Positions 1 to 64,000 of a stretch of 64,000 bases of DNA are shown piece by piece (the stretch's first letter is position 1; each line of letters opens with the position of its first letter). Source of the stretch: Halobacteriovorax marinus SJ. GTDB taxonomy: Bacteria > Bdellovibrionota > Bacteriovoracia > Bacteriovoracales > Bacteriovoracaceae. Location of the stretch: assembly GCF_000210915.2 (NCBI RefSeq), contig NC_016620.1, forward strand, positions 1,054,001 through 1,118,000. Reading direction: 5' to 3'. Below the pieces are notes generated by a model, which was not told the DNA's origin, made no database searches, and was given only the letters and a program-made list of their open reading frames with translations. The position numbers and the translations under genes were made by a program.

Positions 1-636
1 ATTTTTAGAGAGAAATATAAAGAGCTATTTGCTGGATGTATTTCCAAAGAAGGCGAAGGGGATATTGTCTTATTAGATCATCGAGTTATTCTAGATAATC
101 CTGAAATTATAGAAATCTCTAAAGGTCATGATCTTATCTATAATAAAGATTATAAAGATGAAAACTCACAGAGAAAGCAAGTTATCAATCAGTCTTTCAT
201 TTCATTTACTCTGGGTGATATGTATGGATTTGAAATAGGAGATATTAGAGAGATCATTAGTTATCCCAAAGAAATTTCTCCAAGCCCTGGGGCATCCTCT
301 TACATAAAAGGCGTTTTAAATCTTCGAGGAGATGCCGTTACTATTGTAGATACTAGAAAGCTATACTCTATGAATAGTGTTGAAATTGACTACGAAAAAT
401 CTAAGATTTTAATTTTTGAGGCCGGCGAGAAATTAGTAGGGCTTATTGTTGATTCTCTAGAGAGTATTGTAACGATAGATATAAACTCTAAAATTATTTT
501 GCCAAAGATTGTAACTAGGGATCTTGAATCTAAGTTTGGAAAAGACCTTAAAGAAGTGATTACTTACAACGCCGGGGAAGAGAAGGACCGTGTGTTAACA
601 GTTTTAAATGTCGAAAATATTGCTTTGCGTTTTTAG
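1..636 (+). CDS. Two-CheW-domain chemotaxis protein, 5' end outside the window
   Basis: The reading frame is open from base 1 to the TAG at 634-636, so the true start lies upstream. The first ~40 visible codons end a CheW domain (FAGCISKEGEGDIVLLDH followed by VIL is the usual last strand). A second complete CheW domain follows, with the typical IREIISYPKEISPSPGA, IKGVLNLRGD and IVDTRK signatures and a closing VLTVLNVENIALRF strand. CheW domains couple chemoreceptors to CheA at the inner membrane array. Two in tandem at a C-terminus occur in CheV-like and multi-CheW adaptors and in some receptors; the missing N-terminus would decide which. No partner chemotaxis gene is adjacent on this side. 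Confidence 0.85.
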   Translation: MFREKYKELFAGCISKEGEGDIVLLDHRVILDNPEIIEISKGHDLIYNKDYKDENSQRKQVINQSFISFTLGDMYGFEIGDIREIISYPKEISPSPGASSYIKGVLNLRGDAVTIVDTRKLYSMNSVEIDYEKSKILIFEAGEKLVGLIVDSLESIVTIDINSKIILPKIVTRDLESKFGKDLKEVITYNAGEEKDRVLTVLNVENIALRF

Positions 637-696
637 TTTGATGTATCAAACTTTATTAACTCTATGATATGAACTCTCTAATTAGAGGAGAGTTCA

Positions 697-1551
697 ATGT
701 CTAAATTTCTATACCTATTATTATTAATACCATCTTTAATAAATGCTGCGGCGATTCCTGAGAATGGCCTCTTAAGACCTGTAAGTGCAAAATCTAACAG
801 CGAAGAGAAAATCTTCAATACTTTAATTGATAAAGTAGAGAAGGCCTATAGACCCTATATAGAATCTTACTCCAAGGAATTTAATGTAGAGAGATATTGG
901 GATGACCCTAAGGTTAATGCTGCTGCTTGGATTAAGGGAGATTCCTACAACTTTAAAATCTATGGTGGCCTATTTAGGTTTGAGACTATTTCTCATGATG
1001 CCTTTCTCTTAGTTGCTTGCCATGAAGTAGGGCATCTGATTGGAGGAGCCCCTACGTATAAACCTTTTAATGATGGGAGTTCAGAAGGACAGGCCGATTA
1101 TTTTTCTATTACTAAATGCTTTAGAAAAGTGGTCAGAGGAGAAGACCACAAGAAGACTTTAAGAGGGAAGAGTTTAGAACCTCTTGCTATAAAGGAGTGC
1201 GAGTTAAGTTTTTCTAAGAAGAGTGAAGACTATCAAATATGTCTAAGATCATCTGTTGCAATAAAAGATATGGCAAAAACGCTAAAGGCCATTTCAAATA
1301 TATCTGAAGTGCCAAGTATCAATACTCCAGATCCTTATGAGAGAATGTTTATTATTTTCAATGGCTACCCAAATCCACAGTGCCGTATCGACACACTCTT
1401 TGCTGGAAGTTTATGTAATGTTTCAGAGGAAGAGGAGAACGATTTCTATTTAAAACTCTATAATAAAGGAAATTGTGCAGTGGCCAATGGGGATCAGAGA
1501 GGACTGCGTCCGAAGTGTTGGTACGTACCTAGAGAGGAAGATAAGGTTTGA
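697..1551 (+). CDS. Secreted M48-like zinc metallopeptidase
   Basis: The 284-residue product begins with a Sec signal peptide (SKFLYLLLLIPSLINAAA). It carries HEVGH at residues 109-113 and E130-G-Q-A-D134. This HExxH plus downstream ExxxD layout is that of gluzincin peptidases such as M48, where both His and the later Glu hold zinc. The C-terminal half has several cysteines (in NPQCRID, GSLCN, GNCAV and PKCW), consistent with disulfides outside the cytoplasm. A strong AGGAG lies just before the ATG. Substrate is unknown; a role in degrading envelope or prey protein is only an inference. No membrane helices follow the signal, unlike HtpX-type M48 enzymes. Confidence 0.75.
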   Translation: MSKFLYLLLLIPSLINAAAIPENGLLRPVSAKSNSEEKIFNTLIDKVEKAYRPYIESYSKEFNVERYWDDPKVNAAAWIKGDSYNFKIYGGLFRFETISHDAFLLVACHEVGHLIGGAPTYKPFNDGSSEGQADYFSITKCFRKVVRGEDHKKTLRGKSLEPLAIKECELSFSKKSEDYQICLRSSVAIKDMAKTLKAISNISEVPSINTPDPYERMFIIFNGYPNPQCRIDTLFAGSLCNVSEEEENDFYLKLYNKGNCAVANGDQRGLRPKCWYVPREEDKV

Positions 1552-1679
1552 AAGCGTATTTGACGCGTTAGGTTGGTCTATAATCTAGGCTTTTCTGTAA
1601 GTTTTAGCGTGGCTTCCTTGGCATTATTACTTAAGTTGTGGGAGAATTTTAGTAATATTAATTGATTAAAGGATTAACA

Positions 1680-2009
1680 ATGGCAGAAGAAAAAGGATTA
1701 AAGAAACCTGTAAAGTTAAAAGCTGATCTTGCAGCAATGCTTAATGCTACAGAGTTACCAAGAACTGAAATTACAAAGAAGTTATGGGACTATATTAAAG
1801 CTAATAAATTACAAACTAAAACTGAAAATGGTGCTCCAGAGAATGCTGGAAAGTTCATTGTAGCTGATGCAACTCTTCTACCAATTTTCAAAAATACTAA
1901 GTCTACAAGTAAGTCAGGGAAGTTAACTGATTTAACAAATATGAAAGAAGGCGAGACAATCAACATGATGCAAATGGCTGCTGTTGTTGGTGCCAATATC
2001 GAAAAGTAA
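1680..2009 (+). CDS. SWIB/MDM2 domain protein
   Basis: The 109-residue protein is almost entirely a SWIB domain: ELPRTEITKKLWDYIKANKL, a middle segment with KFIVADATLLPIF, and a closing INMMQMAAVVGANIE helix. SWIB domains occur in eukaryotic SWI/SNF subunits and, as stand-alone or topoisomerase-fused forms, in Chlamydia and some other bacteria, where they are presumed chromatin-associated. I chose the ATG at 1680 because AAAGGA sits 7 bases upstream; an in-frame TTG at 1662 overlaps that ribosome site. The short N-terminus is lysine-rich (EEKGLKKPVKLK). It is transcribed alone and ends at a bidirectional hairpin. The histone gene 3.3 kb away is the only other chromatin-like gene here. Confidence 0.9.
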   Translation: MAEEKGLKKPVKLKADLAAMLNATELPRTEITKKLWDYIKANKLQTKTENGAPENAGKFIVADATLLPIFKNTKSTSKSGKLTDLTNMKEGETINMMQMAAVVGANIEK

Positions 2010-2014
2010 TTTTC

Positions 2015-2038
2015 TAGCGCCGTTTAGGCGCTATTTTT
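2015..2038. terminator. Bidirectional intrinsic terminator between SWIB and the binding-protein gene
   Basis: Perfect 7-bp stem TAGCGCC (2015-2021) / GGCGCTA (2027-2033) with a 5-base loop, followed on the plus strand by TTTTT. It lies directly after the SWIB stop and overlaps the stop codon of the convergent gene, so it can serve both. Confidence 0.8.
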
Positions 2039-2786
2039 CTATCCCGTATTTTTTCCAGATTTGATTTAATATACCTTCGCTCTTCATCTTTGTAATGAGT
2101 GAGTTCAACTCGTTTAGACTAGGTGATACATCTTTTCTAAGAAGAATAGTGTGGCGATAAATTTGATCAAACTTCTTACTTTGTAGGATTCTCTCTCTTA
2201 GTTCAGGGTTCTTGTTAAGAAAGAGATTTAGAAATGACTCCGTTACAATTGCCATTGATTCAGTATCACTTTTAAGAACTGACATGATATTTTCTTCATG
2301 AGAGTTTCCTAGCTTCATACCAAAGTACTTTTCTAGGTAACCCTTATTCGATACGAAATTAGCAAACTTATAATGAAAACCATTTATGCCATAGATAGTT
2401 TTTCCTTTTAAGGAGTCGAAGAAGCTTTGATCTCTTCCTTTTTCAACCCTGGCTATAAAGACTTCTCCTCCATTTAAAATAACTTGTGATGGTTGAATCG
2501 GCTCTTCTTGCCAGCCCCAAATAATATTCTCAAAGAAAATCATATCGTACTTTTTAGAATTAAAGTCTCTATATCTGTTCTTGGCAGTTGTTAGGACAAA
2601 TTCAAATTTGTAATTACTTTGAGATTGATTGATGGTCTCAATAAGATCTAGTGTCATACCAGTTGGAATATTATTTTTGACAATGACAAAGGGCGGGAAT
2701 TCATATCCTCCGACTTTTACAACTTGTCTTGCTTGCACTACTAATGAGAGAAGGAATAAAAATATAATGAATACATTTTTTATCAT
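2031..2786 (-). CDS. Periplasmic solute-binding protein, family 3 type
   Basis: The 251-residue product has a signal peptide (NVFIIFLFLLSLVVQARQ) followed by the two-lobe family 3 fold: VKVGGYEFPPFVIV at the start of lobe 1, PTGMTLDLIETI, then SLKGKTIYGINGF opening lobe 2 and a final SEGILNQIWKKYGI. This family binds amino acids or similar polar ligands for ABC import or for sensing. No permease, ATPase or sensor kinase lies nearby, so it is an orphan whose partner is elsewhere or which acts alone. The Arg that binds the ligand carboxylate in amino-acid binders is not obvious, so the ligand cannot be named. Confidence 0.8.
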   Translation of the reverse strand: MIKNVFIIFLFLLSLVVQARQVVKVGGYEFPPFVIVKNNIPTGMTLDLIETINQSQSNYKFEFVLTTAKNRYRDFNSKKYDMIFFENIIWGWQEEPIQPSQVILNGGEVFIARVEKGRDQSFFDSLKGKTIYGINGFHYKFANFVSNKGYLEKYFGMKLGNSHEENIMSVLKSDTESMAIVTESFLNLFLNKNPELRERILQSKKFDQIYRHTILLRKDVSPSLNELNSLITKMKSEGILNQIWKKYGIEK

Positions 2787-2797
2787 AAATATATTAT

Positions 2798-2865
2798 ATC
2801 AGAATTCTCTTTATTCTCACTAGTATTCTTGTGGCTTAGTAGTGCTTAGAATATAATATTCTGAT
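2798..2865. promoter_or_regulatory. Inverted repeat in the divergent promoter region
   Basis: ATCAGAAT (2798-2805) and its complement ATTCTGAT (2858-2865) flank 52 bases between the divergent binding-protein and O-methyltransferase genes. An AATATAATATT run with a possible -10 adjoins the right arm. It could be a pair of half-sites for a looping regulator or chance in AT-rich DNA. Confidence 0.25.
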
Positions 2866-2888
2866 GATAATTTTAACAAAGGGATGCT

Positions 2889-3548
2889 ATGAACTTTTTA
2901 GATGAGAGAATTTTGAATTATTCAATAGATAAGTCTAGTTGTCCTAGTAAGCACTGTGATGATCTAGAGTTATTTACTAAGGAAAATCACCCTCTACACC
3001 GAATGCTTTGTGGGAAGTTGGAGGCGTCTTTATTGAAGTTTTTAATTCACCTATCAGGGGCCAAAAGTGTTCTCGAATTAGGGACATTTACAGGCTATTC
3101 CGCTTTGTCCATGGCCGAAGCACTACCAATAGATGGACGAGTTACAACTATTGATAAGAATAAGAAAATAAATGAAATAGCCTCAAAGTTTTGGAAAGAA
3201 TCTAAGGATGGGGATAAAATCCGTGCTCTCTTTGGAGATGGGCTAGAGGTTTTAGAAACTTTAGATGAAGAGTTTGATCTCATTTTTATAGACGCTGACA
3301 AGAGAAATTATAAGGCCTATTTTGATAAGTGCTTATCTCTTCTTTCTAAGAGCGGTTTCATTGTTGTAGATAATGTTCTTTGGTCGGGGAGAGTAGTAGA
3401 AGAGATTGGCAAAGAGCTTGAACAAGATAAGAGTACAGAGTACCTGGTTGAGTTCAATAATTATATTTCTTCTAGAGATGATCTTGTTAAAACACTTCTT
3501 CCTATTAGAGATGGTATCTATCTGATCAAGAGAGATTCTAATGCCTAA
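2889..3548 (+). CDS. SAM-dependent O-methyltransferase, family 3 (caffeoyl-CoA type)
   Basis: The 219-residue length and motifs fit the small divalent-metal-dependent O-methyltransferases. The SAM site is VLELGTFTGYSALSMAEAL with acidic TTID after it; DLIFIDADKRNYKAYFD supplies the metal-binding Asp residues and FIVVDNVLWSGRV is the third signature. Bacterial members methylate catechol-like hydroxyls of small molecules; the natural acceptor is not predictable. AAAGGGATG provides the ribosome site. The last 8 bases overlap the start of the TM2 gene, so the two are probably co-translated. Confidence 0.9.
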   Translation: MNFLDERILNYSIDKSSCPSKHCDDLELFTKENHPLHRMLCGKLEASLLKFLIHLSGAKSVLELGTFTGYSALSMAEALPIDGRVTTIDKNKKINEIASKFWKESKDGDKIRALFGDGLEVLETLDEEFDLIFIDADKRNYKAYFDKCLSLLSKSGFIVVDNVLWSGRVVEEIGKELEQDKSTEYLVEFNNYISSRDDLVKTLLPIRDGIYLIKRDSNA

Positions 3549-3981
3549 AACTATAATAAGAAATGATGAAAGAATAATTGATAACCATAGCAAGTTGATT
3601 GGCTACCTCTTATGGTTCTTTGGCTTTCTTGGAGTTCATAGATTTTATTATGGGAAGCAGATCTCGGGAACAATTTGGCTCTTTACTGGAGGTCTTGCAG
3701 GGATTGGGTGGATTGTAGATTTCTTTTTGATTCCAAGTATGGATGATGAGACTGATATAGCTTACTGGGATGGAGATATTCAATATAACGTTGCATGGGT
3801 GCTTTTAGTTCTAGTAGGCTATTTAGGCTTTCATAGACTTTATATGGGAAAAATAGGAACAGGCATTCTCTATTTATGTACGGGTGGCTTATTTGGAATT
3901 GGGATTATTTATGATTTTTGGACTCTTAATGATCAAATAAATGAAATTAATGTGACTCGTACTAAGAGTCACATAGGTTAA
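3541..3981 (+). CDS. Tandem TM2-domain membrane protein
   Basis: The 146-residue protein holds two copies of the TM2 domain: SKLIGYLLWFFGFLGVHRFY with YGK and a second helix at about residues 19-66, then WVLLVLVGYLGFHRLYMGK with a second helix at about 84-132. Each copy has the GxHRxYxG turn typical of the family, and the product should have four membrane segments. The function of TM2 domains is unknown in bacteria. Most have one copy, so the duplication is slightly unusual. The 3' end overlaps the convergent GDPD gene by 20 bp. Confidence 0.85.
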   Translation: MPKTIIRNDERIIDNHSKLIGYLLWFFGFLGVHRFYYGKQISGTIWLFTGGLAGIGWIVDFFLIPSMDDETDIAYWDGDIQYNVAWVLLVLVGYLGFHRLYMGKIGTGILYLCTGGLFGIGIIYDFWTLNDQINEINVTRTKSHIG

Positions 3982-4690
3982 TATGATTGCCAGGCTTAAA
4001 TACACCGTAGAGCCCGGCTTTCTTTATTTTATTACACCAGTAATTATCTTTGTCTTTAAATGTCTTTTTGAATTTGGAGCGAAAACCTAGGAAGCCTACT
4101 CTAAAAGGCATATCATACTTTCTTTCAAAAATTATATCTGCTTGATCCATATAATCTTCTCTAAACTCTTTGAGCATTCTTATTATTCTCTCTTTCACAT
4201 TCTTTGAGTAGATATATTTGATTTCGACAGACATTGGCTTTTGTAATCCTAAGTCTTTGGAAAGCTCTAAGAACTCCTCTAAGGTAGGTATTTTTTGATC
4301 TGGATGATCAGTTAGATGTAGTGTTTGAAGTTGCTCATAAGTTAAGTCATGAATCCTAATGAGGTTTAACTTTCTCTTTAGATATGGAATATCATTTTCC
4401 TCGGCAATGATATCTAGAGCTTCTTTGTTCTGTTTTTTATTGATCATTCTACGAATAGTTTTGTCATGAAAGACGACAACTTCTCCGTCTTTGGTCTCTT
4501 GAATATCAAATTCTAAGTAGAGAAAGTCTTCTTCAAATTGAAGTTCATGGAGTGAATTCTCTAGAGCGATTAGAGAGTTCTCGGGCAAGTGACTATAGTA
4601 TTCCTTCTTCCCTCCACCTGCGCGGTGACCAAGGTTCTTTGCAAAAATATTTGTGGATAATAGTAGAAATACTAATATGACTTTCTTCAC
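3962..4690 (-). CDS. Exported glycerophosphodiester phosphodiesterase
   Basis: The 242-residue product has a signal peptide (KKVILVFLLLSTNIFAKN) and the GDPD start LGHRAGGG. Catalytic and metal residues are visible as H22-R23, E60-x-D62 and H75 in VVVFHDKT. The family hydrolyses glycerophosphodiesters to glycerol-3-phosphate and an alcohol; here it would act in the periplasm. The C-terminal part looks short or divergent (ends KAGLYGVFKPGNHINLC), though VEIK, with the third conserved acidic residue, is present. A second GDPD lies at 36139-36861. Confidence 0.85.
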   Translation of the reverse strand: MKKVILVFLLLSTNIFAKNLGHRAGGGKKEYYSHLPENSLIALENSLHELQFEEDFLYLEFDIQETKDGEVVVFHDKTIRRMINKKQNKEALDIIAEENDIPYLKRKLNLIRIHDLTYEQLQTLHLTDHPDQKIPTLEEFLELSKDLGLQKPMSVEIKYIYSKNVKERIIRMLKEFREDYMDQADIIFERKYDMPFRVGFLGFRSKFKKTFKDKDNYWCNKIKKAGLYGVFKPGNHINLCDS

Positions 4691-4744
4691 GATAAACTCC
4701 TTCTTATAGAGGGTTTATCGGTTGAAAAAAATATTTATTTAAAT

Positions 4745-4795
4745 AATACGACCACTACCTAATTTTAGGGGGAGAGATAAAGTAGTGGCCGTATT
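4745..4795 (-). terminator. Long-stem hairpin after the 4798-5115 gene
   Basis: A 14-bp inverted repeat (AATACGACCACTAC at 4745-4758, GTAGTGGCCGTATT at 4782-4795) with a 23-base loop. Its one imperfect position is a G-U pair only in minus-strand RNA, which favours the minus strand. It starts 2 bases past the stop of the minus gene and is followed downstream by AT-rich DNA ending in a T run. It could also shape the leader of the GDPD mRNA. Confidence 0.65.
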
Positions 4796-4797
4796 AA

Positions 4798-5115
4798 TTA
4801 TAATTCAGAAGTGTAAAGAGTATGAATACTCTCAACTAACTTCCCAAATTGAACTGCTGATATTTCGCCACTTCTAGCTTCATCTCCATACTCTAAGGAC
4901 TCAATTGATTGAACTCTTGAGCAGACGTCTTTTCCTAGATCAGTTATGATTTCACTTGCTGCGAATCTAATGAAACTATCTTCTGAATGAATATTTGTGA
5001 TTTCAAAGCAAGATAAGTCTTGGTAGAACGAAAGTGATTTCTCAGTCTTAATTTCTGCACCATGAATTGAAGAAAGACTCATCACAGTTGCAACTAATAG
5101 CATTAGCTTTTTCAT
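4798..5115 (-). CDS. Small secreted protein of unknown function
   Basis: I placed the start at the ATG encoding MKKLMLLVATVMSLSSIHGA because AAGGA lies 8 bases upstream and this gives a clean signal peptide. A longer version starting 12 codons earlier would bury the signal. The mature part is about 85 residues, acidic, with two cysteines (DLSCFEIT and KDVCSRV) that could form a disulfide. I do not recognise a family. It stands alone, ended by a long-stem hairpin, and is divergent from the histone gene. Confidence 0.7.
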   Translation of the reverse strand: MKKLMLLVATVMSLSSIHGAEIKTEKSLSFYQDLSCFEITNIHSEDSFIRFAASEIITDLGKDVCSRVQSIESLEYGDEARSGEISAVQFGKLVESIHTLYTSEL

Positions 5116-5275
5116 ATCCGATTCCTTTGCTTGGTTATTTGATAGTGGCACTTAAAAGAGCAAGTTTAGGGCCAAGTTTTAGAATATGATTTGAGAGAGT
5201 TACGCGGGTTGGTTTTAATATGAATAAACAGCTGTCTAAAGTTTAGTCATTTTCAATTAATTTGCGTCTATAGTG

Positions 5276-5305
5276 TTGACGAAAACACGGGTCTAAAAAT
5301 AGAAT
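5276..5305 (+). promoter_or_regulatory. Sigma-70-type promoter of the histone gene
   Basis: TTGACG (5276-5281) and TAGAAT (5300-5305) are separated by 18 bases. This would start transcription about 30 bases before the ATG, with a TGAGGT ribosome site in between. Confidence 0.55.
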
Positions 5306-5341
5306 ATATCTTTAAACATTAACTTTACATGAGGTAAGAAA

Positions 5342-5596
5342 ATGGCAAAGAAAAAAGCGACTAAAAAAGCTGCAACTAAGAAGAAAGCAACAAAGACAAC
5401 TAAAGCATCTAAGAAAAAAGAAATGCTATTAGTTGGATCAAAGACTAAAGAAGCTCTTAAAGGGAAGGGATACAATGTATCTTCAGACACTCTAGAAGCT
5501 ATGAATAACTACGTTTACTGGCTTATTGAGCAAGCTCAAAAGAAGTGTACAGCTAACGGTAGAAAGACAATCAGACCTTACGATATCTTAGCGTAA
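5342..5596 (+). CDS. Bacterial histone-fold protein with a lysine-rich N-terminal tail
   Basis: The 84-residue product has two parts. Residues 2-26 are Lys, Ala and Thr almost only (KKKATKKAATKKKATK and similar), like the tails of histone H1 and chlamydial Hc proteins. Residues 28-84 read as one histone fold: helix 1 (SKTKEALKGKGYN), loop VSSD, long helix 2 (TLEAMNNYVYWLIEQAQKK), loop and short helix 3 in ANGRKTIRPYDILA. The last segment matches archaeal histone HMfB (HAGRKTIKAEDIELA), including the Arg-Thr pair (R74, T76) and the Asp (D81) that salt-bridges it. Helix 3 is short, as in the known bacterial histone of Bdellovibrio (Bd0055). Expected role is DNA binding and nucleoid packing. It has its own promoter and terminator, which suggests high independent expression. 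Confidence 0.85.
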   Translation: MAKKKATKKAATKKKATKTTKASKKKEMLLVGSKTKEALKGKGYNVSSDTLEAMNNYVYWLIEQAQKKCTANGRKTIRPYDILA

Positions 5597-5606
5597 TTTC
5601 AATACA

Positions 5607-5636
5607 TTATGGGGAGTCTTTCTCCCCATAAATTTT
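5607..5636 (+). terminator. Intrinsic terminator of the histone gene
   Basis: Perfect 10-bp stem TTATGGGGAG (5607-5616) / CTCCCCATAA (5622-5631) with loop TCTTT, followed by ATTTTATAT. Confidence 0.85.
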
Positions 5637-5737
5637 ATATCCTTTCCTTAATATAATCTCAATTTCTAACACAATCTTCATATTTGAATTCATGTTATCT
5701 GTTAAAATCCGAAGGTATACCTATAAGGAGAATCTAT

Positions 5738-7735
5738 ATGAATTTAAAGATACGACTCATCCTCTGCTTTTTAGCAGTAGGTATCATTCCTTTTGCAATC
5801 TCTAGTTACATCGCGGTTGATAAGAGTTCTGAAGCTATAGTAAGTGAAGTTCATGAAAAAATTAAAGCAACAAAGAGCTTAAAAGAGCAACAATTAGAAA
5901 ATCTCTTTTCTAGGTGGTACTCAAATGCTGAATTGTTATCAGCTTCAAGAAAGTTACAAGATATTTTTGTAAGAGCGGATGAAGAGTCATGGGCGTCAGT
6001 ATCTAAGTATCAAGAGTACTTTGAGAGTGTTGCTAAGAATTCTCTCTTTGATGACTTTGCTCTTGTGACTAATGAAGGAAGAATTTTAGGAGCAGCCAAG
6101 AATGAAGCTCTAAGAAATTTGAATATGAATGAATTTGAAGGGACTCCATTATTTAAAGTATGGAATGAAGTTAAGCAGCACGAAGAGAATGAATATGTTG
6201 GTTATGCTTCATTGGAAAAGTATCCACTTTTTGAAAATACCTTTCATTCATTCTTAGTTGTGAAGTTTGCTAAGAATTCTTCTGATAGAGGAAGGTGGCT
6301 AAAGGGAGAGAGTATTGGAACACTGATCTTAATGATTCCAAATTCTCAGATTGATAAAGTTGCTAATAATAGAATTGGTATGGGAGATACGGGAGAAACG
6401 TACCTTGTCTCTAAGAAAGAGAGTGGTGAGACCATTTATGCCTCAAATAGAGTTGTTAAAAATGGACCTATTGGAGATTCTAAGAAAGGTTCTACTATAA
6501 CAAGAATTTTCAAAGAGAAGACTGAGTTTAATGTTACAAAAGTTGGTTCAACAGGAGTGACAGAGATTGCTTATGCTTCTCTTTTTAAATTTAGAAATAC
6601 TGAGCTTGCAATGTTTTCAACTCAGTCTCAAGACGAAGCTTTAACTTCAGTAGCTGAGTTTAAGAAATTAATAGGTGTTTTATCGATTGTCTTCTGTGTT
6701 GCAATCTTCATTGTAGCGGCAGGAATTGGGAATATGATCTCTAAGCCAATTTTGGCCATTAGTGATAGGTTATTTAGAAATGCAGAAGATGTTTCAAATG
6801 CTTCAAAGGAAATTGCGAGCTCAAGCTCAAGACTTTCATCTGCTACTACAGAGCAGGCGGCAGGTCTACAGGAAACCGTTTCATCGGTAGATGAAATAAG
6901 TGCAATGATTGATAGAAATACTGATGCTTCTAATGAGTCGAAGAAAGCTTCTGAGGAGAGTCGACAAGTTGCAGTTGAAGGTAAGCAGACAATTTCAGAA
7001 ATGATTGAGGCCATTAATGATATTAACGAAAGTAACTCTCAAATTACTGGAGAGATGAGTGAATCAAATAAGAGAATTTCAGATATTGTTGTTCTCATAA
7101 AAGAGATAGGTGAAAAAACAAATGTAATTAATGATATTGTTTTTCAAACGAAGCTTCTCTCCTTCAATGCTTCAGTTGAAGCGGCAAGAGCAGGAGAGCA
7201 TGGAAAAGGTTTTGCTGTTGTGGCCGAAGAAGTTGGAAACCTTGCTAATATGTCGGGGAAGGCAGCTGAAGAGATCTCTGAGATGTTAGAGGGAAGTGTA
7301 AAGACTGTTGAGGAGATTATCAGCTCGACTTCTCAAAAAGTTGATGGACTTATTACTAAGGGAAGAACGACTGTTGAAAGAGGAGCAAGTCTCGCTAATA
7401 AGTGTGGTGATGCCCTAGATAGAATTGTTGATAATGTTTCTCGAGTTAACGCTCAGGTAACGGAAATAGCAAACGCTTCAGTAGAGCAATCTCAAGGTGT
7501 TCAAGAAATTAATGTTGCCATGAAGCAACTTGATGAAGTGACTCATTTGAATAATCAAATCTCAAATGAAGCTAATACACAAGCAGATGCTCTAGAAGGG
7601 CAATCAAGAATTCTCTTTGAAGAAGTTGTTAAGTTGATGAGTGTTGTTAATGGTAACAAGAAACAAATTGAAAGTAGTGATCAGATGAACTCAGGAGAGT
7701 CGAAACCTCCGAGTGAATTCGATATGGTTTCATAG
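5738..7735 (+). CDS. Methyl-accepting chemotaxis protein with periplasmic sensor domain
   Basis: I place the start at the ATG with AAGGAG upstream (5738), giving 665 residues. Order: short cytoplasmic N-terminus, membrane helix (about 6-25), ~285-residue periplasmic domain containing [11 protein letters not shown] at 214-224, the turn seen in Cache sensor domains, second membrane helix (311-330), then the signalling rod. The tip is recognisable: [20 protein letters not shown] and [15 protein letters not shown]. No clear HAMP domain separates the second helix from the rod. The ligand is unknown. It should feed CheA through CheW; the window start carries a CheW-type gene, but the two are not adjacent. 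Confidence 0.92.
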
Positions 7736-7769
7736 AGATTCTTGTTCATTCGCTTCTTTCGAAGTTTCA

Positions 7770-7798
7770 TTGACGAGTGTTTTGTGAGTTCCTATAAT
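7770..7798 (+). promoter_or_regulatory. Consensus sigma-70 promoter before the M23 lipoprotein gene
   Basis: TTGACG (7770-7775), 17-base spacer, TATAAT (7793-7798): one mismatch to consensus in twelve. The start codon at 7820 leaves a leader of only about 15 bases holding AGGAG. Confidence 0.8.
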
Positions 7799-7819
7799 AT
7801 TTATAATTAGGAGCTCACA

Positions 7820-8716
7820 TTGAAAAAGTTAATTTATATATTAGTATTCATCATCACATCATGTTCTACTTCCCAAAAAGTCACTCAATTGAGTGAGCAG
7901 GAAAAAGAGCTAGAGTCGATTAAATTTCCAAAGCCTTTACATACAACTATTGAAAACGGTGCTGTAAAAAAAGCGCAGTTTATTTATCCGTTTCAAAGAA
8001 TTAAGGCTTCTCTCTTTTGTGGTGGACATGAGATTGCACTGGGGACACCTAAGGATGGACTAGCAACAGTCTATATCTCTTCATCAAGACATAAGACAGA
8101 GGGAAATATTTGGTGTGAGTACCGCTTTAACTTAGGGAAAGTTGAAAAGAAAATCCCTGTTGCCAAGTATTCAATTGTAAATGCGAATTACCCTTTAAGA
8201 AAGTTAACGGTACCTAAAAAGTACGCCAAGCTTAGCGATGAAGCTATTGAGAGATGGAAGAGAGAAAGTGCGCATATGGAGAAGGTGTATGCAGAAGTTA
8301 TAACTGACCACGCTCTCTTTGATTCTCCCTTTAAGAAGCCTCTAAACTCTAAGATCACGGCTAAGTATGGCTCCAAAAGACTTTTCAATGATATGAAGCA
8401 CTCTTGGCACTCTGGAATTGATTTTAGGGCCCGTATTGGAACTAAGATTCCATCAGCAAATAGAGGTAAAGTAATATTGGCCAGAGATCATTTCTTTACA
8501 GGTAAAACAGTGATTATCGATCACGGTATGGGAATTCTCACTATGTACTGTCATTTAAGTAAGTTTAAAGTGGTTGAGGGAGATATTATACCAAAGGGTG
8601 GAATCATTGCCCTGTCTGGAAATACAGGGCGCTCAAGCGGTCCTCATCTACATTGGGGAGTGAGAGTGAATGGCCATTGGGTTAATGGATTCACTCTACT
8701 CAATGAGGGAATTTAG
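7820..8716 (+). CDS. M23-family murein endopeptidase lipoprotein
   Basis: The start is a TTG with AGGAG 6 bases upstream. The signal ends in a lipobox (FIITSC, Cys15). The C-terminal ~110 residues are an M23 (LytM) domain: HSGIDFRA gives the His and Asp zinc ligands, and GPHLHWGVRVNG gives the HxH motif. HGMGILTMYCHL, between them, carries the remaining conserved His. An N-terminal region of ~150 residues precedes it. With all zinc ligands present it should cleave peptidoglycan cross-bridges, anchored in the inner or outer membrane. It overlaps the convergent YdcZ-type gene by 4 bp, sharing a TTAG. Confidence 0.9.
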   Translation: MKKLIYILVFIITSCSTSQKVTQLSEQEKELESIKFPKPLHTTIENGAVKKAQFIYPFQRIKASLFCGGHEIALGTPKDGLATVYISSSRHKTEGNIWCEYRFNLGKVEKKIPVAKYSIVNANYPLRKLTVPKKYAKLSDEAIERWKRESAHMEKVYAEVITDHALFDSPFKKPLNSKITAKYGSKRLFNDMKHSWHSGIDFRARIGTKIPSANRGKVILARDHFFTGKTVIIDHGMGILTMYCHLSKFKVVEGDIIPKGGIIALSGNTGRSSGPHLHWGVRVNGHWVNGFTLLNEGI

Positions 8717-9159
8717 TATTTTACAACTAGAAATGTTCCTGCAAATAAAAGGACTGCTCCACCAAGTCGGTATAGATTTATTGGCTTAATTGGCAGTCCT
8801 AGAACTCCATAATGATCTAGAATTAAACTCATTAATAATTGACCAGCAATAATAAGTGAAATCCAAGCTGTTGATCCAATCTTTGGAACTGCGATAATCG
8901 CGGCAAAGACAAAGCAACTTCCAAGTAGCCCCCCTGTAAGTAGAAAGGGGTTTACAGACGCTAGGTTTGCAATAGATGGAAACTTCACTGGGCCAAAGAG
9001 CATAAATAATAGAAAGACTAAAAAACCACCAGTAAAAGAAATGAAGGCCGCAATAAGTGGGTGACCAATTTCTGATGAAAGCTTAGAGTTAATGATGGCC
9101 TGAAAGGGAACTAAGAGTCCTGCACAGATACCAAGAATTGAAAAATATACTTTATACAT
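8713..9159 (-). CDS. DMT-family small membrane transporter (YdcZ/DUF606 type)
   Basis: The 148-residue protein has five hydrophobic segments and the family landmarks: GLLVPFQAIINSKLSSEIGHP at the start, ending in KLSSEIG then AAFISFTGGF, a central GGLLGSCFVFAAI, and a final RLGGAVLLFAGTFLV. This is the five-helix half-size branch of the drug/metabolite transporters, whose members probably dimerise; substrates are largely unknown. Single-gene unit, convergent with the M23 gene. Confidence 0.85.
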   Translation of the reverse strand: MYKVYFSILGICAGLLVPFQAIINSKLSSEIGHPLIAAFISFTGGFLVFLLFMLFGPVKFPSIANLASVNPFLLTGGLLGSCFVFAAIIAVPKIGSTAWISLIIAGQLLMSLILDHYGVLGLPIKPINLYRLGGAVLLFAGTFLVVKY

Positions 9160-9269
9160 TTGTTATCCTTTTTTATTGATTCTTTTTGAGTTTGGAAGCT
9201 AGAGATACAATACTTCTTGCTTCTAGTAAAAGTTATGAGAAAATATAGTTATAATTTTCCGGAGTTTAA

Positions 9270-10385
9270 ATGTCTATTAATCTAATTCTACTCTCACTAA
9301 TAATTATTGCACTAGGAATTATTATTCATAAGCTTTACTTTAAACATGACTCGTTTGATGTCAGAGAGAGCCTCTATCAATTTAAAGAGCAGTTAATTGA
9401 AAAATTCAGTAACGATACTTTAGAGAGACAAGCTGGTCTCGATAGATTTAAAGATGACTTATTAGAAAAACAGCAAAAGAGTATGCTGGAGTTGAGTAAG
9501 GTTATTGAGTCGAGGTTAGATGCAATTTCGTCAAAGGTTCAAGAGAATTTAGAAAAAGGCTTTAAGAAATCAAATGAAACTTTTCAAGGCGTAATTGAAA
9601 GACTTGCTAAAATAGATGAAGCCCAAAAGAAAATAGAGTCACTATCAACGAATGTTGTTTCTCTACAAGATGTACTGACGGATAAGAAGAGTCGTGGGAT
9701 TTTTGGTGAAGTTCAACTAGGGAATCTTTTGAGTTCAGTCTTTGGTGAGAGAAATGAAAAAGTTTATAAGACTCAGTACTCTCTTAGTAATGGAAAGATT
9801 GTTGATGCTGCTCTATTTCTTCCCGAGCCAATTGGTTTAATTTGTGTAGATTCTAAGTTTCCTCTAGAAAATTATAAGAGACTTGTAGATGCTACGAACG
9901 ATGAAGCTTCTAAAGCTCTCTATGCTAAAGAGTTTTCAAAGAATGTTAAAAAGCATATCGATGATATTGCGAATAAATATATTATTACAAATGAAACAGC
10001 AGATCAGGCTATTCTCTTTCTTCCTGCAGAGGCCATCTTCGCAGAGATTCACGCCTATCACAGCGATATTGTAGAATATGCAAATCAAAAGAAAATCTGG
10101 CTCTCGTCTCCGACAACTTTCTTAGCGACTCTTACTACAGTTCAAAGTGTCTTATTAAACCTTGAGAGAAATAAGTATATGTCGGTCATGCATGAAGAGA
10201 TTAATAAGTTAGGAGAAGAGTTTGGGCGCTATGAGCAGAGATGGAATAAGCTCGCAAAACATCTTGGAACAGTGAATAAGGATGTAGAGGATATCCATAT
10301 TACAACTGGGAAGATAAGCGGTCGCTTTCAAAAAATTATGACTGTAGATATTGAGAATAACGAATTTTTGCCAGGCAGGGACTAG
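9270..10385 (+). CDS. rmuC: RmuC family DNA recombination protein
   Basis: 371 residues: one N-terminal membrane helix (LILLSLIIIALGIIIHKLYF), a coiled-coil stretch up to about residue 135, then the RmuC nuclease-like domain (SRGIFGEVQLGNLLSSVFG, KIVDAALFLPE, LICVDSKFPLENYKRLVDA, AILFLPAEAIFAEIH). E. coli RmuC limits inversion at short inverted repeats; the domain belongs to the PD-(D/E)xK-like group, here with D-A-A in VDAALF and DSK in VDSKF. Ordinary length. CCGGAG lies before the ATG. The following 45-codon gene could be in the same transcript. Confidence 0.93.
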   Translation: MSINLILLSLIIIALGIIIHKLYFKHDSFDVRESLYQFKEQLIEKFSNDTLERQAGLDRFKDDLLEKQQKSMLELSKVIESRLDAISSKVQENLEKGFKKSNETFQGVIERLAKIDEAQKKIESLSTNVVSLQDVLTDKKSRGIFGEVQLGNLLSSVFGERNEKVYKTQYSLSNGKIVDAALFLPEPIGLICVDSKFPLENYKRLVDATNDEASKALYAKEFSKNVKKHIDDIANKYIITNETADQAILFLPAEAIFAEIHAYHSDIVEYANQKKIWLSSPTTFLATLTTVQSVLLNLERNKYMSVMHEEINKLGEEFGRYEQRWNKLAKHLGTVNKDVEDIHITTGKISGRFQKIMTVDIENNEFLPGRD

Positions 10386-10442
10386 TCTGGCCATAAATTT
10401 TAGGCTATACTGATCGCAATTCTATAAAATTTGGAGAAAAAA

Positions 10443-10580
10443 ATGAGCTTTGAAGTATTTGTTGCGATATGTCTAGTAGGTTGTTGGGCAATGTTTCCAA
10501 TTTCACTAATTATAGCTTCTAAGACTTTTGACGATGATATCATTGGTGGTGGACACCACGATCACGACGACGCTCACTAA
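10443..10580 (+). CDS. 45-residue single-helix membrane protein with His/Asp-rich tail
   Basis: A short gene with TTGGAG 7 bases before ATG and a strong terminator just after its stop. The product starts MSFEVFVAICLVGCWAMFPI, continues as one hydrophobic helix (about residues 5-26), and ends in GGGHHDHDDAH. The helix has two cysteines. The last 20 residues hold three consecutive Asp and then four His and three Asp, the kind of sequence that binds Zn, Ni or Cu. I know no family. A clean ribosome site, sensible amphipathic layout and own terminator argue that it is real. Confidence 0.65.
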   Translation: MSFEVFVAICLVGCWAMFPISLIIASKTFDDDIIGGGHHDHDDAH

Positions 10581-10607
10581 GACTCATACATAAATTTAAT
10601 TTTATTG

Positions 10608-10636
10608 GCCCACTTTACTAGTGGGCTTTTTATTTT
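10608..10636. terminator. Bidirectional terminator between the small membrane gene and the response regulator
   Basis: GCCCACT (10608-10614) / AGTGGGC (10620-10626), loop TTACT, followed by TTTTTATTTT on the plus strand. The convergent gene's stop is within the T run, so the stem can end both transcripts. Confidence 0.85.
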
Positions 10637-11010
10637 GCTGAATTCAATATTTTAGCAACCAGGGCCGGAAGTATTTTTGGATTAAATGGCTTAGGTAAAA
10701 GCATAATATTCTTGAGGGACTTGAGCTTTATATCGTAATTTTCAAGCTCTCCAGTCATTAAGAGCACAGGAGGACCTCCTGCACTAATAATTTCATTCGC
10801 AAGTTTTATCCCATCTTTCTTAGGCATATTTAAATCGGTAATTACGAGACTGAAATTTTGATTCTTCATCTTTAGACTTGCTTCAAGGCCATCGGCGGCC
10901 TCTACAACACTATAGCCGTCTGAACTCAATAGCTCGGCCATTGATGATCTTATTCCTCTATCATCATCAACTAGAAGTATTTGTAGAGAGTCTTTTTTCT
11001 TTGTATTCAT
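10630..11010 (-). CDS. Single-domain CheY-like response regulator
   Basis: Starting at the ATG with AAAGG 7 bases upstream (MNTKKKD), the protein has 126 residues and is only a receiver domain. Acidic pocket D15-D17, phosphoacceptor D59 in VITDLNMPKKDG, Thr in LLMTGE, and the conserved Lys in LLPKPF are all present. There is no output domain, so it must act by protein-protein contact, for example in a phosphorelay or on the motor. No histidine kinase lies nearby. Confidence 0.92.
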   Translation of the reverse strand: MNTKKKDSLQILLVDDDRGIRSSMAELLSSDGYSVVEAADGLEASLKMKNQNFSLVITDLNMPKKDGIKLANEIISAGGPPVLLMTGELENYDIKLKSLKNIMLLPKPFNPKILPALVAKILNSAK

Positions 11011-11205
11011 ATTAAAACCTTTGGCCACTCAGTTGAGTAAGCCCTTAATATAAATGATCGGTGATAACCAGATTAAAGAATACTTAATTAAAACTTATGT
11101 CATTAAATATTCTTTAAATACAGATACTTAGCTGCTAATAAAAAACAAATTTGAGAGTGTAAAATTAGAGGAAATTAACCCAGATAATACCTAAAAGTGC
11201 CAACT

Positions 11206-11844
11206 TTAAAGTCTTTCATTGAGCCATTTTGCGAGGTCTCTAATTTCTGAGATATCTATTTCATGTCCCATGTCATACTCATTAAATTCAATATTTAAAG
11301 AGTGGGATTTAAGCCTCGTTACCTGATCCTGAACTTCATTAAAATCAATGGCCTGGTCATGAATCCCATGAGCTATGAAAATTGGTGTTTCACGGTGGAT
11401 TTCTTTTTCTTGGACACCCATCTTATCGAGATAGATTCTAGGGCTTAGGCCTATGACGCCTGCGAACTTTCTCTCCATTGATAGGAAGGTATGGAGTGCA
11501 ATACACCCGCCTTGTGAGAAACCACAAATGAAAATATCTTCATCTTGATATCCCTTTGCTTGAAGTTCATCAATTAGTCGCTCAAGCATCTCAATAGAGT
11601 TTAGAATTCCATCTCTTGGCTCAGCTGGTGGTAAGTCGTACCAAGAAAATCCAAAGTAGTAAGGAGTAGGGGCATTGATCAGGAGATAGTCTAGTCCTGT
11701 GAGATTTACTTCTAGAGCAAAGTCTTTATAGGAAGCCTTATGGTCTCCAAGTCCATGCATAACAATCATGATCTTGCTTGAGGACTTTGGTCCATTAAAT
11801 TTAGCAGGCAAAAATGTACTTTCAAAAATTTTAGATGAAATCAT
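11206..11844 (-). CDS. Phospholipase/carboxylesterase-type serine hydrolase
   Basis: The 212-residue alpha/beta hydrolase has VMHGLGDHKASY (oxyanion region), nucleophile S110 in ICGFSQGGCIA, acid D163 in AHGIHDQAI and base H194 in YDMGHEID. Length and motifs match the cytosolic carboxylesterase/acyl-protein thioesterase family (PF02230). There is no signal peptide. The substrate could be short acyl esters or lysophospholipid. Single-gene unit; the 177 bases between it and the response regulator hold nothing I recognise. Confidence 0.88.
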   Translation of the reverse strand: MISSKIFESTFLPAKFNGPKSSSKIMIVMHGLGDHKASYKDFALEVNLTGLDYLLINAPTPYYFGFSWYDLPPAEPRDGILNSIEMLERLIDELQAKGYQDEDIFICGFSQGGCIALHTFLSMERKFAGVIGLSPRIYLDKMGVQEKEIHRETPIFIAHGIHDQAIDFNEVQDQVTRLKSHSLNIEFNEYDMGHEIDISEIRDLAKWLNERL

Positions 11845-11983
11845 ATTTAGATTTTTACCAATTTAGGCGAAGAGATACAAGTCACGGGGGGACAGTGTTG
11901 CCTCGTGGCGTTAAAAATGAAATTTAGTTATAATTACTACGTGTCCGTTTAAATAGGATCAATACAATCATGGAGGTACTAGA

Positions 11984-12598
11984 GTGTACGAATTACTAAA
12001 AACTGAATGGAGAGAAGAACCTGTAAAAGCAATTAGAAAAGAAGGTTACGTTCCAGGTGTAGTATACGGAAAAGGGATTGAGTCAGTGAACTTTAAAGTT
12101 CCATCAATTGCTATTAGAAAGTTTCTACATCATTCAGGAAAAGTTTTTGAAGTAGAAGTAGCAGGAAGAGGGAAGCACCTTGTTTCTCTTGATAATGTTC
12201 AGTGGGATCATATGGGAGATAGAATGCTTCACGTATCATTCCATAAGATTTCTGCAAATGAGAAAACTACAGTTACACTTCCAATTCACTTTGAAGGTGA
12301 AGCTGCTGGTAAGAAAGAAGGTGGAGTTGTTCACCACGTACTTCACGAAGTTGAAGTTACAGGACTACCAGGAGATATCCCTGAATTTATTTCTGTAGAT
12401 ATTACTGCTCTTGGAATGCATGGACACTTTTCACTAAAAGATATTCCATGTCCAAAAGGATTAGAGTGGGCACATGATGTAGAAGCAAACGTTGTTTCAT
12501 GTCATCCACCTAAAGTTGAAGTTGTTGCAGAGGAAACAACAGATGTTACAGAAGAAGTTGTGGCAGAAGTTGAATCTGAAGAGCAAGAAGCTGCTTAA
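11984..12598 (+). CDS. rplY: Ribosomal protein L25/Ctc (bL25)
   Basis: 204 residues starting at GTG behind a strong GGAGG. The N-terminal ~90 residues are the 5S-rRNA-binding L25 domain (KAIRKEGYVPGVVYGKG, VPSIAIRKFLHHSGKVFEV, LVSLDNVQWDHMGDRMLHVSF). The C-terminal TL5/Ctc domain follows (VTLPIHFEGEAAGKKEGG, EVEVTGLPGDIPEFISVDI), ending in a Glu/Val-rich tail. This is the long form typical of non-enteric bacteria. It is followed by an intrinsic terminator, which lies inside the next reading frame. Confidence 0.95.
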   Translation: MYELLKTEWREEPVKAIRKEGYVPGVVYGKGIESVNFKVPSIAIRKFLHHSGKVFEVEVAGRGKHLVSLDNVQWDHMGDRMLHVSFHKISANEKTTVTLPIHFEGEAAGKKEGGVVHHVLHEVEVTGLPGDIPEFISVDITALGMHGHFSLKDIPCPKGLEWAHDVEANVVSCHPPKVEVVAEETTDVTEEVVAEVESEEQEAA

Positions 12599-14051
12599 TC
12601 AATTTTTAAAAATTAATAATTGGCCCAAGTATTCATTACTTGGGCTTCTTTTTATCTACTCATTTAATATTCATTCAAACTTAATAAATAGAAACGTAAC
12701 TAAGTTTAGTTGGGTTCCAGACACTGAGAAGCCTTTTTCTGGAAAGTGTTACGAGTACGATATCGAAACAGGTGGAAAGTCGTTCCAAGCAGTAGTGAGT
12801 AAGAGTAAGTGCAAGCCGGAGCAAACGACTTATCATTGGGTTCCTAGTGAGCGCGGTGTAGGAGGGAAGTGCTTTGAGGTTGATTTAGAAACAAAGGGGT
12901 CTAAGTATGCTTCTATAAGCTCTGCCAGTAATTGTGTTACTGAGAATGTGTCCTACGTATGGGAGCAAACATCACAGATGAGTGGTGAGTGTTATCAAAT
13001 TGATGGCAACTTAAAAAAGAAAACGAGTAAGAATCTTTGCTCAAAGAATAAAGTCGATCATTACTGGGTTGCAAGAGAGAATGGTTGGGGTGGAAAGTGT
13101 TACGCTGTAGATAGTGTGAATGGTCCCGCTGGATATATAGAAAGTGTTAAGGCCCAGAACTGTAGACCTGAGCAAGTTTTCTATAAATTAAATATGAAGA
13201 AAGAGGGAACTCAGGGCTATTGCTATGAAGTTGCTCTCGATGGTGGGGAGAGAGCTTATTCCAGAAGAGTGAGCCGAGAAGAATGTTTTACGAATCGATC
13301 TCCAGAATATATGTGGCAACGAGATGAGAGTGGAGTTGGTGGAGAGTGCCTTGAGGTAAGAAAGTCTGTTAATGCGAGAGTTTCAAGTAGACGAGTAGAT
13401 TTTAAGAATTGCATTGATTTTAAAACGGAATACTCCTTTAGAAGAAGCTCTAAAGTAGAGGGGGTTTGCTTATTGGTAGACTCTCTCACTCAAGGTGAGA
13501 AGTTCTCGGTAGGAGTGGTTAAAAGAAATTGTAGAGAGCAAGTAAAAGATCTTCAAACGACCCTTATGCAAGGCCCAGACGGATCACCAATTTGTGTTGA
13601 AAGTGATGTGCAAACTGGTGGGAATAAGTACGTAAGTAGAGTCGCAAATAAATTCTGTGAGGATGTTCAGAAGAAGCCAACCTGGATCTTAGATGAATCA
13701 GGGTGGAGTGGTAAGTGTGTTGAGAGAAGAGTCTTAGGAAGTATTGAAAGAGATAAGTTGATTAATAAAGAGTTATGTCGACCAAAGTCTACTAAAGCTG
13801 TCTGGCATAACTTTAGTAAGCTAAAGGGCAGATGTTTTGATGTCGATTCCAAACAAGGACCCAGTGGTTTTGTAAAAGAGACCTCGCTAAAGCATTGTGC
13901 ACCTAAGAGGTATAAGTATATTTTCTATAGGCATAAAGAAGAGGCCGCAGGGAATTGTTACCTTGTTGATAGGGAAACTTCTGGCGAGAAGTTTAATAAG
14001 GTTGTAGGACTCAAGAAATGTAGGGAGAACCTTTATAAGGTTCCCGACTAG
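12543..14051 (+). CDS. Exported protein of 11 tandem two-cysteine repeats
   Basis: About 450 residues consist of 11 repeats of 36-45 residues with the pattern aromatic-x-W, ~8 residues, G-G-K-C-Y-E-V-D, x-T-G-G, Y/F, V, then a second Cys (for example GVGGKCFEVDLETKG, GWGGKCYAVDSVNGP, EAAGNCYLVDRETSG). Nearly every repeat has exactly two Cys, so one disulfide each is likely. A hydrophobic stretch (WPKYSLLGLLFIYSFNIHS) immediately before looks like a signal peptide, so the product is probably exported. The start is uncertain: in-frame ATGs at 12492 and 12543 lie inside rplY (the latter has AGAGGA 8 bases upstream), while CTG 12591 and ATT 12612 would give a normal-length signal. I know no named family. 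Its last 4 bp overlap the convergent lipoprotein gene. Confidence 0.7.
   Translation: MLQKKLWQKLNLKSKKLLNQFLKINNWPKYSLLGLLFIYSFNIHSNLINRNVTKFSWVPDTEKPFSGKCYEYDIETGGKSFQAVVSKSKCKPEQTTYHWVPSERGVGGKCFEVDLETKGSKYASISSASNCVTENVSYVWEQTSQMSGECYQIDGNLKKKTSKNLCSKNKVDHYWVARENGWGGKCYAVDSVNGPAGYIESVKAQNCRPEQVFYKLNMKKEGTQGYCYEVALDGGERAYSRRVSREECFTNRSPEYMWQRDESGVGGECLEVRKSVNARVSSRRVDFKNCIDFKTEYSFRRSSKVEGVCLLVDSLTQGEKFSVGVVKRNCREQVKDLQTTLMQGPDGSPICVESDVQTGGNKYVSRVANKFCEDVQKKPTWILDESGWSGKCVERRVLGSIERDKLINKELCRPKSTKAVWHNFSKLKGRCFDVDSKQGPSGFVKETSLKHCAPKRYKYIFYRHKEEAAGNCYLVDRETSGEKFNKVVGLKKCRENLYKVPD
12623..12651 (+). terminator. rplY terminator located inside the signal-peptide codons of the next gene
   Basis: Perfect 9-bp stem GCCCAAGTA (12623-12631) / TACTTGGGC (12637-12645), loop TTCAT, then TTCTTTTT. 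The same bases encode WPKYSLLGLLF in the frame of the Cys-repeat protein. Confidence 0.8.
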
Positions 14052-14578
14052 ATTCCGAATCCACTTATGAGTGGAGATTTATCGTAGAGGAAAAGCTCTG
14101 TTAGATAGGCGTTCTTTTGTGAAACATAATCTGCTGAGCTAGGAATAACAGGATTCATAATTGATAATTTATAAGTATGAGTTCCTTTTGCTCTTTTTTC
14201 AGTATCGTGATCTCTTCCAAGACGACAATGTCCTAGTTCATGGAAGATCATAATTTCTTTTTGTCTTGAATCAGTAGATTGCCACCAACTCTTTTTAATA
14301 AATATTTCTTTTGTTCCATCACTATAAGTATTGCAAACACCATCATATTCTTCATTCGTAGTGTCTCCAAAATTAATTGGAATATCTCCAACTTTAAAAT
14401 TCTCTTCACCTAAGTTCTTTGCTGCTTCTTCTTCAAATTTCTTTATATATGAATCAAAAACGCTCGCGCTAACAGCATACTGTTTTGTACCCTCAAGGTA
14501 TTGTGCGTGCTTAGAATTTTTCTTTACTCCACAGCTCGTCATTAATAAGACAAGCGAGAATAGTGTGATAACTCTCAT
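14048..14578 (-). CDS. Lipoprotein zinc metallopeptidase (metzincin-like)
   Basis: 176 residues; the signal ends in a lipobox (VLLMTSC, Cys16). The motif HELGHCRLGRDHD gives H113, E114, H117 and a third His at 124, one residue further than in the classical metzincin HExxHxxGxxH. SIMNP at 139-143 is a plausible Met-turn. These features suggest an extracytoplasmic zinc peptidase anchored to the envelope. The family is not one I can name with certainty, but similar HELGHC proteins occur in Bdellovibrio-like and Bacteroidetes genomes. Convergent, with 4-bp overlap, to the Cys-repeat gene. Confidence 0.75.
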   Translation of the reverse strand: MRVITLFSLVLLMTSCGVKKNSKHAQYLEGTKQYAVSASVFDSYIKKFEEEAAKNLGEENFKVGDIPINFGDTTNEEYDGVCNTYSDGTKEIFIKKSWWQSTDSRQKEIMIFHELGHCRLGRDHDTEKRAKGTHTYKLSIMNPVIPSSADYVSQKNAYLTELFLYDKSPLISGFGI

Positions 14579-14766
14579 TTCATATCCCCTAAAAATTTGA
14601 ATACTATTTAAGAAGCAAGATCGTGGCCAAAATATACTGAGTAATATTAGAAGGTTAGAGGTCTATAAGTGTCTAAAAAGTAGACATAGTGAAGTATTTG
14701 TACATTGGGAAAGTGAATTGAAATGAGAGATTAAGACAGAGGTGATTAATACTTTGTAGTATAAAT

Positions 14767-14801
14767 GTGTCTGACAATTGATTTTACTCTTTGTCAGACA
14801 C
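14767..14801. other. Isolated 10-bp hairpin in a 248-bp intergenic region
   Basis: GTGTCTGACA (14767-14776) and TGTCAGACAC (14792-14801) pair perfectly around a 15-base loop. On the plus strand it is followed by ACTCTTTTT, so it resembles a terminator reading rightward, although no recognised gene precedes it there. On the minus strand it follows the 14827-15942 gene but the T run is weak. The rest of 14579-14766 shows nothing I recognise. Confidence 0.5.
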
Positions 14802-14826
14802 ACTCTTTTTGGTGATATATTAGGTA

Positions 14827-15942
14827 TTAGTTTTTGTCTAAAACTCTATTGAACTCTCTACTCAATCTACGTAACTCACTTCTCATATCTACTACAATAG
14901 ATGCACATGGAGTAGGGTGACTTTCAAAGTTAGACCCAGTATAATCAAGCCTCTTGTAAGCTAGGTTCTTATTTGCCTTAATCTCTTCAACAGTATTTAA
15001 TAGGAAAGAAAACTCATCTTGTATTTCGTAATCTGCTTTATAAAGTCTCAAGTGACTCTTTATAACTTCTCTAACACTTTGTAACCATTCTGTAGTCTCA
15101 GTTTCAACTCTGTTTGCATCACTACAAGCTAGGCTATTTTTGAGAAAGTGTTTTCTAAGATCGTCGTTAAATGGAAGACCTTTAGTAAAGTCTAGAATTC
15201 TTACTCTATCTCTTTCTATCGCAGAGGCATAGCGTTTAGAGTCTACTGTAAAATTATCATTACCTTCTGTAGAGCTTAGATACTTAAGAAGTCTTTCGTT
15301 TGTATCTTCTAATATACTTAGAACTTCACTTTTTTCTTTATCATAGTTAGTGAAAATTGCACCTGCTAGTAATTGTGGGTTTAGTTTAAAAAAGTCTGGA
15401 GTCGCTCTTACAACAGCTCTTAAGATTCTTTTTTCTTTAACACATTTTACATCGCGCTTTACATGATAATATCTATATTCCGATCTACTTTCTTCCTCTG
15501 TATTGAAGAAGAAAGAATAAACACCTTCTAGAGAAAAGCTACTAGCATAACTTTTCTTAACCCAGTATTTCTCAATTTCTTCTGTTTCTTCAGTGTTTAC
15601 AATAGCAAGTTCAGTACATAGCTTATCTTCTTCATATGACACAGAAGAGGAGAGAGCATCGAATGATTTAGTATTTTCTATAAAGTATTTATATGATGAA
15701 AGAGCCTGGTCCTTTAACTTTTCTTTATCAGAATCACTAAATCCAAAGAATGGACGCTCCATCCAAGATGAAGAGGCTACAATATTATTGTTTTTAGAAA
15801 GTATGCTTCTAATTAGGTCTGTATCATTTAGAGCACTCTCGATTGTTTCACTTAAAACATCTTTGTAAGAGTCGCTGATTGGTGCAGACATAGTATTACT
15901 CATTAGAACTAGGGCAGTAGCAATTTTAAAAAAATTCTTCAC
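14827..15942 (-). CDS. Secreted protein of unknown function
   Basis: 371 residues from a GTG start behind GGAGAA. The signal peptide is KNFFKIATALVLMSNTMSA. The mature chain is charged and mostly helical in character (many Glu, Lys, Ser), with five cysteines (DKLCTEL, DVKCVKE, SLACSDAN, TPCAS). No catalytic motif is visible and I do not recognise the family. It stands alone between two intergenic stretches. Likely periplasmic or released. Confidence 0.65.
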   Translation of the reverse strand: MKNFFKIATALVLMSNTMSAPISDSYKDVLSETIESALNDTDLIRSILSKNNNIVASSSWMERPFFGFSDSDKEKLKDQALSSYKYFIENTKSFDALSSSVSYEEDKLCTELAIVNTEETEEIEKYWVKKSYASSFSLEGVYSFFFNTEEESRSEYRYYHVKRDVKCVKEKRILRAVVRATPDFFKLNPQLLAGAIFTNYDKEKSEVLSILEDTNERLLKYLSSTEGNDNFTVDSKRYASAIERDRVRILDFTKGLPFNDDLRKHFLKNSLACSDANRVETETTEWLQSVREVIKSHLRLYKADYEIQDEFSFLLNTVEEIKANKNLAYKRLDYTGSNFESHPTPCASIVVDMRSELRRLSREFNRVLDKN

Positions 15943-16150
15943 AATTATTCTCCTATTGTTGAATTGCTTTTTGGTTTGTTTGAAAATGAATTGGGATGAT
16001 CTTAAGCTATTTCATAAAAAAAAATAGAGCTCGGGAAATGATTATAGAGCGTAAAGAAAAGTGATTAAATTTTAGACATAGGACATTTTTACCATAGTAC
16101 TCATTTAGTAAGGTATAATGTAAAAAAATATTCTTTAATAAGAGGTAAGG

Positions 16151-16624
16151 GTGAAGAGTTTAAATGATTGGCTAGATGAGTATGCACAGAATCACAAAAA
16201 TAAAACAAATCAGATTATTCATAAGGTCTGTGTTCCTGCCATTGAGTTTTCTATCTTAGGAATTCTATGGCTTCTACCAACACCTGAAATATTTTGGAAT
16301 ATTCCTTACTTAAATTGGGCAACTATTTTTTGCTCTCTTTCTCTTATCTTTTATATTTCTCTTGGAAGTATTCTCTATCTTATGGGATCTCTACTAATGC
16401 TTATGCCAATGCTTTTAATTATTCATTTTCTAAAGGAGAGCTTTGGTGGAGTGGTGATCTATAGTTATTTTCTTATATTTGTCATTGCTTGGATTGGACA
16501 ATTTATTGGGCATAAAATAGAGGGACAGAAGCCCTCATTTTTTAAGGACCTATTATTTCTTTTAATAGGCCCACTTTGGGTTCTAAAGTCTATCTTTAAA
16601 AAGATAGGTCTTAAGACCACTTAA
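16151..16624 (+). CDS. Mpo1-like (DUF962) membrane protein
   Basis: 157 residues from GTG behind AGAGGTAAGG. The N-terminus WLDEYAQNHKNKTNQIIHKVC followed by VP and the C-terminal IGHKIEGQKPSFFKDLLFLL then IGPLWVL are the signatures of the YGL010w/DUF962 family. Yeast Mpo1 is an iron-dependent dioxygenase of 2-hydroxy fatty acids (alpha-oxidation); the conserved His in H15, IIH and IGHKIEG would be the iron ligands. Four hydrophobic helices are visible. Whether the bacterial protein does the same reaction is unproven. Overlaps elbB by 14 bp at its end. Confidence 0.85.
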   Translation: MKSLNDWLDEYAQNHKNKTNQIIHKVCVPAIEFSILGILWLLPTPEIFWNIPYLNWATIFCSLSLIFYISLGSILYLMGSLLMLMPMLLIIHFLKESFGGVVIYSYFLIFVIAWIGQFIGHKIEGQKPSFFKDLLFLLIGPLWVLKSIFKKIGLKTT

Positions 16625-17270
16625 TAACATTCTCTACAACGCCACTAATCCCTTCCATAACAAGGTTTAACTTTGTTTCATCAAACATATAAGCTGGAGT
16701 CGTCGCAATTTTATTACTTTGATCAAGATGAAATTCATTTCTTTCGCAGTTAATATGTTTTGCTCCAGTTTTTTCTATTTCACTTGCTGTCGATTCATCA
16801 GTACCTATTGTCACTTCAATTCCTTTATGTCCAAGAACAAGAGATATGAGTGCAGGAGCAATACAGATCGCTCCAATTGGTTTTTGTTGGTCATTAAAGT
16901 TGGTAATGACTTCTGTTACTTTTGCTGTGGCCTTAGCGCTTGCTCCATCAAAGGCGAAAGTACATAGGTTCTTAGCAACCCCAAATCCGCCAGGAATCAG
17001 AAGACCAGCGTAGTCGTTAGTATTTAATTGATTAAGGTCTATAACTTTACCTCTGGCAATACGGGCAGACTCCAGAAGGATATTCCTCTGCTCTTTTTCT
17101 TCACTCATTTCCATATGGTTAATCGTGTGAAATTGATTTTCGTTGGGAGCAAAGATGTCATAATTTGCATTTGCACTATCTAGCGCTAGTAACGTGAGAA
17201 CGGCTTCTCTAATTTCGGCTCCATCTAAATATCCACATCCAGATAGAATTACTGCAAACTTCTTACTCAT
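16611..17270 (-). CDS. elbB: ElbB-type DJ-1/PfpI-family glyoxalase
   Basis: 219 residues with the ElbB layout: FAVILSGCGYLDGAEIREAV, AGLLIPGGFGVAKNLCTFAF, KPIGAICIAPALIS with the DJ-1 elbow Cys, and VTIGTD. E. coli ElbB has weak glyoxalase activity on methylglyoxal/glyoxal; the older link to isoprenoid synthesis is uncertain. The start overlaps the end of trmB by 4 bp, so the two form an operon. Its 3' end overlaps the Mpo1-like gene on the other strand. Confidence 0.92.
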   Translation of the reverse strand: MSKKFAVILSGCGYLDGAEIREAVLTLLALDSANANYDIFAPNENQFHTINHMEMSEEKEQRNILLESARIARGKVIDLNQLNTNDYAGLLIPGGFGVAKNLCTFAFDGASAKATAKVTEVITNFNDQQKPIGAICIAPALISLVLGHKGIEVTIGTDESTASEIEKTGAKHINCERNEFHLDQSNKIATTPAYMFDETKLNLVMEGISGVVENVIKWS

Positions 17271-17881
17271 ATGCTCTTCTCCTTTTTAAATATGAAATCA
17301 TGAATCTCTTGGCCTCTCTCTAAGTATTTTCTCTCAAAGTGAGTACGACCTATGAAATTATCATCTTTTGTTATCATTCTATGCTCAACACACTTAAGTT
17401 TCCAGACATTCGTCATAAAATCTAAGCATTCTTCTGCATAAAAAGACTCATTTGTTGCCATATGAACTGTTCCATCTAGCTTTAGGCACTCAATGACTTT
17501 TTCCATAAAAGGCATGGCATGGAATCTCTTATTTTGCTGTGAGGGTTTAGGATTTGGATTGGGAAAGAGGAAGAAGAATCTATCCACACTTTCTTTTTCA
17601 AGTAGGTGGGCCACCCAAGATATACCATTTTCATGGACGGGCAGTAAGTTCTTAGGACATCCGTGTTTCTCGAATCTTCTCTTAAATTTTTCAAATTTCT
17701 CAGTGGTGTGTTCTATAGCAACTAAGTACCTATCTGGATTGGCCATAGAGTACTGAATAGGGTGTAGTCCAACTCCGCAGCCAATTTCAATATCTAGTGG
17801 CATATTCGGTAAATTAAATTCCCCGAACTTAGGAGTAGGGATGTTCTGTGGATTAAATTTTCTCATACTCATATCTATCAT
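17267..17881 (-). CDS. trmB: tRNA (guanine-N7-)-methyltransferase
   Basis: 204 residues. LDIEIGCGVGLHPIQYSMANP is the SAM site (IGCGVG), AIEHTTEKFEKFKRR holds the second acidic position, FFLFPNPNPK is the family variant of the catalytic FPDPWPK segment, and GRTHFERKYLERGQ is the tRNA-contacting end. The usual FPDPW is FPNPN here and the protein begins abruptly, so it may be a diverged TrmB-like enzyme. Several ATGs cluster at the start; none has a strong ribosome site. Operon with elbB. Confidence 0.82.
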   Translation of the reverse strand: MIDMSMRKFNPQNIPTPKFGEFNLPNMPLDIEIGCGVGLHPIQYSMANPDRYLVAIEHTTEKFEKFKRRFEKHGCPKNLLPVHENGISWVAHLLEKESVDRFFFLFPNPNPKPSQQNKRFHAMPFMEKVIECLKLDGTVHMATNESFYAEECLDFMTNVWKLKCVEHRMITKDDNFIGRTHFERKYLERGQEIHDFIFKKEKSI

Positions 17882-17923
17882 ATTTTACTTAGGGATAAAA
17901 TAAACTCGTGCTATAAATAACAA

Positions 17924-18799
17924 GTGAAAGAAGTCTATCTCTATGGTTTGGGAGCAAATTTAACTTTTGCTATTGGTTCTCAGATCTTTACTATTTACTC
18001 GAGGCAAATTTCATCTAGTTGGATGAACTGCTTTAAGGCCATTATTGGGGCCTTGGCCTTCGGTATATTTGTTTCACTCTTTGGCTCTTGGCACTCTATT
18101 GAGCCTAAGTACTTTGCCCTCTTCTTTTTTTCTGGCTTTATGGGATTAGGAATCGGGGATATTTTTCTTTTAAAATCGTTTTCGCTTATGGGTCCTGGGC
18201 GAACATTAATGATTTTTGGGTTTCAACCTTTATTAATTGGGACTCTTTCGTACTTTGTCTTTGATCAGGCCCTCGATCCAAAGAAGTTCTTGGCCATTTT
18301 CTTTTGCATTCTCTGTCTTGCAACTTTCTCTCTTGAATCTTTTAAAAAGTCTGGAACTTGGGACTTTAGGGCCATTTCGATTGCTTTTATTGGTGTCTTA
18401 TTGGACGGCATTGGGGTTATTATCACTCGCTATAGTTTTGACTTTAACCCTGAGCTTACGGCCATGGAGGGAAATTTTCATCGCTGCTTGGGAGCAATCT
18501 TTGCTTTTATTCTTTTATCTTTTTGGAAGCCATTTAATTTCTTTTCTAAATGGAAAGAGCAGAATATTAAAGCGAGAAGTATTCTTATATTTGGAAGTTT
18601 AATGGGGACTTTTTTAAGTCTTGCTCTCTATTTAAAGGCCATTCAAACAGCACATCTCGCTACACTTTCAGGAATTGCTATTACGGGAACAATCTTTTCA
18701 AGTCTATTAGAGTGTTTAGTCGAGAAAAAATGGCCTAGTAGGTACTTAGTAGTATCTTTTATATTCTTCCTCGGCGGAATGTATATATTAAGCTTTTAA
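17924..18799 (+). CDS. EamA/DMT-family transporter
   Basis: 291 residues, starting at GTG, with about ten hydrophobic helices arranged as two EamA repeats (first repeat ends ILCLATFSLES, second begins AISIAFIGVLLDGIGVII). The signature GLGIGDIFLLKSFSLMGPGR and final TGTIFSSLLECLVEKKWPS are typical of the family, which exports metabolites or drugs. The substrate cannot be inferred. Only 42 bases separate it from divergent trmB. The 4-bp TTAA end overlap is shared with grxB. Confidence 0.88.
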   Translation: MKEVYLYGLGANLTFAIGSQIFTIYSRQISSSWMNCFKAIIGALAFGIFVSLFGSWHSIEPKYFALFFFSGFMGLGIGDIFLLKSFSLMGPGRTLMIFGFQPLLIGTLSYFVFDQALDPKKFLAIFFCILCLATFSLESFKKSGTWDFRAISIAFIGVLLDGIGVIITRYSFDFNPELTAMEGNFHRCLGAIFAFILLSFWKPFNFFSKWKEQNIKARSILIFGSLMGTFLSLALYLKAIQTAHLATLSGIAITGTIFSSLLECLVEKKWPSRYLVVSFIFFLGGMYILSF

Positions 18800-19440
18800 T
18801 CTTTCCAGAAATCTACGTGATAATCGAATCGACAATCCCTTTTTACTCTTTGAAGGTATTGATGAATTTTATCTGAAAATTGAAACTCCGGATAGATATA
18901 CATTCCCCACAAGTGTGAGGCGATCATAATATCAAAAATACTTAGAGAATCACTCATATAATATTCTTCAATACTCTCTTCAAGTGTTGAGAGTATTTGG
19001 GAAAGCTCGCTTAAGAATTTCTCTCTCTTGTGAACAAGTTGATTGAAGGGACCTCTTTTAACCTCTTTCTTCTTTTGAAAGTAGTTTCTAGACTCATCGT
19101 TAAACTCTGGTGTCCAGATCCAATAAGGCATGCAAAGAGAGTGAACATTTGAACCAATGGCACTAAGCAGCTCTTCAACTAGTACTCTTTGATCGCTGTC
19201 TAACTTCTCATTTTGAAGAATATTGTCAGAGTCAAGTTTAGCAATAATATCTAAGCTCTCATTAAAGTTCCCTTCATCTCCAAAGTCCATTATAGGAAGC
19301 ATCTTTACTCCAGTTAAATTTACGGGAGTACTTTCGTCATTATATGGAAGAACGATAGAATCAAATGGTTTATTGAGTAAACCAAGGACCATTCTAACGC
19401 GTATACAAAAAGGGCAGTGAACATAGTGATATAATTTCAT
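18796..19440 (-). CDS. grxB: Glutaredoxin 2
   Basis: 214 residues aligned with E. coli Grx2 from the first residue: MKLYHYVHCPFCIRVRMVLG (active site C9-P-F-C12), VKMLPIMDF with the cis-Pro, and ESLDIIAKLD binding glutathione. The C-terminal two thirds is the all-helical GST-like domain specific to Grx2 (long compared with ordinary 85-residue glutaredoxins). It reduces protein disulfides with glutathione in the cytosol. Single-gene unit. Confidence 0.93.
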   Translation of the reverse strand: MKLYHYVHCPFCIRVRMVLGLLNKPFDSIVLPYNDESTPVNLTGVKMLPIMDFGDEGNFNESLDIIAKLDSDNILQNEKLDSDQRVLVEELLSAIGSNVHSLCMPYWIWTPEFNDESRNYFQKKKEVKRGPFNQLVHKREKFLSELSQILSTLEESIEEYYMSDSLSIFDIMIASHLWGMYIYPEFQFSDKIHQYLQRVKRDCRFDYHVDFWKD

Positions 19441-19541
19441 ATTTTCACTTTAATGGAGTGATCTATTAGAGGCAATACTTTTAAAAAAAATATTAACATA
19501 GTGTAGGAAACTCCTTAATATTATTCTATCAGGAGTTAAAT

Positions 19542-21410
19542 GTGTCATATAAATTGATTACCAGTGATAAGAGGTTTTTCCCATTATTTTGGACAATGTT
19601 CTTAGGGGCATTAAATGACAACTTTTTTAAAAATGCTCTGGTAATCATTATCGCCTATAAAAGTGTCTCTTTGATGGGTTTAAACTCACATGCTCTTGTT
19701 GCTATGGCCGGTGGAATTTTTATTCTTCCGTTCTTTCTTTTTTCAGCAACTGCTGGACAATTATCTGACAAGCTCTCTAAGTCGACACTCGTAAAGTATA
19801 CTAAAGTGACAGAGTTTATCATTATGCTTGTCGCGGGACTCGGGTTTCTAACAGATAATTTCTATATTCTCATGGTCACACTTTTTCTAATGGGAACACA
19901 GTCAAGCTTCTTTGGTCCTTTGAAGTACGGAATTATTCCTCAATTATTGAATAGAGACGAACTCGTTGCAGGGAATGCTGTCGTTGGTGGTGGTACGTTT
20001 CTGGCAATTTTATTGGGGACAATCGTAGGCGGTGTTGCCGTATCATCTAATAGCAGTAGTATTGTTATTGCTGTCGGGATCGTTATAGTTTCTATTCTAG
20101 GCTTTATAAGCTCACTCTTTATCAAGAAAGTTGAGCCTGTTGATCCCTCTGTTAAGCCGGACTTCACTTTCTTTAAACCGACTTTAGATATAATTAAAAT
20201 AACTATGAGAGATAAGAAGATCTTCCATACTTGTATGGGGATTTCTTGGTTCTGGTTTTTGGGAGCAGCGATTCTCTCTATTCTTCCAAATCTATGTAAA
20301 GATGTCTTCAATAGTTCCGAGTCTGTTGGGACTCTCTTCTTAGCATCTTTTACAATAGGGATGGGGATAGGTTCTTTTGTAGCAGAGAAGTTATCGCAGA
20401 GAAGACCTGAAATGGGAATGGTTCCAATTGCTGCTCTTGGAATGAGTATTTTCCTCTTGGATCTCGCCTATACTTCAATGAACTTTTCAAGCACAAGCTC
20501 TGAGCTTATGGGGTTGAGCGAATTCTTCGCTAGTGAAAATTCACTTAGAAGCTTAATTGATCTCTTTATCGTTTCTATTTTCGGAGGAATGTTTATCATT
20601 CCACAATTTACTTTTCTACAGGATTACGCACCTAGAAATATACTATCGCGAATCATTGCAGGAAATAATATTTGGAACGCTATTTTCATGGTTAGTGCTG
20701 CTGTTGCAATAATGGTCTTGTCTGGTGCTGGGGTTTCACTTCCGTGGATGATTGCAATCTTGGCCACTATTAATATTGGTTACTTCTTCTATATTTATTT
20801 TCAAAACTCTGCCGTAACTTTGCGCTTTATTTTTTGGGGTCTCTCAAAGATTTTCTACAATGTTGAAATTGAGGGGCGTGAGAATATTCCCGACAAGGGC
20901 GCTGTTGTCATTGCTTCAAATCATGTGAGTTTTGTTGACTGGATTATGGTCATGGCCGCAAGTCCAAGACCAGTAAGATTTGTAATCGATCATATCTATT
21001 ACTATAAGACAGGTTTTACTTTTTGGCTTAAGCAAGCTCATCTTATTCCAATTGCGACTAAGAAAGATAATCCGGAGATTCTAGGAAAGGCCTTTGAGAA
21101 TATTAGTGAGGCGCTTTCAAAAGAAGAAGTTATTGGAATATTTCCAGAGGGCTGGATCACTCGTGACGGAAGACTTAGAAAGTTTCAACCGGGAATTAAG
21201 AAAATTGTTTCTATGCAACCAACAGTTGTTGTTCCAATGGTCATCGATGGACTCTGGGGATCTTTCTTTTCATTTGAAGGGAAGGGAGTAATGAAAGGGT
21301 TTAAGGTTAAGAGAAGAAAAGTGAAATTAAAAATCTTACCACCCGTTTGCTCAACAGAATTTGACTTCAAAGAGTTAGAACAAATATTTAGAAAGGAATT
21401 AAAGCAATGA
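19542..21410 (+). CDS. MFS transporter-PlsC acyltransferase fusion (LplT-Aas-like)
   Basis: 622 residues from GTG behind AGGAG. Residues ~1-415 form a 12-helix MFS domain (FLGALNDNFFKNALVIIIAY is the LplT-type first helix). Residues ~425-622 are a PlsC acyltransferase with NHVSFVDW (NHx4D) and FPEGWITRDG. In E. coli, LplT flips lysophospholipid inward and Aas re-acylates it; here transporter and acyltransferase are in one chain, and the acyl-ACP synthetase part of Aas is absent. Probable role is lysophospholipid salvage at the inner membrane. First gene of a unit with the PPC and PNKP-like genes (4-bp and 14-bp overlaps). Confidence 0.9.
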   Translation: MSYKLITSDKRFFPLFWTMFLGALNDNFFKNALVIIIAYKSVSLMGLNSHALVAMAGGIFILPFFLFSATAGQLSDKLSKSTLVKYTKVTEFIIMLVAGLGFLTDNFYILMVTLFLMGTQSSFFGPLKYGIIPQLLNRDELVAGNAVVGGGTFLAILLGTIVGGVAVSSNSSSIVIAVGIVIVSILGFISSLFIKKVEPVDPSVKPDFTFFKPTLDIIKITMRDKKIFHTCMGISWFWFLGAAILSILPNLCKDVFNSSESVGTLFLASFTIGMGIGSFVAEKLSQRRPEMGMVPIAALGMSIFLLDLAYTSMNFSSTSSELMGLSEFFASENSLRSLIDLFIVSIFGGMFIIPQFTFLQDYAPRNILSRIIAGNNIWNAIFMVSAAVAIMVLSGAGVSLPWMIAILATINIGYFFYIYFQNSAVTLRFIFWGLSKIFYNVEIEGRENIPDKGAVVIASNHVSFVDWIMVMAASPRPVRFVIDHIYYYKTGFTFWLKQAHLIPIATKKDNPEILGKAFENISEALSKEEVIGIFPEGWITRDGRLRKFQPGIKKIVSMQPTVVVPMVIDGLWGSFFSFEGKGVMKGFKVKRRKVKLKILPPVCSTEFDFKELEQIFRKELKQ

Positions 21411-21829
21411 AATATGTTAAAGAGGGAAATCTAGTTTTCGTCGTAATTGATAAGGGAGAAGATCTCTTTTCTTCACTCTATAAAGTTCAAAGTGAACTTG
21501 GTTTCTTAGGAGCACAAGTTTCGGGTATTGGGGCCTTAAAAGATATTGAAATCGGTTTTTTTCACTGTGATGAAAAAAATTACGATCGAACCACTATTGA
21601 AAGTGAAAAAGAGCTCTTGGCCTTAAATGGAAATTTCACTTTCAATGAAGGTAAGCCCTTCTATCATCTACATACGGTTCTAGGAAATGAGGATTATACA
21701 ACAAGTGGAGGACACCTCTTTAGTGCAACTGTTGCAGTAACTTGCGAAGTCTACTTACAAGTACACAATATAAGAATTGAAAGAAAGCCAAATACGGAAA
21801 TAGGTTTGAATCTCTGTGAACTCTGCTAA
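21407..21829 (+). CDS. PPC/DUF296-domain protein
   Basis: 140 residues forming one PPC domain: VFVVIDKGEDLFSSLYK, LGFLGAQVSGIGALKDIEIGF, then FYHLHTVLGNEDYTTSGGHL with the conserved His cluster, and TVAVTCEVYL. In plants the domain is attached to AT-hooks; bacterial stand-alone forms are of unknown function and form trimers with a bound metal. AAGGA precedes the ATG, which overlaps the MFS-PlsC stop by 4 bp. It overlaps the PNKP-like gene by 14 bp. Confidence 0.88.
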   Translation: MKYVKEGNLVFVVIDKGEDLFSSLYKVQSELGFLGAQVSGIGALKDIEIGFFHCDEKNYDRTTIESEKELLALNGNFTFNEGKPFYHLHTVLGNEDYTTSGGHLFSATVAVTCEVYLQVHNIRIERKPNTEIGLNLCELC

Positions 21830-22268
21830 AGATCAATGCATTATTGTCGATTTAGACGGAACCTTGGCCAATTGTGACCACCGTGTTCACTATGTGCAAT
21901 CTAATCCTAAAGACTGGGACTCATTTAATAGTGAAATGGGAAAGGACCAGCTCAATGCTTGGTGTGCTCAACTAATAGAGGCCATGCATTCAAGAGGAAT
22001 ACAAATTATTCTTCTAACAGGAAGAGACGATAATCATGAAAAGAGTACTATCGAATGGTTGAACTCTCATCAAATTGAATATCACCAACTTTTTATGCGT
22101 AAAGCCAATGATGAGAGAGAAGATCATATTATTAAAAGAGAGATTTTTTTAGAAAAAATAGCACCTCAATTTAAGACATTATTTGTTGTAGAGGATAGAC
22201 TAAGTGTAGTAAAGATGTGGAGAGAAATGAATATAACTTGCCTTCAGTGTGACTGGGGCGACTTCTAA
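21816..22268 (+). CDS. Stand-alone T4-Pnkp-like HAD phosphatase domain
   Basis: 150 residues. VDLDGTLANCDHR is the HAD motif I (DxDGT), LLTGRDD motif II, and VVEDRLSVVKMWREMNITC motif IV. The end (IKREIFLEKIAPQFK then WGDF) aligns closely with the C-terminal phosphatase domain of T4 polynucleotide kinase (VKEEIFWKHIAPHF, GDF). The kinase half is absent. The expected activity is removal of a phosphate, in T4 Pnkp a nucleic-acid 3'-phosphate. The start is GTG inside the PPC gene. Co-transcription with a lipid enzyme gives no clear clue. Confidence 0.85.
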   Translation: MNSAKDQCIIVDLDGTLANCDHRVHYVQSNPKDWDSFNSEMGKDQLNAWCAQLIEAMHSRGIQIILLTGRDDNHEKSTIEWLNSHQIEYHQLFMRKANDEREDHIIKREIFLEKIAPQFKTLFVVEDRLSVVKMWREMNITCLQCDWGDF

Positions 22269-22274
22269 GTAGGT

Positions 22275-22481
22275 ATGACCATGATTCCAAGAATGCAAAT
22301 CGTCAAAAAAGATGATTCAATCACCCTCTTTGGTGATTTTGGTGAAGATGGAATGGGGATTGAAGAGGTTAAGGATTACTTCGCAAATTGGCTTCAGTCC
22401 TATCCTCAAGAAGATATCGAAGAAAAGAAACTCTATATCAGCTCCCTCGACGGTAAAAAAGAAGAATTAAAACTACACTAA
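22275..22481 (+). CDS. Small acidic protein of unknown function
   Basis: 68 residues, 6 bases after the PNKP-like gene, with AGTAGGT before the ATG. The sequence is acidic (KDDSITLFGDFGEDGMG, YPQEDIEEKK) with an evident beta-strand/helix layout and no membrane segment or Cys. I do not recognise the family. Position and spacing suggest it is the fourth gene of the operon that starts at 19542. Confidence 0.6.
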   Translation: MTMIPRMQIVKKDDSITLFGDFGEDGMGIEEVKDYFANWLQSYPQEDIEEKKLYISSLDGKKEELKLH

Positions 22482-22502
22482 TAAATTAACCAAGGATGGT
22501 TT

Positions 22503-23177
22503 ATGAAATTAATTATTGGCCTTATGGCCTGTTCACTACTTTTTATCTCTTGTAATAAGGAAGAGAAAAAAGAGAATGCAAACTCAGATGAAAGATTTAT
22601 CTTCGGTAAAGAAATTTCTAAAGAGAGGGTTCTAAGTGATGGTGAATTCTCAGTGGCCAAACAAGCGTGTCAATCGCTCCAAAACAAGAGAGAATTCTTT
22701 GAAACTCGTGGTGACCGTGAGTTGAGTTTTATCTTTTCACTCTCTGATAAATCTTGTGTTTCCCCTGATTACTCTGCTGCTAGAGATTATAGTGCTAACC
22801 TAAGAGTTCCACGTGTGGGAGAGCTAACTTTTGAAGGTCCTAGAGGAACAAGTTTTGTTGAGGATATCTTGACTGATGTTCACCCTAATCTTACTTCAAT
22901 TTGTAATAACGTCTTAAATGATATCAATGTTACCAATGTTGAAACAAGTGGCGCTATTAAGTATCAGTATCGATTCCTAAGAGCATCAAATGGTTATATC
23001 GTAGAAGTTGGTAAGTTTGCTCAGAATGTAAACGGTAAGTATATGCCAACATTCATAGAATCATTCTCTATTTTCTCAGCAGCCGCTGGCAATAGAGAGG
23101 GGATGGTTCAAAACCGTACAAGAGTTACTTCTTGCTCCAACGGTCTTGTTCAAAGTTCACGTCAGATTTTAAAGTAA
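22503..23177 (+). CDS. Lipoprotein of unknown function
   Basis: 224 residues; AAGGATGG precedes the ATG. The signal peptide ends in a lipobox (SLLFISC, then NKEEKKEN), so the protein is lipidated. The mature part has four cysteines (KQACQSL, DKSCVSP, TSICNNV, TSCSNG), likely two disulfides. No family recognised. It ends at an intrinsic terminator, so it probably closes the 19542 operon. Confidence 0.75.
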   Translation: MKLIIGLMACSLLFISCNKEEKKENANSDERFIFGKEISKERVLSDGEFSVAKQACQSLQNKREFFETRGDRELSFIFSLSDKSCVSPDYSAARDYSANLRVPRVGELTFEGPRGTSFVEDILTDVHPNLTSICNNVLNDINVTNVETSGAIKYQYRFLRASNGYIVEVGKFAQNVNGKYMPTFIESFSIFSAAAGNREGMVQNRTRVTSCSNGLVQSSRQILK

Positions 23178-23382
23178 CCTGTTTAATTTGACCGCTGTTA
23201 TGGCGGTCAAAGTTCTTTGTTTTCGCTTTGTCATAAATCACACTTGCCATTAATGTTATTGCTAAAATTAAGTAGGGAAGTGTCTCTACTAATTTCAACT
23301 TCCAGTCGCCCTTCATTAACCATCCTTGGTTAAAAGTCCCTAACACTATTAAAGCAAAACGTAGGCCAATATTTTCAAACAT
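23125..23382 (-). CDS. Possible small membrane protein, doubtful
   Basis: An 85-codon frame with two hydrophobic stretches (IGLRFALIVLGTFNQGWLM and ETLPYLILAITLMASVIY) and a charged end. It overlaps the 3' end of the lipoprotein gene by 53 bp and runs across its terminator, and no ribosome site is visible. The pattern of hydrophobicity is the only support. It otherwise fills the 23178-23508 gap, whose remaining 126 bases before the next gene show nothing I recognise. Confidence 0.3.
   Translation of the reverse strand: MFENIGLRFALIVLGTFNQGWLMKGDWKLKLVETLPYLILAITLMASVIYDKAKTKNFDRHNSGQIKQVTLKSDVNFEQDRWSKK
23187..23224 (+). terminator. Terminator after the 22503 lipoprotein gene
   Basis: Perfect 9-bp stem TTTGACCGC (23187-23195) / GCGGTCAAA (23203-23211), loop of 7, followed by the T-rich GTTCTTTGTTTT. 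Confidence 0.75.
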
Positions 23383-23511
23383 TTCATGTCATAATCGTGT
23401 CATTTAGGCACTAAATAGCCCCAATTAGTCACCGACGAATTTACTTCCTTAATGGATTCTTGACACATGAGAAGTGTTGGCACAATGACTTTATGAGTTC
23501 ATAATATCTTG

Positions 23512-24705
23512 ATGGATAACTCTTTAAAGAAAAATATTTCAAAAATATTCGCGCTCAATAGTGCCTGGATGTTTTTAATTATTCTTCCCATCATTGTTCC
23601 ATTCTATCGTTCGAAAGGTCTCTCTATGCAGGAGGTTTTCGAATTGCAATCTTTCTTTTCTTTAATTGTTCTCATCTTTGAGCTTCCCTCTGGTTACGTG
23701 GCAGATTTAATTGGAAGAAAGAACACACTTATTAGTGCAAGTTTATTTCAAGGTGTAGGCTTTTCACTACTCCCATTCTTTGATCACTACTGGGGACTAA
23801 TCTTTGTTCAATTACTTTTAGGTATTGGTGTATCTCTATTCTCTGGTACGGATATTTCAATAATCTATGACTCATTACATGCGATGAAGAATAGAATCTT
23901 CAACGGAAGTGAAGCTAAGTTAATTGGAAAGAAAATATTTTATACGCAAACCTCTGAGGCCATTGCTGCTCTGGTAGGAGGGGCCCTCGTTGTAAGTAGC
24001 TTGGATACTCCTGTAAAAGTTCAGGCCTTTATTTGTTGGATTCCTTTTCTTATTTCTTTAACAGTTACAGAGCCTCCTAGAGAGAAATTAAGCTCTAGTG
24101 CTCATGGGGATAATTGGAGAGAGATTTCAAAGAAGCTCTTTAAGAGCGGACCTCTAATTAAGTTTATTCTCTTCAATAATATTATCTATAGTGCTGCTAC
24201 CTTATTGGCGGTTTGGACCTTCCAAGATTATTGGCACTCCCTTGGAGTGGATTATAAATACTTTGGCTATCTATGGTGCTTAACAAACTTCTCTGTTGGT
24301 TTAGTTGCAAGGTATGCACATGACCTAGAAAAGAAGATAGGTAGTGTGAATATACTATTATTGATTGGCTCACTTCCTATTATTGGTTTCTTTGGTATGG
24401 GAAAGAGTGCTGGTCTAGTTGGAATCATCTTCTGTTTTAGTTTCCAACTCTGTAGAGGTCTCAATCAGGTCATACTTAAGGATGCTCTCAATGCTAGAGT
24501 GGAGTCTCAAATGAGGGCCACAGCAAATTCAATAATAGGTCTTGGGATGAGAGTTGTCTTTATTATCTTTGGGCCAATTCTTGGTTGGTTAATTGATAAT
24601 AAAGGTTATGAAATTAGTTTAAATATTTTTGGAGCAATTTTTATAGTAAGCTTCTTTATTATTTTATTGCCATTGATAAAACTAAGAGGCGAGTTTAGAA
24701 AATAA
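23512..24705 (+). CDS. MFS transporter
   Basis: 397 residues with twelve predicted helices. ELPSGYVADLIGRKNTLIS is the MFS loop 2-3 motif (G-x-x-x-D-x-x-G-R-K), and a second half-repeat begins near LIKFILFNNIIYSAATLL. The closest general type is the small-molecule efflux branch; substrate unknown. TTG at 23509 directly precedes the ATG; no strong ribosome site is visible for either. Ends at a hairpin shared with transketolase. Confidence 0.85.
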   Translation: MDNSLKKNISKIFALNSAWMFLIILPIIVPFYRSKGLSMQEVFELQSFFSLIVLIFELPSGYVADLIGRKNTLISASLFQGVGFSLLPFFDHYWGLIFVQLLLGIGVSLFSGTDISIIYDSLHAMKNRIFNGSEAKLIGKKIFYTQTSEAIAALVGGALVVSSLDTPVKVQAFICWIPFLISLTVTEPPREKLSSSAHGDNWREISKKLFKSGPLIKFILFNNIIYSAATLLAVWTFQDYWHSLGVDYKYFGYLWCLTNFSVGLVARYAHDLEKKIGSVNILLLIGSLPIIGFFGMGKSAGLVGIIFCFSFQLCRGLNQVILKDALNARVESQMRATANSIIGLGMRVVFIIFGPILGWLIDNKGYEISLNIFGAIFIVSFFIILLPLIKLRGEFRK

Positions 24706-24706
24706 G

Positions 24707-24728
24707 TTGGGCCCATCTAAGGGCCCAA
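24707..24728. terminator. Shared hairpin between MFS and transketolase genes
   Basis: Perfect 8-bp stem TTGGGCCC / GGGCCCAA with a 6-base loop, 2-6 bases from both convergent stop codons. T-rich DNA follows on either side but no pure T run, so termination strength is uncertain. Confidence 0.7.
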
Positions 24729-24733
24729 AGTAT

Positions 24734-26725
24734 TTATAGTGATAGACACGCTTCAATAATGTGATTCTCACTCATCCCGTGTAGAGAGTATAGCTCATCT
24801 GCAAGATAGGCCGACTGACCAAACTTACCATTATTTGCAAGTGACTTTACTTTTAGTTCAACACCATTAGTTGCTAGAGCATGGACTAGCATTGAACCCA
24901 TACCACCAATTAATTGATGATCTTCAAGTGTTACTAATTTTCCATTTGTTTTAGCAAGAGCACTTTTGAAAGTTTCAAGATCAACTTTATTAGCAAATGG
25001 GTTATTGATAACTGTAGCGCTTTTACCTTGCTTTTCTAATTCATCAGCAGCGTTAAGAGCTTTTTGAACGAGAGGACCATTTGTAACGATAGTAACGTCA
25101 CTACCTTCTCTAAGAACTTGGGCCTTACCCCATTCATAGTTTAAGTCTTCTCTGTAGTGCTCTGGGTGATTTTCTCTACCATAGAAGAAGAGAACTGAGT
25201 CAGCTTCTTTACCAGCTTCTCTGGCCGATTTAATATTCTCTATTGCTTGTGTCATATAGCTTTTTGCTTCACTAGAGCAAGAGCATACCACTGTTGTTAC
25301 GTGTGGAATTGCCGCTGTTGCTGCTAGGTAAGTTGTTGCTTGGTGAGAAGCACCATCTGCCGCATCTTGAAAACCTGCATGACTAAAGAGACCAATCATT
25401 GGGGCCTGTGAGAGCGAAGACATGATAAGTGGAAGATTCCCTTTTGTAATAGCAAATTGTGCAAAGGTATCTACTACTGGAATAAGTCCCTGCTTTGAGA
25501 GCCCAATCGCCGTGTTGATCATATTTGATTCTGCAATACCTACGTCTACAAAGTTATTTGGAAATGCAGTTTGAAAGTCTTTGATACCAGTCGATCCTTG
25601 GAGGTCTGATGAAACAGAAAATACTGGGAGACCTTTTTCGGCCGCTTCAATCGCAGCGCGAGCAAAACCTGGTTGAACTTTCTCTTTTTTCACAGTGCTT
25701 TCTTTGCTTGCTTCTTTAGGAGCTGGTTTGCTGGCAAGAATCTCTTCTGCCCATTCAGTTAGCTCACTTGGAGTATTATCTTCAAAAATTTCATCTAAAA
25801 ATGGAATGAGTTTTTCATCATAGGCCTTTAGTGGATAACCGTGACCACCCGATGCACTTTCTTCGGTAGATTTAACTCCAAACCCTTTTACTGTTTTTAC
25901 TATTACGCAAACAGGCTTGTTGGATTCTTTTTGGGCCTCTTGGATTGCCTTCTCCATTGTGTTGTGAACAGCTTGAAGGTCATTACCATTCTCTTCGTGG
26001 ATAACATTCCAACCTAGAGCACTCATGGCCTCAAAGCTAGGGTTCATAGAGAATGAGTCGGCTTCAATTCTACCAGAGAGCTTTGTATTATTATCAGAAA
26101 TGATAAGAACAAATGGATTCATCTTTCCTTTAGAGGCAAGTCCTGGAATAGCACTGAAGGCTTCTTTTGTTTCACCTTCCATACTTCCACCATCACTTAG
26201 AAGACAGATTGTCGTTCTATCGTTACCAATAATTTTATCAGCAAGAGCTAGTCCTTGTGCTTGAGGAACTCCTGAACCAAGTGGACCATTTGATAGATAA
26301 ACACCTTCTGGGTTTAGATGTGATTCTCCGTGACCAGTTAGCTTACTTTCAATTGATCTAAACTTTCTAAGATCATCAAATGTTAAATTATCAAAACCGT
26401 AATTTGCTCTAATGGCATAGATACCGTTCTCAGCGTGACCTGCGTCGTTTACAAAATTATATGTGTCGAACCAATTCTTCGATTTATCTTTGAACATGAT
26501 TGCATGTAGTGAAGAGCTCATCTCTGCAAATGCTGCTGGGCCACCCCAGTGACAGGCTGCTCCTCCGATTACTGCATGTTGATTCATAAGAGCAACAAGT
26601 CCACGAGTTACCTTTGGACAAGCGACGACTAATTCGCTTCCATCGAGTGACTTAACTGTGCTCGTATACTTAGGTTCGTTCTTAGGTGTTGCTGCTAATT
26701 TATTCTCTATTTTTAGAGGTTTCAT
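24734..26725 (-). CDS. tkt: Transketolase
   Basis: 663 residues in one chain. The ThDP site is LLSDGGSMEGETKEAF followed by DNN; the pyrimidine domain has DVGIAESNMINTAIGLSKQG with the catalytic Glu, then FSHAGFQDAADGASHQ. GGAACHWGGPAAFAEMSSSLHA opens the chain. The layout resembles the archaeal/Gram-positive two-subunit type joined by a Lys/Ala/Glu-rich linker (ILASKPAPKEASKESTVKK) at about 335-355. It interconverts pentose-phosphate-pathway sugars. GGAG lies 9 bases before ATG. Single-gene unit. Confidence 0.93.
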   Translation of the reverse strand: MKPLKIENKLAATPKNEPKYTSTVKSLDGSELVVACPKVTRGLVALMNQHAVIGGAACHWGGPAAFAEMSSSLHAIMFKDKSKNWFDTYNFVNDAGHAENGIYAIRANYGFDNLTFDDLRKFRSIESKLTGHGESHLNPEGVYLSNGPLGSGVPQAQGLALADKIIGNDRTTICLLSDGGSMEGETKEAFSAIPGLASKGKMNPFVLIISDNNTKLSGRIEADSFSMNPSFEAMSALGWNVIHEENGNDLQAVHNTMEKAIQEAQKESNKPVCVIVKTVKGFGVKSTEESASGGHGYPLKAYDEKLIPFLDEIFEDNTPSELTEWAEEILASKPAPKEASKESTVKKEKVQPGFARAAIEAAEKGLPVFSVSSDLQGSTGIKDFQTAFPNNFVDVGIAESNMINTAIGLSKQGLIPVVDTFAQFAITKGNLPLIMSSLSQAPMIGLFSHAGFQDAADGASHQATTYLAATAAIPHVTTVVCSCSSEAKSYMTQAIENIKSAREAGKEADSVLFFYGRENHPEHYREDLNYEWGKAQVLREGSDVTIVTNGPLVQKALNAADELEKQGKSATVINNPFANKVDLETFKSALAKTNGKLVTLEDHQLIGGMGSMLVHALATNGVELKVKSLANNGKFGQSAYLADELYSLHGMSENHIIEACLSL

Positions 26726-27036
26726 GGTCGGTGTCTCCAGTCTGATTTTTATGCATTAAGGGTAAACGCTTTTTTATCAAGTGTTAAGGAATAGCTAGGG
26801 GTTGGCGCGCTATTTCTTTGTTAACTTAAGGGCAATATCAGCTATTTAAGTTGGCAGTCTAACTTATTGAATTCTGTGGTTAGTTAAATATAGAGTTAAT
26901 TCATGAGCGAGATTCTGACCTCTAACTTATTGTAAATAGAGAATGTTAAAGAAAAAGGTTAAAAAATCTTTAGGGTTTGGTGCGCTGTGGCGATAAGATA
27001 GAGAAGAGAGAATCTTTAAATAAGGGAGGCTTTTGA
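26726..27036. other. 311-bp divergent intergenic region
   Basis: Holds the leaders of transketolase (left) and of the small CxxC protein (right). I see a sigma-28-like promoter near the right end and no gene, hairpin or repeat besides; the longest open frame with a plausible start is about 10 codons. Confidence 0.5.
26971..26996 (+). promoter_or_regulatory. Possible sigma-28-like promoter
   Basis: TAGGGTTT (26971-26978), 10 bases, GGCGATAA (26989-26996), compared with the enteric flagellar consensus TAAAGTTT-N11-GCCGATAA: 6/8 and 7/8 matches but one base short in spacing. It lies 41 bases before the ATG at 27037. Confidence 0.35.
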
Positions 27037-27276
27037 ATGTGTGATGTTTGTAAAGCAGAGGGAATGGACGCAGAATTTAGAAATGGTGAGCGATTCAGAG
27101 TTTCTGCATCAAAACTCTATAGAGTCTTTAAGGGGCAAACCGCAGTTATAAAAGTATGTCCTTTACACGACATTCAACTCTTCATGCTCGGTGAGCAGAA
27201 GTTTCTTTTGGAGAATCTAGGTTTTTTAAAGCACCTAAATCAGAACCGAAGAAATTTTGTCTCCAAGAGTTTCTAG
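27037..27276 (+). CDS. Small CxxC protein of unknown function
   Basis: 79 residues after a very strong GGGAGG site. It begins MCDVCKAEGMDAEFRNGERF and has a second Cys-His pair in KVCPLHDIQL, so a C-x2-C ... C-x2-H zinc site is plausible. The middle is basic and beta-rich (RVSASKLYRVFKGQTAVIK). I know no name for the family. Preceded by a possible flagellar-type promoter; followed 46 bases on by the aldehyde dehydrogenase gene. Confidence 0.7.
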   Translation: MCDVCKAEGMDAEFRNGERFRVSASKLYRVFKGQTAVIKVCPLHDIQLFMLGEQKFLLENLGFLKHLNQNRRNFVSKSF

Positions 27277-27322
27277 TAGATAAGTATTTCTCCATCTATA
27301 ATGAATTTAGATAGGAGAATAC

Positions 27323-28744
27323 ATGCTAGAGACGAGTTCATTTATAAATGGTAAATTTACCAATTCATCCGATAAAAAATTAGACATAAAAAATAAATAC
27401 ACCCTCGAGACTATTGCACGAGTTGGACTGGCATCTGCTCATGAAATAGAGGAGGCCATTACTTCAAGTGAGAGTGCATTTCATACTTACTCGAAATTCA
27501 CTTCGGGAAAGAGATATGATCTTCTATCAAAATTTCTAGATTTATTTATAGCAAAGAGAGAAGAACTTATAACTCTTCTTATAAGTGAAGCAGGTAAGCC
27601 GAGAGATTACGCTGCTGGAGAGTTTGATCGCTGTGTAGAGACAATTAGATTTGCTTTAGAAGAGACTCGAAGAATTGGAGGAGAAGTTGTTCCAATGGAT
27701 TTTTCTAACGGAAGTGGAAAAATGGCCATGACTTCTCGCTTTGCAATTGGACCAGTCCTTGGGATTTCTCCGTTTAACTTTCCTTTGAATTTAACACTCC
27801 ATAAATTAGCTCCAGCGCTGGCCAGTGGTTGTTCTATTATTATTAAGCCATCTCCGTATACTCCGCAGTGTAATCTATTACTGGGGAAACTTGTTCAAGA
27901 GGCAGGCTTTCCTGACGGTTTGGTAAATATTGTTATTTGTGAAAATAAAGAAAGTGAATTACTTGTAAGGGACGAGAGAATAAAGCTCTTAAGCTTTACC
28001 GGAAGCCCTAAGATAGGATGGATGCTTAAGAGTATTGCCGGAAAGAAGAAAGTTATTTTGGAATTGGGTGGTAATGCTGCAGTAATAGTAGATGAAACAT
28101 CTGATATTGATAGAGCGGCCAAAGAAATTGCTATTGGCTCATTTCTCTATGCGGGACAGATTTGTATCTCAACCCAAAGAATTTTCGTAGCAGAGAAAGT
28201 TTATAAAGAATTTAAAGAGAAGCTTATAAGTGAGACTTCAAAATTAGAATGTGGAGACCCTTCTAAGAGCGGTGTTATGGTTGGGCCTATTATTGATAAG
28301 GTTCATGTTGAAAGAATAGGTCAGTGGATTGAAGAGGCAAAGCAAGGGGGAGCAAAACTTCTTCTTGATGGAAGAAGTGCTGATGTTGATCACAATATTC
28401 TACAGCCAACATTGATAGAAAATTATAAGAGTGAAGATAAGGTTTGCTTCGAAGAAGTTTTTGGCCCGGTAGCAATATTGAAAGAGTTTAATACTGAGCG
28501 TGAGGCAATTGATCTTGTTAATGATTCTCGCTTTGGCCTACAGGTTGGAGTGTATTCAAATAAGCTAGACTTTATTAAGCAATGCTTTAAAGAGATTGAA
28601 GTTGGCGCACTCATTGTTAACTCTATCCCTGGTTTTCGTATAGATAATATGCCATACGGAGGAGTGAAGGACTCAGGCCTTGGCAGAGAGGGAATTAAGT
28701 ATGCTATCGATGATATGACAGACGAGCGCTTACTTATTATCTAG
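27323..28744 (+). CDS. NAD(P)-dependent aldehyde dehydrogenase
   Basis: 473 residues with the full ALDH set: N152 in ISPFNFPLNL, K175 in IIIKPSPYTP, E247 in ILELGGNAAV, and catalytic C281 in YAGQICISTQR. The closing NMPYGGVKDSGLGREGI is typical of the lactaldehyde/succinate-semialdehyde branch, which oxidises aldehydes to acids. The substrate is uncertain; the DAO-DUF1338 genes 6 kb away could make a semialdehyde, but they are separate transcripts. AGGAG precedes the ATG. Confidence 0.92.
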   Translation: MLETSSFINGKFTNSSDKKLDIKNKYTLETIARVGLASAHEIEEAITSSESAFHTYSKFTSGKRYDLLSKFLDLFIAKREELITLLISEAGKPRDYAAGEFDRCVETIRFALEETRRIGGEVVPMDFSNGSGKMAMTSRFAIGPVLGISPFNFPLNLTLHKLAPALASGCSIIIKPSPYTPQCNLLLGKLVQEAGFPDGLVNIVICENKESELLVRDERIKLLSFTGSPKIGWMLKSIAGKKKVILELGGNAAVIVDETSDIDRAAKEIAIGSFLYAGQICISTQRIFVAEKVYKEFKEKLISETSKLECGDPSKSGVMVGPIIDKVHVERIGQWIEEAKQGGAKLLLDGRSADVDHNILQPTLIENYKSEDKVCFEEVFGPVAILKEFNTEREAIDLVNDSRFGLQVGVYSNKLDFIKQCFKEIEVGALIVNSIPGFRIDNMPYGGVKDSGLGREGIKYAIDDMTDERLLII

Positions 28745-29516
28745 TTAGAACAATATTCCAATCAATAATATTATAATTATTTAAAAGCTTTTGAAGCTTT
28801 CCAGACTTTCTATAATTATTAATAAAACGCTTTAGGTCGCTCTCAATTAAGTTCTTTATTGGAAGATTCTTTTTACTCGCAAACTTGATCGGGCTATAGC
28901 CAGAGATGGAGCTTGGAGTAAGAAGAGTTTTATCTCTAAAGTCACTCGTAGAGTAGAAGTATTTTAAAACGTTGTAGTCATCAATGGCATAGTCAGCGCG
29001 TCCAAGAGCGATGAGCTCAATAAGTCGATCGTGTATTCTTGAACCAGTAATGAATTGAACCATGGATTTTCCCTGATTAATCTTATTGATTCTATCTAAT
29101 AGCAGTTCATTGACCTTACTCCCAGGCATTAGGAAGATGGACTTTCCTTTAAGGTCAATAATATCTAGGATAACTGGGTCGGTACCTGTCTTAGAGATAA
29201 TTCCTGCTGAGCTAACTCCAAGAGTAACGTCATAGATTTCAAATTCTTTTGAGTTTCTTAAATCAAAGGAAGTAAAGAGAGCAATGTCATTGTCTCCTCT
29301 AAGAACAGAGTCTTCTAATCTCGCATAGGGAGTCGTTACAAACTTTACTTCAATTTTCTTTTGCTTAAAAAACTCTTGTAGTAAATCAACAATATATCCC
29401 TGCTTTCCTCCCTCTGTACAATAGTAAGGACAACCTGAAGAGAGTGCGATTTTATACTCTCTTTGAGCAAAACATGAAGATGAAATAAGAAAGAAAAGAA
29501 TAAAGAGCTTCATCAT
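28737..29516 (-). CDS. Periplasmic solute-binding protein, family 3 type
   Basis: 259 residues with signal peptide MKLFILFFLISSSCFAQ. Lobe signatures: YKIALSSGCPYYC at the start, GYIVDLLQEFFKQ, DLKGKSIFLMPGS and a final SGKLQKLLNNYNIID. The CPYYC pair near the normal ligand pocket is odd. No ABC permease or ATPase accompanies it. It overlaps the upstream periplasmic binding-protein gene by 1 bp, so the two exported binding proteins of different folds are made together. Its 3' end overlaps the ALDH gene by 8 bp. Confidence 0.82.
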   Translation of the reverse strand: MMKLFILFFLISSSCFAQREYKIALSSGCPYYCTEGGKQGYIVDLLQEFFKQKKIEVKFVTTPYARLEDSVLRGDNDIALFTSFDLRNSKEFEIYDVTLGVSSAGIISKTGTDPVILDIIDLKGKSIFLMPGSKVNELLLDRINKINQGKSMVQFITGSRIHDRLIELIALGRADYAIDDYNVLKYFYSTSDFRDKTLLTPSSISGYSPIKFASKKNLPIKNLIESDLKRFINNYRKSGKLQKLLNNYNIIDWNIVLTR

Positions 29517-30538
29517 TATTCAAATCTCTTTATTTGGTTTTGCCATCTCTTCTTGGACCAAGGAAGCTTTATGGCCTTTGGAAGTTCTCCCTCCATTCCT
29601 GAAAATGAGCTAAGGGTTTTAGCCGTAACTGGAAATGTTGGAATGAGCATCCTCTTAGAGACTTTTTTATTCTTAAGAAAGTCATAGCCCGCTTGCATAC
29701 TCTCTCTACCCATTTGTGAACAAAATTGAGCACTATTTATGACTGTGAGTTTCTTATCCCTAATATTCTGTATTGAGCGAGGATCACCATCAATAGTTGC
29801 AACTTTGATCTCATTTCTTTTGGCCTTGGCGAGAACTTCTACAATTGGAAGTCCTCCACCATCGTTAATAGTAAAGATGACATCAACTGAGTTCTTATCT
29901 GGAAAGTCTTTAAGAATCTCTTCTCCAACTTTCTTTCCACCAACTGGTTCAACAGCAGAATAGGATTTTAATATTTTAAAATTTTGGTGAACTTTCTTAA
30001 AGGTATCGATAAACCCTTCAACTCTATCTATTGTACTTGTGACCCTAGGATACTCTACGAGAATCAATTTTATTTCGTAGTCATTTGGGTAGAGCTTTTC
30101 GATATATTGAGCATTGAGTTTACCCGCTTGGTAGTTATTCGAAGTGATAAAGCTGGTAAGCTCACCACCAAGAATATATTGATCATAAGCAATAACAGGT
30201 ATCTTTAATTTATTGGCCAATTGAAGAGGACCGATAAGAGCAGAGTTATCTGTTGGCTGAATAATAATGAGATCGACCGGAGTTCTATCTTTTAAAACTG
30301 AATAGAATTGCTCAATTTGTCTCTTTGCACCCTCACGTCCATTACCTGCAACATAGGGCTCTATGAGAATTTTATCTTCAGTAGTTTTAGTGATTTGTTG
30401 GGCCCTTTGCTCGACGCCCTTTCTCATGGCAACTTGACCCTCTATATCCATAGACCAATAAAGGGCGGCAACTCTATAATCCTTTGCATTTGCAAAGATA
30501 GAAGTGGCCAGTAGAGAAATCATGATAGCAGCTTTCAT
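29516..30538 (-). CDS. Periplasmic sugar-binding-like protein (Peripla_BP_4/LuxP type)
   Basis: 340 residues; signal peptide KAAIMISLLATSIFANA. The fold is that of ribose/galactose-type binding proteins: YRVAALYWSMDIEGQVAMRKG, VDLIIIQPTDNSALIGPLQLA, IPVIAYDQYI, SVDVIFTINDGG and EIKVATIDGDPRSIQNI. Such proteins feed ABC importers or act as sensor partners (LuxP with LuxQ). Neither transporter nor kinase is encoded here; only the family 3 binding protein follows. A sensory role is an inference. Confidence 0.85.
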   Translation of the reverse strand: MKAAIMISLLATSIFANAKDYRVAALYWSMDIEGQVAMRKGVEQRAQQITKTTEDKILIEPYVAGNGREGAKRQIEQFYSVLKDRTPVDLIIIQPTDNSALIGPLQLANKLKIPVIAYDQYILGGELTSFITSNNYQAGKLNAQYIEKLYPNDYEIKLILVEYPRVTSTIDRVEGFIDTFKKVHQNFKILKSYSAVEPVGGKKVGEEILKDFPDKNSVDVIFTINDGGGLPIVEVLAKAKRNEIKVATIDGDPRSIQNIRDKKLTVINSAQFCSQMGRESMQAGYDFLKNKKVSKRMLIPTFPVTAKTLSSFSGMEGELPKAIKLPWSKKRWQNQIKRFE

Positions 30539-30728
30539 AAGTTCTAACTCTGTTTTAAGGTTGTAGATCTAATATTAACCCTTATAGGACTTTTGGTCTA
30601 TATAAAGATTTCTTAAGAATTACATGATTTTAGTGGGTTATGTGTTTTGGGAGGCTATTTATTTTTTTCATTCCCTTGGTCAAATGGTGAAAAATTTGAT
30701 GTAATTCGTGCAGTTAAGGAGAGATTTT

Positions 30729-32432
30729 GTGAAGAATGCTATCTTAGTTGCAATAGTGACAACTTTATCAATACCATTTGCCCTTGGTTCAACTCGCTCG
30801 TGGGACAATGCTGATTGGTCTAGAAATTTTAAACTTCCCCTAGGTGAGACTAGAGAAAATATCTATAGCGCAAATATTGAAGAGTTCTCAAAGCTCAAGC
30901 ACAACGGCTATCTTCACGCCTTAGAGTATCCCGTAACTGTAACGGGGCTTTTGATTCCAATCGATCCTCTTCATGACTTTTTAGAAGCCGATGAAAAAAA
31001 TCCTCTTAGAAGATTAGTGACAAAGATTGCGAAGAGAAGAGTTGGCTTTAGCACAATTCAAGAAATGTATGACTGGGTTGGACTCAATCCATATAACGAC
31101 AATGAAGTTGAAACAGGGATTTATCAAATCCCTTACCCGAGAGGGGAGAAGCCCGACTTTCCAATGGGCGCAACAATAATGAATACAAAGCGTGGTAAGG
31201 GGCTGACGTTTAGCTGTGCCACTTGTCACACATCAAGTCTCTTTGGGAAGACAGTTATGGGTCTAACCAATAAGAGAGTAAGAGCAAATAAGTTCTTTCA
31301 TATGGCCAAGCAAACAGTTCCTTTCATTCCAAGTAAAGTCTTTCAAGTGGGGACGAGGGCCAATGAAGAGGAAAGGCAACAGTTTAGAAGAACAAAGTAT
31401 AATTTAAACTCAGTTGGAGCAGTCGTTCCTCAAGTTTTAGGTCTAGACACTTCTCTTCCACAAGTTGCTCTTAGCTTGGCGAGAAGAAAGAATGATGAGT
31501 ACGCTTCCAAGAGTAAACGACTTGAACTCTTTCCAAGACCTAATGTCTTAGATCACTATGTCGCCGACTCAAAGCCAGCAGTATGGTGGAATTTAAAGTA
31601 TAAAACGAGATGGCTCTCCGATGGGTCAATCGTTGAAGGGAATCCAATCTTTACAAATTTTTTATGGAATGAACTCGGCAGAGGAACTGACCTAAGAGAG
31701 TTAGAGAAGTGGATGCAAAATAATACACAAACTGTACGCGAGCTAACAGCGGCGGCCTTCTCAACTAAGGCTCCTCGTTGGACAGACTTCTTTGACGCTT
31801 CAACTATTAACCTCGCTTCGGCCAAGAGGGGAGAGAAGATCTTTGAAAAGAGCTGTGCTAAATGTCACGGTAGTTACGAGAAGGCATGGAATCAAGAATA
31901 TTCAGAAGAGCTTAGTGAAGTCGATATTTTGGCCACAACTAAAGTGGTCTATCATGAAAAAACTCCTGTTAAAGACGTTGGGACAGACCCACAGAGATAC
32001 GAGGGCATGAAGTACTTTGCGCAGAGACTGAATGAATTAAAAATTTCTAAGTGGATGAAGACAACTGTCGAGCCGCAAAAAGGTTATGTTCCACCACCGC
32101 TAGTTGGGATCTGGGCGAGATACCCATACTTTCACAATAATTCTGTACCATCTCTTTGTGCTCTTTTAAGTAAAGTCGAACAAAGACCAAAGACTTTCTA
32201 CCAAGGTCCTGCTAATGATCCTGAAACTGATTTTGATAGCGAGTGTGTTGGTTATCCGGTAGGAAAGAATATTCCAAGTGAGTGGAAAAAAGATAGAGAT
32301 GCTTTCTTTAATACTGCTAAAGCTGGTTTAAGAAATACTGGGCATACGAAAATGTTCCTCGATGAGAAGGGCAATGAACTCTATTCTCCGGCGCAGAAGA
32401 AAGATCTTATAAATTTCTTAAAGACTTTGTAA
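30729..32432 (+). CDS. Dihaem c-type cytochrome, RoxA-like
   Basis: I start it at GTG 30729 because AAGGAG lies 6 bases upstream and MKNAILVAIVTTLSIPFALG is then a signal peptide; 567 residues. Two haem motifs are visible: CATCH (in LTFSCATCHTSS) and CAKCH (in FEKSCAKCHGSY). Near the end, GYVPPPLVGIWARYPYFHN with NSVPSL and RPKTFYQGP resembles the C-terminal segment of the rubber oxygenase RoxA and of related dihaem proteins. The expected place is the periplasm. Whether it is an oxygenase, a peroxidase-like enzyme or an electron carrier is open. Ends at the first base of the next gene. Confidence 0.82.
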   Translation: MKNAILVAIVTTLSIPFALGSTRSWDNADWSRNFKLPLGETRENIYSANIEEFSKLKHNGYLHALEYPVTVTGLLIPIDPLHDFLEADEKNPLRRLVTKIAKRRVGFSTIQEMYDWVGLNPYNDNEVETGIYQIPYPRGEKPDFPMGATIMNTKRGKGLTFSCATCHTSSLFGKTVMGLTNKRVRANKFFHMAKQTVPFIPSKVFQVGTRANEEERQQFRRTKYNLNSVGAVVPQVLGLDTSLPQVALSLARRKNDEYASKSKRLELFPRPNVLDHYVADSKPAVWWNLKYKTRWLSDGSIVEGNPIFTNFLWNELGRGTDLRELEKWMQNNTQTVRELTAAAFSTKAPRWTDFFDASTINLASAKRGEKIFEKSCAKCHGSYEKAWNQEYSEELSEVDILATTKVVYHEKTPVKDVGTDPQRYEGMKYFAQRLNELKISKWMKTTVEPQKGYVPPPLVGIWARYPYFHNNSVPSLCALLSKVEQRPKTFYQGPANDPETDFDSECVGYPVGKNIPSEWKKDRDAFFNTAKAGLRNTGHTKMFLDEKGNELYSPAQKKDLINFLKTL

Positions 32433-32992
32433 TGGAAGAAATTAGCTACAAAGATATAGTTAAAGAAGATATTGCTGATCTCTTAAATTTTACCGATAGA
32501 TGGATTGGGAAGAATTACTTTTGCAGCAAAGAATTAGAAGAAATTCTTGATTACTCAAGTGTAAACGAAATAAATACATCTCTAAAAGCTGTTTCTAAGA
32601 GTGGTGAAATTGCAGGAGTTCGACTTACTCTTGCTCCGGGGGAGTGGGTCTCTACTATGAGAGGCCTCTCGACTGATCTGTGGAGAGTCCGTCCCAATGA
32701 AGTCGGCTACTTTAAAAGCTTATTCATAAGCGAGTCTTTTCAAAAGATGGGAATAGGTAAAGAGCTTTCAAAGAGATCAATTGAAAAGCTTAAGGAGCTT
32801 GGGGCTAAAGCGGTAATATGTCACTCGTGGCTTGAGTCACCTAATAATAGTTCTCAGAGGTACTTACTTTCAATGGGTTTTGAGGCAGTTAAGGAATACC
32901 GAGAGTTTTGGTCAGAGATTGATTATCACTGCACTAAGTGTGGACCGGCAAAATGTAGGTGTACTGCCATAGAGATGATTAAGTATATATAA
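32432..32992 (+). CDS. GNAT acetyltransferase with C-terminal Cys cluster
   Basis: 186 residues. The acetyl-CoA loop is FQKMGIGKELSKRSIEKLKE (Q-x-x-G-I-G) after the strand VGYFKSLFISESF, with NNSSQRYLLSMGF at the end of the fold. The C-terminus adds HCTKCGPAKCRCTA, a Cys-rich knuckle that may bind zinc. The start shares one base with the cytochrome stop, implying translational coupling. The target is unknown; modification of a small metabolite or protein amine is possible. Confidence 0.85.
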   Translation: MEEISYKDIVKEDIADLLNFTDRWIGKNYFCSKELEEILDYSSVNEINTSLKAVSKSGEIAGVRLTLAPGEWVSTMRGLSTDLWRVRPNEVGYFKSLFISESFQKMGIGKELSKRSIEKLKELGAKAVICHSWLESPNNSSQRYLLSMGFEAVKEYREFWSEIDYHCTKCGPAKCRCTAIEMIKYI

Positions 32993-33015
32993 AAATAGCT
33001 CCCTCTTCCGATAAG

Positions 33016-34104
33016 TTGAGTGTGAAATCGCGCTTAATAATAATTAATCTATTCATCTTTTTTGGATTCCTAGCAAGTTCTTGCTCTATGACAGGACTCC
33101 GTTCACCATCTTCATTAAGTGAAACATCAAGTTGTCTTAGCACAATTAAAAAATTCTTTGCCACTGATGAGCCTCTCTATGTAGAGGCCAAAGATCTGAA
33201 TCAACTAGAGAGTATCGATGAGGAGCTTTTTGAGCGCTTAAAGCTTAAGAGACTCGAAGATCTTAAAGAGGGAAGAGTGAGGAAGAGCTACGATGGAGCA
33301 CTCGATAAGATTGCTCACCTAGAGGCAATCGTTGAACATAGAATGAAGTATCCAATACACTCGGGCTTTCAAGAAAATTATAGAAAATTAAGTGAGAAGA
33401 AAATTAAACGACTTACCAAAGTATTGGAGGGCGTTGATCTAAACTCAGATTGGACCTATAGCAAGTATCGCAAATTCATCTTTAAGTATTACTCAATTAT
33501 GAATACAGAGAAAGGTGTTGCGCTAAATTATGATGCCTTCAGTGTTGCAACTAAGGACTTCATTATAAAACGTACGGAGCAGCAAATCTTAATGAATCAT
33601 ATTGCTCCTCATATCTCTGTTGTTTCTAGATTGAAGAATAGAACAAAGCTTATTCTCAGTCTTCTCTCAAATATAACAATGCTCCACAATGTTGGGACAT
33701 TTTACACTTTCTATGAACTCCGTATCTTCACTCCTTCAGATGAAATTATAGAAAAGATTTATAAAGAGGGACTACTTCCAAATATTGATGAACTTATGCA
33801 AGCTTATAAAACAAGAAGTGCTGTAGAGCTAACTTATAATCAGATGAGACCATACTTAGTTGTTACTGGTCTTGCTACTACAGCGATTGCCATTGGAAAT
33901 GCTTATCAAAACGGAGAGAGGATTGTAGAGAATACAATTGATCAATACGAGAAGCTAATAGAGAGTATTATTGAAAAGTTCACAGATATTTTAACTCCTG
34001 AACAGCGAAAGAAACTCTTGGCCTCTTTAGAGAAGGAAGCCAGATCTGACAATAGATTAGATACAAGAGATTATGAGCTTATTCTAAAGGCCCTTTCTGA
34101 ATAA
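33016..34104 (+). CDS. Lipoprotein of unknown function
   Basis: 362 residues from TTG 33016 (GTG 33022 is an alternative); no good ribosome site. The signal FIFFGFLASSC ends in a lipobox. The mature part is largely alpha-helical and basic, with coiled-coil-like charge patterns, plus a C-terminal segment YEKLIESIIEKFTDILTPEQ and an ending SDNRLDTRDYELILKALSE. No motif of known function. It lies 23 bases after the GNAT gene and 69 before the DAO gene. Confidence 0.7.
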   Translation: MSVKSRLIIINLFIFFGFLASSCSMTGLRSPSSLSETSSCLSTIKKFFATDEPLYVEAKDLNQLESIDEELFERLKLKRLEDLKEGRVRKSYDGALDKIAHLEAIVEHRMKYPIHSGFQENYRKLSEKKIKRLTKVLEGVDLNSDWTYSKYRKFIFKYYSIMNTEKGVALNYDAFSVATKDFIIKRTEQQILMNHIAPHISVVSRLKNRTKLILSLLSNITMLHNVGTFYTFYELRIFTPSDEIIEKIYKEGLLPNIDELMQAYKTRSAVELTYNQMRPYLVVTGLATTAIAIGNAYQNGERIVENTIDQYEKLIESIIEKFTDILTPEQRKKLLASLEKEARSDNRLDTRDYELILKALSE

Positions 34105-34173
34105 ACAATTTCTTCTAACTACTCTTTCACGTATACTAGAGCTATGCTAACCTTAAAGGATTGAGGGGTAAAT

Positions 34174-35361
34174 ATGAGTGTTTCACTTTGGCAGGATCGT
34201 TCCAAAACGACAAATCCAAAAGTCCAAGATTTTGATGTCGTTATTATAGGTGGAGGAATCGCAGGACTCTCTACGGCCTATTGGCTTTTAAAGGAAGAAG
34301 CCGGATTAAAGATTGCCCTTCTTGAAAAAGGTGAACTGGCAAGTGGAGCAACAGGAAGAAATGCTGGCTTTATAACTTGTGGCTCTGTTGAGCACTTTAA
34401 TCGTCTCGTTGGAAAACACGGACAAGATGAAGCTCTAGAGATTTGGAATTTCTCTGAAAAAAACCTCGAACTCTTAGAAGAAGAAATTATAAGAGATAAT
34501 AAAGAAGCTCTTCAGTTTGAAAAGAAGGGAAGTTTTTCTTTGGCCTCAACAGAGGAAGAGTTTGAAGAATTAAAGAAGTCATATTCTTTGATGAAGGACT
34601 TAGGCATAGAAGTTGAGATCCTTGAAAAGGATCAAATTCAAGAGCGCTTAAATGCTGAAGGATTTGTTGGGGGCATAAAGTATGTAAAAGATGCTTCCGT
34701 TCATCCAGTTCTTTTATTAGATGAGATCTATAAGAAAATTAAAGATAATGAGAATTTCTGTGTCCTAGAAAATAGCGAAGTCTTTAATATCGAATCTAGT
34801 GGCGAGCTCAAAGTTATTCATTCTAGATCGGGAAAATATCAGGCCCAATTAGTTGTTATGGCCACAAATGGTTATAGCGCTCAACTCCATCCTTTCTTTG
34901 AAGATAAAATCTATCCCACAAGAGGGCAGATTCTTGCGACAGAATCTCTACCAAAGCTCTTGGAGGGACCTTGCTATGCTAATTTTGTCTTAGATTACTT
35001 TAGACAAACGCCAAGCGGTGAAATTGTAATTGGTGGCTTTAGACAACTTAAGAAAGATACAGAAGTTGGGTATAGTGACGAAGTCACTGATATTATCCAG
35101 GATGCTTTAGAAGAGTTTTTAAATAAACATATTCCAAAAATAAAAGGTTGTTCTATAACTCATCGCTGGTCGGGAATTATGGGATTTTCTAGTGATGGGC
35201 AACCAATGGTTGGGGCCATTCCAAGTGATCCTCAAATATACTTTGTGGGTGGTTTTACGGCCCATGGATTAGGACTGGCTTTTCACTGTGGGAAGTGTTT
35301 AGCTGATGTTCTATTTGAAAGAGAGATACCTTCTTTTATTTCCGCGAAGAGGTTTGCATGA
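34174..35361 (+). CDS. FAD-dependent amine/amino-acid oxidase (DAO family)
   Basis: 395 residues; AAGGATTGAGGGG precedes the ATG. FDVVIIGGGIAGLSTAYWLL is the Rossmann dinucleotide motif, followed by ALLEKGELASGATGRNAGF (FAD-binding ATGRNAG, as in PuuB/AmaA-type oxidases) and RWSGIMGFSSDGQPMVGAIP at the end. The family oxidises secondary or primary amines, such as pipecolate, gamma-glutamylputrescine, sarcosine or proline. It overlaps the DUF1338 gene by 4 bp, which hints at a lysine/pipecolate or aminoadipate-type pathway. Confidence 0.87.
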   Translation: MSVSLWQDRSKTTNPKVQDFDVVIIGGGIAGLSTAYWLLKEEAGLKIALLEKGELASGATGRNAGFITCGSVEHFNRLVGKHGQDEALEIWNFSEKNLELLEEEIIRDNKEALQFEKKGSFSLASTEEEFEELKKSYSLMKDLGIEVEILEKDQIQERLNAEGFVGGIKYVKDASVHPVLLLDEIYKKIKDNENFCVLENSEVFNIESSGELKVIHSRSGKYQAQLVVMATNGYSAQLHPFFEDKIYPTRGQILATESLPKLLEGPCYANFVLDYFRQTPSGEIVIGGFRQLKKDTEVGYSDEVTDIIQDALEEFLNKHIPKIKGCSITHRWSGIMGFSSDGQPMVGAIPSDPQIYFVGGFTAHGLGLAFHCGKCLADVLFEREIPSFISAKRFA

Positions 35362-36158
35362 GTTTAGATATTCTTTTAGAAGATTTGTGGAGTGACTATA
35401 TAAGTATTGCTCCTATTGCAAAAGAGATTCACGATATCTTACTCGAACAAGGCGAAGAGATTAATAATGATCATATCGCATTTCGAACCTTTAGCTCTAA
35501 AGGAATGGGGATTGAGGAGATGGAGGTCTTCTTTAGCGCATTTGGTTACGCTAGGAAGGGAGATTATTCTTTTTCAGAGAAGAAATTAAATGCCATTCAT
35601 TTGGAACACCAATCAGATGCTACTTATCCTAAGATCTTTCTAAGTGAGCTTCGTTATAAAGAGCTTAGCGCAAGGGCCCAAGAGATTATCGAGAGAGAAA
35701 TCACTAAGGTAAAAGATCTTTCAATTTCAGAATTATTTAAGAAGAAGGATGTCTTCTCAATTTCTAGCTCTGAATATAGAGAATTACTTGATGAGTCTGA
35801 GTATGGAGCTTGGCTATGTGCCTTGGGCTTTAGGGCAAATCACTTTACAATTTTAGTAAATACTTTAAAGAAATTTAATAATTTAAACGAACTTAATGAC
35901 CTTCTCATCTCAAAGGGAATTTCTTTGAATAGAGCAGGAGGTTTAATAAAAGGTAATCCAGATGTTTACTTGGAACAATCCAGTACAATGGCGAGTCGTA
36001 TCGAAGTTAAATTCACTGATAAGAGCGAGACTGTGCCGAGCTGCTACTATGAGTTTGCTCTTCGCTATTCCTTGTCTTCAGGTGAGTTGTACCAAGGCTT
36101 CGTCACCAACTCCGCCGATAAAATCTTCGAAAGTACAAATGATGAATTGGCTAAGTAA
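35358..36158 (+). CDS. DUF1338 (HglS-like) non-haem iron enzyme
   Basis: 266 residues. INNDHIAFRTFSS gives the first metal His, AIHLEHQSDATYPKIFLSEL the second His region plus the substrate loop, and CYYEFALRYSLSSGELYQGF the C-terminal Glu region. Pseudomonas HglS of this fold converts 2-oxoadipate to D-2-hydroxyglutarate in D-lysine catabolism. That enzyme is about 460 residues, so this is a short form. Coupling to a DAO oxidase (AmaA of the same pathway is one) supports a related role; the substrate remains an inference. Its last 20 bases overlap the GDPD gene. Confidence 0.8.
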   Translation: MSLDILLEDLWSDYISIAPIAKEIHDILLEQGEEINNDHIAFRTFSSKGMGIEEMEVFFSAFGYARKGDYSFSEKKLNAIHLEHQSDATYPKIFLSELRYKELSARAQEIIEREITKVKDLSISELFKKKDVFSISSSEYRELLDESEYGAWLCALGFRANHFTILVNTLKKFNNLNELNDLLISKGISLNRAGGLIKGNPDVYLEQSSTMASRIEVKFTDKSETVPSCYYEFALRYSLSSGELYQGFVTNSADKIFESTNDELAK

Positions 36159-36861
36159 GACTCCAATCACTCACAGAGGTTTTCACAATAATGAGTTTCC
36201 AGAAAATTCTCTGGGAGCATTTGAGTATGCAATTAAAAATGATTATGCAATTGAATTTGATATACGCCTAACTAAAGATAAGAAAATAGTTGTCTTTCAT
36301 GACCTTGATACTTCACGAGTGACTAGGACTAATCTCTTGGTTAAAAACTCAACTCTAAGTGAGTTAGAGAAAATAAAGTTAGAGGAGTCTACATATACAA
36401 TACCTTCTTTAGTGGATGTCTTAAAATTAGTGAATGGAAGAGTCCCGCTTCTTATTGAAATAAAGAATGAAGGGGGAGTTGGAGATTTAGAAGAAGAGCT
36501 AATTAGAATTTTAGATAATTATAAAGGTCAATTCGCTATTCAGTCTTTCAATCCTCTCTCTCTTAAATATATTTCAGATAAGAGAGAGAACTTTAGCATT
36601 GGATTATTAGTCGGCTCCTTTAAGAAATCAAAGATTTCATTTTTAAAGAAATTTCTTCTTAAAAATATGCTTCTGACTCCGATTCTTAGGCCTGATTTCT
36701 TTTCTGTGGAATATGGTGTGGATATATGGTCTCAGCAGACGATGTTAAAAATATTTAGCAGTAAGCAGATCATATACTGGACTATAAGAAATGAATCTGT
36801 AGCAAATGATCTTTTGACCTCCGGCAAAGGAGTCATCTTTGAAGGGTTTAATATAAAATGA
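36139..36861 (+). CDS. Glycerophosphodiester phosphodiesterase
   Basis: From the ATG at 36139 the product has 240 residues. ITHRGFHNNEFPENSLGAFE, EFDIRLTKDKKIVVFHD and VPLLIEIKNEGG contain the catalytic His-Arg, Glu-x-Asp, His and the third acidic site of the family. With this start it is cytosolic. The same frame stays open upstream within the DUF1338 gene and an ATG at 36049 would add MSLLFAIPCLQVSC, a lipobox-like leader. No strong ribosome site supports either. It overlaps the next gene by 4 bp. Confidence 0.82.
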   Translation: MMNWLSKTPITHRGFHNNEFPENSLGAFEYAIKNDYAIEFDIRLTKDKKIVVFHDLDTSRVTRTNLLVKNSTLSELEKIKLEESTYTIPSLVDVLKLVNGRVPLLIEIKNEGGVGDLEEELIRILDNYKGQFAIQSFNPLSLKYISDKRENFSIGLLVGSFKKSKISFLKKFLLKNMLLTPILRPDFFSVEYGVDIWSQQTMLKIFSSKQIIYWTIRNESVANDLLTSGKGVIFEGFNIK

Positions 36862-37448
36862 AGAAGATTTCTCTCGTCACATTTATCCTACTTGCTCTCT
36901 CTATTGCTATCTATTTAATCTTTGGAAGTAAAACAAAGGAGTATGAACTCACTCTCGGTGAGAAGAGGCCAACTCCAATTGCTAGAAAAGCTGGGCCTCC
37001 AAAGGTAGAGAAGAAAGTGGAGAGTGAAGAGGTTACGACTAAAGTCGTTGAAGAATTTGATTCTGCTGAATTTGATAAATACTTAGATGAAGTGGAAGAG
37101 GGGTGGAATAAGAGTATTGAAGCCCTCTTCTTAGATAACTCTACTCACGCAAATAGAAATTTAATCGAATATAGAAAGCTTAAAAATGGTTATGAGCAAG
37201 AGAGAGAAAGACGCTATGAGGAGTTCCACAAAATGATGGAAGCTAAGCATGGTGAAAATTATTCTTATTCTCCTTCTGCTGATGAAGAAATGTTCAATGA
37301 GAAATTAGTGAAAATCTATGAAGGGCAGCTGGCCAAAATTATTGGTGACAAGAAAATGATTGAATATCTTCGAGTTAAAGATGAGTTCAATCAAAAACTT
37401 GAGTCTAGGGCCCTAGACGACAATTCATATATACAAATCGAGTTTTAA
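36858..37448 (+). CDS. Membrane-anchored helical protein of unknown function
   Basis: 196 residues: an N-terminal helix (ISLVTFILLALSIAIYLIFG) without a clear cleavage site, a Pro/Lys-rich linker (TPIARKAGPPKVEKK), then a highly charged helical region (GYEQERERRYEEFHKMMEAK). It is probably anchored in the inner membrane with the helical part in the periplasm. No family recognised. Overlaps GDPD by 4 bp and abuts the Nudix gene, so all are in one operon starting at 34174. Confidence 0.65.
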   Translation: MKKISLVTFILLALSIAIYLIFGSKTKEYELTLGEKRPTPIARKAGPPKVEKKVESEEVTTKVVEEFDSAEFDKYLDEVEEGWNKSIEALFLDNSTHANRNLIEYRKLKNGYEQERERRYEEFHKMMEAKHGENYSYSPSADEEMFNEKLVKIYEGQLAKIIGDKKMIEYLRVKDEFNQKLESRALDDNSYIQIEF

Positions 37449-37976
37449 ATGTTGAAGAAATGGAAGACGCTTGAGTACCGACAAATCTTAAAGAGCTTTG
37501 TATTTAGCTATTACACTGCTAAGAGAGAAAGTGGTGAGATGAGAGGAGACTTTGATGTTCTAGAGTGTAGAAACTGGATTAATGTCATTGCCCTTGATCA
37601 AAGCGGTAACTTCATTCTAGTAAAACAATACCGCCATGGTATTGATGATCTTACTCTTGAGAGTGTTGGTGGAGTTGTCGAGTCAGGAGAGGACCCTCTT
37701 GTGGCCGCTAAGAGAGAGCTCCTTGAAGAAACTGGTCACGAAAGTGAAGACTGGACTCACCTTGGAAGGGCGTCTGCTAATCCTGCTTTTATGAATAATT
37801 ACTGTGATTACTATCTCGCAAAGAATTGTCAAAAGACTTCAGAGCAAAACCTTGATCCTCTTGAAGAAATAGAAGTTATAAAAATGAATGAAGTGGAATT
37901 ATTTGAAAAGATAAAGAGTGGCGAAATTCACCACTCTCTATTTCTTGCCGGCTTAGGGCTTCTTAAGATTTCTTAG
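37449..37976 (+). CDS. Nudix hydrolase (ADP-ribose pyrophosphatase-like)
   Basis: 175 residues. The Nudix box is GVVESGEDPLVAAKRELLEE with TGH (GX5EX7REUXEEXGU satisfied). KQYRHGIDDLTLESVGG before it and GRASANPAFMNNYCDYYLA after it match the ADP-sugar pyrophosphatase branch. It would hydrolyse nucleoside diphosphate sugars such as ADP-ribose. The ATG directly follows the stop of the previous gene. Confidence 0.9.
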   Translation: MLKKWKTLEYRQILKSFVFSYYTAKRESGEMRGDFDVLECRNWINVIALDQSGNFILVKQYRHGIDDLTLESVGGVVESGEDPLVAAKRELLEETGHESEDWTHLGRASANPAFMNNYCDYYLAKNCQKTSEQNLDPLEEIEVIKMNEVELFEKIKSGEIHHSLFLAGLGLLKIS

Positions 37977-38535
37977 TCGGTGCTTTCTTTGTAGTTCTCT
38001 TAGTAGTCTTCTTCTTTGATGAAGATGCAGTAGGCTTCTTGGCCCTCTTATTACTTGGCAACTTTAGAGTGAACCAATCGTCGCTCGTAATAGGGTGAAA
38101 GTAATCTGCTTCCTCAATTAGTAAATGTGAAGTCGTAGACTCTATCGCAGCGATCTCAACTCTAACACCTTCTGATTTTAAGTGATTCACTAACTCAATA
38201 TAATCAGAGTCTCCAGACATGATAATAATTGTATCAACCTTCTGGGCAAGCTGTGTTGCTTTAATTGAAAGTGGGATATCTGCACTTTTATGGCATGGTC
38301 TTACTGAACCGTGATACTTGTCGTGAAGTCTCTCAGCTAGCTTAGAAGAAATATTCTTTCCCTCTCTAAAATAGATAAGTCTATTTAGGCCTCTGTTAAC
38401 TAAGAGCTTAGGGATTAATGTATCAAAGTTAAGCATTGTAGAGTGACGTTCTGATTCAGCGTGAATACTTCTCTCTATATTATTTCCATCCACTAGGACG
38501 GCGACTTGTTGACTAATTTGAACTTCGTTGTTCAT
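37963..38535 (-). CDS. NYN/LabA-like (DUF88) putative ribonuclease with basic tail
   Basis: 190 residues. VAVLVDGNNIERS (D16), PLSIKATQLAQKVDTIIIMS and GDSDYIELV (D109, D111) give the acidic PIN-like site of NYN domains. Residues 161-190 form a tail of Lys, Thr, Ser and Ala (KKKTTKRTTKKAPTKKS) similar in composition to the histone tail at 5342. The family is thought to cleave RNA; the tail should add nucleic-acid affinity. GGAG lies before ATG. Overlaps Nudix convergently by 14 bp. Confidence 0.85.
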   Translation of the reverse strand: MNNEVQISQQVAVLVDGNNIERSIHAESERHSTMLNFDTLIPKLLVNRGLNRLIYFREGKNISSKLAERLHDKYHGSVRPCHKSADIPLSIKATQLAQKVDTIIIMSGDSDYIELVNHLKSEGVRVEIAAIESTTSHLLIEEADYFHPITSDDWFTLKLPSNKRAKKPTASSSKKKTTKRTTKKAPTKKS

Positions 38536-38552
38536 TGTTACTCCTTTAATTT

Positions 38553-41500
38553 TTACTGACGATACTGTAGTAAATTATAGAGTAAAGCTCCGATATTCAG
38601 TCTCTTGGCCCTAATGTTTTCTTTATACATAGGATTAAAGTGGAGTTGAAAGTGGTATTTTAATACATCCGATGTCGATGGGATTTTCATATTTTTAACC
38701 ATGTAATAAAATACTGTCTTGGTTAGAACTTTCTTCCAACCATTTAATTCCGCCATTTTTTGGACTGATACTTGATAGATCTTAAAAGCTTCATCTAATT
38801 CTTTCGTATCGATAATATTATCATTATTTTTATCGAATCTAACAAATGTTGATTCAATATTTAACATTGCTCCTATTAGGAGGGTAAAATCTCTCTTTGC
38901 CATTGGGATTGTGACGTCATCAACGTCTCTTGCAAATCCCTCTGTCTTTCTAATAAAGTCTAGCACTGAAGAGCGCTCTTCATTTTCATAGTAGCGAACT
39001 AGTTTAGGGAACATATTCCCGTAATTTAATTTCTCAAGCCAAATTTCAAATAGACTCTTTCTATAGCAAGACGTTTCAAACGCTGGTAGCTCTTCTGTTC
39101 CTTGATTGTCACAGTACTGGTGTAGATCACTCATAATTTCATCTGTAAGTGAAGAAGCGATAAGTACAATTGTTACGAATTCAACACCTTCATCTAGTCC
39201 AAGGGCATTGTCACCATTTGAAGTATTCTGAAAGAGGTCTGACAGCAGAATAACGTTCTCACCAAAAGTCTTAAAGTTACTAGTCCAAAGACCAAACTCT
39301 TCTAGAACTGGCTTTAGATCAATAAAGAGCATATTGATTCTCGGTATATCTACAACATCTAAATTGTCCTGCTTGATGGTATAACCTTCTAGCGCAATAT
39401 TAAAAACATACTTGATGATGGAAGTAAGAACGTGACCAAATCTAGTTCTTCTATACTCTGTCCCTAGGTACTGGATGTAGCGCGTGACTTCGTTATTATT
39501 TTGATCAAGCTTCGTTACCTTGTGAGTGTAGTGACGATACTTCTTAATACTATCTAAGAAATCGAGTCTGAGAGCGTTGATATTCTCTTTTCTAACTCCA
39601 GGATATTCTTTAATCTTTCCTACGTTGATCCACTTAAGAGGAGCTCTATTTTCTAACTCTTTACTTAGGCCTTTATAAGTTCTTTCGTTAAAGTAAGTAA
39701 CCTCAAGTCCCTTGTGTACGTACTCTAGGATCTTTGTAATATCATTTGCACTAAAATTCTTAGCTACGTGAAAATCGTTTGGATTAAGAGAAGGATCTTT
39801 AAGTCCGTGTAGAATACGTCCTTTTACATTAACTAAACTTGTAGTGAATTCTTTAAAGTTGATTTTATCAGCTTCATTATCTTTATTTAGATTAAGGGCC
39901 CAATCAACAGCGGTCATTAACTCGCTTGCTTCAAAGTAATTTAACTTTTGATCAAGAGATAAATTTCCTTTGATTGTGATAAAGTTATGTAGCAAGTTCT
40001 TATAGAACATCTCATTGTCTTTTTGATCGCTGAAGTCTGAACTTGTTAATTTGAAAACAGCACTGGCGTAGCTAGGTAGCTTTGTCGCAAAGTCTAATAA
40101 CTCATTTAGAGTAATAACTTCTCTTGTACCATTTAAAAGTAGAGTCTTAAGAGGAGAAACCTTCTTTGCTATATCTACAATACTCTCTTTATCGTCATCA
40201 GTTGATAAGAAGATACTCAGACCATCTAGGATATCTATATAATTTAAATTTGTATTAATAGACTTAAGAGTAGGAAGATCTCTTTGAATCAGGTTATTTA
40301 AGTTCTCTGCCTTTATTTCAATTTCTCTTGCGAAGAGATCAACAGATTGAGGGTCTTCTTTAGCAAGATCCATTTTATCTGAATAAAAATTAAAGAATTC
40401 AATAAGAGAGAAACCAACTGTTGCTAACTTTATTGTTGATTGAATCTCTTGGATGTTTATAGACTCAGGATTTGTCGTAAGTAAGTGCTCTTTTAATACC
40501 TGTACAAAGGCATTAATCTCTTCTTCTGTGAGCTTAACTGATTCTACTCTAGAGTGGTGATTATCATCTTCTTGAAAGAATTCTTTTAAGATGATGGCAA
40601 TATCATTCATTTCTAGTGCTTCTAGGTTTAAATCTTGAACTAGTAGAGGAGATATCTTCTCTAGTGTTTCTGCTAGAAAGCTCCATTTCTTAGAACTACT
40701 ACTATCAAATGAACTATTAATGAATCTTAGATCAAAATAGATTGAGGCCATTAACGGTAGTTTTTTGAGGGTCTCATACATTTCTTCATTAGTTAGAAGA
40801 TTCTTCTGGCCACCAGCAATGGCAATCTTAAGTCCAAAGATCGCGTCAATGAAATCCACATTTAAATTAAGTGAATCTATTTCTGAAGTGAGAGTTTTTA
40901 CAAAGTTTAAGATATCTACATTGGCAGGAATTCCTCCATGCTCAATCATATCTTTAGTTGCATGTCTTGAAATTCTATTCACGTAAGCAGTAAACTCTTC
41001 GCGAATTTCAATCTTCTCTTCAAGAGTTCTTGCGTCGATACCTTTACTAAGGATCTGATGTTTTTCATATGTTCTAAGTCCATCGACAAAGATACTTACA
41101 TAATTTAGTAGATATTTAATCTCACGGTAGTTGAATTGCTCAGGGTCTCCACCAATGAGGTCTTTCTTAATACTAGTGAAGATCTTCTCATAGTCTCTGA
41201 TATTGAAATCATCATCACCCGTACCAATCTTTTCAAAGAGAGTGTAGAGGTCTTCGAAATCAAAAACGATTTCGTCTTCTTTTAAAGGGAAGATGATATT
41301 TCTAAATCTACTAAGGATATTAGATTGAAAACCGTAGTAGTCGGTATTGTCAGTGAAGTGATAATCTTTGATTAGTACAAAGTCTGTGGCCATCGTGATT
41401 AGACGAGGCAGCTTTTCTACAGCAAGTTCTATCTCTTTAGATGTTAAATACTGCTTATTTCCTCCAAAGAATAATCTCTTTAAGAAAATGATGGCATCGG

Positions 41501-42158
41501 CCAAGTTCTCATCAATGAGATCATCTCCTAAGTTCAAACGAGTATTTAGCTCTAGAAGAAATTTCTTTAATTCAATCTTCTTAGAAAGAGTATCTGGTCT
41601 TTTGATTATTTCTAGAGATGTTTCTGCAAATCTACTAAGGGCCTTAGAAAGTAGCTCTCTTTGCTCGAAGATCTTAGAGCTATCTTTTTCCTTCTCCATC
41701 ATTCTTAAAAGCTTAGTGATAGAGATGGCCTCTTTATTTACAGTGACCAATAATTTAAAGAGAGGAGTGATATTATCTCTATTAATAGAATCGGCCTCAT
41801 CTTTAAGTAGTAACATATTTAATTCAAAGATCAGCTTAAGACCTTGAATAATTGTATCTGTATTTTCTTTGAAGAATCTTCTTACAAAATCAGAGAGTTC
41901 GCCCTCTGAAATTGTGGTTCTATCGTTTGAGCGAACGTAGCGACTAAATTGAATAAAGTTATTTTCTAGGCATTGAATCTGGGCCTCAATATTTGTATCG
42001 AGAATATCGCCGAAACTATCGGGGTCTAACTCGCATGAGGCGTTCAGCTCATCTGAAACGAAGAGATCTTGATCTTTTACTGGCTCATCATTTAAGAATC
42101 CACACGAAGCCGTGAAAGAAAAAAATAAGGTGAATAGTAGTATTTTTAGACTCTTCAT
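38553..42158 (-). CDS. Giant EF-hand lipoprotein
   Basis: 1,201 residues. The signal ends in a lipobox (FFSFTASC, then GFLNDEP). The long helical body contains at least three degenerate copies of a segment like YLTSKEIELAVEKLPRLI, LLTNEEMYETLKKLPLMASI and VITLNELLDFATKLPSYASA, suggesting internal duplication of units of about 230 residues. Near the C-terminus is a canonical EF-hand loop DKNNDNIIDTKE (1109-1120) followed by LDEAFKIYQ, and several acidic segments upstream (GTGDDDFNIRDYEKIF, FQEDDNHHS) look like decayed EF loops. Calcium binding is likely; the role is unknown. Divergent from the outer-membrane barrel gene. Confidence 0.8.
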   Translation of the reverse strand: MKSLKILLFTLFFSFTASCGFLNDEPVKDQDLFVSDELNASCELDPDSFGDILDTNIEAQIQCLENNFIQFSRYVRSNDRTTISEGELSDFVRRFFKENTDTIIQGLKLIFELNMLLLKDEADSINRDNITPLFKLLVTVNKEAISITKLLRMMEKEKDSSKIFEQRELLSKALSRFAETSLEIIKRPDTLSKKIELKKFLLELNTRLNLGDDLIDENLADAIIFLKRLFFGGNKQYLTSKEIELAVEKLPRLITMATDFVLIKDYHFTDNTDYYGFQSNILSRFRNIIFPLKEDEIVFDFEDLYTLFEKIGTGDDDFNIRDYEKIFTSIKKDLIGGDPEQFNYREIKYLLNYVSIFVDGLRTYEKHQILSKGIDARTLEEKIEIREEFTAYVNRISRHATKDMIEHGGIPANVDILNFVKTLTSEIDSLNLNVDFIDAIFGLKIAIAGGQKNLLTNEEMYETLKKLPLMASIYFDLRFINSSFDSSSSKKWSFLAETLEKISPLLVQDLNLEALEMNDIAIILKEFFQEDDNHHSRVESVKLTEEEINAFVQVLKEHLLTTNPESINIQEIQSTIKLATVGFSLIEFFNFYSDKMDLAKEDPQSVDLFAREIEIKAENLNNLIQRDLPTLKSINTNLNYIDILDGLSIFLSTDDDKESIVDIAKKVSPLKTLLLNGTREVITLNELLDFATKLPSYASAVFKLTSSDFSDQKDNEMFYKNLLHNFITIKGNLSLDQKLNYFEASELMTAVDWALNLNKDNEADKINFKEFTTSLVNVKGRILHGLKDPSLNPNDFHVAKNFSANDITKILEYVHKGLEVTYFNERTYKGLSKELENRAPLKWINVGKIKEYPGVRKENINALRLDFLDSIKKYRHYTHKVTKLDQNNNEVTRYIQYLGTEYRRTRFGHVLTSIIKYVFNIALEGYTIKQDNLDVVDIPRINMLFIDLKPVLEEFGLWTSNFKTFGENVILLSDLFQNTSNGDNALGLDEGVEFVTIVLIASSLTDEIMSDLHQYCDNQGTEELPAFETSCYRKSLFEIWLEKLNYGNMFPKLVRYYENEERSSVLDFIRKTEGFARDVDDVTIPMAKRDFTLLIGAMLNIESTFVRFDKNNDNIIDTKELDEAFKIYQVSVQKMAELNGWKKVLTKTVFYYMVKNMKIPSTSDVLKYHFQLHFNPMYKENIRAKRLNIGALLYNLLQYRQ

Positions 42159-42317
42159 AATATCTTTAATAAAAGTTAACTTTCTTAAAATTTAGTGGAT
42201 ATAGGAGCAAAATACTAGGTTTCTATAGCTTTTAGGTGATATTTACACGGTGCATTATGAGTTGTGGCTAATATCATTTTTATTTGAGATATTGCACATA
42301 ACCAGGAGAAATTACGA

Positions 42318-43661
42318 GTGAATTATCGTAAAATCAGCTTGTTAGCACTTTATATTTTTAGCTCTCTGAGCATCTTCGCCGATATTGAAGGTGAATTCTC
42401 CTATGAAAAGTTTGTCAGACTCAATTCACCTCAAAAGAAGACAGAGGCAGTGGATTGGATAGGCTTTAGTTCGGCCTATAAACAAAAATCGAGAGACACA
42501 GAAGTCTTCGCCGAGGCCAACCTGAAGTACTATTTCAATGGGCCACAATCACTAAATTACTCTCTACCGGAATTCTACTACACCAGTGAAACAGATGACT
42601 CAACTTGGACGTTTGGAAGAAAAACTCTCAATTGGAGTTTAAATGAAAAGTATTGGCTTCTTGGCAACCTCAACGGTCGACAAGGTTTCACTCTTCTTTC
42701 TTCAAAACAAGAGGGCTTAACAGGTCTTCATTACACGAAACAGATGACGAGTACTATGGAGCTTGGAATCTTCTTCTCATACTTTCATATTCCAGTTCTA
42801 AATCCAGGAATGAAAATTGAAAATGGCAAGTTTAGCAGTAACTCTGAGTGGATAAGAAGACCGCCTGAGAGAACTCAAATTCTTGGTACAACGGTTCCAA
42901 TTGAATATCGCATGAATGAACCTTCAATTGGAGATGTGGTTTTAAAGAAGAGTTTGGGTATCAATGCGAGCTATAAGTGGAAGAGTGGGGCGATTTCATC
43001 CTACGCCATCTATAAGCCAGAAAATAGCCTGCGCTCAAATGCAGAAGCTTCCTTGGCCACAGATGGAAGTAAAGTCATCGCTATTGCAAATCCTATTGTG
43101 AATCATCATTTAATGTATGGTGTTCAAGGGAAGCAGTATTTTGGAGATGTTCTTGGTGTGGTGTCGTTTGATGTCACTGACCCAAATGCGAAGCTGGGTG
43201 ATGACTTTGAAGTATTAAATCCACTTCAACTTGAAGATAATGATCGAATTTTTGAGTCAGAGTATTTCACGATTAAGCCCAATTACGATAAGGAAAGTTA
43301 CCTCTCGGCATCAGCAAGTGTTGAAAGAGAGAGATATATTCTCTCACTAAATTATATACTTCTAATGAGTGATAACTCGCGCGGAAGTGATGACTTCTTC
43401 TCTGAAACAGTTAAGTGGAAAAATACAATAGGTGCCATGGGAAGAGTAATGTGGACAGAAGGACTCTTCACTTTAATTGACTATCGCTACGACTTTGAAA
43501 GAAAAGATCAGATCGTTAGAATTGAAGGGGACTATGTCATAGCAAATGCTCTTAGTTTAAGAGTAGGGGCAGAGCTTATAAAGTCTCCAGACAATACTTC
43601 TTACTGGAGTGCCTATAGAGCGAACGATATTGTCTACGCTTCTATTAATTACTTATTCTGA
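42318..43661 (+). CDS. Putative outer-membrane beta-barrel protein
   Basis: 447 residues from GTG with AGGAG upstream. Signal peptide YRKISLLALYIFSSLSIFA. The mature chain has alternating polar/aromatic beta strands (for example FTLIDYRYDFERKD, ALSLRVGAELIK) and ends in YASINYLF with a terminal Phe, the usual barrel-assembly signal. I do not recognise the family; a porin or autotransporter-like role is possible. It is divergent from the giant EF-hand lipoprotein, so co-regulation is plausible. Confidence 0.72.
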   Translation: MNYRKISLLALYIFSSLSIFADIEGEFSYEKFVRLNSPQKKTEAVDWIGFSSAYKQKSRDTEVFAEANLKYYFNGPQSLNYSLPEFYYTSETDDSTWTFGRKTLNWSLNEKYWLLGNLNGRQGFTLLSSKQEGLTGLHYTKQMTSTMELGIFFSYFHIPVLNPGMKIENGKFSSNSEWIRRPPERTQILGTTVPIEYRMNEPSIGDVVLKKSLGINASYKWKSGAISSYAIYKPENSLRSNAEASLATDGSKVIAIANPIVNHHLMYGVQGKQYFGDVLGVVSFDVTDPNAKLGDDFEVLNPLQLEDNDRIFESEYFTIKPNYDKESYLSASASVERERYILSLNYILLMSDNSRGSDDFFSETVKWKNTIGAMGRVMWTEGLFTLIDYRYDFERKDQIVRIEGDYVIANALSLRVGAELIKSPDNTSYWSAYRANDIVYASINYLF

Positions 43662-44332
43662 TGCCAATTCTTAGAGCTTAAATTCTTCCAATTTACTAAG
43701 GCCTCCTTGGCCTTTTCTTCTAGATCATTTAGAGAACTTTCTAATTCCACTTGATAGCTTTCGAAGTTTTCTGAACTACTTGCAACGATTGGCTTACCGT
43801 ATAGTACAACAATTCGGCTAAAGGGTTTTGGAAGTCTAAATTTATCCCAACTATTAAAGCTCCAATAACTCTCTGGAATAGGGAGATAGGGAATAATCAC
43901 AGTTTCAGACTTTAAGGCCATATCGACAATTCCAGGCTTCACTTTCTTAGCAGGTCCCTTTGGGCCATCAACTGTCACGGCACCTGGGTAGCCTTCTTTG
44001 AGTTTTTCAATCATCTCAAGCTTGGCCTCTTTGCCGTTCTTATCAACACCTTGAGCATTACGAGAGCTTCCTCTCACGACAATGGTACCTATCTTGCGAC
44101 AAGTGAAGGCAACCGGATCGGCGTCTTTAGATTTAGATACGATTACAATATGGGGATTTCCTACTTGAGCAAGAATACCGTGAAGAAGGTTCTGGTGCCA
44201 GATTCCAAGTAGGTAATTCTTATGCTTACTCTGAGACTGAGCATTCGCAATATTTTCAAGTCCAAGGTACTTATAGCGATAGCTTGCGCTAAATGCCTTA
44301 GCGATAAAATAAATTATATAGGAAAGAAACAT
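43649..44332 (-). CDS. DUF374 lysophospholipid acyltransferase-like protein
   Basis: 227 residues. The domain runs from LLGIWHQNLLHGILAQ (the variant His motif) through HIVIVSKSKDADPVAFTCRK and VVRGSSRNAQG to TVDGPKGPAKKVKPGIVDMA. These are the hallmarks of DUF374, a relative of PlsC/LpxL acyltransferases. A single N-terminal hydrophobic stretch anchors it. Likely role: acyl transfer to a lipid or lipid A-type acceptor. Its leader contains a perfect hairpin. Overlaps the barrel gene by 13 bp. Confidence 0.85.
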   Translation of the reverse strand: MFLSYIIYFIAKAFSASYRYKYLGLENIANAQSQSKHKNYLLGIWHQNLLHGILAQVGNPHIVIVSKSKDADPVAFTCRKIGTIVVRGSSRNAQGVDKNGKEAKLEMIEKLKEGYPGAVTVDGPKGPAKKVKPGIVDMALKSETVIIPYLPIPESYWSFNSWDKFRLPKPFSRIVVLYGKPIVASSSENFESYQVELESSLNDLEEKAKEALVNWKNLSSKNWHQNK

Positions 44333-44343
44333 TGAAACTCCGA

Positions 44344-44370
44344 GTTGCTTTTCTAGTATAGTAAAGCAAC
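44344..44370 (-). other. Hairpin between RRM and DUF374 genes
   Basis: Perfect 8-bp stem GTTGCTTT / AAAGCAAC with an 11-base loop. On the minus strand it lies after the RRM gene and just before the CGGAG ribosome site of the DUF374 gene, without a T run, so it may be a processing or leader structure and not a terminator. Confidence 0.4.
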
Positions 44371-44386
44371 CGAAGTAAGCTTGAAA

Positions 44387-44845
44387 CTATTTATTTCTTA
44401 AATGGTTAAAAAGGTGGTGAAGACCTTCTTTACTATTTGTCGACTTTTCTTTTTTGATTTTAGCTTTGATTTCGTTCTTTGATGTCGCTACTTGTGGACG
44501 TTTCATTATCGCGTGCTCAGGATGAATTCTATCTTCAGCAATACTAACTTTGATCGTTCTTCCATCAACAAGTGTGCCGTTAAGCCCTTTTACAGCGTCT
44601 TTGGCGGCCTTAATTGTTTGCATCTCTACAAAGGCAATACCTTTACTTCTATCAAGCTTTTCGTCTTGAATTAAATTCACTTTTACCACATAACCAAATG
44701 GCTTAAATAATTTTAATATACCGTAGTCATTTCTCTTGTAGCTAAGATTGCCAATATAAACAACTGGCTTTTGGATATCTTCATTTATATGAAGAGTTTT
44801 CGGTTTGTTAAAGGATTTCGTAGTTTTTCCGTTAACTGGTCTCAT
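44387..44845 (-). CDS. RRM RNA-binding protein
   Basis: From the ATG with AAGGAG upstream (44845) the product has 152 residues. One RNA-recognition motif lies at about 30-110: RNP2 is VYIGNLSY, RNP1 is KGIAFVEM (normally KGFGFVxF), and AVKGLNGTLVDGRTIKV ends the fold. The C-terminus is Lys-rich (KNEIKAKIKKEKSTNSK). Such small RRM proteins are RNA chaperones, often cold-inducible, but no cold-box is obvious here. Confidence 0.9.
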   Translation of the reverse strand: MRPVNGKTTKSFNKPKTLHINEDIQKPVVYIGNLSYKRNDYGILKLFKPFGYVVKVNLIQDEKLDRSKGIAFVEMQTIKAAKDAVKGLNGTLVDGRTIKVSIAEDRIHPEHAIMKRPQVATSKNEIKAKIKKEKSTNSKEGLHHLFNHLRNK

Positions 44846-44926
44846 AATGCGCTCCTTGAATTTAAGTAGCGCTGAAACTAACATCAATTGGTAAACATTA
44901 CTAGTAAAAGGGTAGTAATTTCACCA

Positions 44927-47278
44927 TTAATAAAATGACTTCATATATCTCTTTGAAATGATCTTAAAGAGGTCTGCCTCTTCATTAGTATTGATATCAA
45001 AATTCATCGTACTTGGGTTTCCACTTGTACCAGAAGAGGAGTCCGACGACTTCTGACTCGCTAGAGAGCGGTGATTGTTAAAGAGTCTGCTCCTCCCTTC
45101 CTTTTCTAACTCTTGTCTTCTTTGTTGGAGTAGATCGGCTTCACCGATATATCCCCCTGATAGACCTTTGGGGACAGAGCGAGTGTTCTTACCTTTAAAG
45201 TTAAGAGTATTGGAATTAGCGCCTCTCTTGTTCTTTGAGTTTTTAAGAAGAGAGTTAAAGCGAGAATTAAATGAGTTTGAAGAACTTGAATTTCTAGAGT
45301 TTGAATTTGCAAAGCTCTTAAGTCCATTGCCACCACTAAACTTAACTTTGTCAGCACTTACTTTGCTCTTTGATTTAGACCAATTGATAGCGGCCATTTC
45401 ACTAGACTCATTTTCGTTTTCTGAGTCAGTATCAAAGCTTCCAATGTTGATAGAGTCAAAGCTACTTGAGCTCACACCATCTAGGTCCGATCGCTGTGCT
45501 TTAAATCTTAGAGCTTTTTTAAAGTAGTCTTTAGATTTATCTCCATACTTTATGATGATGTCATTTGCTTGGTGAGCGGCCTTTCTATTTTGAATAAGGT
45601 TTGCTCCAGAGGCCTCAATTGCTCGCGTACAAGGTGCTTGAATTTCTAGATCAATTGCCTGTGAGGAATCTATTTTAAATTGGTCAGTGAATGCTTGAAA
45701 ATCTTCAGAAGACTTTGACTTCACTCGACTCATTTTTTGTTGGCACTCTGAGAGTAGAGATTCCTTAGTGGGAAGAGCATCTCTAAGTTCACTGAGTCTC
45801 TCCATTTTAGCATCTAAGAGTGCAGCCCTATCGCTAGACATTGTTTGCAATGTCGTCTGCGCATCTTTAAAAGATTGTTGAGCAGCATCTTGTATATTCA
45901 CATCATTTTTAACTTGTTCAATTCTATCTTTAGAAAGTTGATCGTATGTTTCTTCTTGTTGTTCTTTTTGTACAATCTCAGCAACTTCCATCTGGTTGTA
46001 TTCATCTACCATCTTTACACAATCTGGAAAGTCTTGCGCCTCCGCTCCGTTGTACTCACATTCAATAGCACCATCATTTGAAGCAATGGTCTTACTACTT
46101 CCTGGATCAGCCTTAAAAAGATTTAAAAGATTTGCGAGAAAATTTCCTGGAGCAGATAGAATTTTACCTAGAAGAGATTTTGCACCATCTCCTCCAGGCA
46201 TAAGATCAGCAGTTCTTGAATTTAAAAAAGAAGTGGCGGTACAATCTTGAATCTCTTGTGCTCTCTCTTTTGCCATATCAACTGCAACGTCATTTGTAAT
46301 ATTATCTCCAGCTCTTCCTTCGATATCTTCTTGAAGATCTAGGTAAGAGGCCCTAAAGGAATCTGATGCCTGGTCAGCACCACTACCATTAGAGTCCTTA
46401 ACTTGTTGGGCCCAAGGTTTATTAGAGAGTTGCTGACATTTTTGATAGAGCTGTGATCCATCTTGAACTTCACCACCTTGAGCGCCGATAGACTGTGTAG
46501 AGATATTAGAAAATTGTGGATTATCTTGTGCTCTCATTGATTGAAAGTCTTCATCACTAATCATAGGTAGTGGAACTGAAGAGAAATTAGATTGCTCATA
46601 ACCGAGCATGGCCTTTTCTTTGTCGATCCACTGTGATTGTAATTGATCGTGGTGGGCATAGATGATTGTAGGACTCCCATCGGCCATGAGTTTTAATAAT
46701 TTCTCTGGCAGAGTTCCATTGGGAACTGCAAAGCAGCCATGACTTCTTCCGTTTCTTGTGCCTTCGGGGAGATTGAATCTCACATACGCTGAATTGTGAA
46801 ATATAATAAGTCTTTCGTAAGCATTATCATTTTCACCAGGATCTAGCCCGTAGAGGAACATTGCTTTTGAAAACTTACTCCAGTTTTTCCTTGTTCCTGT
46901 TTTATAAAAACCTAGTGAAGACTTTTTAGTTCCATTTGTATTTGAAAAGTATTGTGACATCAACTCCCCAGTTCTCGCACCATGGGAAACAGGAACATTG
47001 TATAGAAATCTTCCCTGCGAAAGATCGAAGAAGTACCATCTATGTCGATTACTAGGTTCGTTGAAATCAATTATAGAAAAAATAGGAGAGTCACTAGTTT
47101 TTCCTTGAGCTGCGAGGCTGTAGTAACCAGTGATTCCTTTTGAGAATGCATCAAAGTCTATTCCAGAGTTCTTCCCAAATTGACTATACATTTGTGACAA
47201 TGTCATATCCCAATCTTGTTGGGCGTGGGCCATTGAAAATAATAGCGAAAATAAGAGAAAAACTTTTTTTAAATACAT
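44927..47278 (-). CDS. Murein L,D-transpeptidase-family protein (YkuD_2) with long coiled extension
   Basis: 783 residues. Signal peptide KKVFLLFSLLFSMAHA. Residues ~60-220 are the catalytic domain: WYFFDLSQGRFLYNVPVSHG, SSLGFYKTGTRKNWSKF, IIFHNSAYV and the active-site GRSHGCFAVPNG with Cys182. The remaining ~550 residues are Gln/Glu/Ser-rich, partly coiled-coil, with a Ser/Asn-rich low-complexity segment (NSNSRNSSSSNSFNSRFNS) at about 650-700. The family makes or edits peptidoglycan cross-links. The extension is unusually long and could span or bind the wall. Single-gene unit. Confidence 0.88.
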   Translation of the reverse strand: MYLKKVFLLFSLLFSMAHAQQDWDMTLSQMYSQFGKNSGIDFDAFSKGITGYYSLAAQGKTSDSPIFSIIDFNEPSNRHRWYFFDLSQGRFLYNVPVSHGARTGELMSQYFSNTNGTKKSSLGFYKTGTRKNWSKFSKAMFLYGLDPGENDNAYERLIIFHNSAYVRFNLPEGTRNGRSHGCFAVPNGTLPEKLLKLMADGSPTIIYAHHDQLQSQWIDKEKAMLGYEQSNFSSVPLPMISDEDFQSMRAQDNPQFSNISTQSIGAQGGEVQDGSQLYQKCQQLSNKPWAQQVKDSNGSGADQASDSFRASYLDLQEDIEGRAGDNITNDVAVDMAKERAQEIQDCTATSFLNSRTADLMPGGDGAKSLLGKILSAPGNFLANLLNLFKADPGSSKTIASNDGAIECEYNGAEAQDFPDCVKMVDEYNQMEVAEIVQKEQQEETYDQLSKDRIEQVKNDVNIQDAAQQSFKDAQTTLQTMSSDRAALLDAKMERLSELRDALPTKESLLSECQQKMSRVKSKSSEDFQAFTDQFKIDSSQAIDLEIQAPCTRAIEASGANLIQNRKAAHQANDIIIKYGDKSKDYFKKALRFKAQRSDLDGVSSSSFDSINIGSFDTDSENENESSEMAAINWSKSKSKVSADKVKFSGGNGLKSFANSNSRNSSSSNSFNSRFNSLLKNSKNKRGANSNTLNFKGKNTRSVPKGLSGGYIGEADLLQQRRQELEKEGRSRLFNNHRSLASQKSSDSSSGTSGNPSTMNFDINTNEEADLFKIISKRYMKSFY

Positions 47279-47427
47279 AGCTATATCCTAGCTTATGTAT
47301 CGGTTTTTCCCCTATAAAGTTTAGTTATATTGGGAGGTTAGTTATTGATATTACGTGATATCAAGAGCTTCACTAGATTAAGGTAAGAGATCTTAAAGCA
47401 TGCCTTAGGACTTAAAAAATGGGCATT

Positions 47428-48240
47428 CTACTTCTGGCACTTAGGACAGTAGTAAGTTCCTCTCTGAGCAAGGTAGAGCTTCTTCACTGGAGTCTCATGG
47501 CAGAGTTGGCAAATCTTTTGATAGAAGACGACTAGGTGACCGACACCATTTCCTTTTGATCCCGTCGTATCAGCGTAGCCACCTTGAAAAGTTGTCCCAC
47601 CTGTTTGCGTGGCCCCATCAATAACTACGGCAGTGGCCTTATGCATTTTTATGATTTCATCTTTAGTGAGAGACTTATTTCTTCTAGTTGGTCTTACGCC
47701 GGCTCGAGCGCAAATTTCATTGACGATATAATTTCCCGTTCCTGCGTAGAGTTTCTGATCGAGTAGGTGAACTTTGATTTGTCGATTGGGATACTTCTTA
47801 ATTGTTGTGCTTAAATACTCTGGAGTATAGGCCTTATCTTTTAGATCAACTCCAAGCTCATCGAGTTTTTCCTGAGTTTGCAATTTATCTAATTGATACA
47901 TATGACCAAAGCGGCGCGGATCAACGTAGCTTAAATATCCACCTTTATGTTTAATGCATAGGTGATTATGTTTTACACCATTAGGATCAGTGGGTTTCTC
48001 TTTTCCTATTCTCCATCCACCAGTCATACCCAAGTGACTCAAGAGAAATTCATTCTTATCCAACTCAAAGTAGAGTAGCTTACCCTTTCTGTGAACAGCA
48101 ATAATCTTTCTACCACTCAATTCAATCGGCGTATGTGCAATCCCCGAAATCACTTTCGACTGAGTACACTCCAGCACCTTAATCGGCATGATCTCGTTTA
48201 ATTGATTCTTAATTGTTTCGACTTCGGGTAGTTCGGGCAT
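47428..48240 (-). CDS. mutM: Formamidopyrimidine-DNA glycosylase
   Basis: 270 residues. It begins MPELPEVETIKNQ with catalytic Pro2 and Glu3; GKLLYFELD has the conserved Lys; the helix-two-turn-helix region is at GTGNYIVNEICARAGVRP. The C-terminal zinc finger CQLCHETPVKK ... YYCPKCQK has all four Cys. It excises 8-oxoguanine. GGTGGA precedes the ATG. The first six codons are repeated at 52177-52194, at the other end of the accessory block. Confidence 0.95.
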   Translation of the reverse strand: MPELPEVETIKNQLNEIMPIKVLECTQSKVISGIAHTPIELSGRKIIAVHRKGKLLYFELDKNEFLLSHLGMTGGWRIGKEKPTDPNGVKHNHLCIKHKGGYLSYVDPRRFGHMYQLDKLQTQEKLDELGVDLKDKAYTPEYLSTTIKKYPNRQIKVHLLDQKLYAGTGNYIVNEICARAGVRPTRRNKSLTKDEIIKMHKATAVVIDGATQTGGTTFQGGYADTTGSKGNGVGHLVVFYQKICQLCHETPVKKLYLAQRGTYYCPKCQK

Positions 48241-48241
48241 A
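48224..48241. repeat. Left copy of an 18-bp direct repeat (mutM start)
   Basis: TCGGGTAGTTCGGGCATA, identical and in the same orientation at 52177-52194. Here it is the first codons of functional mutM on the minus strand. The two copies bound the 3.9-kb accessory block. Confidence 0.8.
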
Positions 48242-48366
48242 CATCCACCTTAATTAATTTGATAACTATTTTACCCATTTTAGATTAGGAATAAAAGATA
48301 CATCTTAAGAATAAGTATTCGATTTATATAGAATATTTTCGTAATACTTTCATTATTGCCTCTTGT

Positions 48367-48386
48367 AGTTGGTAAATTTACCAACT
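48367..48386. promoter_or_regulatory. Perfect 20-bp palindrome upstream of the toxin-antitoxin-like pair
   Basis: AGTTGGTAAATTTACCAACT is a perfect palindrome 22 bases before the TTG start of the 48409 gene. Type II toxin-antitoxin pairs are usually repressed by their own antitoxin at such a site, so this is the likely operator. TTGGTA inside it and TATATT at 48393 are spaced by 18 bases like a promoter, but that would start transcription after the ribosome site, so the promoter is probably further upstream. Confidence 0.65.
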
Positions 48387-48408
48387 GTGTGGTATATTGG
48401 AGGTAGCT

Positions 48409-48735
48409 TTGATTGAAAGACCTAGTGCTTTAGAAATTGTTGAAGCTAGTATTGAGTTTAATTTTCTAAACTATACAAAGTTAGAAATTGATTTAGCTCA
48501 TGTAAATAAAGATGGTAGGTCTTCTTACACTTGTGAAGATGTTGCTGAGATTGTTTCACATTTGTTAAATGATCTTAGACTAGAGGCCAGTGATGAGAAG
48601 AGTTTTGGTGAAGAAATCTGCTCGTACTTTGTTAGAAGTGGTGAGTTTAAAGATAAGAGATATAAACTGGTATTTTGTGTATGTAGCGATAGACCAGAAT
48701 CAATTGGAGTAATAACACTCCATAGAGTGAGGTAA
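48409..48735 (+). CDS. Putative toxin of a toxin-antitoxin-like pair
   Basis: The GGAGG at 48399-48403 lies 5 bases before TTG 48409, so I start there (108 residues) and not at the TTG inside the ribosome site. The C-terminal half (FKDKRYKLVFCVCSDRPESI then GVITLHRVR) looks like the strand-rich core of RelE-superfamily, BrnT- or DUF4258-like toxins, but no active residues can be assigned. It is followed 2 bases later by an HTH gene, the order of HigBA-type modules. The family is uncertain; the toxin call rests on context. Confidence 0.5.
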   Translation: MIERPSALEIVEASIEFNFLNYTKLEIDLAHVNKDGRSSYTCEDVAEIVSHLLNDLRLEASDEKSFGEEICSYFVRSGEFKDKRYKLVFCVCSDRPESIGVITLHRVR

Positions 48736-48737
48736 GT

Positions 48738-49016
48738 ATGAATCCTTATGAAGTAGACATTGATAAGTTACAAGAGTCTAAGGAAGTTAAAGATGAAAAA
48801 GAGCTTTTAAAATTAAAGCTTGTTTCAGCTTTTTTAAAGGCAAGTTCAAAAATGTCATCAGAAGAGATTATTTCTCTTACAGGCCTTCACAAGTCTGATC
48901 TTTCAAGACTTCGTTCGATGAACGTTAAGAGATTTACGATTGATAAGATTGTAGGGTTACTTGATGATTTAGGTTTTTCTACTAAGATCGATGTTGCTAG
49001 GAAAGAGGCTTCTTAG
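48738..49016 (+). CDS. XRE-type HTH antitoxin-like protein
   Basis: 92 residues with GAGGTAAG before ATG. KMSSEEIISLTGLHKSDLSR followed by FTIDKIVGLLDDLGFS is the HTH found in antitoxins of the HigA/HTH_37 group. A charged N-terminal segment (DEKELLKLKLVSAF) precedes it. It probably binds the 20-bp palindrome upstream and neutralises the 48409 product. Confidence 0.78.
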   Translation: MNPYEVDIDKLQESKEVKDEKELLKLKLVSAFLKASSKMSSEEIISLTGLHKSDLSRLRSMNVKRFTIDKIVGLLDDLGFSTKIDVARKEAS

Positions 49017-49086
49017 ATTGATTGGGACACCAAATATAGAGAAGTTTTGGTCAACTTTAAGCATTCTTTCGTATAAAGTTAAGTAT

Positions 49087-49260
49087 ATGGAAATTAGAAC
49101 AATAGATGAAAGTGAATATTCAAATGCAAAAGCACTCCTTTTAAAATGTTATAAAAAGCAAGCTCCGATGCATATAATTGAAAAAGAAGAAACTCTTGCA
49201 TGTGTCAAGGATGAAAGAGTTATTGGTATAGCTTCATTATGGAGGAATCAATTACCTTAG
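49087..49260 (+). pseudogene. GNAT acetyltransferase N-terminal fragment
   Basis: From ATG 49087 the frame encodes 57 residues (EIRTIDESEYSNAKALLLKC ... ERVIGIASLWRN) resembling the first two strands and helix of a GNAT domain and then stops. The acetyl-CoA-binding half is missing, so it is a remnant. The frame also runs open upstream to 48991 through the antitoxin gene. No good ribosome site. Confidence 0.5.
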
Positions 49261-49352
49261 ACCAGTCAGGTGGTAGGTTAATATACACAGTTATTAAAGA
49301 TGCTATTGTAATTAAAGTAATTAAGATTACATCTGATCACGATTATTCATAG
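49215..49352 (+). pseudogene. RelE-like toxin C-terminal remnant
   Basis: After a TGA at 49212 the frame reads SFIMEESITLDQSG and then GGRLIYTVIKDAIVIKVIKI, ending at TAG 49350-49352, which overlaps the AGGAGG site of the antitoxin gene. The segment matches the final strands of RelE/YoeB-like toxins (R-L-I-Y-x-V, V-I-K-V). The first half of the toxin is absent, replaced by GNAT-like sequence in another frame. The first ATG is at 49239. Confidence 0.5.
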
Positions 49353-49364
49353 GAGGCCAGTATT

Positions 49365-49649
49365 ATGAGTTTTAAAACTGGAAAATTGACAACAGGTAAA
49401 ATTCTAAAGGCATTTCGTAATAGATTTGGCCTTACTCAAAAAGAGGTTGCAAGTGCTGTTGGTGTATCTATCTCTAATCTGTCGGCACTAGAAAATGATA
49501 AAAGAAATATAGGTGCTGAATTAGCTGGAAGATTTTCTGTCATTTATGGAGTCAGAGTTGAAAGACTTCTATTTCCTAATGGGCTTAAAGAGTTAAAGGG
49601 CTATAAGAAGTTAGAAAGACTTAAAAGTAAGTTACAGGATGCAGCCTAA
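49365..49649 (+). CDS. XRE-family antitoxin-like regulator, orphaned
   Basis: 94 residues after a perfect AGGAGG. ILKAFRNRFGLTQKEVASAV with GVSISNLSALENDKRN is a classic HTH_3 domain; a basic C-terminus (KELKGYKKLERLKSKL) follows. Its position directly behind a toxin remnant suggests a former toxin-antitoxin module that lost its toxin. It overlaps the next frame by 11 bp. Confidence 0.82.
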   Translation: MSFKTGKLTTGKILKAFRNRFGLTQKEVASAVGVSISNLSALENDKRNIGAELAGRFSVIYGVRVERLLFPNGLKELKGYKKLERLKSKLQDAA

Positions 49650-50235
49650 TTATCAAGAAACGCAAAAACAGAAATTGGAATTAAAGACAATTGACTTTGT
49701 TGGCTTATTTGTTGTTTTTTGTTCCGTAGTTTCTATATTTGATGAACGTTATTATCTCTCTGATTTATTAAGCTCTTTTCGCTTTCAATATCTGAATTTT
49801 CTAGTTGCTTGGTTACTGTATACTTTAGTTATTCGAAAAAAAATCTTTATTGTTAGCGCATTAATTCCTATTGCTTTAAATCTTTTTTACCTTGCTCCAA
49901 CATGGATTGTGGACAAAATTGATAAAGCTGATCTGAAGATTTATTTTGCGAATTTATTAAGTAGTAATGATAAGTATGACCTTGTTATAAATGATATTCT
50001 TAAGAAAAGTCCCAACCTAGTTGTTTTACAAGAAGTTACTCAAGCTTGGGAAAAAGAATTAAGTAAATTATCAAAAAAGTATCCTTACAAAGTTGTAGTG
50101 TCTCGTGAAGATAACTTTGGAATCGCAGTCTATTCAAGTATTGAGTTTAAATCTTATAGGACATTTATAAGTTCTGCAGGGTTAGAATCATTATTGGTAG
50201 CGCTAAAAGTGTCCAATGAAAATATAACAATGTAA
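49639..50235 (+). pseudogene. Truncated membrane-bound endonuclease/exonuclease/phosphatase-family protein
   Basis: 198 residues: three membrane helices (VGLFVVFCSVVSIF, LNFLVAWLLYTLVI, IFIVSALIPIALNLFYL) followed by the start of an EEP domain (LKIYFANLLSSNDKYDLVIN, NLVVLQEVTQAWEKELSKL, GIAVYSSIEF). The frame stops just where the family continues into its His- and Asp-containing second half, so catalytic residues are missing. The first part is intact, including the QE metal-binding motif. Either a pseudogene or a shortened protein. Confidence 0.65.
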
Positions 50236-50495
50236 AAGTGAATTCTTCTTTTCTGCTCTTCAATTTCCTTAAAGCGTTGGTCATTGATTGGCCTATTCAC
50301 ATGAAGCCATACTCTTTTTACTTTTAAAGATATTGATTTTAAAAAAGATGAAATATTGAATTTTAATAAAACCATTTAATCCCCCTGATTAATTTCAGTT
50401 CGTTTCTGGTTTTATATATTGCGGATTACGTGCCAAGTTTTGAAAATTGGTATGCTTGAATGATTTTGATAGCTTATGGAAATAGAGGGTAAATT

Positions 50496-50566
50496 ATGAG
50501 AAATAAACTATCGCACTAAAGTATCGCGCGATAGTTTAAAGTATTGCATGGTTGCGATAGTTTTTT
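50496..50566 (+). other. Short open frame with alternating inverted repeats, leader-like
   Basis: GAGGG is followed 7 bases on by ATG-AGA-AAT-AAA-CTA-TCG-CAC-TAA (50496-50519). Within it AAACTATCGC (50505-50514) can pair with GCGATAGTTT at 50528-50537 or with the same sequence at 50554-50563, which runs into TTTTTT. TATCGCGCGATA (50522-50533) is itself a palindrome. This is the logic of a transcription attenuator, but no gene follows on this strand. Confidence 0.35.
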
Positions 50567-50635
50567 GGTTGTCTGTTTTTGAATGGATGACCAATACTTA
50601 ACAGGGGGAGCTAAATCAAGTAATGTTGTACTTTA

Positions 50636-50666
50636 ATAAAAAAAGAGCACCCAAATATTTGGGTGC
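50636..50666 (-). terminator. Terminator of the 50711-51514 gene
   Basis: GCACCCAAATATTTGGGTGC (50647-50666), a perfect 20-bp palindrome, followed on the minus strand by TCTTTTTTT. Confidence 0.88.
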
Positions 50667-50710
50667 CCTAAATTATATATCTTGTTTTTAATTTAATATA
50701 ATTCAATTAT

Positions 50711-51514
50711 CTAGATTCTTCCTTTCCCTTTGACAGAAATATCAGCTTCACATGAATCTTGTCCTTGGAAATCTCTTATACTACGCTTATCAACAATTTC
50801 ACAGCTCTTAAAATATTCTGAACATAAAGTTTTTGCTTGTTGAGTGGCCGCACGCAATGCTCTTTCACAGTTTTCATCAATATTAAGAAATTCATCATTT
50901 GAAGTAAAATTAGCAAAGAATTTCTTAGGTTTATACCAAGTTGATTCAAATTCTAAATAATAGGAATTAGAAAACTTAATATCTTCATAGTCTTCATTGC
51001 CTCTAAAAACTGTTTTTTCTTGCCCATCTATTTTATTCGTCAAATAAATCTTTTGCTCAGAAGGATTCAAAGAAATAGAAGTACTGAAGTAGCCACTAAA
51101 ATATCTTGACGTTGAAAACCAAGAACTATGTAGACTCGCTTCTGAAAAAGACTTTTTATCTTCATCGCATAAAATCATCCCTTGATCCACATTGTTACAA
51201 TTTTTATAGTAAATACTATTTTTGGATGTTTTATTCAAAATTTTGTTGGAATTATAGAAGAACTGAGAACTTAACCAAAAAGGCTGATGAATAACACTTG
51301 GTACACGCTCAATTTCGCGACAATAATTATCGCGATGTAATGGAGTCAAAAAGTGAACTTTAACACTTTCTTTTGAAAAACTTAGATATAAATTACAAGG
51401 AGAATGTGAACCTTTTAAAGTATAAAATCCATCGTCAAAATGATCATTTAGGCTACTGGCATAAGCAGTAAGTGAAAAAAGCGAGAATATTATTGGAATT
51501 AGTTTAGATCTCAT
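50711..51514 (-). CDS. Secreted Cys-containing protein of unknown function
   Basis: 267 residues; GGAGACACCC precedes the ATG. Signal peptide RSKLIPIIFSLFSLTAYASS. The mature chain has eight cysteines, including NNYCREI-like DNYCREIER, ENCERALRAATQQAKTLCSE and a C-terminal QDSCEAD, so several disulfides are likely. It ends in the basic VKGKGRI. I do not recognise the family. It has its own strong terminator and appears intact, unlike most genes in this block. Base composition is more AT-rich than the neighbours. Confidence 0.7.
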   Translation of the reverse strand: MRSKLIPIIFSLFSLTAYASSLNDHFDDGFYTLKGSHSPCNLYLSFSKESVKVHFLTPLHRDNYCREIERVPSVIHQPFWLSSQFFYNSNKILNKTSKNSIYYKNCNNVDQGMILCDEDKKSFSEASLHSSWFSTSRYFSGYFSTSISLNPSEQKIYLTNKIDGQEKTVFRGNEDYEDIKFSNSYYLEFESTWYKPKKFFANFTSNDEFLNIDENCERALRAATQQAKTLCSEYFKSCEIVDKRSIRDFQGQDSCEADISVKGKGRI

Positions 51515-51676
51515 ATGGGTGTCTCCTTCTATATTTTTTGAAATTTATATAAAATAAATATAAATCTGGCAAAATAATAACCTAGAGCCCCACCTTAAAT
51601 ACAGGAAAGAACATACATATTTGACTAAAATATCTACTTTTTTAGATGTCCCAATTGATAGTGCACTGTGGTGGAG

Positions 51677-52030
51677 TTATGCCAGAACCTTGTTCTCAGC
51701 CTTAATTCTAATCAAAAATAGGGACATACTTAAGAGGTAAAGGTAAATATTCGACGTATTCAGCACTAACCACCCAACCTGAGCAATAGCATAGCCAAGA
51801 TACATAGGGTGGCTCACAAAGCGATATAAGCCTTTAGTGATTTTCTCCCCACGCTTGGCAGGAGATACCCCTAACTTTGTTCCAAGGTCAATTGTGGCCA
51901 AAGTGACAATTAGAAAACCTACAATAGTAAATAGGTTTGCTATTAGGGAATGAAGTCTTGTTTCCATCCCTAGAGGGGCAGATAAATATAGTAGAGGTAG
52001 ACCGCTGGATAGGTAAGCTACTGTGGCCAT
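51677..52030 (-). CDS. Isoprenylcysteine methyltransferase-like protein, shortened
   Basis: 117 residues with three hydrophobic helices. SPAKRGEKITKGLYRFVSHP with MYLGYAIAQVGW is the signature of the ICMT/PEMT-type membrane methyltransferase family (R-x-V-x-H-P-x-Y-x-G). The chain stops at IRIKAENKVLA, about where other members continue with the conserved E-x-x-L ... Y segment, so the C-terminus seems lost. No ribosome site is visible. Possibly a pseudogene. Confidence 0.6.
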   Translation of the reverse strand: MATVAYLSSGLPLLYLSAPLGMETRLHSLIANLFTIVGFLIVTLATIDLGTKLGVSPAKRGEKITKGLYRFVSHPMYLGYAIAQVGWLVLNTSNIYLYLLSMSLFLIRIKAENKVLA

Positions 52031-52129
52031 GATTTTACTTGTAAAACTAAGTGATTGTTAGTACTGATGTAGATGCCCATTGGAACGCTTCCTTCGGGTG
52101 CAGACCACGCTGAAGCACCCTTTAATACT

Positions 52130-52193
52130 ACTATCTCATTGATTTAATTAGTTGTTCAATAAGTCGGGTCTATTCATCGGGTAGTTCGGGCAT
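52130..52193 (-). pseudogene. Degraded copy of the mutM 5' end
   Basis: The minus strand from 52193 reads MPELPDE then TAG, the conserved first residues of MutM. After the 18-bp identity, sequence similarity to the functional mutM start (GAACAACTAATTAA, ATCTC) continues weakly with small insertions, and a frame shift would read IEQLIKS where MutM has IKNQLNE. No ribosome site precedes it. Confidence 0.5.
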
Positions 52194-52194
52194 A
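52177..52194. repeat. Right copy of the 18-bp direct repeat
   Basis: TCGGGTAGTTCGGGCATA, identical to 48224-48241, 3,953 bp apart start to start. Confidence 0.8.
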
Positions 52195-52396
52195 TTTATA
52201 CTTTGTTAGGCTGAATTTAAACTAGTTCGTTCTACTGTCGTGTTCTTGTTGTCTTTTCTCATCATTCACCATAGTGGTAATCATATATTTAACTTCTAGT
52301 TAATTGCTCTTATATAATCAAATGTAACAGTTTATAATAGTTACTATACATTCTTAGTACTTCAAAAGTAGACGAAGAATTTTTAAGGGTCATTTT

Positions 52397-53401
52397 ATGA
52401 GCAAACAATTTTGGATAGATCAATTCGCACCAACTGACTCTGAGTTACAATCTAGCTTTCTTAATCTAAATATTACTGACTGTAAGAGTACTGTTGAAGA
52501 GATTGGGTTTTCTTCTGCTAGTGGAGTGTCGTACGACAGTGCTGAGAATAGAGTATTTGGATTTGATGAGATTGTTGTTAAGTTTTATCGTCCGGGTAGA
52601 TGGTCTAAAGAGGCCATAGAAGAAGAGTTTGTATTTTTAAAGGACCTACAAGATCATGGTGTGTCCTTTGTTAGGCCAATTGGTGAGGTCGGCACGTGGA
52701 AAGGTTTAAACTATATTGTATATGAAAGAGTGGCAAGGCCCTATGTGGATGATCGATCTATTCTTGATGAAGAGTCAGTTAAGAGAATGGTTCATACTGT
52801 CGCGCAAATTCACAAAGTCGGCGCAAAGAGAGAAGCATCTCATCGACCATTCTTTAACCCTAAAGATATGGGTGAAGGTTGTTTTGAAGTAATTCAAAGA
52901 GCTGGTTTTTTACCTACTTCGCAATTTAAACGTTATGAAGACGTAATCAGTGAGTTAGTTAGGAAAGTCGCTTCATTTGGAGATATTCCTATTCAAAGGA
53001 TTCATGGGGATACTTATAGTGGCAATGTCTTATGGAAGGGGAGTCATCCCATCTTTATGGATCTCGATGACTTTCAAGTCGGGCCTGTTGCCATTGATGT
53101 TAAATTACTTAGCTTTCCATGGAGATTGGATTCATTATCAGAACAGATGGATAGGCGTGAGAGACGTGCCATTCAAAATGAAATGGTTCTAAAATTTTAT
53201 AGAGAAGTGAATGACTTTCCTAAAGAGTGGGAGAAACTCTTTCCACTTTTAAGTGTCTATAGAGATATTCAATTTGATGCTTGGTTTTCTGCCAGATGGA
53301 ATGAGCCGGGCTTTGCTAAGAACTACGAAGATGATGATATAACCCAAGAGAGTTGGTGGCTTGAGAACCTAGAGGGGCTTGAGGATTTACTCAATAGCTA
53401 G
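52397..53401 (+). CDS. srkA: Stress-response Ser/Thr kinase SrkA (RdoA/YihE family)
   Basis: 334 residues. ENRVFGFDEIVVKFYRPGRW has the nucleotide-binding Lys in the SrkA-specific VVKFYRP. RIHGDTYSGNVLW gives catalytic D205 and N210, and FMDLDDFQVGPVAIDVK the metal Asp. The alignment follows E. coli SrkA, which counters MazF-linked death under stress, over its whole length. No DsbA gene follows, unlike the enteric operon. TAAGGGTC precedes the ATG. Lies just outside the accessory block. Confidence 0.9.
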   Translation: MSKQFWIDQFAPTDSELQSSFLNLNITDCKSTVEEIGFSSASGVSYDSAENRVFGFDEIVVKFYRPGRWSKEAIEEEFVFLKDLQDHGVSFVRPIGEVGTWKGLNYIVYERVARPYVDDRSILDEESVKRMVHTVAQIHKVGAKREASHRPFFNPKDMGEGCFEVIQRAGFLPTSQFKRYEDVISELVRKVASFGDIPIQRIHGDTYSGNVLWKGSHPIFMDLDDFQVGPVAIDVKLLSFPWRLDSLSEQMDRRERRAIQNEMVLKFYREVNDFPKEWEKLFPLLSVYRDIQFDAWFSARWNEPGFAKNYEDDDITQESWWLENLEGLEDLLNS

Positions 53402-53420
53402 AGTGCTGAATTGTAATTTT

Positions 53421-54458
53421 TTAATCATTAAACAATGACCGAATAAAGCTCTCAGCATCCATTCTATGGGGAATGCGATTACTTCCTGACCATAGAGACA
53501 TAAACTCTGTGCTACCTGATTCCTCTGTAACTTTCTTAAGTGGTGCGACCAAAGTCGATGCGTAGGGAAATTCTGGTACGTCTTTAGCTATTGGACCGAC
53601 CTCATTTATAAATCTATTTCTAATTCCTCGTGCGGGTCTTCCACTGAAAATATTTGTTACAACTGTTTCTCCGTTTCCATGTAGGGATTCTCTATATAGG
53701 GGAGAGAGTGGAACTTCTGGACAAAAGAGAAAGGCGGTTCCTAGTTGTACAGCGCTTGCGCCACTTTTTAGAGCTTGCTCTACATCACTTGCACTTGCTA
53801 TTCCACCGGCGGCTATAATAGGTAATGTGATTTTAGATCTCATTGCGCTTATAAGGGAGTTTGTAGGCAGTTGCTCATCAGTGTCTGTTAGAAAGGTCGC
53901 ACGGTGACCACCGGCCTGTGTGCCTTGAGCAATAATAATATCGCAGCCTCTTTCTTCAAGCCATAGGGCTTCGGAAACAGTTGTCGCTGAGGAGAGTATG
54001 ATGGCACCAGTGTTTTTCACTCGCTCTAAAAGTCTTGGTTCAGGAAGTCCAAAGTGAAAACTAACTACAGTTGGTCTTAGTTCTTCAACGAGTTCACAAA
54101 ATGTGTCGTTGAACGGAGCACGTGTTGCACTTACTCTTTTCTTATCGGGATCTAATCCAAACTCTTGGTAGTATGGGAGTAGGCGCTCTTTCCAACGCTC
54201 TTGTTGTTCACTACTTTCTTCTCTTTGTTGATGGGCAAAGAAGTTTAGATTTATTGATCCAGAAGTTTCTGATTTAATTCTTTCGTATGCGCTGCGAATT
54301 TCATCAGGAGTTAGCATGGCACAGGCAATAGACCCTAGTCCACCAGCTCTTATGACTGCCGAGGCCAGTTCAATGGTATTAATTCCGGCCATAGGGGCCT
54401 GTATAATTGGTTTTTCTATTTTTAAAATTTTCATGAGATGAGTATTCAAGTCATTCAT
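53421..54458 (-). CDS. Nitronate monooxygenase
   Basis: 345 residues. KPIIQAPMAGINTIELASAV opens the TIM barrel; IIIAQGTQAGGHRATF, LPIIAAGGIASASDVEQALK and ASAVQLGTAFLFCPE are FMN-binding loops of the 2-nitropropane dioxygenase family. It oxidises nitronates such as propionate-3-nitronate with FMN. It is downstream of, and co-directional with, the ArsR-type gene (46-bp gap). Confidence 0.9.
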   Translation of the reverse strand: MNDLNTHLMKILKIEKPIIQAPMAGINTIELASAVIRAGGLGSIACAMLTPDEIRSAYERIKSETSGSINLNFFAHQQREESSEQQERWKERLLPYYQEFGLDPDKKRVSATRAPFNDTFCELVEELRPTVVSFHFGLPEPRLLERVKNTGAIILSSATTVSEALWLEERGCDIIIAQGTQAGGHRATFLTDTDEQLPTNSLISAMRSKITLPIIAAGGIASASDVEQALKSGASAVQLGTAFLFCPEVPLSPLYRESLHGNGETVVTNIFSGRPARGIRNRFINEVGPIAKDVPEFPYASTLVAPLKKVTEESGSTEFMSLWSGSNRIPHRMDAESFIRSLFND

Positions 54459-54504
54459 AAAGTGTCCTCAATGAGTTTTATAAGTACGATCAGTCTTTGG
54501 ATTT

Positions 54505-54816
54505 CTACTGACTAAGTAGGTACTTAATTATGCTCTTAAATACACCGGGGAATCTGTTCTCTAATTCTTCAGTTCTTAGGGTATTATAATGTTCTTTTCC
54601 TTCTATTTGAGTTTGAACAATTCCAGAGCTTCTAAGGATTTTAAAGTGGTGAGACATGCTAGATTTAGGTCTATCTAATTGAAGATCGCCACAAGTCATA
54701 GCTTCATTAGTACTTGCCATGAGTCGTATAATCTCAACTCTTGCAGGATCAGACAGTGCATACATTACATCTGTAATATCTATGTCTTCAATATTGGGTA
54801 GTTTCATGAGTCTCAT
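54505..54816 (-). CDS. ArsR-family HTH regulator
   Basis: From ATG 54816, 103 residues (ATG 54807 is also possible). VMYALSDPARVEIIRLMAST is the first helix pair of the ArsR winged helix, and LQLDRPKSSMSHHFKILRSS the recognition helix (S-x-x-S-H-H-F-x-x-L). GKEHYNTLRTEEL forms the wing. No Cys-based metal site (ELCVCDL) is visible; the family also has non-metal sensors. It is divergent from the MFS gene across a candidate operator. Confidence 0.88.
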   Translation of the reverse strand: MRLMKLPNIEDIDITDVMYALSDPARVEIIRLMASTNEAMTCGDLQLDRPKSSMSHHFKILRSSGIVQTQIEGKEHYNTLRTEELENRFPGVFKSIIKYLLSQ

Positions 54817-54853
54817 ACTTCCACTATAACACGCAGGTTGACTTAATTCCAAT

Positions 54854-54879
54854 GTTCGAATATATTCGTACTATCGAAC
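54854..54879. promoter_or_regulatory. Candidate ArsR operator in the divergent region
   Basis: GTTCGA (54854-54859), 14 bases, TCGAAC (54874-54879), enclosing the perfect palindrome CGAATATATTCG (54857-54868). It lies between the ArsR-type and MFS start codons. Confidence 0.5.
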
Positions 54880-54939
54880 CATTTGGGAGCTATATCTATT
54901 CCTAAAAGGGGGAGATTTGAATCTCTACAATAGGAATTT

Positions 54940-56130
54940 ATGAAAAATAAAACTGCGCTAAGTCTATTCTCTCTGGCCATAGGAGCCTTTGGAATTGGTT
55001 TTACTGAATTTGTCATAATGGGGCTACTTCCTGAAATCGCTTCATCAATGAATGTCACCATACCTGAGGCTGGTTACTATATTTCTTCTTATGCTTTAGG
55101 AGTTGTCATTGGCGCTCCACTGCTAACAATATTTGGAAGAACATTACCGCCTAGAAAGATGCTCATCTATCTAATGGCCATCTTCGCTGTCTTTAATGGA
55201 GTTTCCGCTCTCGCGCCTAATTCAATTTCTTTAATCTTATTAAGATTTTGTTCAGGTCTTCCTCACGGAGCTTTCTTTGGAGTAGGTGCTGTCGTCGCAG
55301 GAAAGATTTCCGCTCCTGGAAAAGAAGCTTCTTCTTTTGCAGCAATGATGTCAGGTCTAACTATCAGTAATATCATCGGTGTTCCATTTGGGACTTACCT
55401 TGGTCAAGCAACGAGTTGGAGATTCTCTTTCGCGTTAGTTGGATTGATTGGTTTACTCGCTATTCTTTGTATTTATATCTGGGTTCCAAAGATCAAGCAT
55501 GAGGCTCCAAAAGATCTTTCTCATGACTTCAAAATTTTTAAAAACCCAAGGCTTTGGTATATTATCGCAGTAATGTCTATTGGATTCGGTGCTTTCTTTG
55601 CTTGGTTTAGCTATATTACGCCAATACTTCTTAAAGTTACTAATGTGTCTCAGGGTCATATTCCTTATGTTCTAGCTTTTGCTGGTGTTGGAATGACGTT
55701 TGGAAATTGGCTAGGAGGTAAATTAGGAGATACGCTCTCACCAATTAAAGCGGGGATATTTTTACTGGTTTCTATGATTATTATACTAACTCTCGACGCT
55801 TCGTTGGCCCAGTATAAAATACCAACATATATTCTCACTTTCTTAACGGGAGCAAATGCTATGGCCCTTGTTGCTCCTCTACAACTTCTTCTCATCAATA
55901 ATGCTAAGGAGTCACCATTTCTTGGGGCATCTCTTGGGCAAGCTGCTTTTAATGTCGGAAACTCAATAGGAGCACTGCTTGGTGGATTGCCAATTGCTGC
56001 GGGCTATATTCTATCATCCTCATGGTGGGTAGGGGTTGTTCTCGCATTTCTTGGTTTATTAATTATTTTAAAATTAAAGTCATTTCGTATAAACGATATA
56101 CAAGAAGAGGTCTTAGAAGTTGTGAATTAG
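54940..56130 (+). CDS. MFS efflux transporter (DHA1/AraJ-YdhP type)
   Basis: 396 residues, twelve predicted helices. The first helix FGIGFTEFVIMGLLPEIASS and YYISSYALGVVIGAPLL, FGRTLPPRKMLI are close to AraJ/YdhP-type drug exporters. AGGAATTT precedes the ATG. Divergently arranged with the ArsR and nitronate monooxygenase genes, it is probably induced with them and may export a related toxic compound; that is inference. Confidence 0.9.
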   Translation: MKNKTALSLFSLAIGAFGIGFTEFVIMGLLPEIASSMNVTIPEAGYYISSYALGVVIGAPLLTIFGRTLPPRKMLIYLMAIFAVFNGVSALAPNSISLILLRFCSGLPHGAFFGVGAVVAGKISAPGKEASSFAAMMSGLTISNIIGVPFGTYLGQATSWRFSFALVGLIGLLAILCIYIWVPKIKHEAPKDLSHDFKIFKNPRLWYIIAVMSIGFGAFFAWFSYITPILLKVTNVSQGHIPYVLAFAGVGMTFGNWLGGKLGDTLSPIKAGIFLLVSMIIILTLDASLAQYKIPTYILTFLTGANAMALVAPLQLLLINNAKESPFLGASLGQAAFNVGNSIGALLGGLPIAAGYILSSSWWVGVVLAFLGLLIILKLKSFRINDIQEEVLEVVN

Positions 56131-56156
56131 AATTTGGAACTATCACGCTTAAAGCT

Positions 56157-57086
56157 TTAAATATTTACAAAGCATTCATATCGTACGGCCCTTCTACCGT
56201 TTGAATATGCTGTTTTATAAGAGGGGAGATTGTGAGCATCTATAGTTCCCCAAACAAAGTTTAAGTCCGAGCAGAAGTCCTTTATAAATTTCTGCTGGAC
56301 GACTTTTGCCAGACCTCTTCCTTTCCATTTCTTAGAAATAAAGATCTCGTGAAAATAGACAGCACTAGAGCCTAGAAAGTCACTTCTCTCTCCTGCAATA
56401 AGTCCAATGCGCTCATCATTTAAGTAAACGAATTTAAGAAGACCCTGCTCTAATGAATCTTCCATCGAGCTACAGCTATTGACTGTAACTTTACTTTTAA
56501 GATCGGGCGCATCGAGGTGGAATTGGTCATAACCATCCTTATACCAGTCATAGTAGGAATTATCTTTAATAGCTTCGAAAGTTATTTTGCCTTCGTTTGA
56601 CCAGTTGGGACACTCTATAATTTCTTTGGTACTAGCAACCATGTATATAGACCCATAGAAATCAGCATCGACTTTTATGGCATTATGAAAGTTTATGTAA
56701 AGAGGCTTAAAGACTTCAAACTCATGTCTTACTTTTTGATAAATCTCAAGGGCATCGGCCTTAGAAGTGATGGAAAAATTTGCTTTTAATTGTACGAAGG
56801 GAAGATCTGGGTTTGCGCCCTTATGTCTTATTCCATAGATTACTTTCTTATTATCTTCTAGTTCAAGAATCTTTTCGGCGTAATCATCTGACTTTGTATC
56901 ATTAACTTTAAAGTAGTCTAGTCTCGCTCTCTTTGTATCTTCAGAGTTTAAATCTCTATATTCATCTAGAATTTCTTCTTCTATTTCTTTGAGCGCTTTA
57001 TTGTTATCAATACTTAATGAACTCAGTAGATAAGTATTTAATTCTGCCGTAGCAAATGATTTTAATTCTGCTGCATTTAATTCCAT
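56157..57086 (-). CDS. GNAT acetyltransferase with long N-terminal domain
   Basis: 309 residues. The C-terminal ~130 residues are the GNAT fold: VYFHEIFISKKWKGRGLAKV (R-G-x-x-x acetyl-CoA loop) and VWGTIDAHNLPSYKTAYSNG. The N-terminal ~170 residues (LKANFSITSKADALEIYQKV and others) are not recognised. The target is unknown. Convergent with the MFS gene. Confidence 0.82.
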   Translation of the reverse strand: MELNAAELKSFATAELNTYLLSSLSIDNNKALKEIEEEILDEYRDLNSEDTKRARLDYFKVNDTKSDDYAEKILELEDNKKVIYGIRHKGANPDLPFVQLKANFSITSKADALEIYQKVRHEFEVFKPLYINFHNAIKVDADFYGSIYMVASTKEIIECPNWSNEGKITFEAIKDNSYYDWYKDGYDQFHLDAPDLKSKVTVNSCSSMEDSLEQGLLKFVYLNDERIGLIAGERSDFLGSSAVYFHEIFISKKWKGRGLAKVVQQKFIKDFCSDLNFVWGTIDAHNLPSYKTAYSNGRRAVRYECFVNI

Positions 57087-57184
57087 TTAATTAACCTTTG
57101 TCCTATTTCTTTATTATTGTATAGGCATCATCTAAAAGATATGAGTTAATTATAGAAATTTTACAGAGATGATTAAAGTTAATT

Positions 57185-57937
57185 ATGAAAAAGAATTTAT
57201 TAGTTTTTGGTGCAGGTAATCTCGGAGAGAGGGTAGGATGTCTTTGGAAAGAGCGCTATCCTGAAGCTTCAGTATTTGCTATCACACATTCAAAGAGTAA
57301 ACACTCTGCCTTAATGGATAAAGGTCTTATTCCACTTCTTGGAAGTGATGAACTACCAAAGGCATCTCATATTATTTTTTCAATACCACCAAAAGACGAT
57401 TATTTAGATCTGATAAAGAGGGCCCTAGAGTGTTGGGATAGAGTAGGGAACTTCTTATTTATTTCTTCCTCGTCGATATTCTTAGAGAATAATTCTGGGA
57501 TTGTGAATGAAGAGTCTCCAATAGATCATGAGCATCGCTTGGCAGGGCCTGAAAATCTTGTCGTTAATAACTCTGGAATTATTCTAAGGCTTTCAGGTCT
57601 CTATGACCAAGTGAGAGGTCCCCATATTTATTTAAAAAATAAAATGAAGCTCAATTCTTCAAGAGATTCATTTTTAAATTTAATACACACTCTCGATGCA
57701 GCAAAGCTTGCTGTTAACGTCCTCGTAAATGGACAAAGAGGATTTCGTTATCTTGGGTGTGACTCAAACCCTATTACTAAGGATGAATTTTCTAAGATCG
57801 TTCTCGGAGAAGAGTCTAAAAATGTAGTATTTGCTAATGAATCATCTACAGGTAAGAGATGTGATAATAGTTGGACTAGAGATGTTTTGAGCTGGCAGCC
57901 GATGTGGCCAAGCTTTAAGACATGGTTTCAGTCTTAG
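57185..57937 (+). CDS. NAD(P)-dependent epimerase/dehydratase-like protein
   Basis: 250 residues. LLVFGAGNLGERVGCLWKER is a Rossmann motif (GxGxxG), FLFISSSSIFLENNSG with the family Ser, and IILRLSGLYDQVRGP the middle signature. These match the extended SDR-like YeeZ/nucleoside-diphosphate-sugar epimerase branch. The YxxxK active pair is not evident, so catalysis may differ. Substrate unknown. The next gene starts 11 bases downstream. Confidence 0.8.
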   Translation: MKKNLLVFGAGNLGERVGCLWKERYPEASVFAITHSKSKHSALMDKGLIPLLGSDELPKASHIIFSIPPKDDYLDLIKRALECWDRVGNFLFISSSSIFLENNSGIVNEESPIDHEHRLAGPENLVVNNSGIILRLSGLYDQVRGPHIYLKNKMKLNSSRDSFLNLIHTLDAAKLAVNVLVNGQRGFRYLGCDSNPITKDEFSKIVLGEESKNVVFANESSTGKRCDNSWTRDVLSWQPMWPSFKTWFQS

Positions 57938-57948
57938 TTGGAGAAAGT

Positions 57949-58356
57949 ATGGAAAGTATTAAAAATGGATCTTGTCTGTGTAAAGAAGTTCACTATCAAC
58001 TTGAAGGTGACTTTGACTGCTTTTATCTGTGTCACTGTAGCTATTGTCAAAAAGATACGGGCTCAGCTCATTCTGCAAATTTATTCTCAAGTAATTCTCG
58101 TCTCAAATGGACTAAAGGGGAGAGTTACGTAAGAACTTTTACACTACCAAGTACTCGACATGTTAAAAGCTTTTGCTCTAAGTGTGGATCAGCACTTCCT
58201 AGTATTCAAAATAATGGAGAGCTTTTAGTTATTCCCGCTGGCAGTTTAGATACTCCAATTACTATTAAGCCTAATGCTCACCTCTTTACGGATAGTAGGG
58301 CCGATTGGGATAATAAGCTTGAGGCCCTCGATAGTTTTACTGGTTTGCCTAGTTAG
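57949..58356 (+). CDS. GFA/CENP-V-type zinc protein
   Basis: From the ATG with GGAGAAAG upstream, 135 residues. GSCLCKEVHYQLEG, LCHCSYCQKDTGSAHSA and FCSKCGSALPS provide the seven zinc-binding Cys of the GFA fold. Most members are not true formaldehyde-activating enzymes and lack known activity. A longer start 9 codons upstream overlaps the previous gene. Overlaps the Rrf2 gene convergently by 8 bp. Confidence 0.88.
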   Translation: MESIKNGSCLCKEVHYQLEGDFDCFYLCHCSYCQKDTGSAHSANLFSSNSRLKWTKGESYVRTFTLPSTRHVKSFCSKCGSALPSIQNNGELLVIPAGSLDTPITIKPNAHLFTDSRADWDNKLEALDSFTGLPS

Positions 58357-58768
58357 TTTTTGGAATTTGGTTTATGAGTGATTGAATAGTTATTTTCGAT
58401 AACTTTTTCGCTAAAAGAATTTCCGCTTCGTCTAGAAATTCATCCATCGTTGAACATATCTCTTTCATAATCAAGCAGTTCTCTCCCTCATCTAGTTCTA
58501 TAGGAGAAGGTAGTAAGCTGTCATTTAGCGCCATGAAAATATCTTGAAAAGTTATTGCTTTAGGTGACTTTAAGAGTATCCATCCACCGCCGTGGCCTTT
58601 CTCTGAATCAACAATCTCTGCTTTCTTTAAATCACCAAGAATTCTTCTGATCATCACAGGGTTCGTATTTTGGCATTGTCCAAGCTCTTCTGAGGTGACG
58701 GGCCTATCCATCATGGAAAGGTGAAGAACTGAGTGAATCGCAACAGAGGTTCGGCTATTTTTTTTCAT
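58349..58768 (-). CDS. Rrf2-family transcriptional regulator
   Basis: 139 residues. SVAIHSVLHLSMMDRPVTSE begins the winged helix, NPVMIRRILGDLKKAEIVDS is the recognition helix and GHGGGWILLKSPKAITFQDI the wing. The C-terminal part has NCLIMKEIC with two Cys and one more in GQCQNTN; this is not the spacing of IscR or NsrR, so a cluster is uncertain. Two matched operators lie at its own start, so it likely represses itself and the divergent reductase. Confidence 0.9.
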   Translation of the reverse strand: MKKNSRTSVAIHSVLHLSMMDRPVTSEELGQCQNTNPVMIRRILGDLKKAEIVDSEKGHGGGWILLKSPKAITFQDIFMALNDSLLPSPIELDEGENCLIMKEICSTMDEFLDEAEILLAKKLSKITIQSLINQIPKTN

Positions 58769-58790
58769 GTAATTATTATAGTTGCATGAA
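58764..58790. promoter_or_regulatory. Rrf2 candidate operator 1
   Basis: TTCATGTAA-N9-TTGCATGAA, one mismatch between arms. It covers the ATG of the Rrf2 gene. Confidence 0.7.
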
Positions 58791-58799
58791 GAACGAATG

Positions 58800-58824
58800 T
58801 CATGTAATAATAAAAGTTACATGA
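58800..58824. promoter_or_regulatory. Rrf2 candidate operator 2
   Basis: TCATGTAA-N9-TTACATGA, perfect 8-bp arms and the same 9-base spacer as operator 1; centres 35 bp apart. It is 35 bases before the reductase ATG. Confidence 0.72.
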
Positions 58825-58858
58825 TTGTGGCTTTTCAGTCTTTAGAAGGGAGTTTTTT

Positions 58859-59764
58859 ATGAAAGAGGTAGAAGTATTAATTATAGGAGGCAGCCATGCA
58901 GGTCTAAGTGCCGCGATGTCACTAGGTAGGCTTAGAAGAACTGCTCTCATTGTCGACTCTGGAAACCCAAGAAATAAAGTCTCTAAACATGCAAATAATA
59001 TTGCAGGACTAGATGGAATTAACCCTAATGAACTCAGGAGTCGTTCCCTTAGAGACTTAGAGAAATATAATACAATTGAGTTTCTAAAGGGAAGTGTGTC
59101 AAACCTTTTAAAGGAAGGTTCTAAATTTATAGCAACTCTCAGTGACAGTACTTGTATTAGAGCAAGAAAAGTAATTCTCTCATTTGGAGTTAAGGATAAG
59201 ATGCCTAATATATCTGGTTTGAGTGAGCAGTGGGGAAAGAATGTCTTTCACTGTCCTTATTGTCACGGACATGAGTTTCAAGATCGAGAAATTGGCTTTA
59301 TTGGCAATGGCCAGTTTGCTGAGCACATTGTTCCAATGCTCTTTAGTCTTTCTCCTCATATAACTATTTTTACAATGGGTCCTGCTGAATTTTCGAAAGA
59401 TTTTAAAGAAAAGTTAGAAGAAAAGAATATCTCGGTAATTGAATGGCCAATAGATTCTCTAGGGATAGAAGGAGAGTTTTTAAAATCTATTATTTTAAAT
59501 AATGGTGAAGAATTTGAGCTCGATGCTCTCTTCAGTGGTCCAATTCTTCCCCTTGAATTGAAATCTACTCTTGCAGATTCTCTTGGATGTGAAAAAGATG
59601 AAATGGGATTTATAAAAGTAGATAAAATGGGAAAGACAAATGTTGATGGAGTATTCGCTGCAGGTGATATTGTTACTATGCAACACTCTGTTGTTAGGGC
59701 CACTTCAACGGGGCAGATTGCAGGAAGTGGTGTTGTAGCTGAATTAGTAAGAGAGAATTTTTAG
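58859..59764 (+). CDS. Thioredoxin reductase-like FAD oxidoreductase
   Basis: 301 residues. VEVLIIGGSHAGLSAAMSLG is the FAD motif (GGSHAG), HCPYCHGHEF holds the redox pair C132/C135, IGFIGNGQFAE the NAD(P) site and GVFAAGDIVTMQHSVVRATS the C-terminal FAD motif. This is the short TrxR-like branch often next to Rrf2 regulators. The donor (NADPH or other) and acceptor are not known. AGAAGGGAG precedes the ATG. The methyltransferase gene follows 9 bases after its stop. Confidence 0.9.
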   Translation: MKEVEVLIIGGSHAGLSAAMSLGRLRRTALIVDSGNPRNKVSKHANNIAGLDGINPNELRSRSLRDLEKYNTIEFLKGSVSNLLKEGSKFIATLSDSTCIRARKVILSFGVKDKMPNISGLSEQWGKNVFHCPYCHGHEFQDREIGFIGNGQFAEHIVPMLFSLSPHITIFTMGPAEFSKDFKEKLEEKNISVIEWPIDSLGIEGEFLKSIILNNGEEFELDALFSGPILPLELKSTLADSLGCEKDEMGFIKVDKMGKTNVDGVFAAGDIVTMQHSVVRATSTGQIAGSGVVAELVRENF

Positions 59765-59773
59765 GGAGAGGAT

Positions 59774-60469
59774 ATGAGTAGTAATAAATTTGTTGAGCTC
59801 TTCGAAGAAATGGGTGGAGAGAACTATGATAATAGTAATAAGAGGTTTAAACCTATTTCAGATAATCTTCACTTTTTAAATAACTTAATACTAAGGGATC
59901 TTCCAAATGATGCTGTCATTCTTTGTGTCGGGGTAGGTACTGGAGCAGATATTATTCATCTGGCAAAGGAAAATGAGGGATGGCAATTTGTTGGTATCGA
60001 TCCTTCATCCGCAATGTTAGAAAGATGTGTGGCAAACCTTAAGTCTGAAGGGCTTGAGCATCGGTGTGAATTATTTCATGGTCATCTATCGGATTATAAA
60101 GATAATGAAAAGTTTGATGCTGTTTTAAGTTTATTTGTAATGCATTTTATAGAGAAACTGTCTTTAAGAGAGAAAGTCTATGAAGATATATATTCATTAT
60201 TAAAGCTTGGAGGGAGATTAATAGTTTCAGAGATCAGCGCTGATTTTTCTTCGAATGACTATCCATCTCTATTAGAAGATTGGTGTCGTCTTCAATATAC
60301 TTCAGGCCCAAAGAATGAGAGTGCTCAAAGGGTAAAGGATGTAGTCGAAAATACTCTTGAGGTCCTTTCATCAAAAGAGACAAAGGATATGATGAAGAGA
60401 TGTGGCTTTAATGATGTTACTGAATTCTTTCAGTCCTTTTTAATAAAGGCTTGGCACGCGACAAAGTGA
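59774..60469 (+). CDS. Class I SAM-dependent methyltransferase
   Basis: 231 residues; GGGAGAGGAT precedes the ATG. VILCVGVGTGADIIHLAKEN is the SAM motif I and VGIDPSSAMLERC motif II; FDAVLSLFVMHFI and LLKLGGRLIVSEI follow in order. The acceptor is unknown. Probably co-transcribed with the reductase and so under Rrf2 control. Confidence 0.88.
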   Translation: MSSNKFVELFEEMGGENYDNSNKRFKPISDNLHFLNNLILRDLPNDAVILCVGVGTGADIIHLAKENEGWQFVGIDPSSAMLERCVANLKSEGLEHRCELFHGHLSDYKDNEKFDAVLSLFVMHFIEKLSLREKVYEDIYSLLKLGGRLIVSEISADFSSNDYPSLLEDWCRLQYTSGPKNESAQRVKDVVENTLEVLSSKETKDMMKRCGFNDVTEFFQSFLIKAWHATK

Positions 60470-60628
60470 ATACTAATAAGACAGTATTAAACAACTTTTA
60501 TATCTTTATCTTAATACAATATTAATTTCCTTTAGAACTCTTCAGATTTCTTAAGAAATATACATAGTCTACCGATATTATTGACAAGAGTAATCATTTA
60601 TTCCCAATGGAATTAAACCGGACTAGTT

Positions 60629-62224
60629 ATGAAGACTATTTTAAATACAGCTATTTTTCTTCTTATTTCACAGCTCTTTCTAAGTTGCTCTGATGGAGAG
60701 TTTGGAAATAATGTTAGGAGTTCAGATAGTGAAGAAGGTAGTAGTGCTGCAAGTGCGCTCTCTTCCATTGGACTTTATGGACAAACGGCACTAAGCGGCT
60801 CTACTGTAGACTTTGGAACAACCCAAAGCGATGCATGTCTCTCTACTATAACTGACTCTGATCGAAATATTTATTGCGCTGGAAATACAAATGGTGCCAT
60901 CGATTCAAGTGAAGCTGCAGATGCTACTGGTGATGCTTTTATTATGAAGATGGATAAGGACGGAAATCTTTTGTGGGTAACTCAATTAGGTTCAAATAAG
61001 GCGGCTGTCTTAGATAGCTCTAGTAGTGATGTTTGTTATAGTATCACTCTAGATGATGACGGTAACGTTTACTGCGCTGGAGAAACTTCGAGTGGTTTAA
61101 GTGAAACAAATGGCGGTGGAAGTGATGCCTTTGTCGCTAAACTTGATACAAATGGAAATATTATTTGGATTTCACAATTAGGTGGAGATACTGATGATGG
61201 TGTCATTGTTCAAAATGCTTCAGGTAATGAGCAGTGCTATGGTGTAAAAGTCGATAGTGATGGAAATGTTTACTGTGCTGGAAATACCTCAGGTGCTTTA
61301 GGTGAAGCAAATGCAGGGATAACAGATATCTTTTTTACAAAGTTAAATTCATCTGGAGCTGTTCAATGGGTAAAGCAATTTGGTAGTGCGACTGTTAATG
61401 TCGGTGGAAAAGCTGTAGATGCTAGTGCTCAGGACTCGTGCTATGGTTTGGATATAGATAGCAGTGGAAATTTATATTGTGCTGGTAGAACATCGGGAGA
61501 TTTTGCAGAACCAATAAGCGGAGTATTTGGAGATGCAGATATTATTTTCGCTATGGTTGATTCAACAGGAGCTCCACAGTGGGTTGCTCAATTAGGAACT
61601 GTAACAGGATCAGGTGACAATTCTGCAACGGATGAATGCTATTCTATAACTGTTTCTAATGATGGAAATCATGTCTACTGCGTAGGGCATACTGCAGGTA
61701 CCCCTGGTGAGACGAATGCCGGTGGCAATGATATTGTCGCTGTGAAGTTAGATGGAAGTGGAAATCTTTTATGGATTTCTCAATTAGGTGATGTAAAAGA
61801 AGTGCTTCTTTCAAGTGATTTTTCCCAATCAGAGTCCTGCGCTGGAGCTGTAGGGGTTTCAAATAATGGAACCTTTGTTGATGTTGATAGTGATGGAAAC
61901 CTTTATGCTACTTGTGCGACAGCTGGCGGAGCTGTGGCCGATACAAATGGTGGAGGTTTTGGTATAGATGTTTTTATTTTTAAAATGAAAGAAGCCGACG
62001 GATCTGTTGAATGGATGACTCAGTTAGGAAGTTCAATTCCTGGATCTAATGGGCATGAGATCCCATTCTCTCTTCATGTTGATAATGGCGTAAACTTAAT
62101 TGTCTCTGGACTACTCATTCATAATTCCGGTGGATTTATGGGGGGAGTTGACCTAGGAGCGGCCGGCTCTATTTATAATCCATTTCTGTTTAGAATGGGA
62201 TTAGATGGTTCATTCTCTCTATAA
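60629..62224 (+). CDS. SBBP-repeat lipoprotein, probable beta-propeller
   Basis: 531 residues; lipobox LFLSC at Cys20 (SQLFLSCSDGEF). At least six ~80-residue blades share LLWVTQLGS-type and DGNVYCAGxT-type strands: DGNVYCAGETSSG, DGNVYCAGNTSGA, SGNLYCAGRTSGD, NHVYCVGHTAGT. Most blades have a Cys pair (D-x-C-Y, then Y-C about 12-14 residues later), suggesting one disulfide per blade, which is not usual for SBBP repeats. It should be surface- or periplasm-exposed. Function unknown; propellers of this kind often bind proteins or sugars. 159 bases separate it from the methyltransferase gene, with no clear terminator. Confidence 0.85.
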   Translation: MKTILNTAIFLLISQLFLSCSDGEFGNNVRSSDSEEGSSAASALSSIGLYGQTALSGSTVDFGTTQSDACLSTITDSDRNIYCAGNTNGAIDSSEAADATGDAFIMKMDKDGNLLWVTQLGSNKAAVLDSSSSDVCYSITLDDDGNVYCAGETSSGLSETNGGGSDAFVAKLDTNGNIIWISQLGGDTDDGVIVQNASGNEQCYGVKVDSDGNVYCAGNTSGALGEANAGITDIFFTKLNSSGAVQWVKQFGSATVNVGGKAVDASAQDSCYGLDIDSSGNLYCAGRTSGDFAEPISGVFGDADIIFAMVDSTGAPQWVAQLGTVTGSGDNSATDECYSITVSNDGNHVYCVGHTAGTPGETNAGGNDIVAVKLDGSGNLLWISQLGDVKEVLLSSDFSQSESCAGAVGVSNNGTFVDVDSDGNLYATCATAGGAVADTNGGGFGIDVFIFKMKEADGSVEWMTQLGSSIPGSNGHEIPFSLHVDNGVNLIVSGLLIHNSGGFMGGVDLGAAGSIYNPFLFRMGLDGSFSL

Positions 62225-62270
62225 TATTGTGAAACTCTGATTTGGCAGTATTGAAGAAAGAGATTGTCAT

Positions 62271-63008
62271 TCATTCTTTTAAATCAAAAAGAGATTTTAA
62301 GTTATTCTTTATAACCATATTTCTCATTTTTGAATCGACAACTGCATCAGAGCTAAAGAATGAATAAGTCATGGCCATTCTATCTTGTATCGATTTATTA
62401 TCGTCACTCCCATGTATAGTGTAGAAATCATGAATGATAATATCTCCTGCAGATACATCGGGATAGACCTTCTCAAGTGACAGGTATTTTTCCTTTTCCT
62501 TATCAGATACTTCCCATGTTCCTGGCGTGATATTTTGGTGAGTAAGAAGTTTGAGACGATGAGAATTCTGATAATAGTAAATTCCACCTTTATTCTTATC
62601 TGAGTCAGTAAGGGCTATCCAAATATTAATACCTCTGCCTCCAATGATAGAGAAGTAAAATCCGTCTTGGTGTTCTGGAACATTAGTATTATCTTCGGGA
62701 GATTTTACAAATGCTTCTATTGTACTTTGGATGAAGTTTTCACCAAGAATATTTATAATGATTTCTTTTAGGTTTTTAACTTCTTTAATATAATTGAAGT
62801 CACATATTGTAGATTGATCAATTTTATGTAGGGAAAAGATTTTATTATTTCTTTTAGATATATTAACTTTGTCTGGAATTTTTTTATTGGTGATTGAGTC
62901 GATTAAAGTTTCGAGTTTTCCTTTTAGTTGTTCTACCTCATTTCTTGAAAAAACATTCCTTACAACAGTAAACCCATCTTTATCTAAATTATCTTTATAA
63001 TTTTGCAT
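62271..63008 (-). CDS. Phytanoyl-CoA dioxygenase (PhyH) family protein
   Basis: 245 residues. Fe(II) ligands H113-x-D115 (PEHQDGFYF) and H199 (YTIHGSDDN), with 2-oxoglutarate Arg R210 (QDRMAMTY). NIWIALTDSDKNKGGIYYYQ is the family turn. It is an oxygenase acting on small hydroxylatable substrates; the substrate is unknown. No ribosome site is strong. Single-gene unit. Confidence 0.87.
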   Translation of the reverse strand: MQNYKDNLDKDGFTVVRNVFSRNEVEQLKGKLETLIDSITNKKIPDKVNISKRNNKIFSLHKIDQSTICDFNYIKEVKNLKEIIINILGENFIQSTIEAFVKSPEDNTNVPEHQDGFYFSIIGGRGINIWIALTDSDKNKGGIYYYQNSHRLKLLTHQNITPGTWEVSDKEKEKYLSLEKVYPDVSAGDIIIHDFYTIHGSDDNKSIQDRMAMTYSFFSSDAVVDSKMRNMVIKNNLKSLFDLKE

Positions 63009-63060
63009 GATAATATATTACTATATATGTGAGATCTATTGAATATATATTTAGGAAGCT

Positions 63061-63483
63061 ATGGACGATTGTATTTTTTGTAAAATTTTAAAAGGTGAAT
63101 CACCTGCAAGTTTTGTTTATCGAAATGATAAGGTATCTGCCTTTATGGATTTAAATCCAATTAATAAGGGTCATGTTTTAGTCATTCCCAATGAGCATCA
63201 TAAGAGATTTGCTGGAGTCGACAACGATACTGTAGGAGAGATGTTCAAAGTCGCTCAGAAAATTCTTAAATCAATCGAGAGCTCCAGTATCGCTTGTGAA
63301 GGAGCAAACCTCTTTGTTTCTGACGGAGAGGTTGCAGGTCAAGAGCCGCCTCATACTCATTTACATATAACTCCGAGATTTAAAGGTGATGGATATAGAA
63401 TGGGGTTCTCAGGAACTGATGCTGATGAATCGAGTAGAGAGAAATTAGATGAAACAGCTGAAATAATTAAGAGTGCTCTCTGA
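63061..63483 (+). CDS. HIT-family nucleotide hydrolase
   Basis: 140 residues. Starts DDCIFCKILKGESPASFVYR as in most bacterial HIT proteins, KGHVLVIPNEHHKRF follows, and the histidine triad is H98-T-H100-L-H102 in PPHTHLHITPRF. It hydrolyses nucleoside phosphoramidates or dinucleotides. AGGAAGCT precedes the ATG. Confidence 0.92.
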   Translation: MDDCIFCKILKGESPASFVYRNDKVSAFMDLNPINKGHVLVIPNEHHKRFAGVDNDTVGEMFKVAQKILKSIESSSIACEGANLFVSDGEVAGQEPPHTHLHITPRFKGDGYRMGFSGTDADESSREKLDETAEIIKSAL

Positions 63484-63493
63484 GGTGATAGAA

Positions 63494-64000
63494 TTAGAGT
63501 CCCCACTTATTTTTTAAATAAGTCTCTACTTTTGTTCTTTCTTCGTCGCTGAGTATCTTATCGAATATTAGAAATTCTCCAATATATCCATTAAGTCGAT
63601 CACCACCAGTTTTATCATCACCGAGTACGTAGACACCATTACCTAGGAAGTCAGTACGAGGAAAGTAATTATTTCTATCAGTGTAGAGATTCACTCCATT
63701 TTCCCACTGACTTGATTGTGTTCCACTATCAGTGGCCGTCCAAATATTAAAAGATGTATCATCAAGATTTGCATTAATACCTGCTGAGTTGTAACCATAG
63801 GTAAAAAAGAATCCTCGTCTAGCGTCGTTACCACTATTAGCAGAGCCCTCTTGATAGAACTCAAAGAAGCACTTTCTAGAAGTATTAGTATCCATCTTTC
63901 CAACAGTAATTAGAGTGAGCCCTCCGTTATTTGTTCTTACAAATGTACCTTCAAGTCCTCGATCTAAGTCATCAAAGCGTACGGCCGGCAGCCCATTAAA
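63494..64000 (-). CDS. LamG/concanavalin-like surface protein, 5' part outside the window
   Basis: The minus-strand frame is open from base 64000 to the stop at 63494, so the protein begins beyond the window. FNGLPAVRFDDLDRGLEG, FFTYGYNSAGINANLDDTSF, LNGYIGEFLIFDKILSDEER and the ending VETYLKNKWGL are the LamG/concanavalin A-like C-terminal domain. Such domains cap large adhesin or cell-surface proteins in these bacteria. One Cys pair is not evident. An internal ATG at 63895 would be a false start. Confidence 0.85.
   Translation of the reverse strand, partial: FNGLPAVRFDDLDRGLEGTFVRTNNGGLTLITVGKMDTNTSRKCFFEFYQEGSANSGNDARRGFFFTYGYNSAGINANLDDTSFNIWTATDSGTQSSQWENGVNLYTDRNNYFPRTDFLGNGVYVLGDDKTGGDRLNGYIGEFLIFDKILSDEERTKVETYLKNKWGL

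Follow-up and report, generated by a model that had tools for sequence, protein, structure and literature searches.

The histone fold is a helix-loop-helix-loop-helix arrangement. As described in excerpts of one paper (PMC11390915), FtF histones are defined by a torus-shaped homotetramer with R48 and N52 of the profile at its dyad, bacterial dimer histones are without both of these residues, and the class Bacteriovoracia has bacterial FtF histones. The same excerpts state that tails are common in bacterial FtF histones, mostly positive, and not conserved in sequence, and according to an excerpt of a second paper (PMC10627809), long tails are absent from most bacterial singlets. HLp, the solved bacterial FtF histone found in this analysis, has a short disordered arm only. 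In the excerpts available of PMC12701072, the tetramer network of HLp is formed by R49, S52, N53, R55, T61 and F63, and its DNA contacts are made by A13, S14, K15, K17, K21, T27, G29, T56 and T57.

Here, we have analysed a stretch of 64,000 nucleotides (the window; contig NC_016620.1, positions 1,054,001 to 1,118,000 of the forward strand) of Halobacteriovorax marinus SJ, whose genome has 3,437,906 bases in two contigs, and describe a histone gene with the following features.

5276..5305, plus strand: sigma-70-like promoter TTGACG-18-TAGAAT (single scan match, and pattern kept in congeners)
5331..5335, plus strand: Shine-Dalgarno GAGGT before ATG5342 (sequence)
5342..5596, plus strand: coding sequence with stop, tailed FtF-type histone of 84 aa (ORF and translation)
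5342..5422, plus strand: N-terminal tail, residues 1-27, MAKKKATKKAATKKKATKTTKASKKKE, predicted disordered (pLDDT and congener lengths)
5423..5593, plus strand: predicted histone fold, residues 28-84, MLLVGSKTKEALKGKGYNVSSDTLEAMNNYVYWLIEQAQKKCTANGRKTIRPYDILA (sequence, predicted structure and structural comparison)
5607..5631, plus strand: intrinsic terminator hairpin, 10-bp stem followed by a T-rich stretch (scan and congener hairpins)

The gene, its start, promoter and terminator, the fold and family signature, and the disorder and charge of the tail are computed results. The 84-residue open reading frame at 5342-5596 of the plus strand, noted earlier from the letters of this DNA, is borne out by the ORF and its translation; the tail that the earlier note placed before the fold is also present, but is 27 residues long and not 25. 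That the gene has its own promoter and terminator, as further claimed, is supported by conservation and not by the scans alone. The pattern TTGAC[GT]-18 bp-TA[AG]AAT is found upstream of the gene in 5/5 genus-level genomes (read by eye, own genome counted), and a strong hairpin whose sequence differs between genomes lies 3' of the stop, again in 5/5 with our own genome counted. The promoter scan was not above chance (4 sites vs 6.9 ± 2.7 in shuffles), nor was the terminator scan alone (1 vs 0.9 in shuffles). In the core codons of the 5 congeners, 15-28 silent vs 1-5 replacing differences were counted per pair. The histone gene is solitary, with a divergent small ORF upstream and, past the hairpin, a chemotaxis receptor-like gene (by eye) downstream; a functional operon was rejected, since no neighbour gene points to chromatin. 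At least two neighbour genes of the window are kept at 5 of the 80 named loci (L044, L049, L051, L056, L064), a count that is a lower bound because several loci are short. The Leptospira histone neighbourhood includes SMC (excerpt of PMC12701072); for a neighbourhood of this type, the scope was the first 14 kb of the window.

For residues 28-84, a histone fold of three helices is predicted. An AlphaFold2 monomer model, built from 68 aligned sequences (the window protein plus 67 relatives), has pLDDT of at least 90 at 51 residues and contains helices at 32-40, 48-71 and 79-82. The pLDDT block means are 51, 45 and 71 for residues 1-10, 11-20 and 21-30, with values below 50 at residues 13-22. As the model has no strand, the helix-strand-helix-strand-helix wording of the earlier note was wrong, while the comparison it proposed, of residues 28-84 with HMfB and Bd0055 (HBb), did yield a histone fold. 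Chain 9qt1 of the HLp-DNA structure superimposes on the model at 0.8 Å over 57 residues (Z 9.0), HBb (8fvx) at 1.2 Å (Z 8.8) and the archaeal FtF histone HTkC (9f2c) at 1.0 Å (Z 8.2); HMfB is farther off at 1.6 Å (Z 6.5). HLp and HBb are therefore tied by structure, being within 1 Z unit. In a sequence search of solved chains, the E-values were 1.5e-9 for HLp, 1.6e-4 for HBb and 0.015 for HTkC. HBb trails HLp by about five orders of magnitude, so that sequence separates what the Z score ties. The likeness to Bd0055 drawn in the earlier note thus holds for the fold, but by sequence HLp is the closest solved relative. That fold and lysine-rich tail occur in one 84-residue chain is supported by both sequence and model. 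Alpha-synuclein matches (E 0.1 to 2.4) were taken as chance. In Pfam, the protein had matches only below the curated cut-offs, the DUF1931 match scored 14.1 bits vs a cut-off of 21.8, and NCBIfam gave unrelated models only, far below their cut-offs.

Matches at E 0.01 or better were found in 40 of 59 genomes, our own included, with ZZ-like and other histone types among them. From the scan of named genomes, the best 80 loci of 85 were used, and 77 rows of the window plus these 80 loci were scored. The rows left out were L120, which missed the core pattern only and is tailed and FtF-like by eye, and L066, L096 and L118, which have no clear start; starts of the relatives were picked by a simple Shine-Dalgarno score, L097 and L121 being without a scored site. 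The alignment holds 68 of the 77 rows, near-identical ones having been left out. We grouped the rows by their C-terminus, a grouping of our own, into A (41 rows, with the window gene), B (25) and O (11). Group B ends one residue past the Asp (..DF) and has short, near-neutral arms, of fewer than 14 residues in 24/25. In a fold-only tree of 57 columns, with good support at 17/71 inner branches and a bootstrap that had not yet settled, B and O each make up one side of a supported branch and A takes 2 changes. Judging from the record names, at least nine assemblies carry both an A gene and a B gene. These paralogue pairs of FtF histones are L045/L095, L046/L086, L047/L087, L048/L106, L050/L092, L058/L088, L072/L094, L081/L111 and L082/L100, and the tail is variable in their group A members.

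Searches of our own genome returned the group A gene and a Cys-rich (ZZ-like) histone at C1:922371, and no others; the ZZ label follows the description in excerpts of PMC11390915 and not a profile match. This Cys-rich histone-fold protein has 152 aa (L002:1267-1725), and its gene adjoins a ribosome-biogenesis GTPase-like gene (by eye). A Bd0055-type gene was sought with HBb as query, which gave the ZZ-like histone (1.1e-13), the window gene (1.9e-4) and, by chance, a stretch interrupted by stops (0.64); no separate HBb type was thus found in this genome. Three HU/IHF-family genes over the cut-off are present, so this histone is not necessarily the chief packaging protein. In the literature searched, we found no joint report of Halobacteriovorax marinus and a histone, and PMC11390915, seen as excerpts, was the only relevant match on tailed histones in Bacteriovoracia. 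The histones aligned in an excerpt of PMC12701072 include a 'Hymenobacter marinus' protein, ATH09486, which we suspect could be a Halobacteriovorax marinus histone.

To compare the window protein with HLp, residues of the latter were mapped by an ungapped offset of 19. The tetramer network maps to K68, A71, N72, R74, Y80 and I82, of which two are identical, one is a conservative replacement (K for R) and three differ. The DNA contacts map to G32, S33, K34, K36, K40, V46, S48, K75 and T76, where identity extends to the Ser, three Lys and one Thr, and the four corresponding to A13, T27, G29 and T56 differ. Across the 68 aligned sequences, S33, K34 and T76 do not vary, and K36, K40 and M28 are nearly invariant; the RxTxxxxD motif (R74, T76, D81) is invariant too, in agreement with the earlier reading that the Arg-Thr pair and Asp of archaeal histones are kept. 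The dyad Asn (N52 of the profile, N53 of HLp) corresponds to N72 and is kept in 77/77 rows. Its partner, the dyad Arg (R48 of the profile, R49 of HLp), is conservatively replaced by K68, and is basic in 77/77 rows (R in 55, K in 22). Rows of the K68 type occur in group A only (22/41, vs 0/25 in B and 0/11 in O), and the tree needs 3 changes to account for them. The window protein ends two residues (L83, A84) past the position of F63, the last residue of HLp and part of its tetramer network. This C-terminal extension was considered as the cause of K68 and rejected as a simple rule, since 11/11 group O rows keep Arg though each continues beyond the residue that follows the Asp.

The protein has a single histone fold with a short helix 3 (79-82), as FtF histones do, and their conserved helix-1 lysines are represented by the invariant K34 and the nearly invariant K36 and K40. 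On sequence and predicted structure, it is filed as an FtF-type histone, for which a tetramer would be expected. The protein lacks the marks of other classes: the HBb-type dimer class is marked by the lack of dyad residues, and here N72 is present and K68 is basic; a ZZ histone has a zinc-binding ZZ domain at its N-terminus, and residues 1-27 hold no Cys or His; a DUF1931 pseudodimer joins two histone folds in its chain, and this chain of 84 aa has one; and helix 3 of the eukaryotic-type nucleosomal histone has several turns, while here it spans just 79-82. The earlier note had set this tailed form against tailless known ones. The tail is real, but tails have been reported in bacterial FtF histones before (excerpts of PMC11390915), so the gene is a well-supported new example and not a new kind of protein.

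We argue that the protein is probably a nucleoid FtF histone, whose tetramer wraps DNA and whose H1-like tails bind flanking or neighbouring DNA. In this mechanism, of which we infer the tetramer, the wrapping, the abundance and the role of the tail, two chains would pair through the histone handshake, and two such dimers would dock face to face, using the end of helix 2 together with loop 2 and helix 3 (K68, N72, R74), and so form a torus-shaped tetramer. DNA could then wrap the rim of the tetramer by contacts with S33, K34, K36, K40, K75 and T76, over a length that would be ∼60 bp going by HLp. The four disordered Lys/Ala/Thr tails, with a net charge of +12 each, would protrude and contact entering, leaving or neighbouring DNA with no sequence preference. 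Like the lysine-rich tails of H1, they may raise the affinity and compact or bridge the particles.

K68 and the longer C-terminus make an HBb-like dimer the main rival. The protein would then be a tailed dimer that bends DNA as HBb does, the altered dyad no longer closing the tetramer and the tail adding affinity. That Lys at position 68 is confined to group A, in 22 of its 41 rows, is consistent with such a change, as are the near-equal fits of HBb and HLp to the model by Z. The replacements in the tetramer network (K68 for R49 of HLp, and A71, Y80 and I82 where HLp has S52, T61 and F63) weigh against the mechanism proposed above, as do the four DNA contacts that are not identical. We consider this dimer unlikely, however. 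The dyad Asn is found in every one of the 77 rows, while bacterial dimers are described as lacking R48 and N52 (PMC11390915, excerpts); Lys is able to replace Arg in a salt bridge; and the E-value of HLp is better by some five orders of magnitude.

The 27 residues of the tail include 13 Lys and carry a net charge of +12. Among the 5 congeners, tail length varies from 22 to 27 residues, and the changes are in frame. Taking a long tail as at least 14 residues before the fold, long tails are found in 30/77 rows, with a composition of 45% K, 24% A and 10% T and a net charge of +4 to +20; the arms of the other 47/77 have a net charge of -2 to +3. On the best tree, 12 changes separate long from short forms; counting well-supported branches alone, at least 7 remain, compared with a mean of 24 when shuffled. 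With the cut placed at 18 residues, the numbers are 11 on the best tree and 8 on well-supported branches. The tail is real but labile, and its lability favours bulk charge over a read-out of particular residues.

This bears on the suggestion that the tail is mainly a regulatory platform, on which acetylation or methylation of the lysines would adjust DNA binding, as happens on the histone tails of eukaryotes. So many lysines in a short segment that is predicted to be disordered, and a ZZ-like histone in the same genome, would suit such a role; binding of tails by ZZ domains was raised and then doubted in excerpts of PMC11390915. Yet neither length nor sequence of the tail is conserved even within the 5 congeners, and at least seven gains or losses of long tails fit bulk charge better than read sites, which makes regulation quite improbable as the main role.

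The Shine-Dalgarno sequence GAGGT lies 7-11 bases 5' of ATG5342, and the genus-level relatives L003-L006 likewise have a GAGG/GGAG-type site ahead of the equivalent start. Initiation at M28 would produce the would-be tailless form. That the tail is an annotation artefact and a tailless singlet is translated from M28 is most improbable: although the ATG of M28 is nearly invariant, the shorter of two HLp database forms was judged right (excerpt of PMC12701072), a 4-5 base Shine-Dalgarno match by the simple score precedes the M28 position in, for example, L050, L059, L065, L067, L073 and L074, and L066 has no alternative start, in this genome the Shine-Dalgarno site serves ATG5342 with none before the in-frame ATG of M28, tail indels in congeners keep the frame, codons 1-15 of the tail show 2-4 silent and 0-4 replacing differences per pair of the 5 congeners, and M28 lies within the fold and is internal in short-armed relatives too.

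Similar tails are found on other proteins. Searched by protein similarity in our own genome, the tail matched the histone itself and nothing else, which we assume is because of low-complexity filtering, and a DNA pattern was used instead. MAKKK(A/T) occurs at 4 sites in this genome (0 in the reversed control). Three of them look like true starts followed by K/A-rich tails, namely those of the histone, a SWIB protein and a 356-aa protein, and the fourth sits within a longer open frame. Across 16 genomes, our own included, there are 27 sites in 10 genomes (1 in the reversed control), and at 17 of the 27 the first 25 residues are at least 80% K, R, A, T, V, P and S. The tailed SWIB-domain protein (L125:840-1517, minus strand; G000 C1:2077421, minus strand) has 226 aa, with an N-terminal tail of ∼145 residues made of KKATKKVAKKATKK-like repeats and SWIB at residues 154-225 (E 2.8e-28). 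SWIB was matched in 14/16 genomes, and in 13 of the 14 a K/A/T-rich stretch precedes SWIB within the open frame of one copy; the G010 frame, as read, lacks an ATG ahead of the stretch, which in G038 measures just ∼30 residues. A published tailed SWIB protein was not among the matches listed, and the excerpts of work on Waddlia SWIB (PMC6426960) mention no such tail. The 356-aa protein (L126:450-1517, minus strand; G000 C1:2769121, minus strand) combines an H1-like tail with a C-terminal Cys/His stretch, CLEKNCDNPVTTLGYCRYHY; it had no Pfam match over a cut-off, and proteins like it were seen by eye in G001-G004, G008 and G009. H1-like tails are thus a recurring theme in this group, with the histone as one of the carriers.

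Several other observations concern SWIB and H1-like sequences. A tailless SWIB/MDM2-domain protein is encoded at 1680-2009 of the window (E 2.6e-15), 3.3 kb upstream of the histone; this short tailless form occurs in 6 other of the 16 genomes, at ∼10 kb or less from the histone in G001, G003 and G004 and on another contig in G002, G008 and G010. Stand-alone H1-like ORFs that are nearly all K, A, T and V were found at L144 (G010, 129 residues) and L148 (G041, 31 residues), G010 being a genome with a short-armed group A histone. L147 (G002 C13:86510) is a 404-aa ORF with a K/A tail before a domain that has a fumarase-like end (by eye).

It is possible, though we hold it only tentatively and think it doubtful, that a transferable H1-like tail is a shared compaction module of chromatin in these bacteria. 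The histone might then assemble on DNA together with the tailed SWIB protein and the third carrier, and the histone tail could be freely gained and lost, with other tailed proteins supplying it. If true, this would be a modular bacterial chromatin of core plus linker tail that evolved apart from eukaryotes. The shared start letters of the tails could also reflect convergence of simple repeats.

Of the known systems, HLp of Leptospira perolatii (PDB: 9QT0, 9QT1, 9QT2) has the same fold length, short helix 3 and RD clamp (R74/D81 here), shares the dyad Asn and the helix-1 Ser/Lys DNA contacts, and fits the model at 0.8 Å. HLp differs in being 63 aa long with ∼7 disordered first residues, where the window protein has a K-rich tail of 27, in having R49 in place of K68, and in ending two residues earlier at the C-terminus. 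Two Leptospira species are without HU (excerpt of PMC12701072), whereas our genome has three HU/IHF-family genes. The tailed FtF histones of Bacteriovoracia described in PMC11390915 belong to the same bacterial class and family and have the same positive type of tail; tail switching, paralogue groups and tails on other proteins do not appear in the excerpts of that paper. HBb (Bd0055) of Bdellovibrio bacteriovorus (PDB: 8FVX, 8CMP, 9EZZ, 9F0E) shares the single fold, the RKT motif and the S-K motif at the start of helix 1, and is 36% identical to the window protein over ∼56 residues, but it lacks the FtF dyad residues (excerpts of PMC11390915) and a long tail in its solved chains. HTkC of Thermococcus kodakarensis (PDB: 9F2C) belongs to the FtF tetramer family, shares the dyad Asn position and fits at 1.0 Å, but is archaeal, with a 59-residue chain that has no long tail, and matches at E 0.015. 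The H1-like proteins Hc2 (Chlamydia) and AlgP (Pseudomonas) have Lys/Ala-rich stretches like the tail described here and are not known to have a histone fold. The size of Hc2 varies with the number of its lysine-rich repeats (excerpt of PMC2848022). This long-tailed histone and the very similar histones of close relatives that lack the tail, such as the short-armed L045 (88-89% identical), provide a clean pair for asking how a bacterial histone profits from a lysine tail, and they open the question of the repeated origin of such tails outside eukaryotes and Asgard archaea.

Follow-up and report, generated by a model that had tools for sequence, protein, structure and literature searches.

The window, as we call the whole stretch of 64,000 nucleotides analysed here, contains an intact mutM open reading frame on the minus strand (47428-48240), which matches the Pfam families Fapy_DNA_glyco and H2TH and is 90% identical to mutM of G003 and G004. 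The first codons of this gene make up the left copy of an 18-bp sequence, TCGGGTAGTTCGGGCATA, that occurs at 48224-48241 and again, exactly and in direct orientation, at 52177-52194, with both copies reading on the minus strand; we refer to them as the mutM-side and outer copies of a putative att site. No other 18-bp direct repeat exists in the 64-kb window, shuffled windows yielded a mean of 0.02 matches, and a third copy is absent from the 3.44-Mb genome even when three mismatches are allowed. The repeat described by the original prediction, which had been made from the sequence letters, is thus borne out. A single 18-bp repeat is modest evidence by itself, and it might be a chance match flanking ordinary variable DNA; given the counts above and the comparative data below, this is scarcely credible.

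The DNA between the two copies is about the lowest in GC of the window (32.1% versus a window mean of 36.6%). Next to mutM lies a segment (48242-48274, minus strand) that holds the present mutM leader and weakly resembles the arms of a family of integrative elements described below (arm profile score 1.0, P 0.044). It is followed by an inverted repeat, the palindrome GTTGGTAAATTTACCAAC (48367-48386), whose position makes it a possible operator of a first toxin-antitoxin-like pair on the plus strand. Counterparts of this pair, 86-96% identical, lie upstream of mutM in G013; the pair consists of a putative toxin with no family match (48397-48735; 86-88%) and a putative antitoxin of the HTH_37 family (48738-49016; 96%). 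Further along the plus strand, the last 36 residues of another toxin gene remain (49242-49352; 72% identity to residues 71-106) ahead of a second antitoxin, of the HTH_3 family (49365-49649). The latter is 94% and 89% identical to genes in the mutM arrays of G012 and G021, respectively, with mutM only 47-59% identical between the compared genomes, and in the second, integrase-carrying element of G021 the toxin gene is whole and stands beside a close relative of this antitoxin. Block genes found at this locus in other genera reach 86-96% identity, against 49-58% for mutM. The rest of the block comprises a truncated exonuclease/phosphatase-like gene (49639-50235, plus strand; the Exo_endo_phos profile is matched weakly and in its first part only), an open reading frame for a putative secreted protein of unknown function and no family (50711-51514, minus strand), and a methyltransferase-like gene whose N-terminal part is missing (51677-52030, minus strand; Pfam ICMT from profile position 30, NCBIfam from 67). 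Two element ends close the block on the minus strand: a relic with half a core, CCCGA (52042-52099), which over 58 bp has 95% identity with arms that adjoin cores in G018, and a truncated outer arm (52100-52176). Family profile searches detected no integrase or conjugation family among the block's open reading frames, and a phage or plasmid origin was rejected, since the block had no match in either collection. A tRNA as the target was rejected as well, since the window has none, and promoter-like matches are no commoner than in shuffles. The original prediction of toxin-antitoxin genes, truncated genes and AT-rich DNA was roughly right, the toxin-antitoxin genes being one putative pair and a second antitoxin behind a toxin remnant.

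Within the repeat we distinguish a 14-bp core, CCCGAACTACCCGA, which encodes PELPE. When the mutM regions of 20 genomes were scanned for this core at up to two mismatches, relatives were seen to carry it one to several times upstream of mutM, at distances of up to 14 kb. All extra copies have the orientation of mutM, and inverted or downstream cores were absent from these regions. Across the 20 whole genomes, 38 matches were listed at no more than one mismatch, most of them at or upstream of mutM, and a reversed control pattern had 16 in total, about one per genome. A few core matches lie outside this location; several of these are on short contigs, which may be continuations of an array. An integrase-less unit of 1.9 kb (L054, on G018:C60) lies between two cores 4.2-6.1 kb upstream of mutM; it holds a small gene pair, toxin-antitoxin-like by eye, and its two 155-bp ends are alike (88% identity).

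Tyrosine recombinases of about 400-430 amino acids are encoded directly upstream of mutM in G008, G015, G020, G021 and G024. We named this family, with a typical length of about 410 residues, IntM. In our alignment (A1), R232, H336, R339, H362 and Y371, the R, HxxR, H and Y of the catalytic set, are invariant, and the proteins match PF00589. Relatives at E<=1e-30 occur in 76 of the 129 genomes of the order; at that threshold, all five genomes of the window's genus, its own included, lack IntM, as does G013. An independent scan of one genome per species (84,980 species) recovered 50 IntM loci, all of them in Bacteriovoracales or Bdellovibrionales-type assemblies or in unnamed bins. The start of mutM follows IntM after 77-213 bp in 36 of the 47 scorable loci, and 10 of the 11 others have a core at no more than three mismatches in that place, where 0.004 per locus would be expected. 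Only L131 has none there, and it carries an exact core 1.4 kb further on. Two other sources of recombinase were considered and rejected. IntM acting in trans in the window's genome has no candidate at E<=1e-30, the recombinases of the genome's own islands scoring only 58 and 35 bits with the IntM model; serine resolvases, present in 12 of the 20 genomes, are not tied to mutM, and only in G015 does one lie within about 6 kb of the gene. Within 16 kb of one another, the window's genome encodes two other tyrosine recombinases and one serine recombinase (L148, G000:C1:763000-781500); these are not IntM, and the cluster is probably a separate island.

The ends of the block were compared with a profile of outer arms built from 21 IntM-associated sites, from which the window was excluded. 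The right arm of the window scores 17.6, a value reached by about one in 100,000 background positions (P about 1e-5). The window's right arm shares 36 of 50 positions with the arm of L131, and 20,000 random stretches never shared more than 30. With arm and core combined in one profile, the outer junction of the window scores 45.6 against a training mean of 45.9, and the next best position in 83 kb scores 15.4. The latter, a possible third site at 61305, was unconvincing on reading, and the DNA to the right of the block yielded no good attachment site. A break in homology marks where the elements end: the pairs L119/L121 and L102/L121 each show 96% identity that runs as far as the final core base and ends there, which places the element boundary where the repeat of the window ends. 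The original prediction regarded the right copy as a degraded beginning of mutM that reads MPELPDE and then stops. The reading itself is correct; the sequence beyond the shared core is the end of an element and not a decayed gene.

The arms of IntM elements have further features. Most other elements go on with TTTCACT/TTTCAT repeats, which may be integrase-binding sites; both right-end arms of the window break off short of these. On the integrase side, the arm has the consensus TTAATAAA.TTAA.A.GTTAA; because this stands ahead of the start codon, the element appears to supply both the leader and the start codon of mutM. The weak score of the mutM-side arm in the window (P as given above) suggests that its left end may have been rebuilt. 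In five other loci (L125, L126, L127, L141 and L112), direct repeats of the GGTTGGCATGGTTGGCAT type lie about 120 bp inside the outer ends, and these are a possible further binding site of the recombination machinery.

Integrase-carrying elements are found complete in several relatives. At mutM of G043, a tandem of three elements (about 29, 33 and 7 kb) is bounded by cores at 126815, 156197 and 188998 and by a weaker match at 195862. Both large elements have genes for TrbI, VirB4-like ATPases and coupling-type ATPases (of the TraG or FtsK type), and one also has a gene for a Replic_Relax protein; G008 has a similar gene set with SSB and Replic_Relax, and G021 carries two integrase-carrying elements in tandem. 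Judged by gene content, the IntM elements would be ICEs and smaller elements. Two loci, L117 and L138, have 1,249 bp in common at 99.3% identity and encode identical IntM proteins, with mutM proteins that are 34% identical. Barring an assembly error, this pair shows recent transfer between distant hosts.

The second copy of the repeat might instead have been made by homologous recombination with, or duplication of, a mutM fragment, with no site-specific enzyme, an alternative that the original prediction had left open. The core belongs to the coding sequence of mutM, and a few copies extend deeper into the gene (as in G017, 9 kb upstream). However, homologous exchange of the ordinary kind needs more than 18 bp, the core continues as a conserved element arm and not as mutM, and integrase genes adjoin it across the order. 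Moreover, the cores have one spelling also in genomes whose own mutM is written with different codons (G003, G004 and G013), which fits an element-borne copy and not a local duplication. An origin by homologous recombination is therefore not supported, and we consider it very improbable.

Site-specific insertion at the start of mutM, with loss of the integrase, is borne out by the core copies upstream of the relatives' mutM, the adjacency of IntM and the matching right end, and this part of the original prediction holds. We conclude that 48224-52194 is very probably a decayed, integrase-less integrative element, similar to a CIME, in an att site at the 5' end of mutM. The truncated arm, the second arm relic, the toxin remnant and the partial exonuclease-like and methyltransferase-like genes mark it as a decayed composite, and the truncated arm argues against full mobilisation activity of the block. 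The core copies and arms, among them the arm of G001 with a score of 16.2, suggest that IntM was once present in the window's genus. IntM would insert ICEs and smaller elements by crossover within CCCGAACTACCCGA. Such an element would have given mutM its present start codon and leader and displaced the old start to 52177; the integrase, transfer genes and arm repeats would then have been deleted, and the toxin-antitoxin genes may have helped the remainder to persist. Counting against a decayed element, no empty site, with mutM next to a SrkA-like gene as the original prediction had proposed to look for, was found in the sampled relatives. The weakness of the mutM-side arm and the lack of IntM throughout the genus count against it as well. 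The SrkA-like gene at 52397 is not the ancestral neighbour of mutM, since its homologues in relatives are only about 30% identical and located elsewhere.

Alternatively, the block could have lacked an integrase from the outset, having been brought here in trans, as a small unit, by the IntM of another element, with no decay in place. Small units without an integrase, 1.3-4.5 kb long and lying between cores, are common, and G002 and G013, neither of which has IntM, have 3.1 kb in common at 90% DNA identity beside their cores. Against this, the block of the window bears the marks of decay listed above, with relics of two arms, the genes that it has in common with other genomes do not begin exactly at the core, and loss of the integrase after arrival accounts for the same data. 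Arrival as such a unit is thus an unlikely account, and we retain that of an element decayed in place. On a broader scale, one may speculate that the mutM start anchors a cassette-like array, whose small units, lacking an integrase and often carrying toxin-antitoxin genes, pass between genera by means of IntM from other elements, each swapping the start codon and leader of mutM. This is a doubtful proposition at present; if it were true, arrivals could retune the repair of oxidative damage and the mutation rate.

ICEs, CIMEs and targeting of gene 5' ends are known kinds. CIMEs are cis-mobilizable elements that arise by decay of ICEs or IMEs, with tandem accretion (PMC5704250). Like them, the block has lost its integration and transfer genes and keeps two att copies at a site that stacks tandem elements, and related complete IntM elements with type IV secretion genes use the same mutM site. 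It differs in that its target is the 5' end of mutM and that its outer arm is truncated, so that it is perhaps no longer mobilisable; it differs from an ICE or IME in having no integrase gene of its own, which the elements of relatives possess. At dusA, integrases target the 5' end of the gene and the island replaces the gene start (PMC4482086). The dusA islands resemble the mutM elements in the tie between a tyrosine integrase and the 5' end of one conserved protein gene, the new 5' end, the varied cargo and semiconserved direct repeats of about 20 bp. The gene and the hosts are different, excision of the dusA islands was shown by PCR whereas the mutM elements are known from sequence, and the integrases are likened by description. 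The SpyCI islands of Streptococcus pyogenes integrate at the 5' end of mutL, with integrase decay and rescue of the gene by island DNA described (PMC3430984). They likewise enter the start of a DNA-repair gene, but they are phage-like and the gene serves mismatch repair. Integron cassette arrays, too, line up small units between recombination sites that all point the same way, and some of the units hold toxin-antitoxin genes. In contrast, IntM reaches 16 bits with the integron-integrase model TIGR02249, far below the 265-bit cut-off, its core lies within a protein gene, and full IntM elements carry their own integrase and transfer genes.

A search of largely open-access literature returned no report of mutM as an integration site, and the gene goes unmentioned in a genome paper on Halobacteriovorax marinus (PMC5760749). 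The attachment site and integrase identified here belong to a family of transferable elements that extends across the predatory Bacteriovoracales and some Bdellovibrionales assemblies. They provide a precise handle for finding genomic islands in these predators, for which the vehicles of gene exchange have been little described. Since an insertion gives a DNA-repair gene a new start, a link to mutation rate can be tested, as was shown for the islands at mutL (PMC3430984).

To the right of the block, from 52195 to the end of the window at 64000 and on to about 66.9 kb, lie some 15 kb of genes (SrkA-like, ArsR, MFS and others) that are mostly missing beside mutM in the relatives compared. Gene order agrees with that of G003 again from about 18.7 kb upstream of mutM, and the genes from 52397 rightwards may be older insertions. 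In G013, a 127-bp copy of the genome's own mutM 3' end (97% identical; L043 and L026, G013:C1:659168-659296) is located some 3.5 kb downstream of that gene and might be the trace of a different element that used the other end of mutM.
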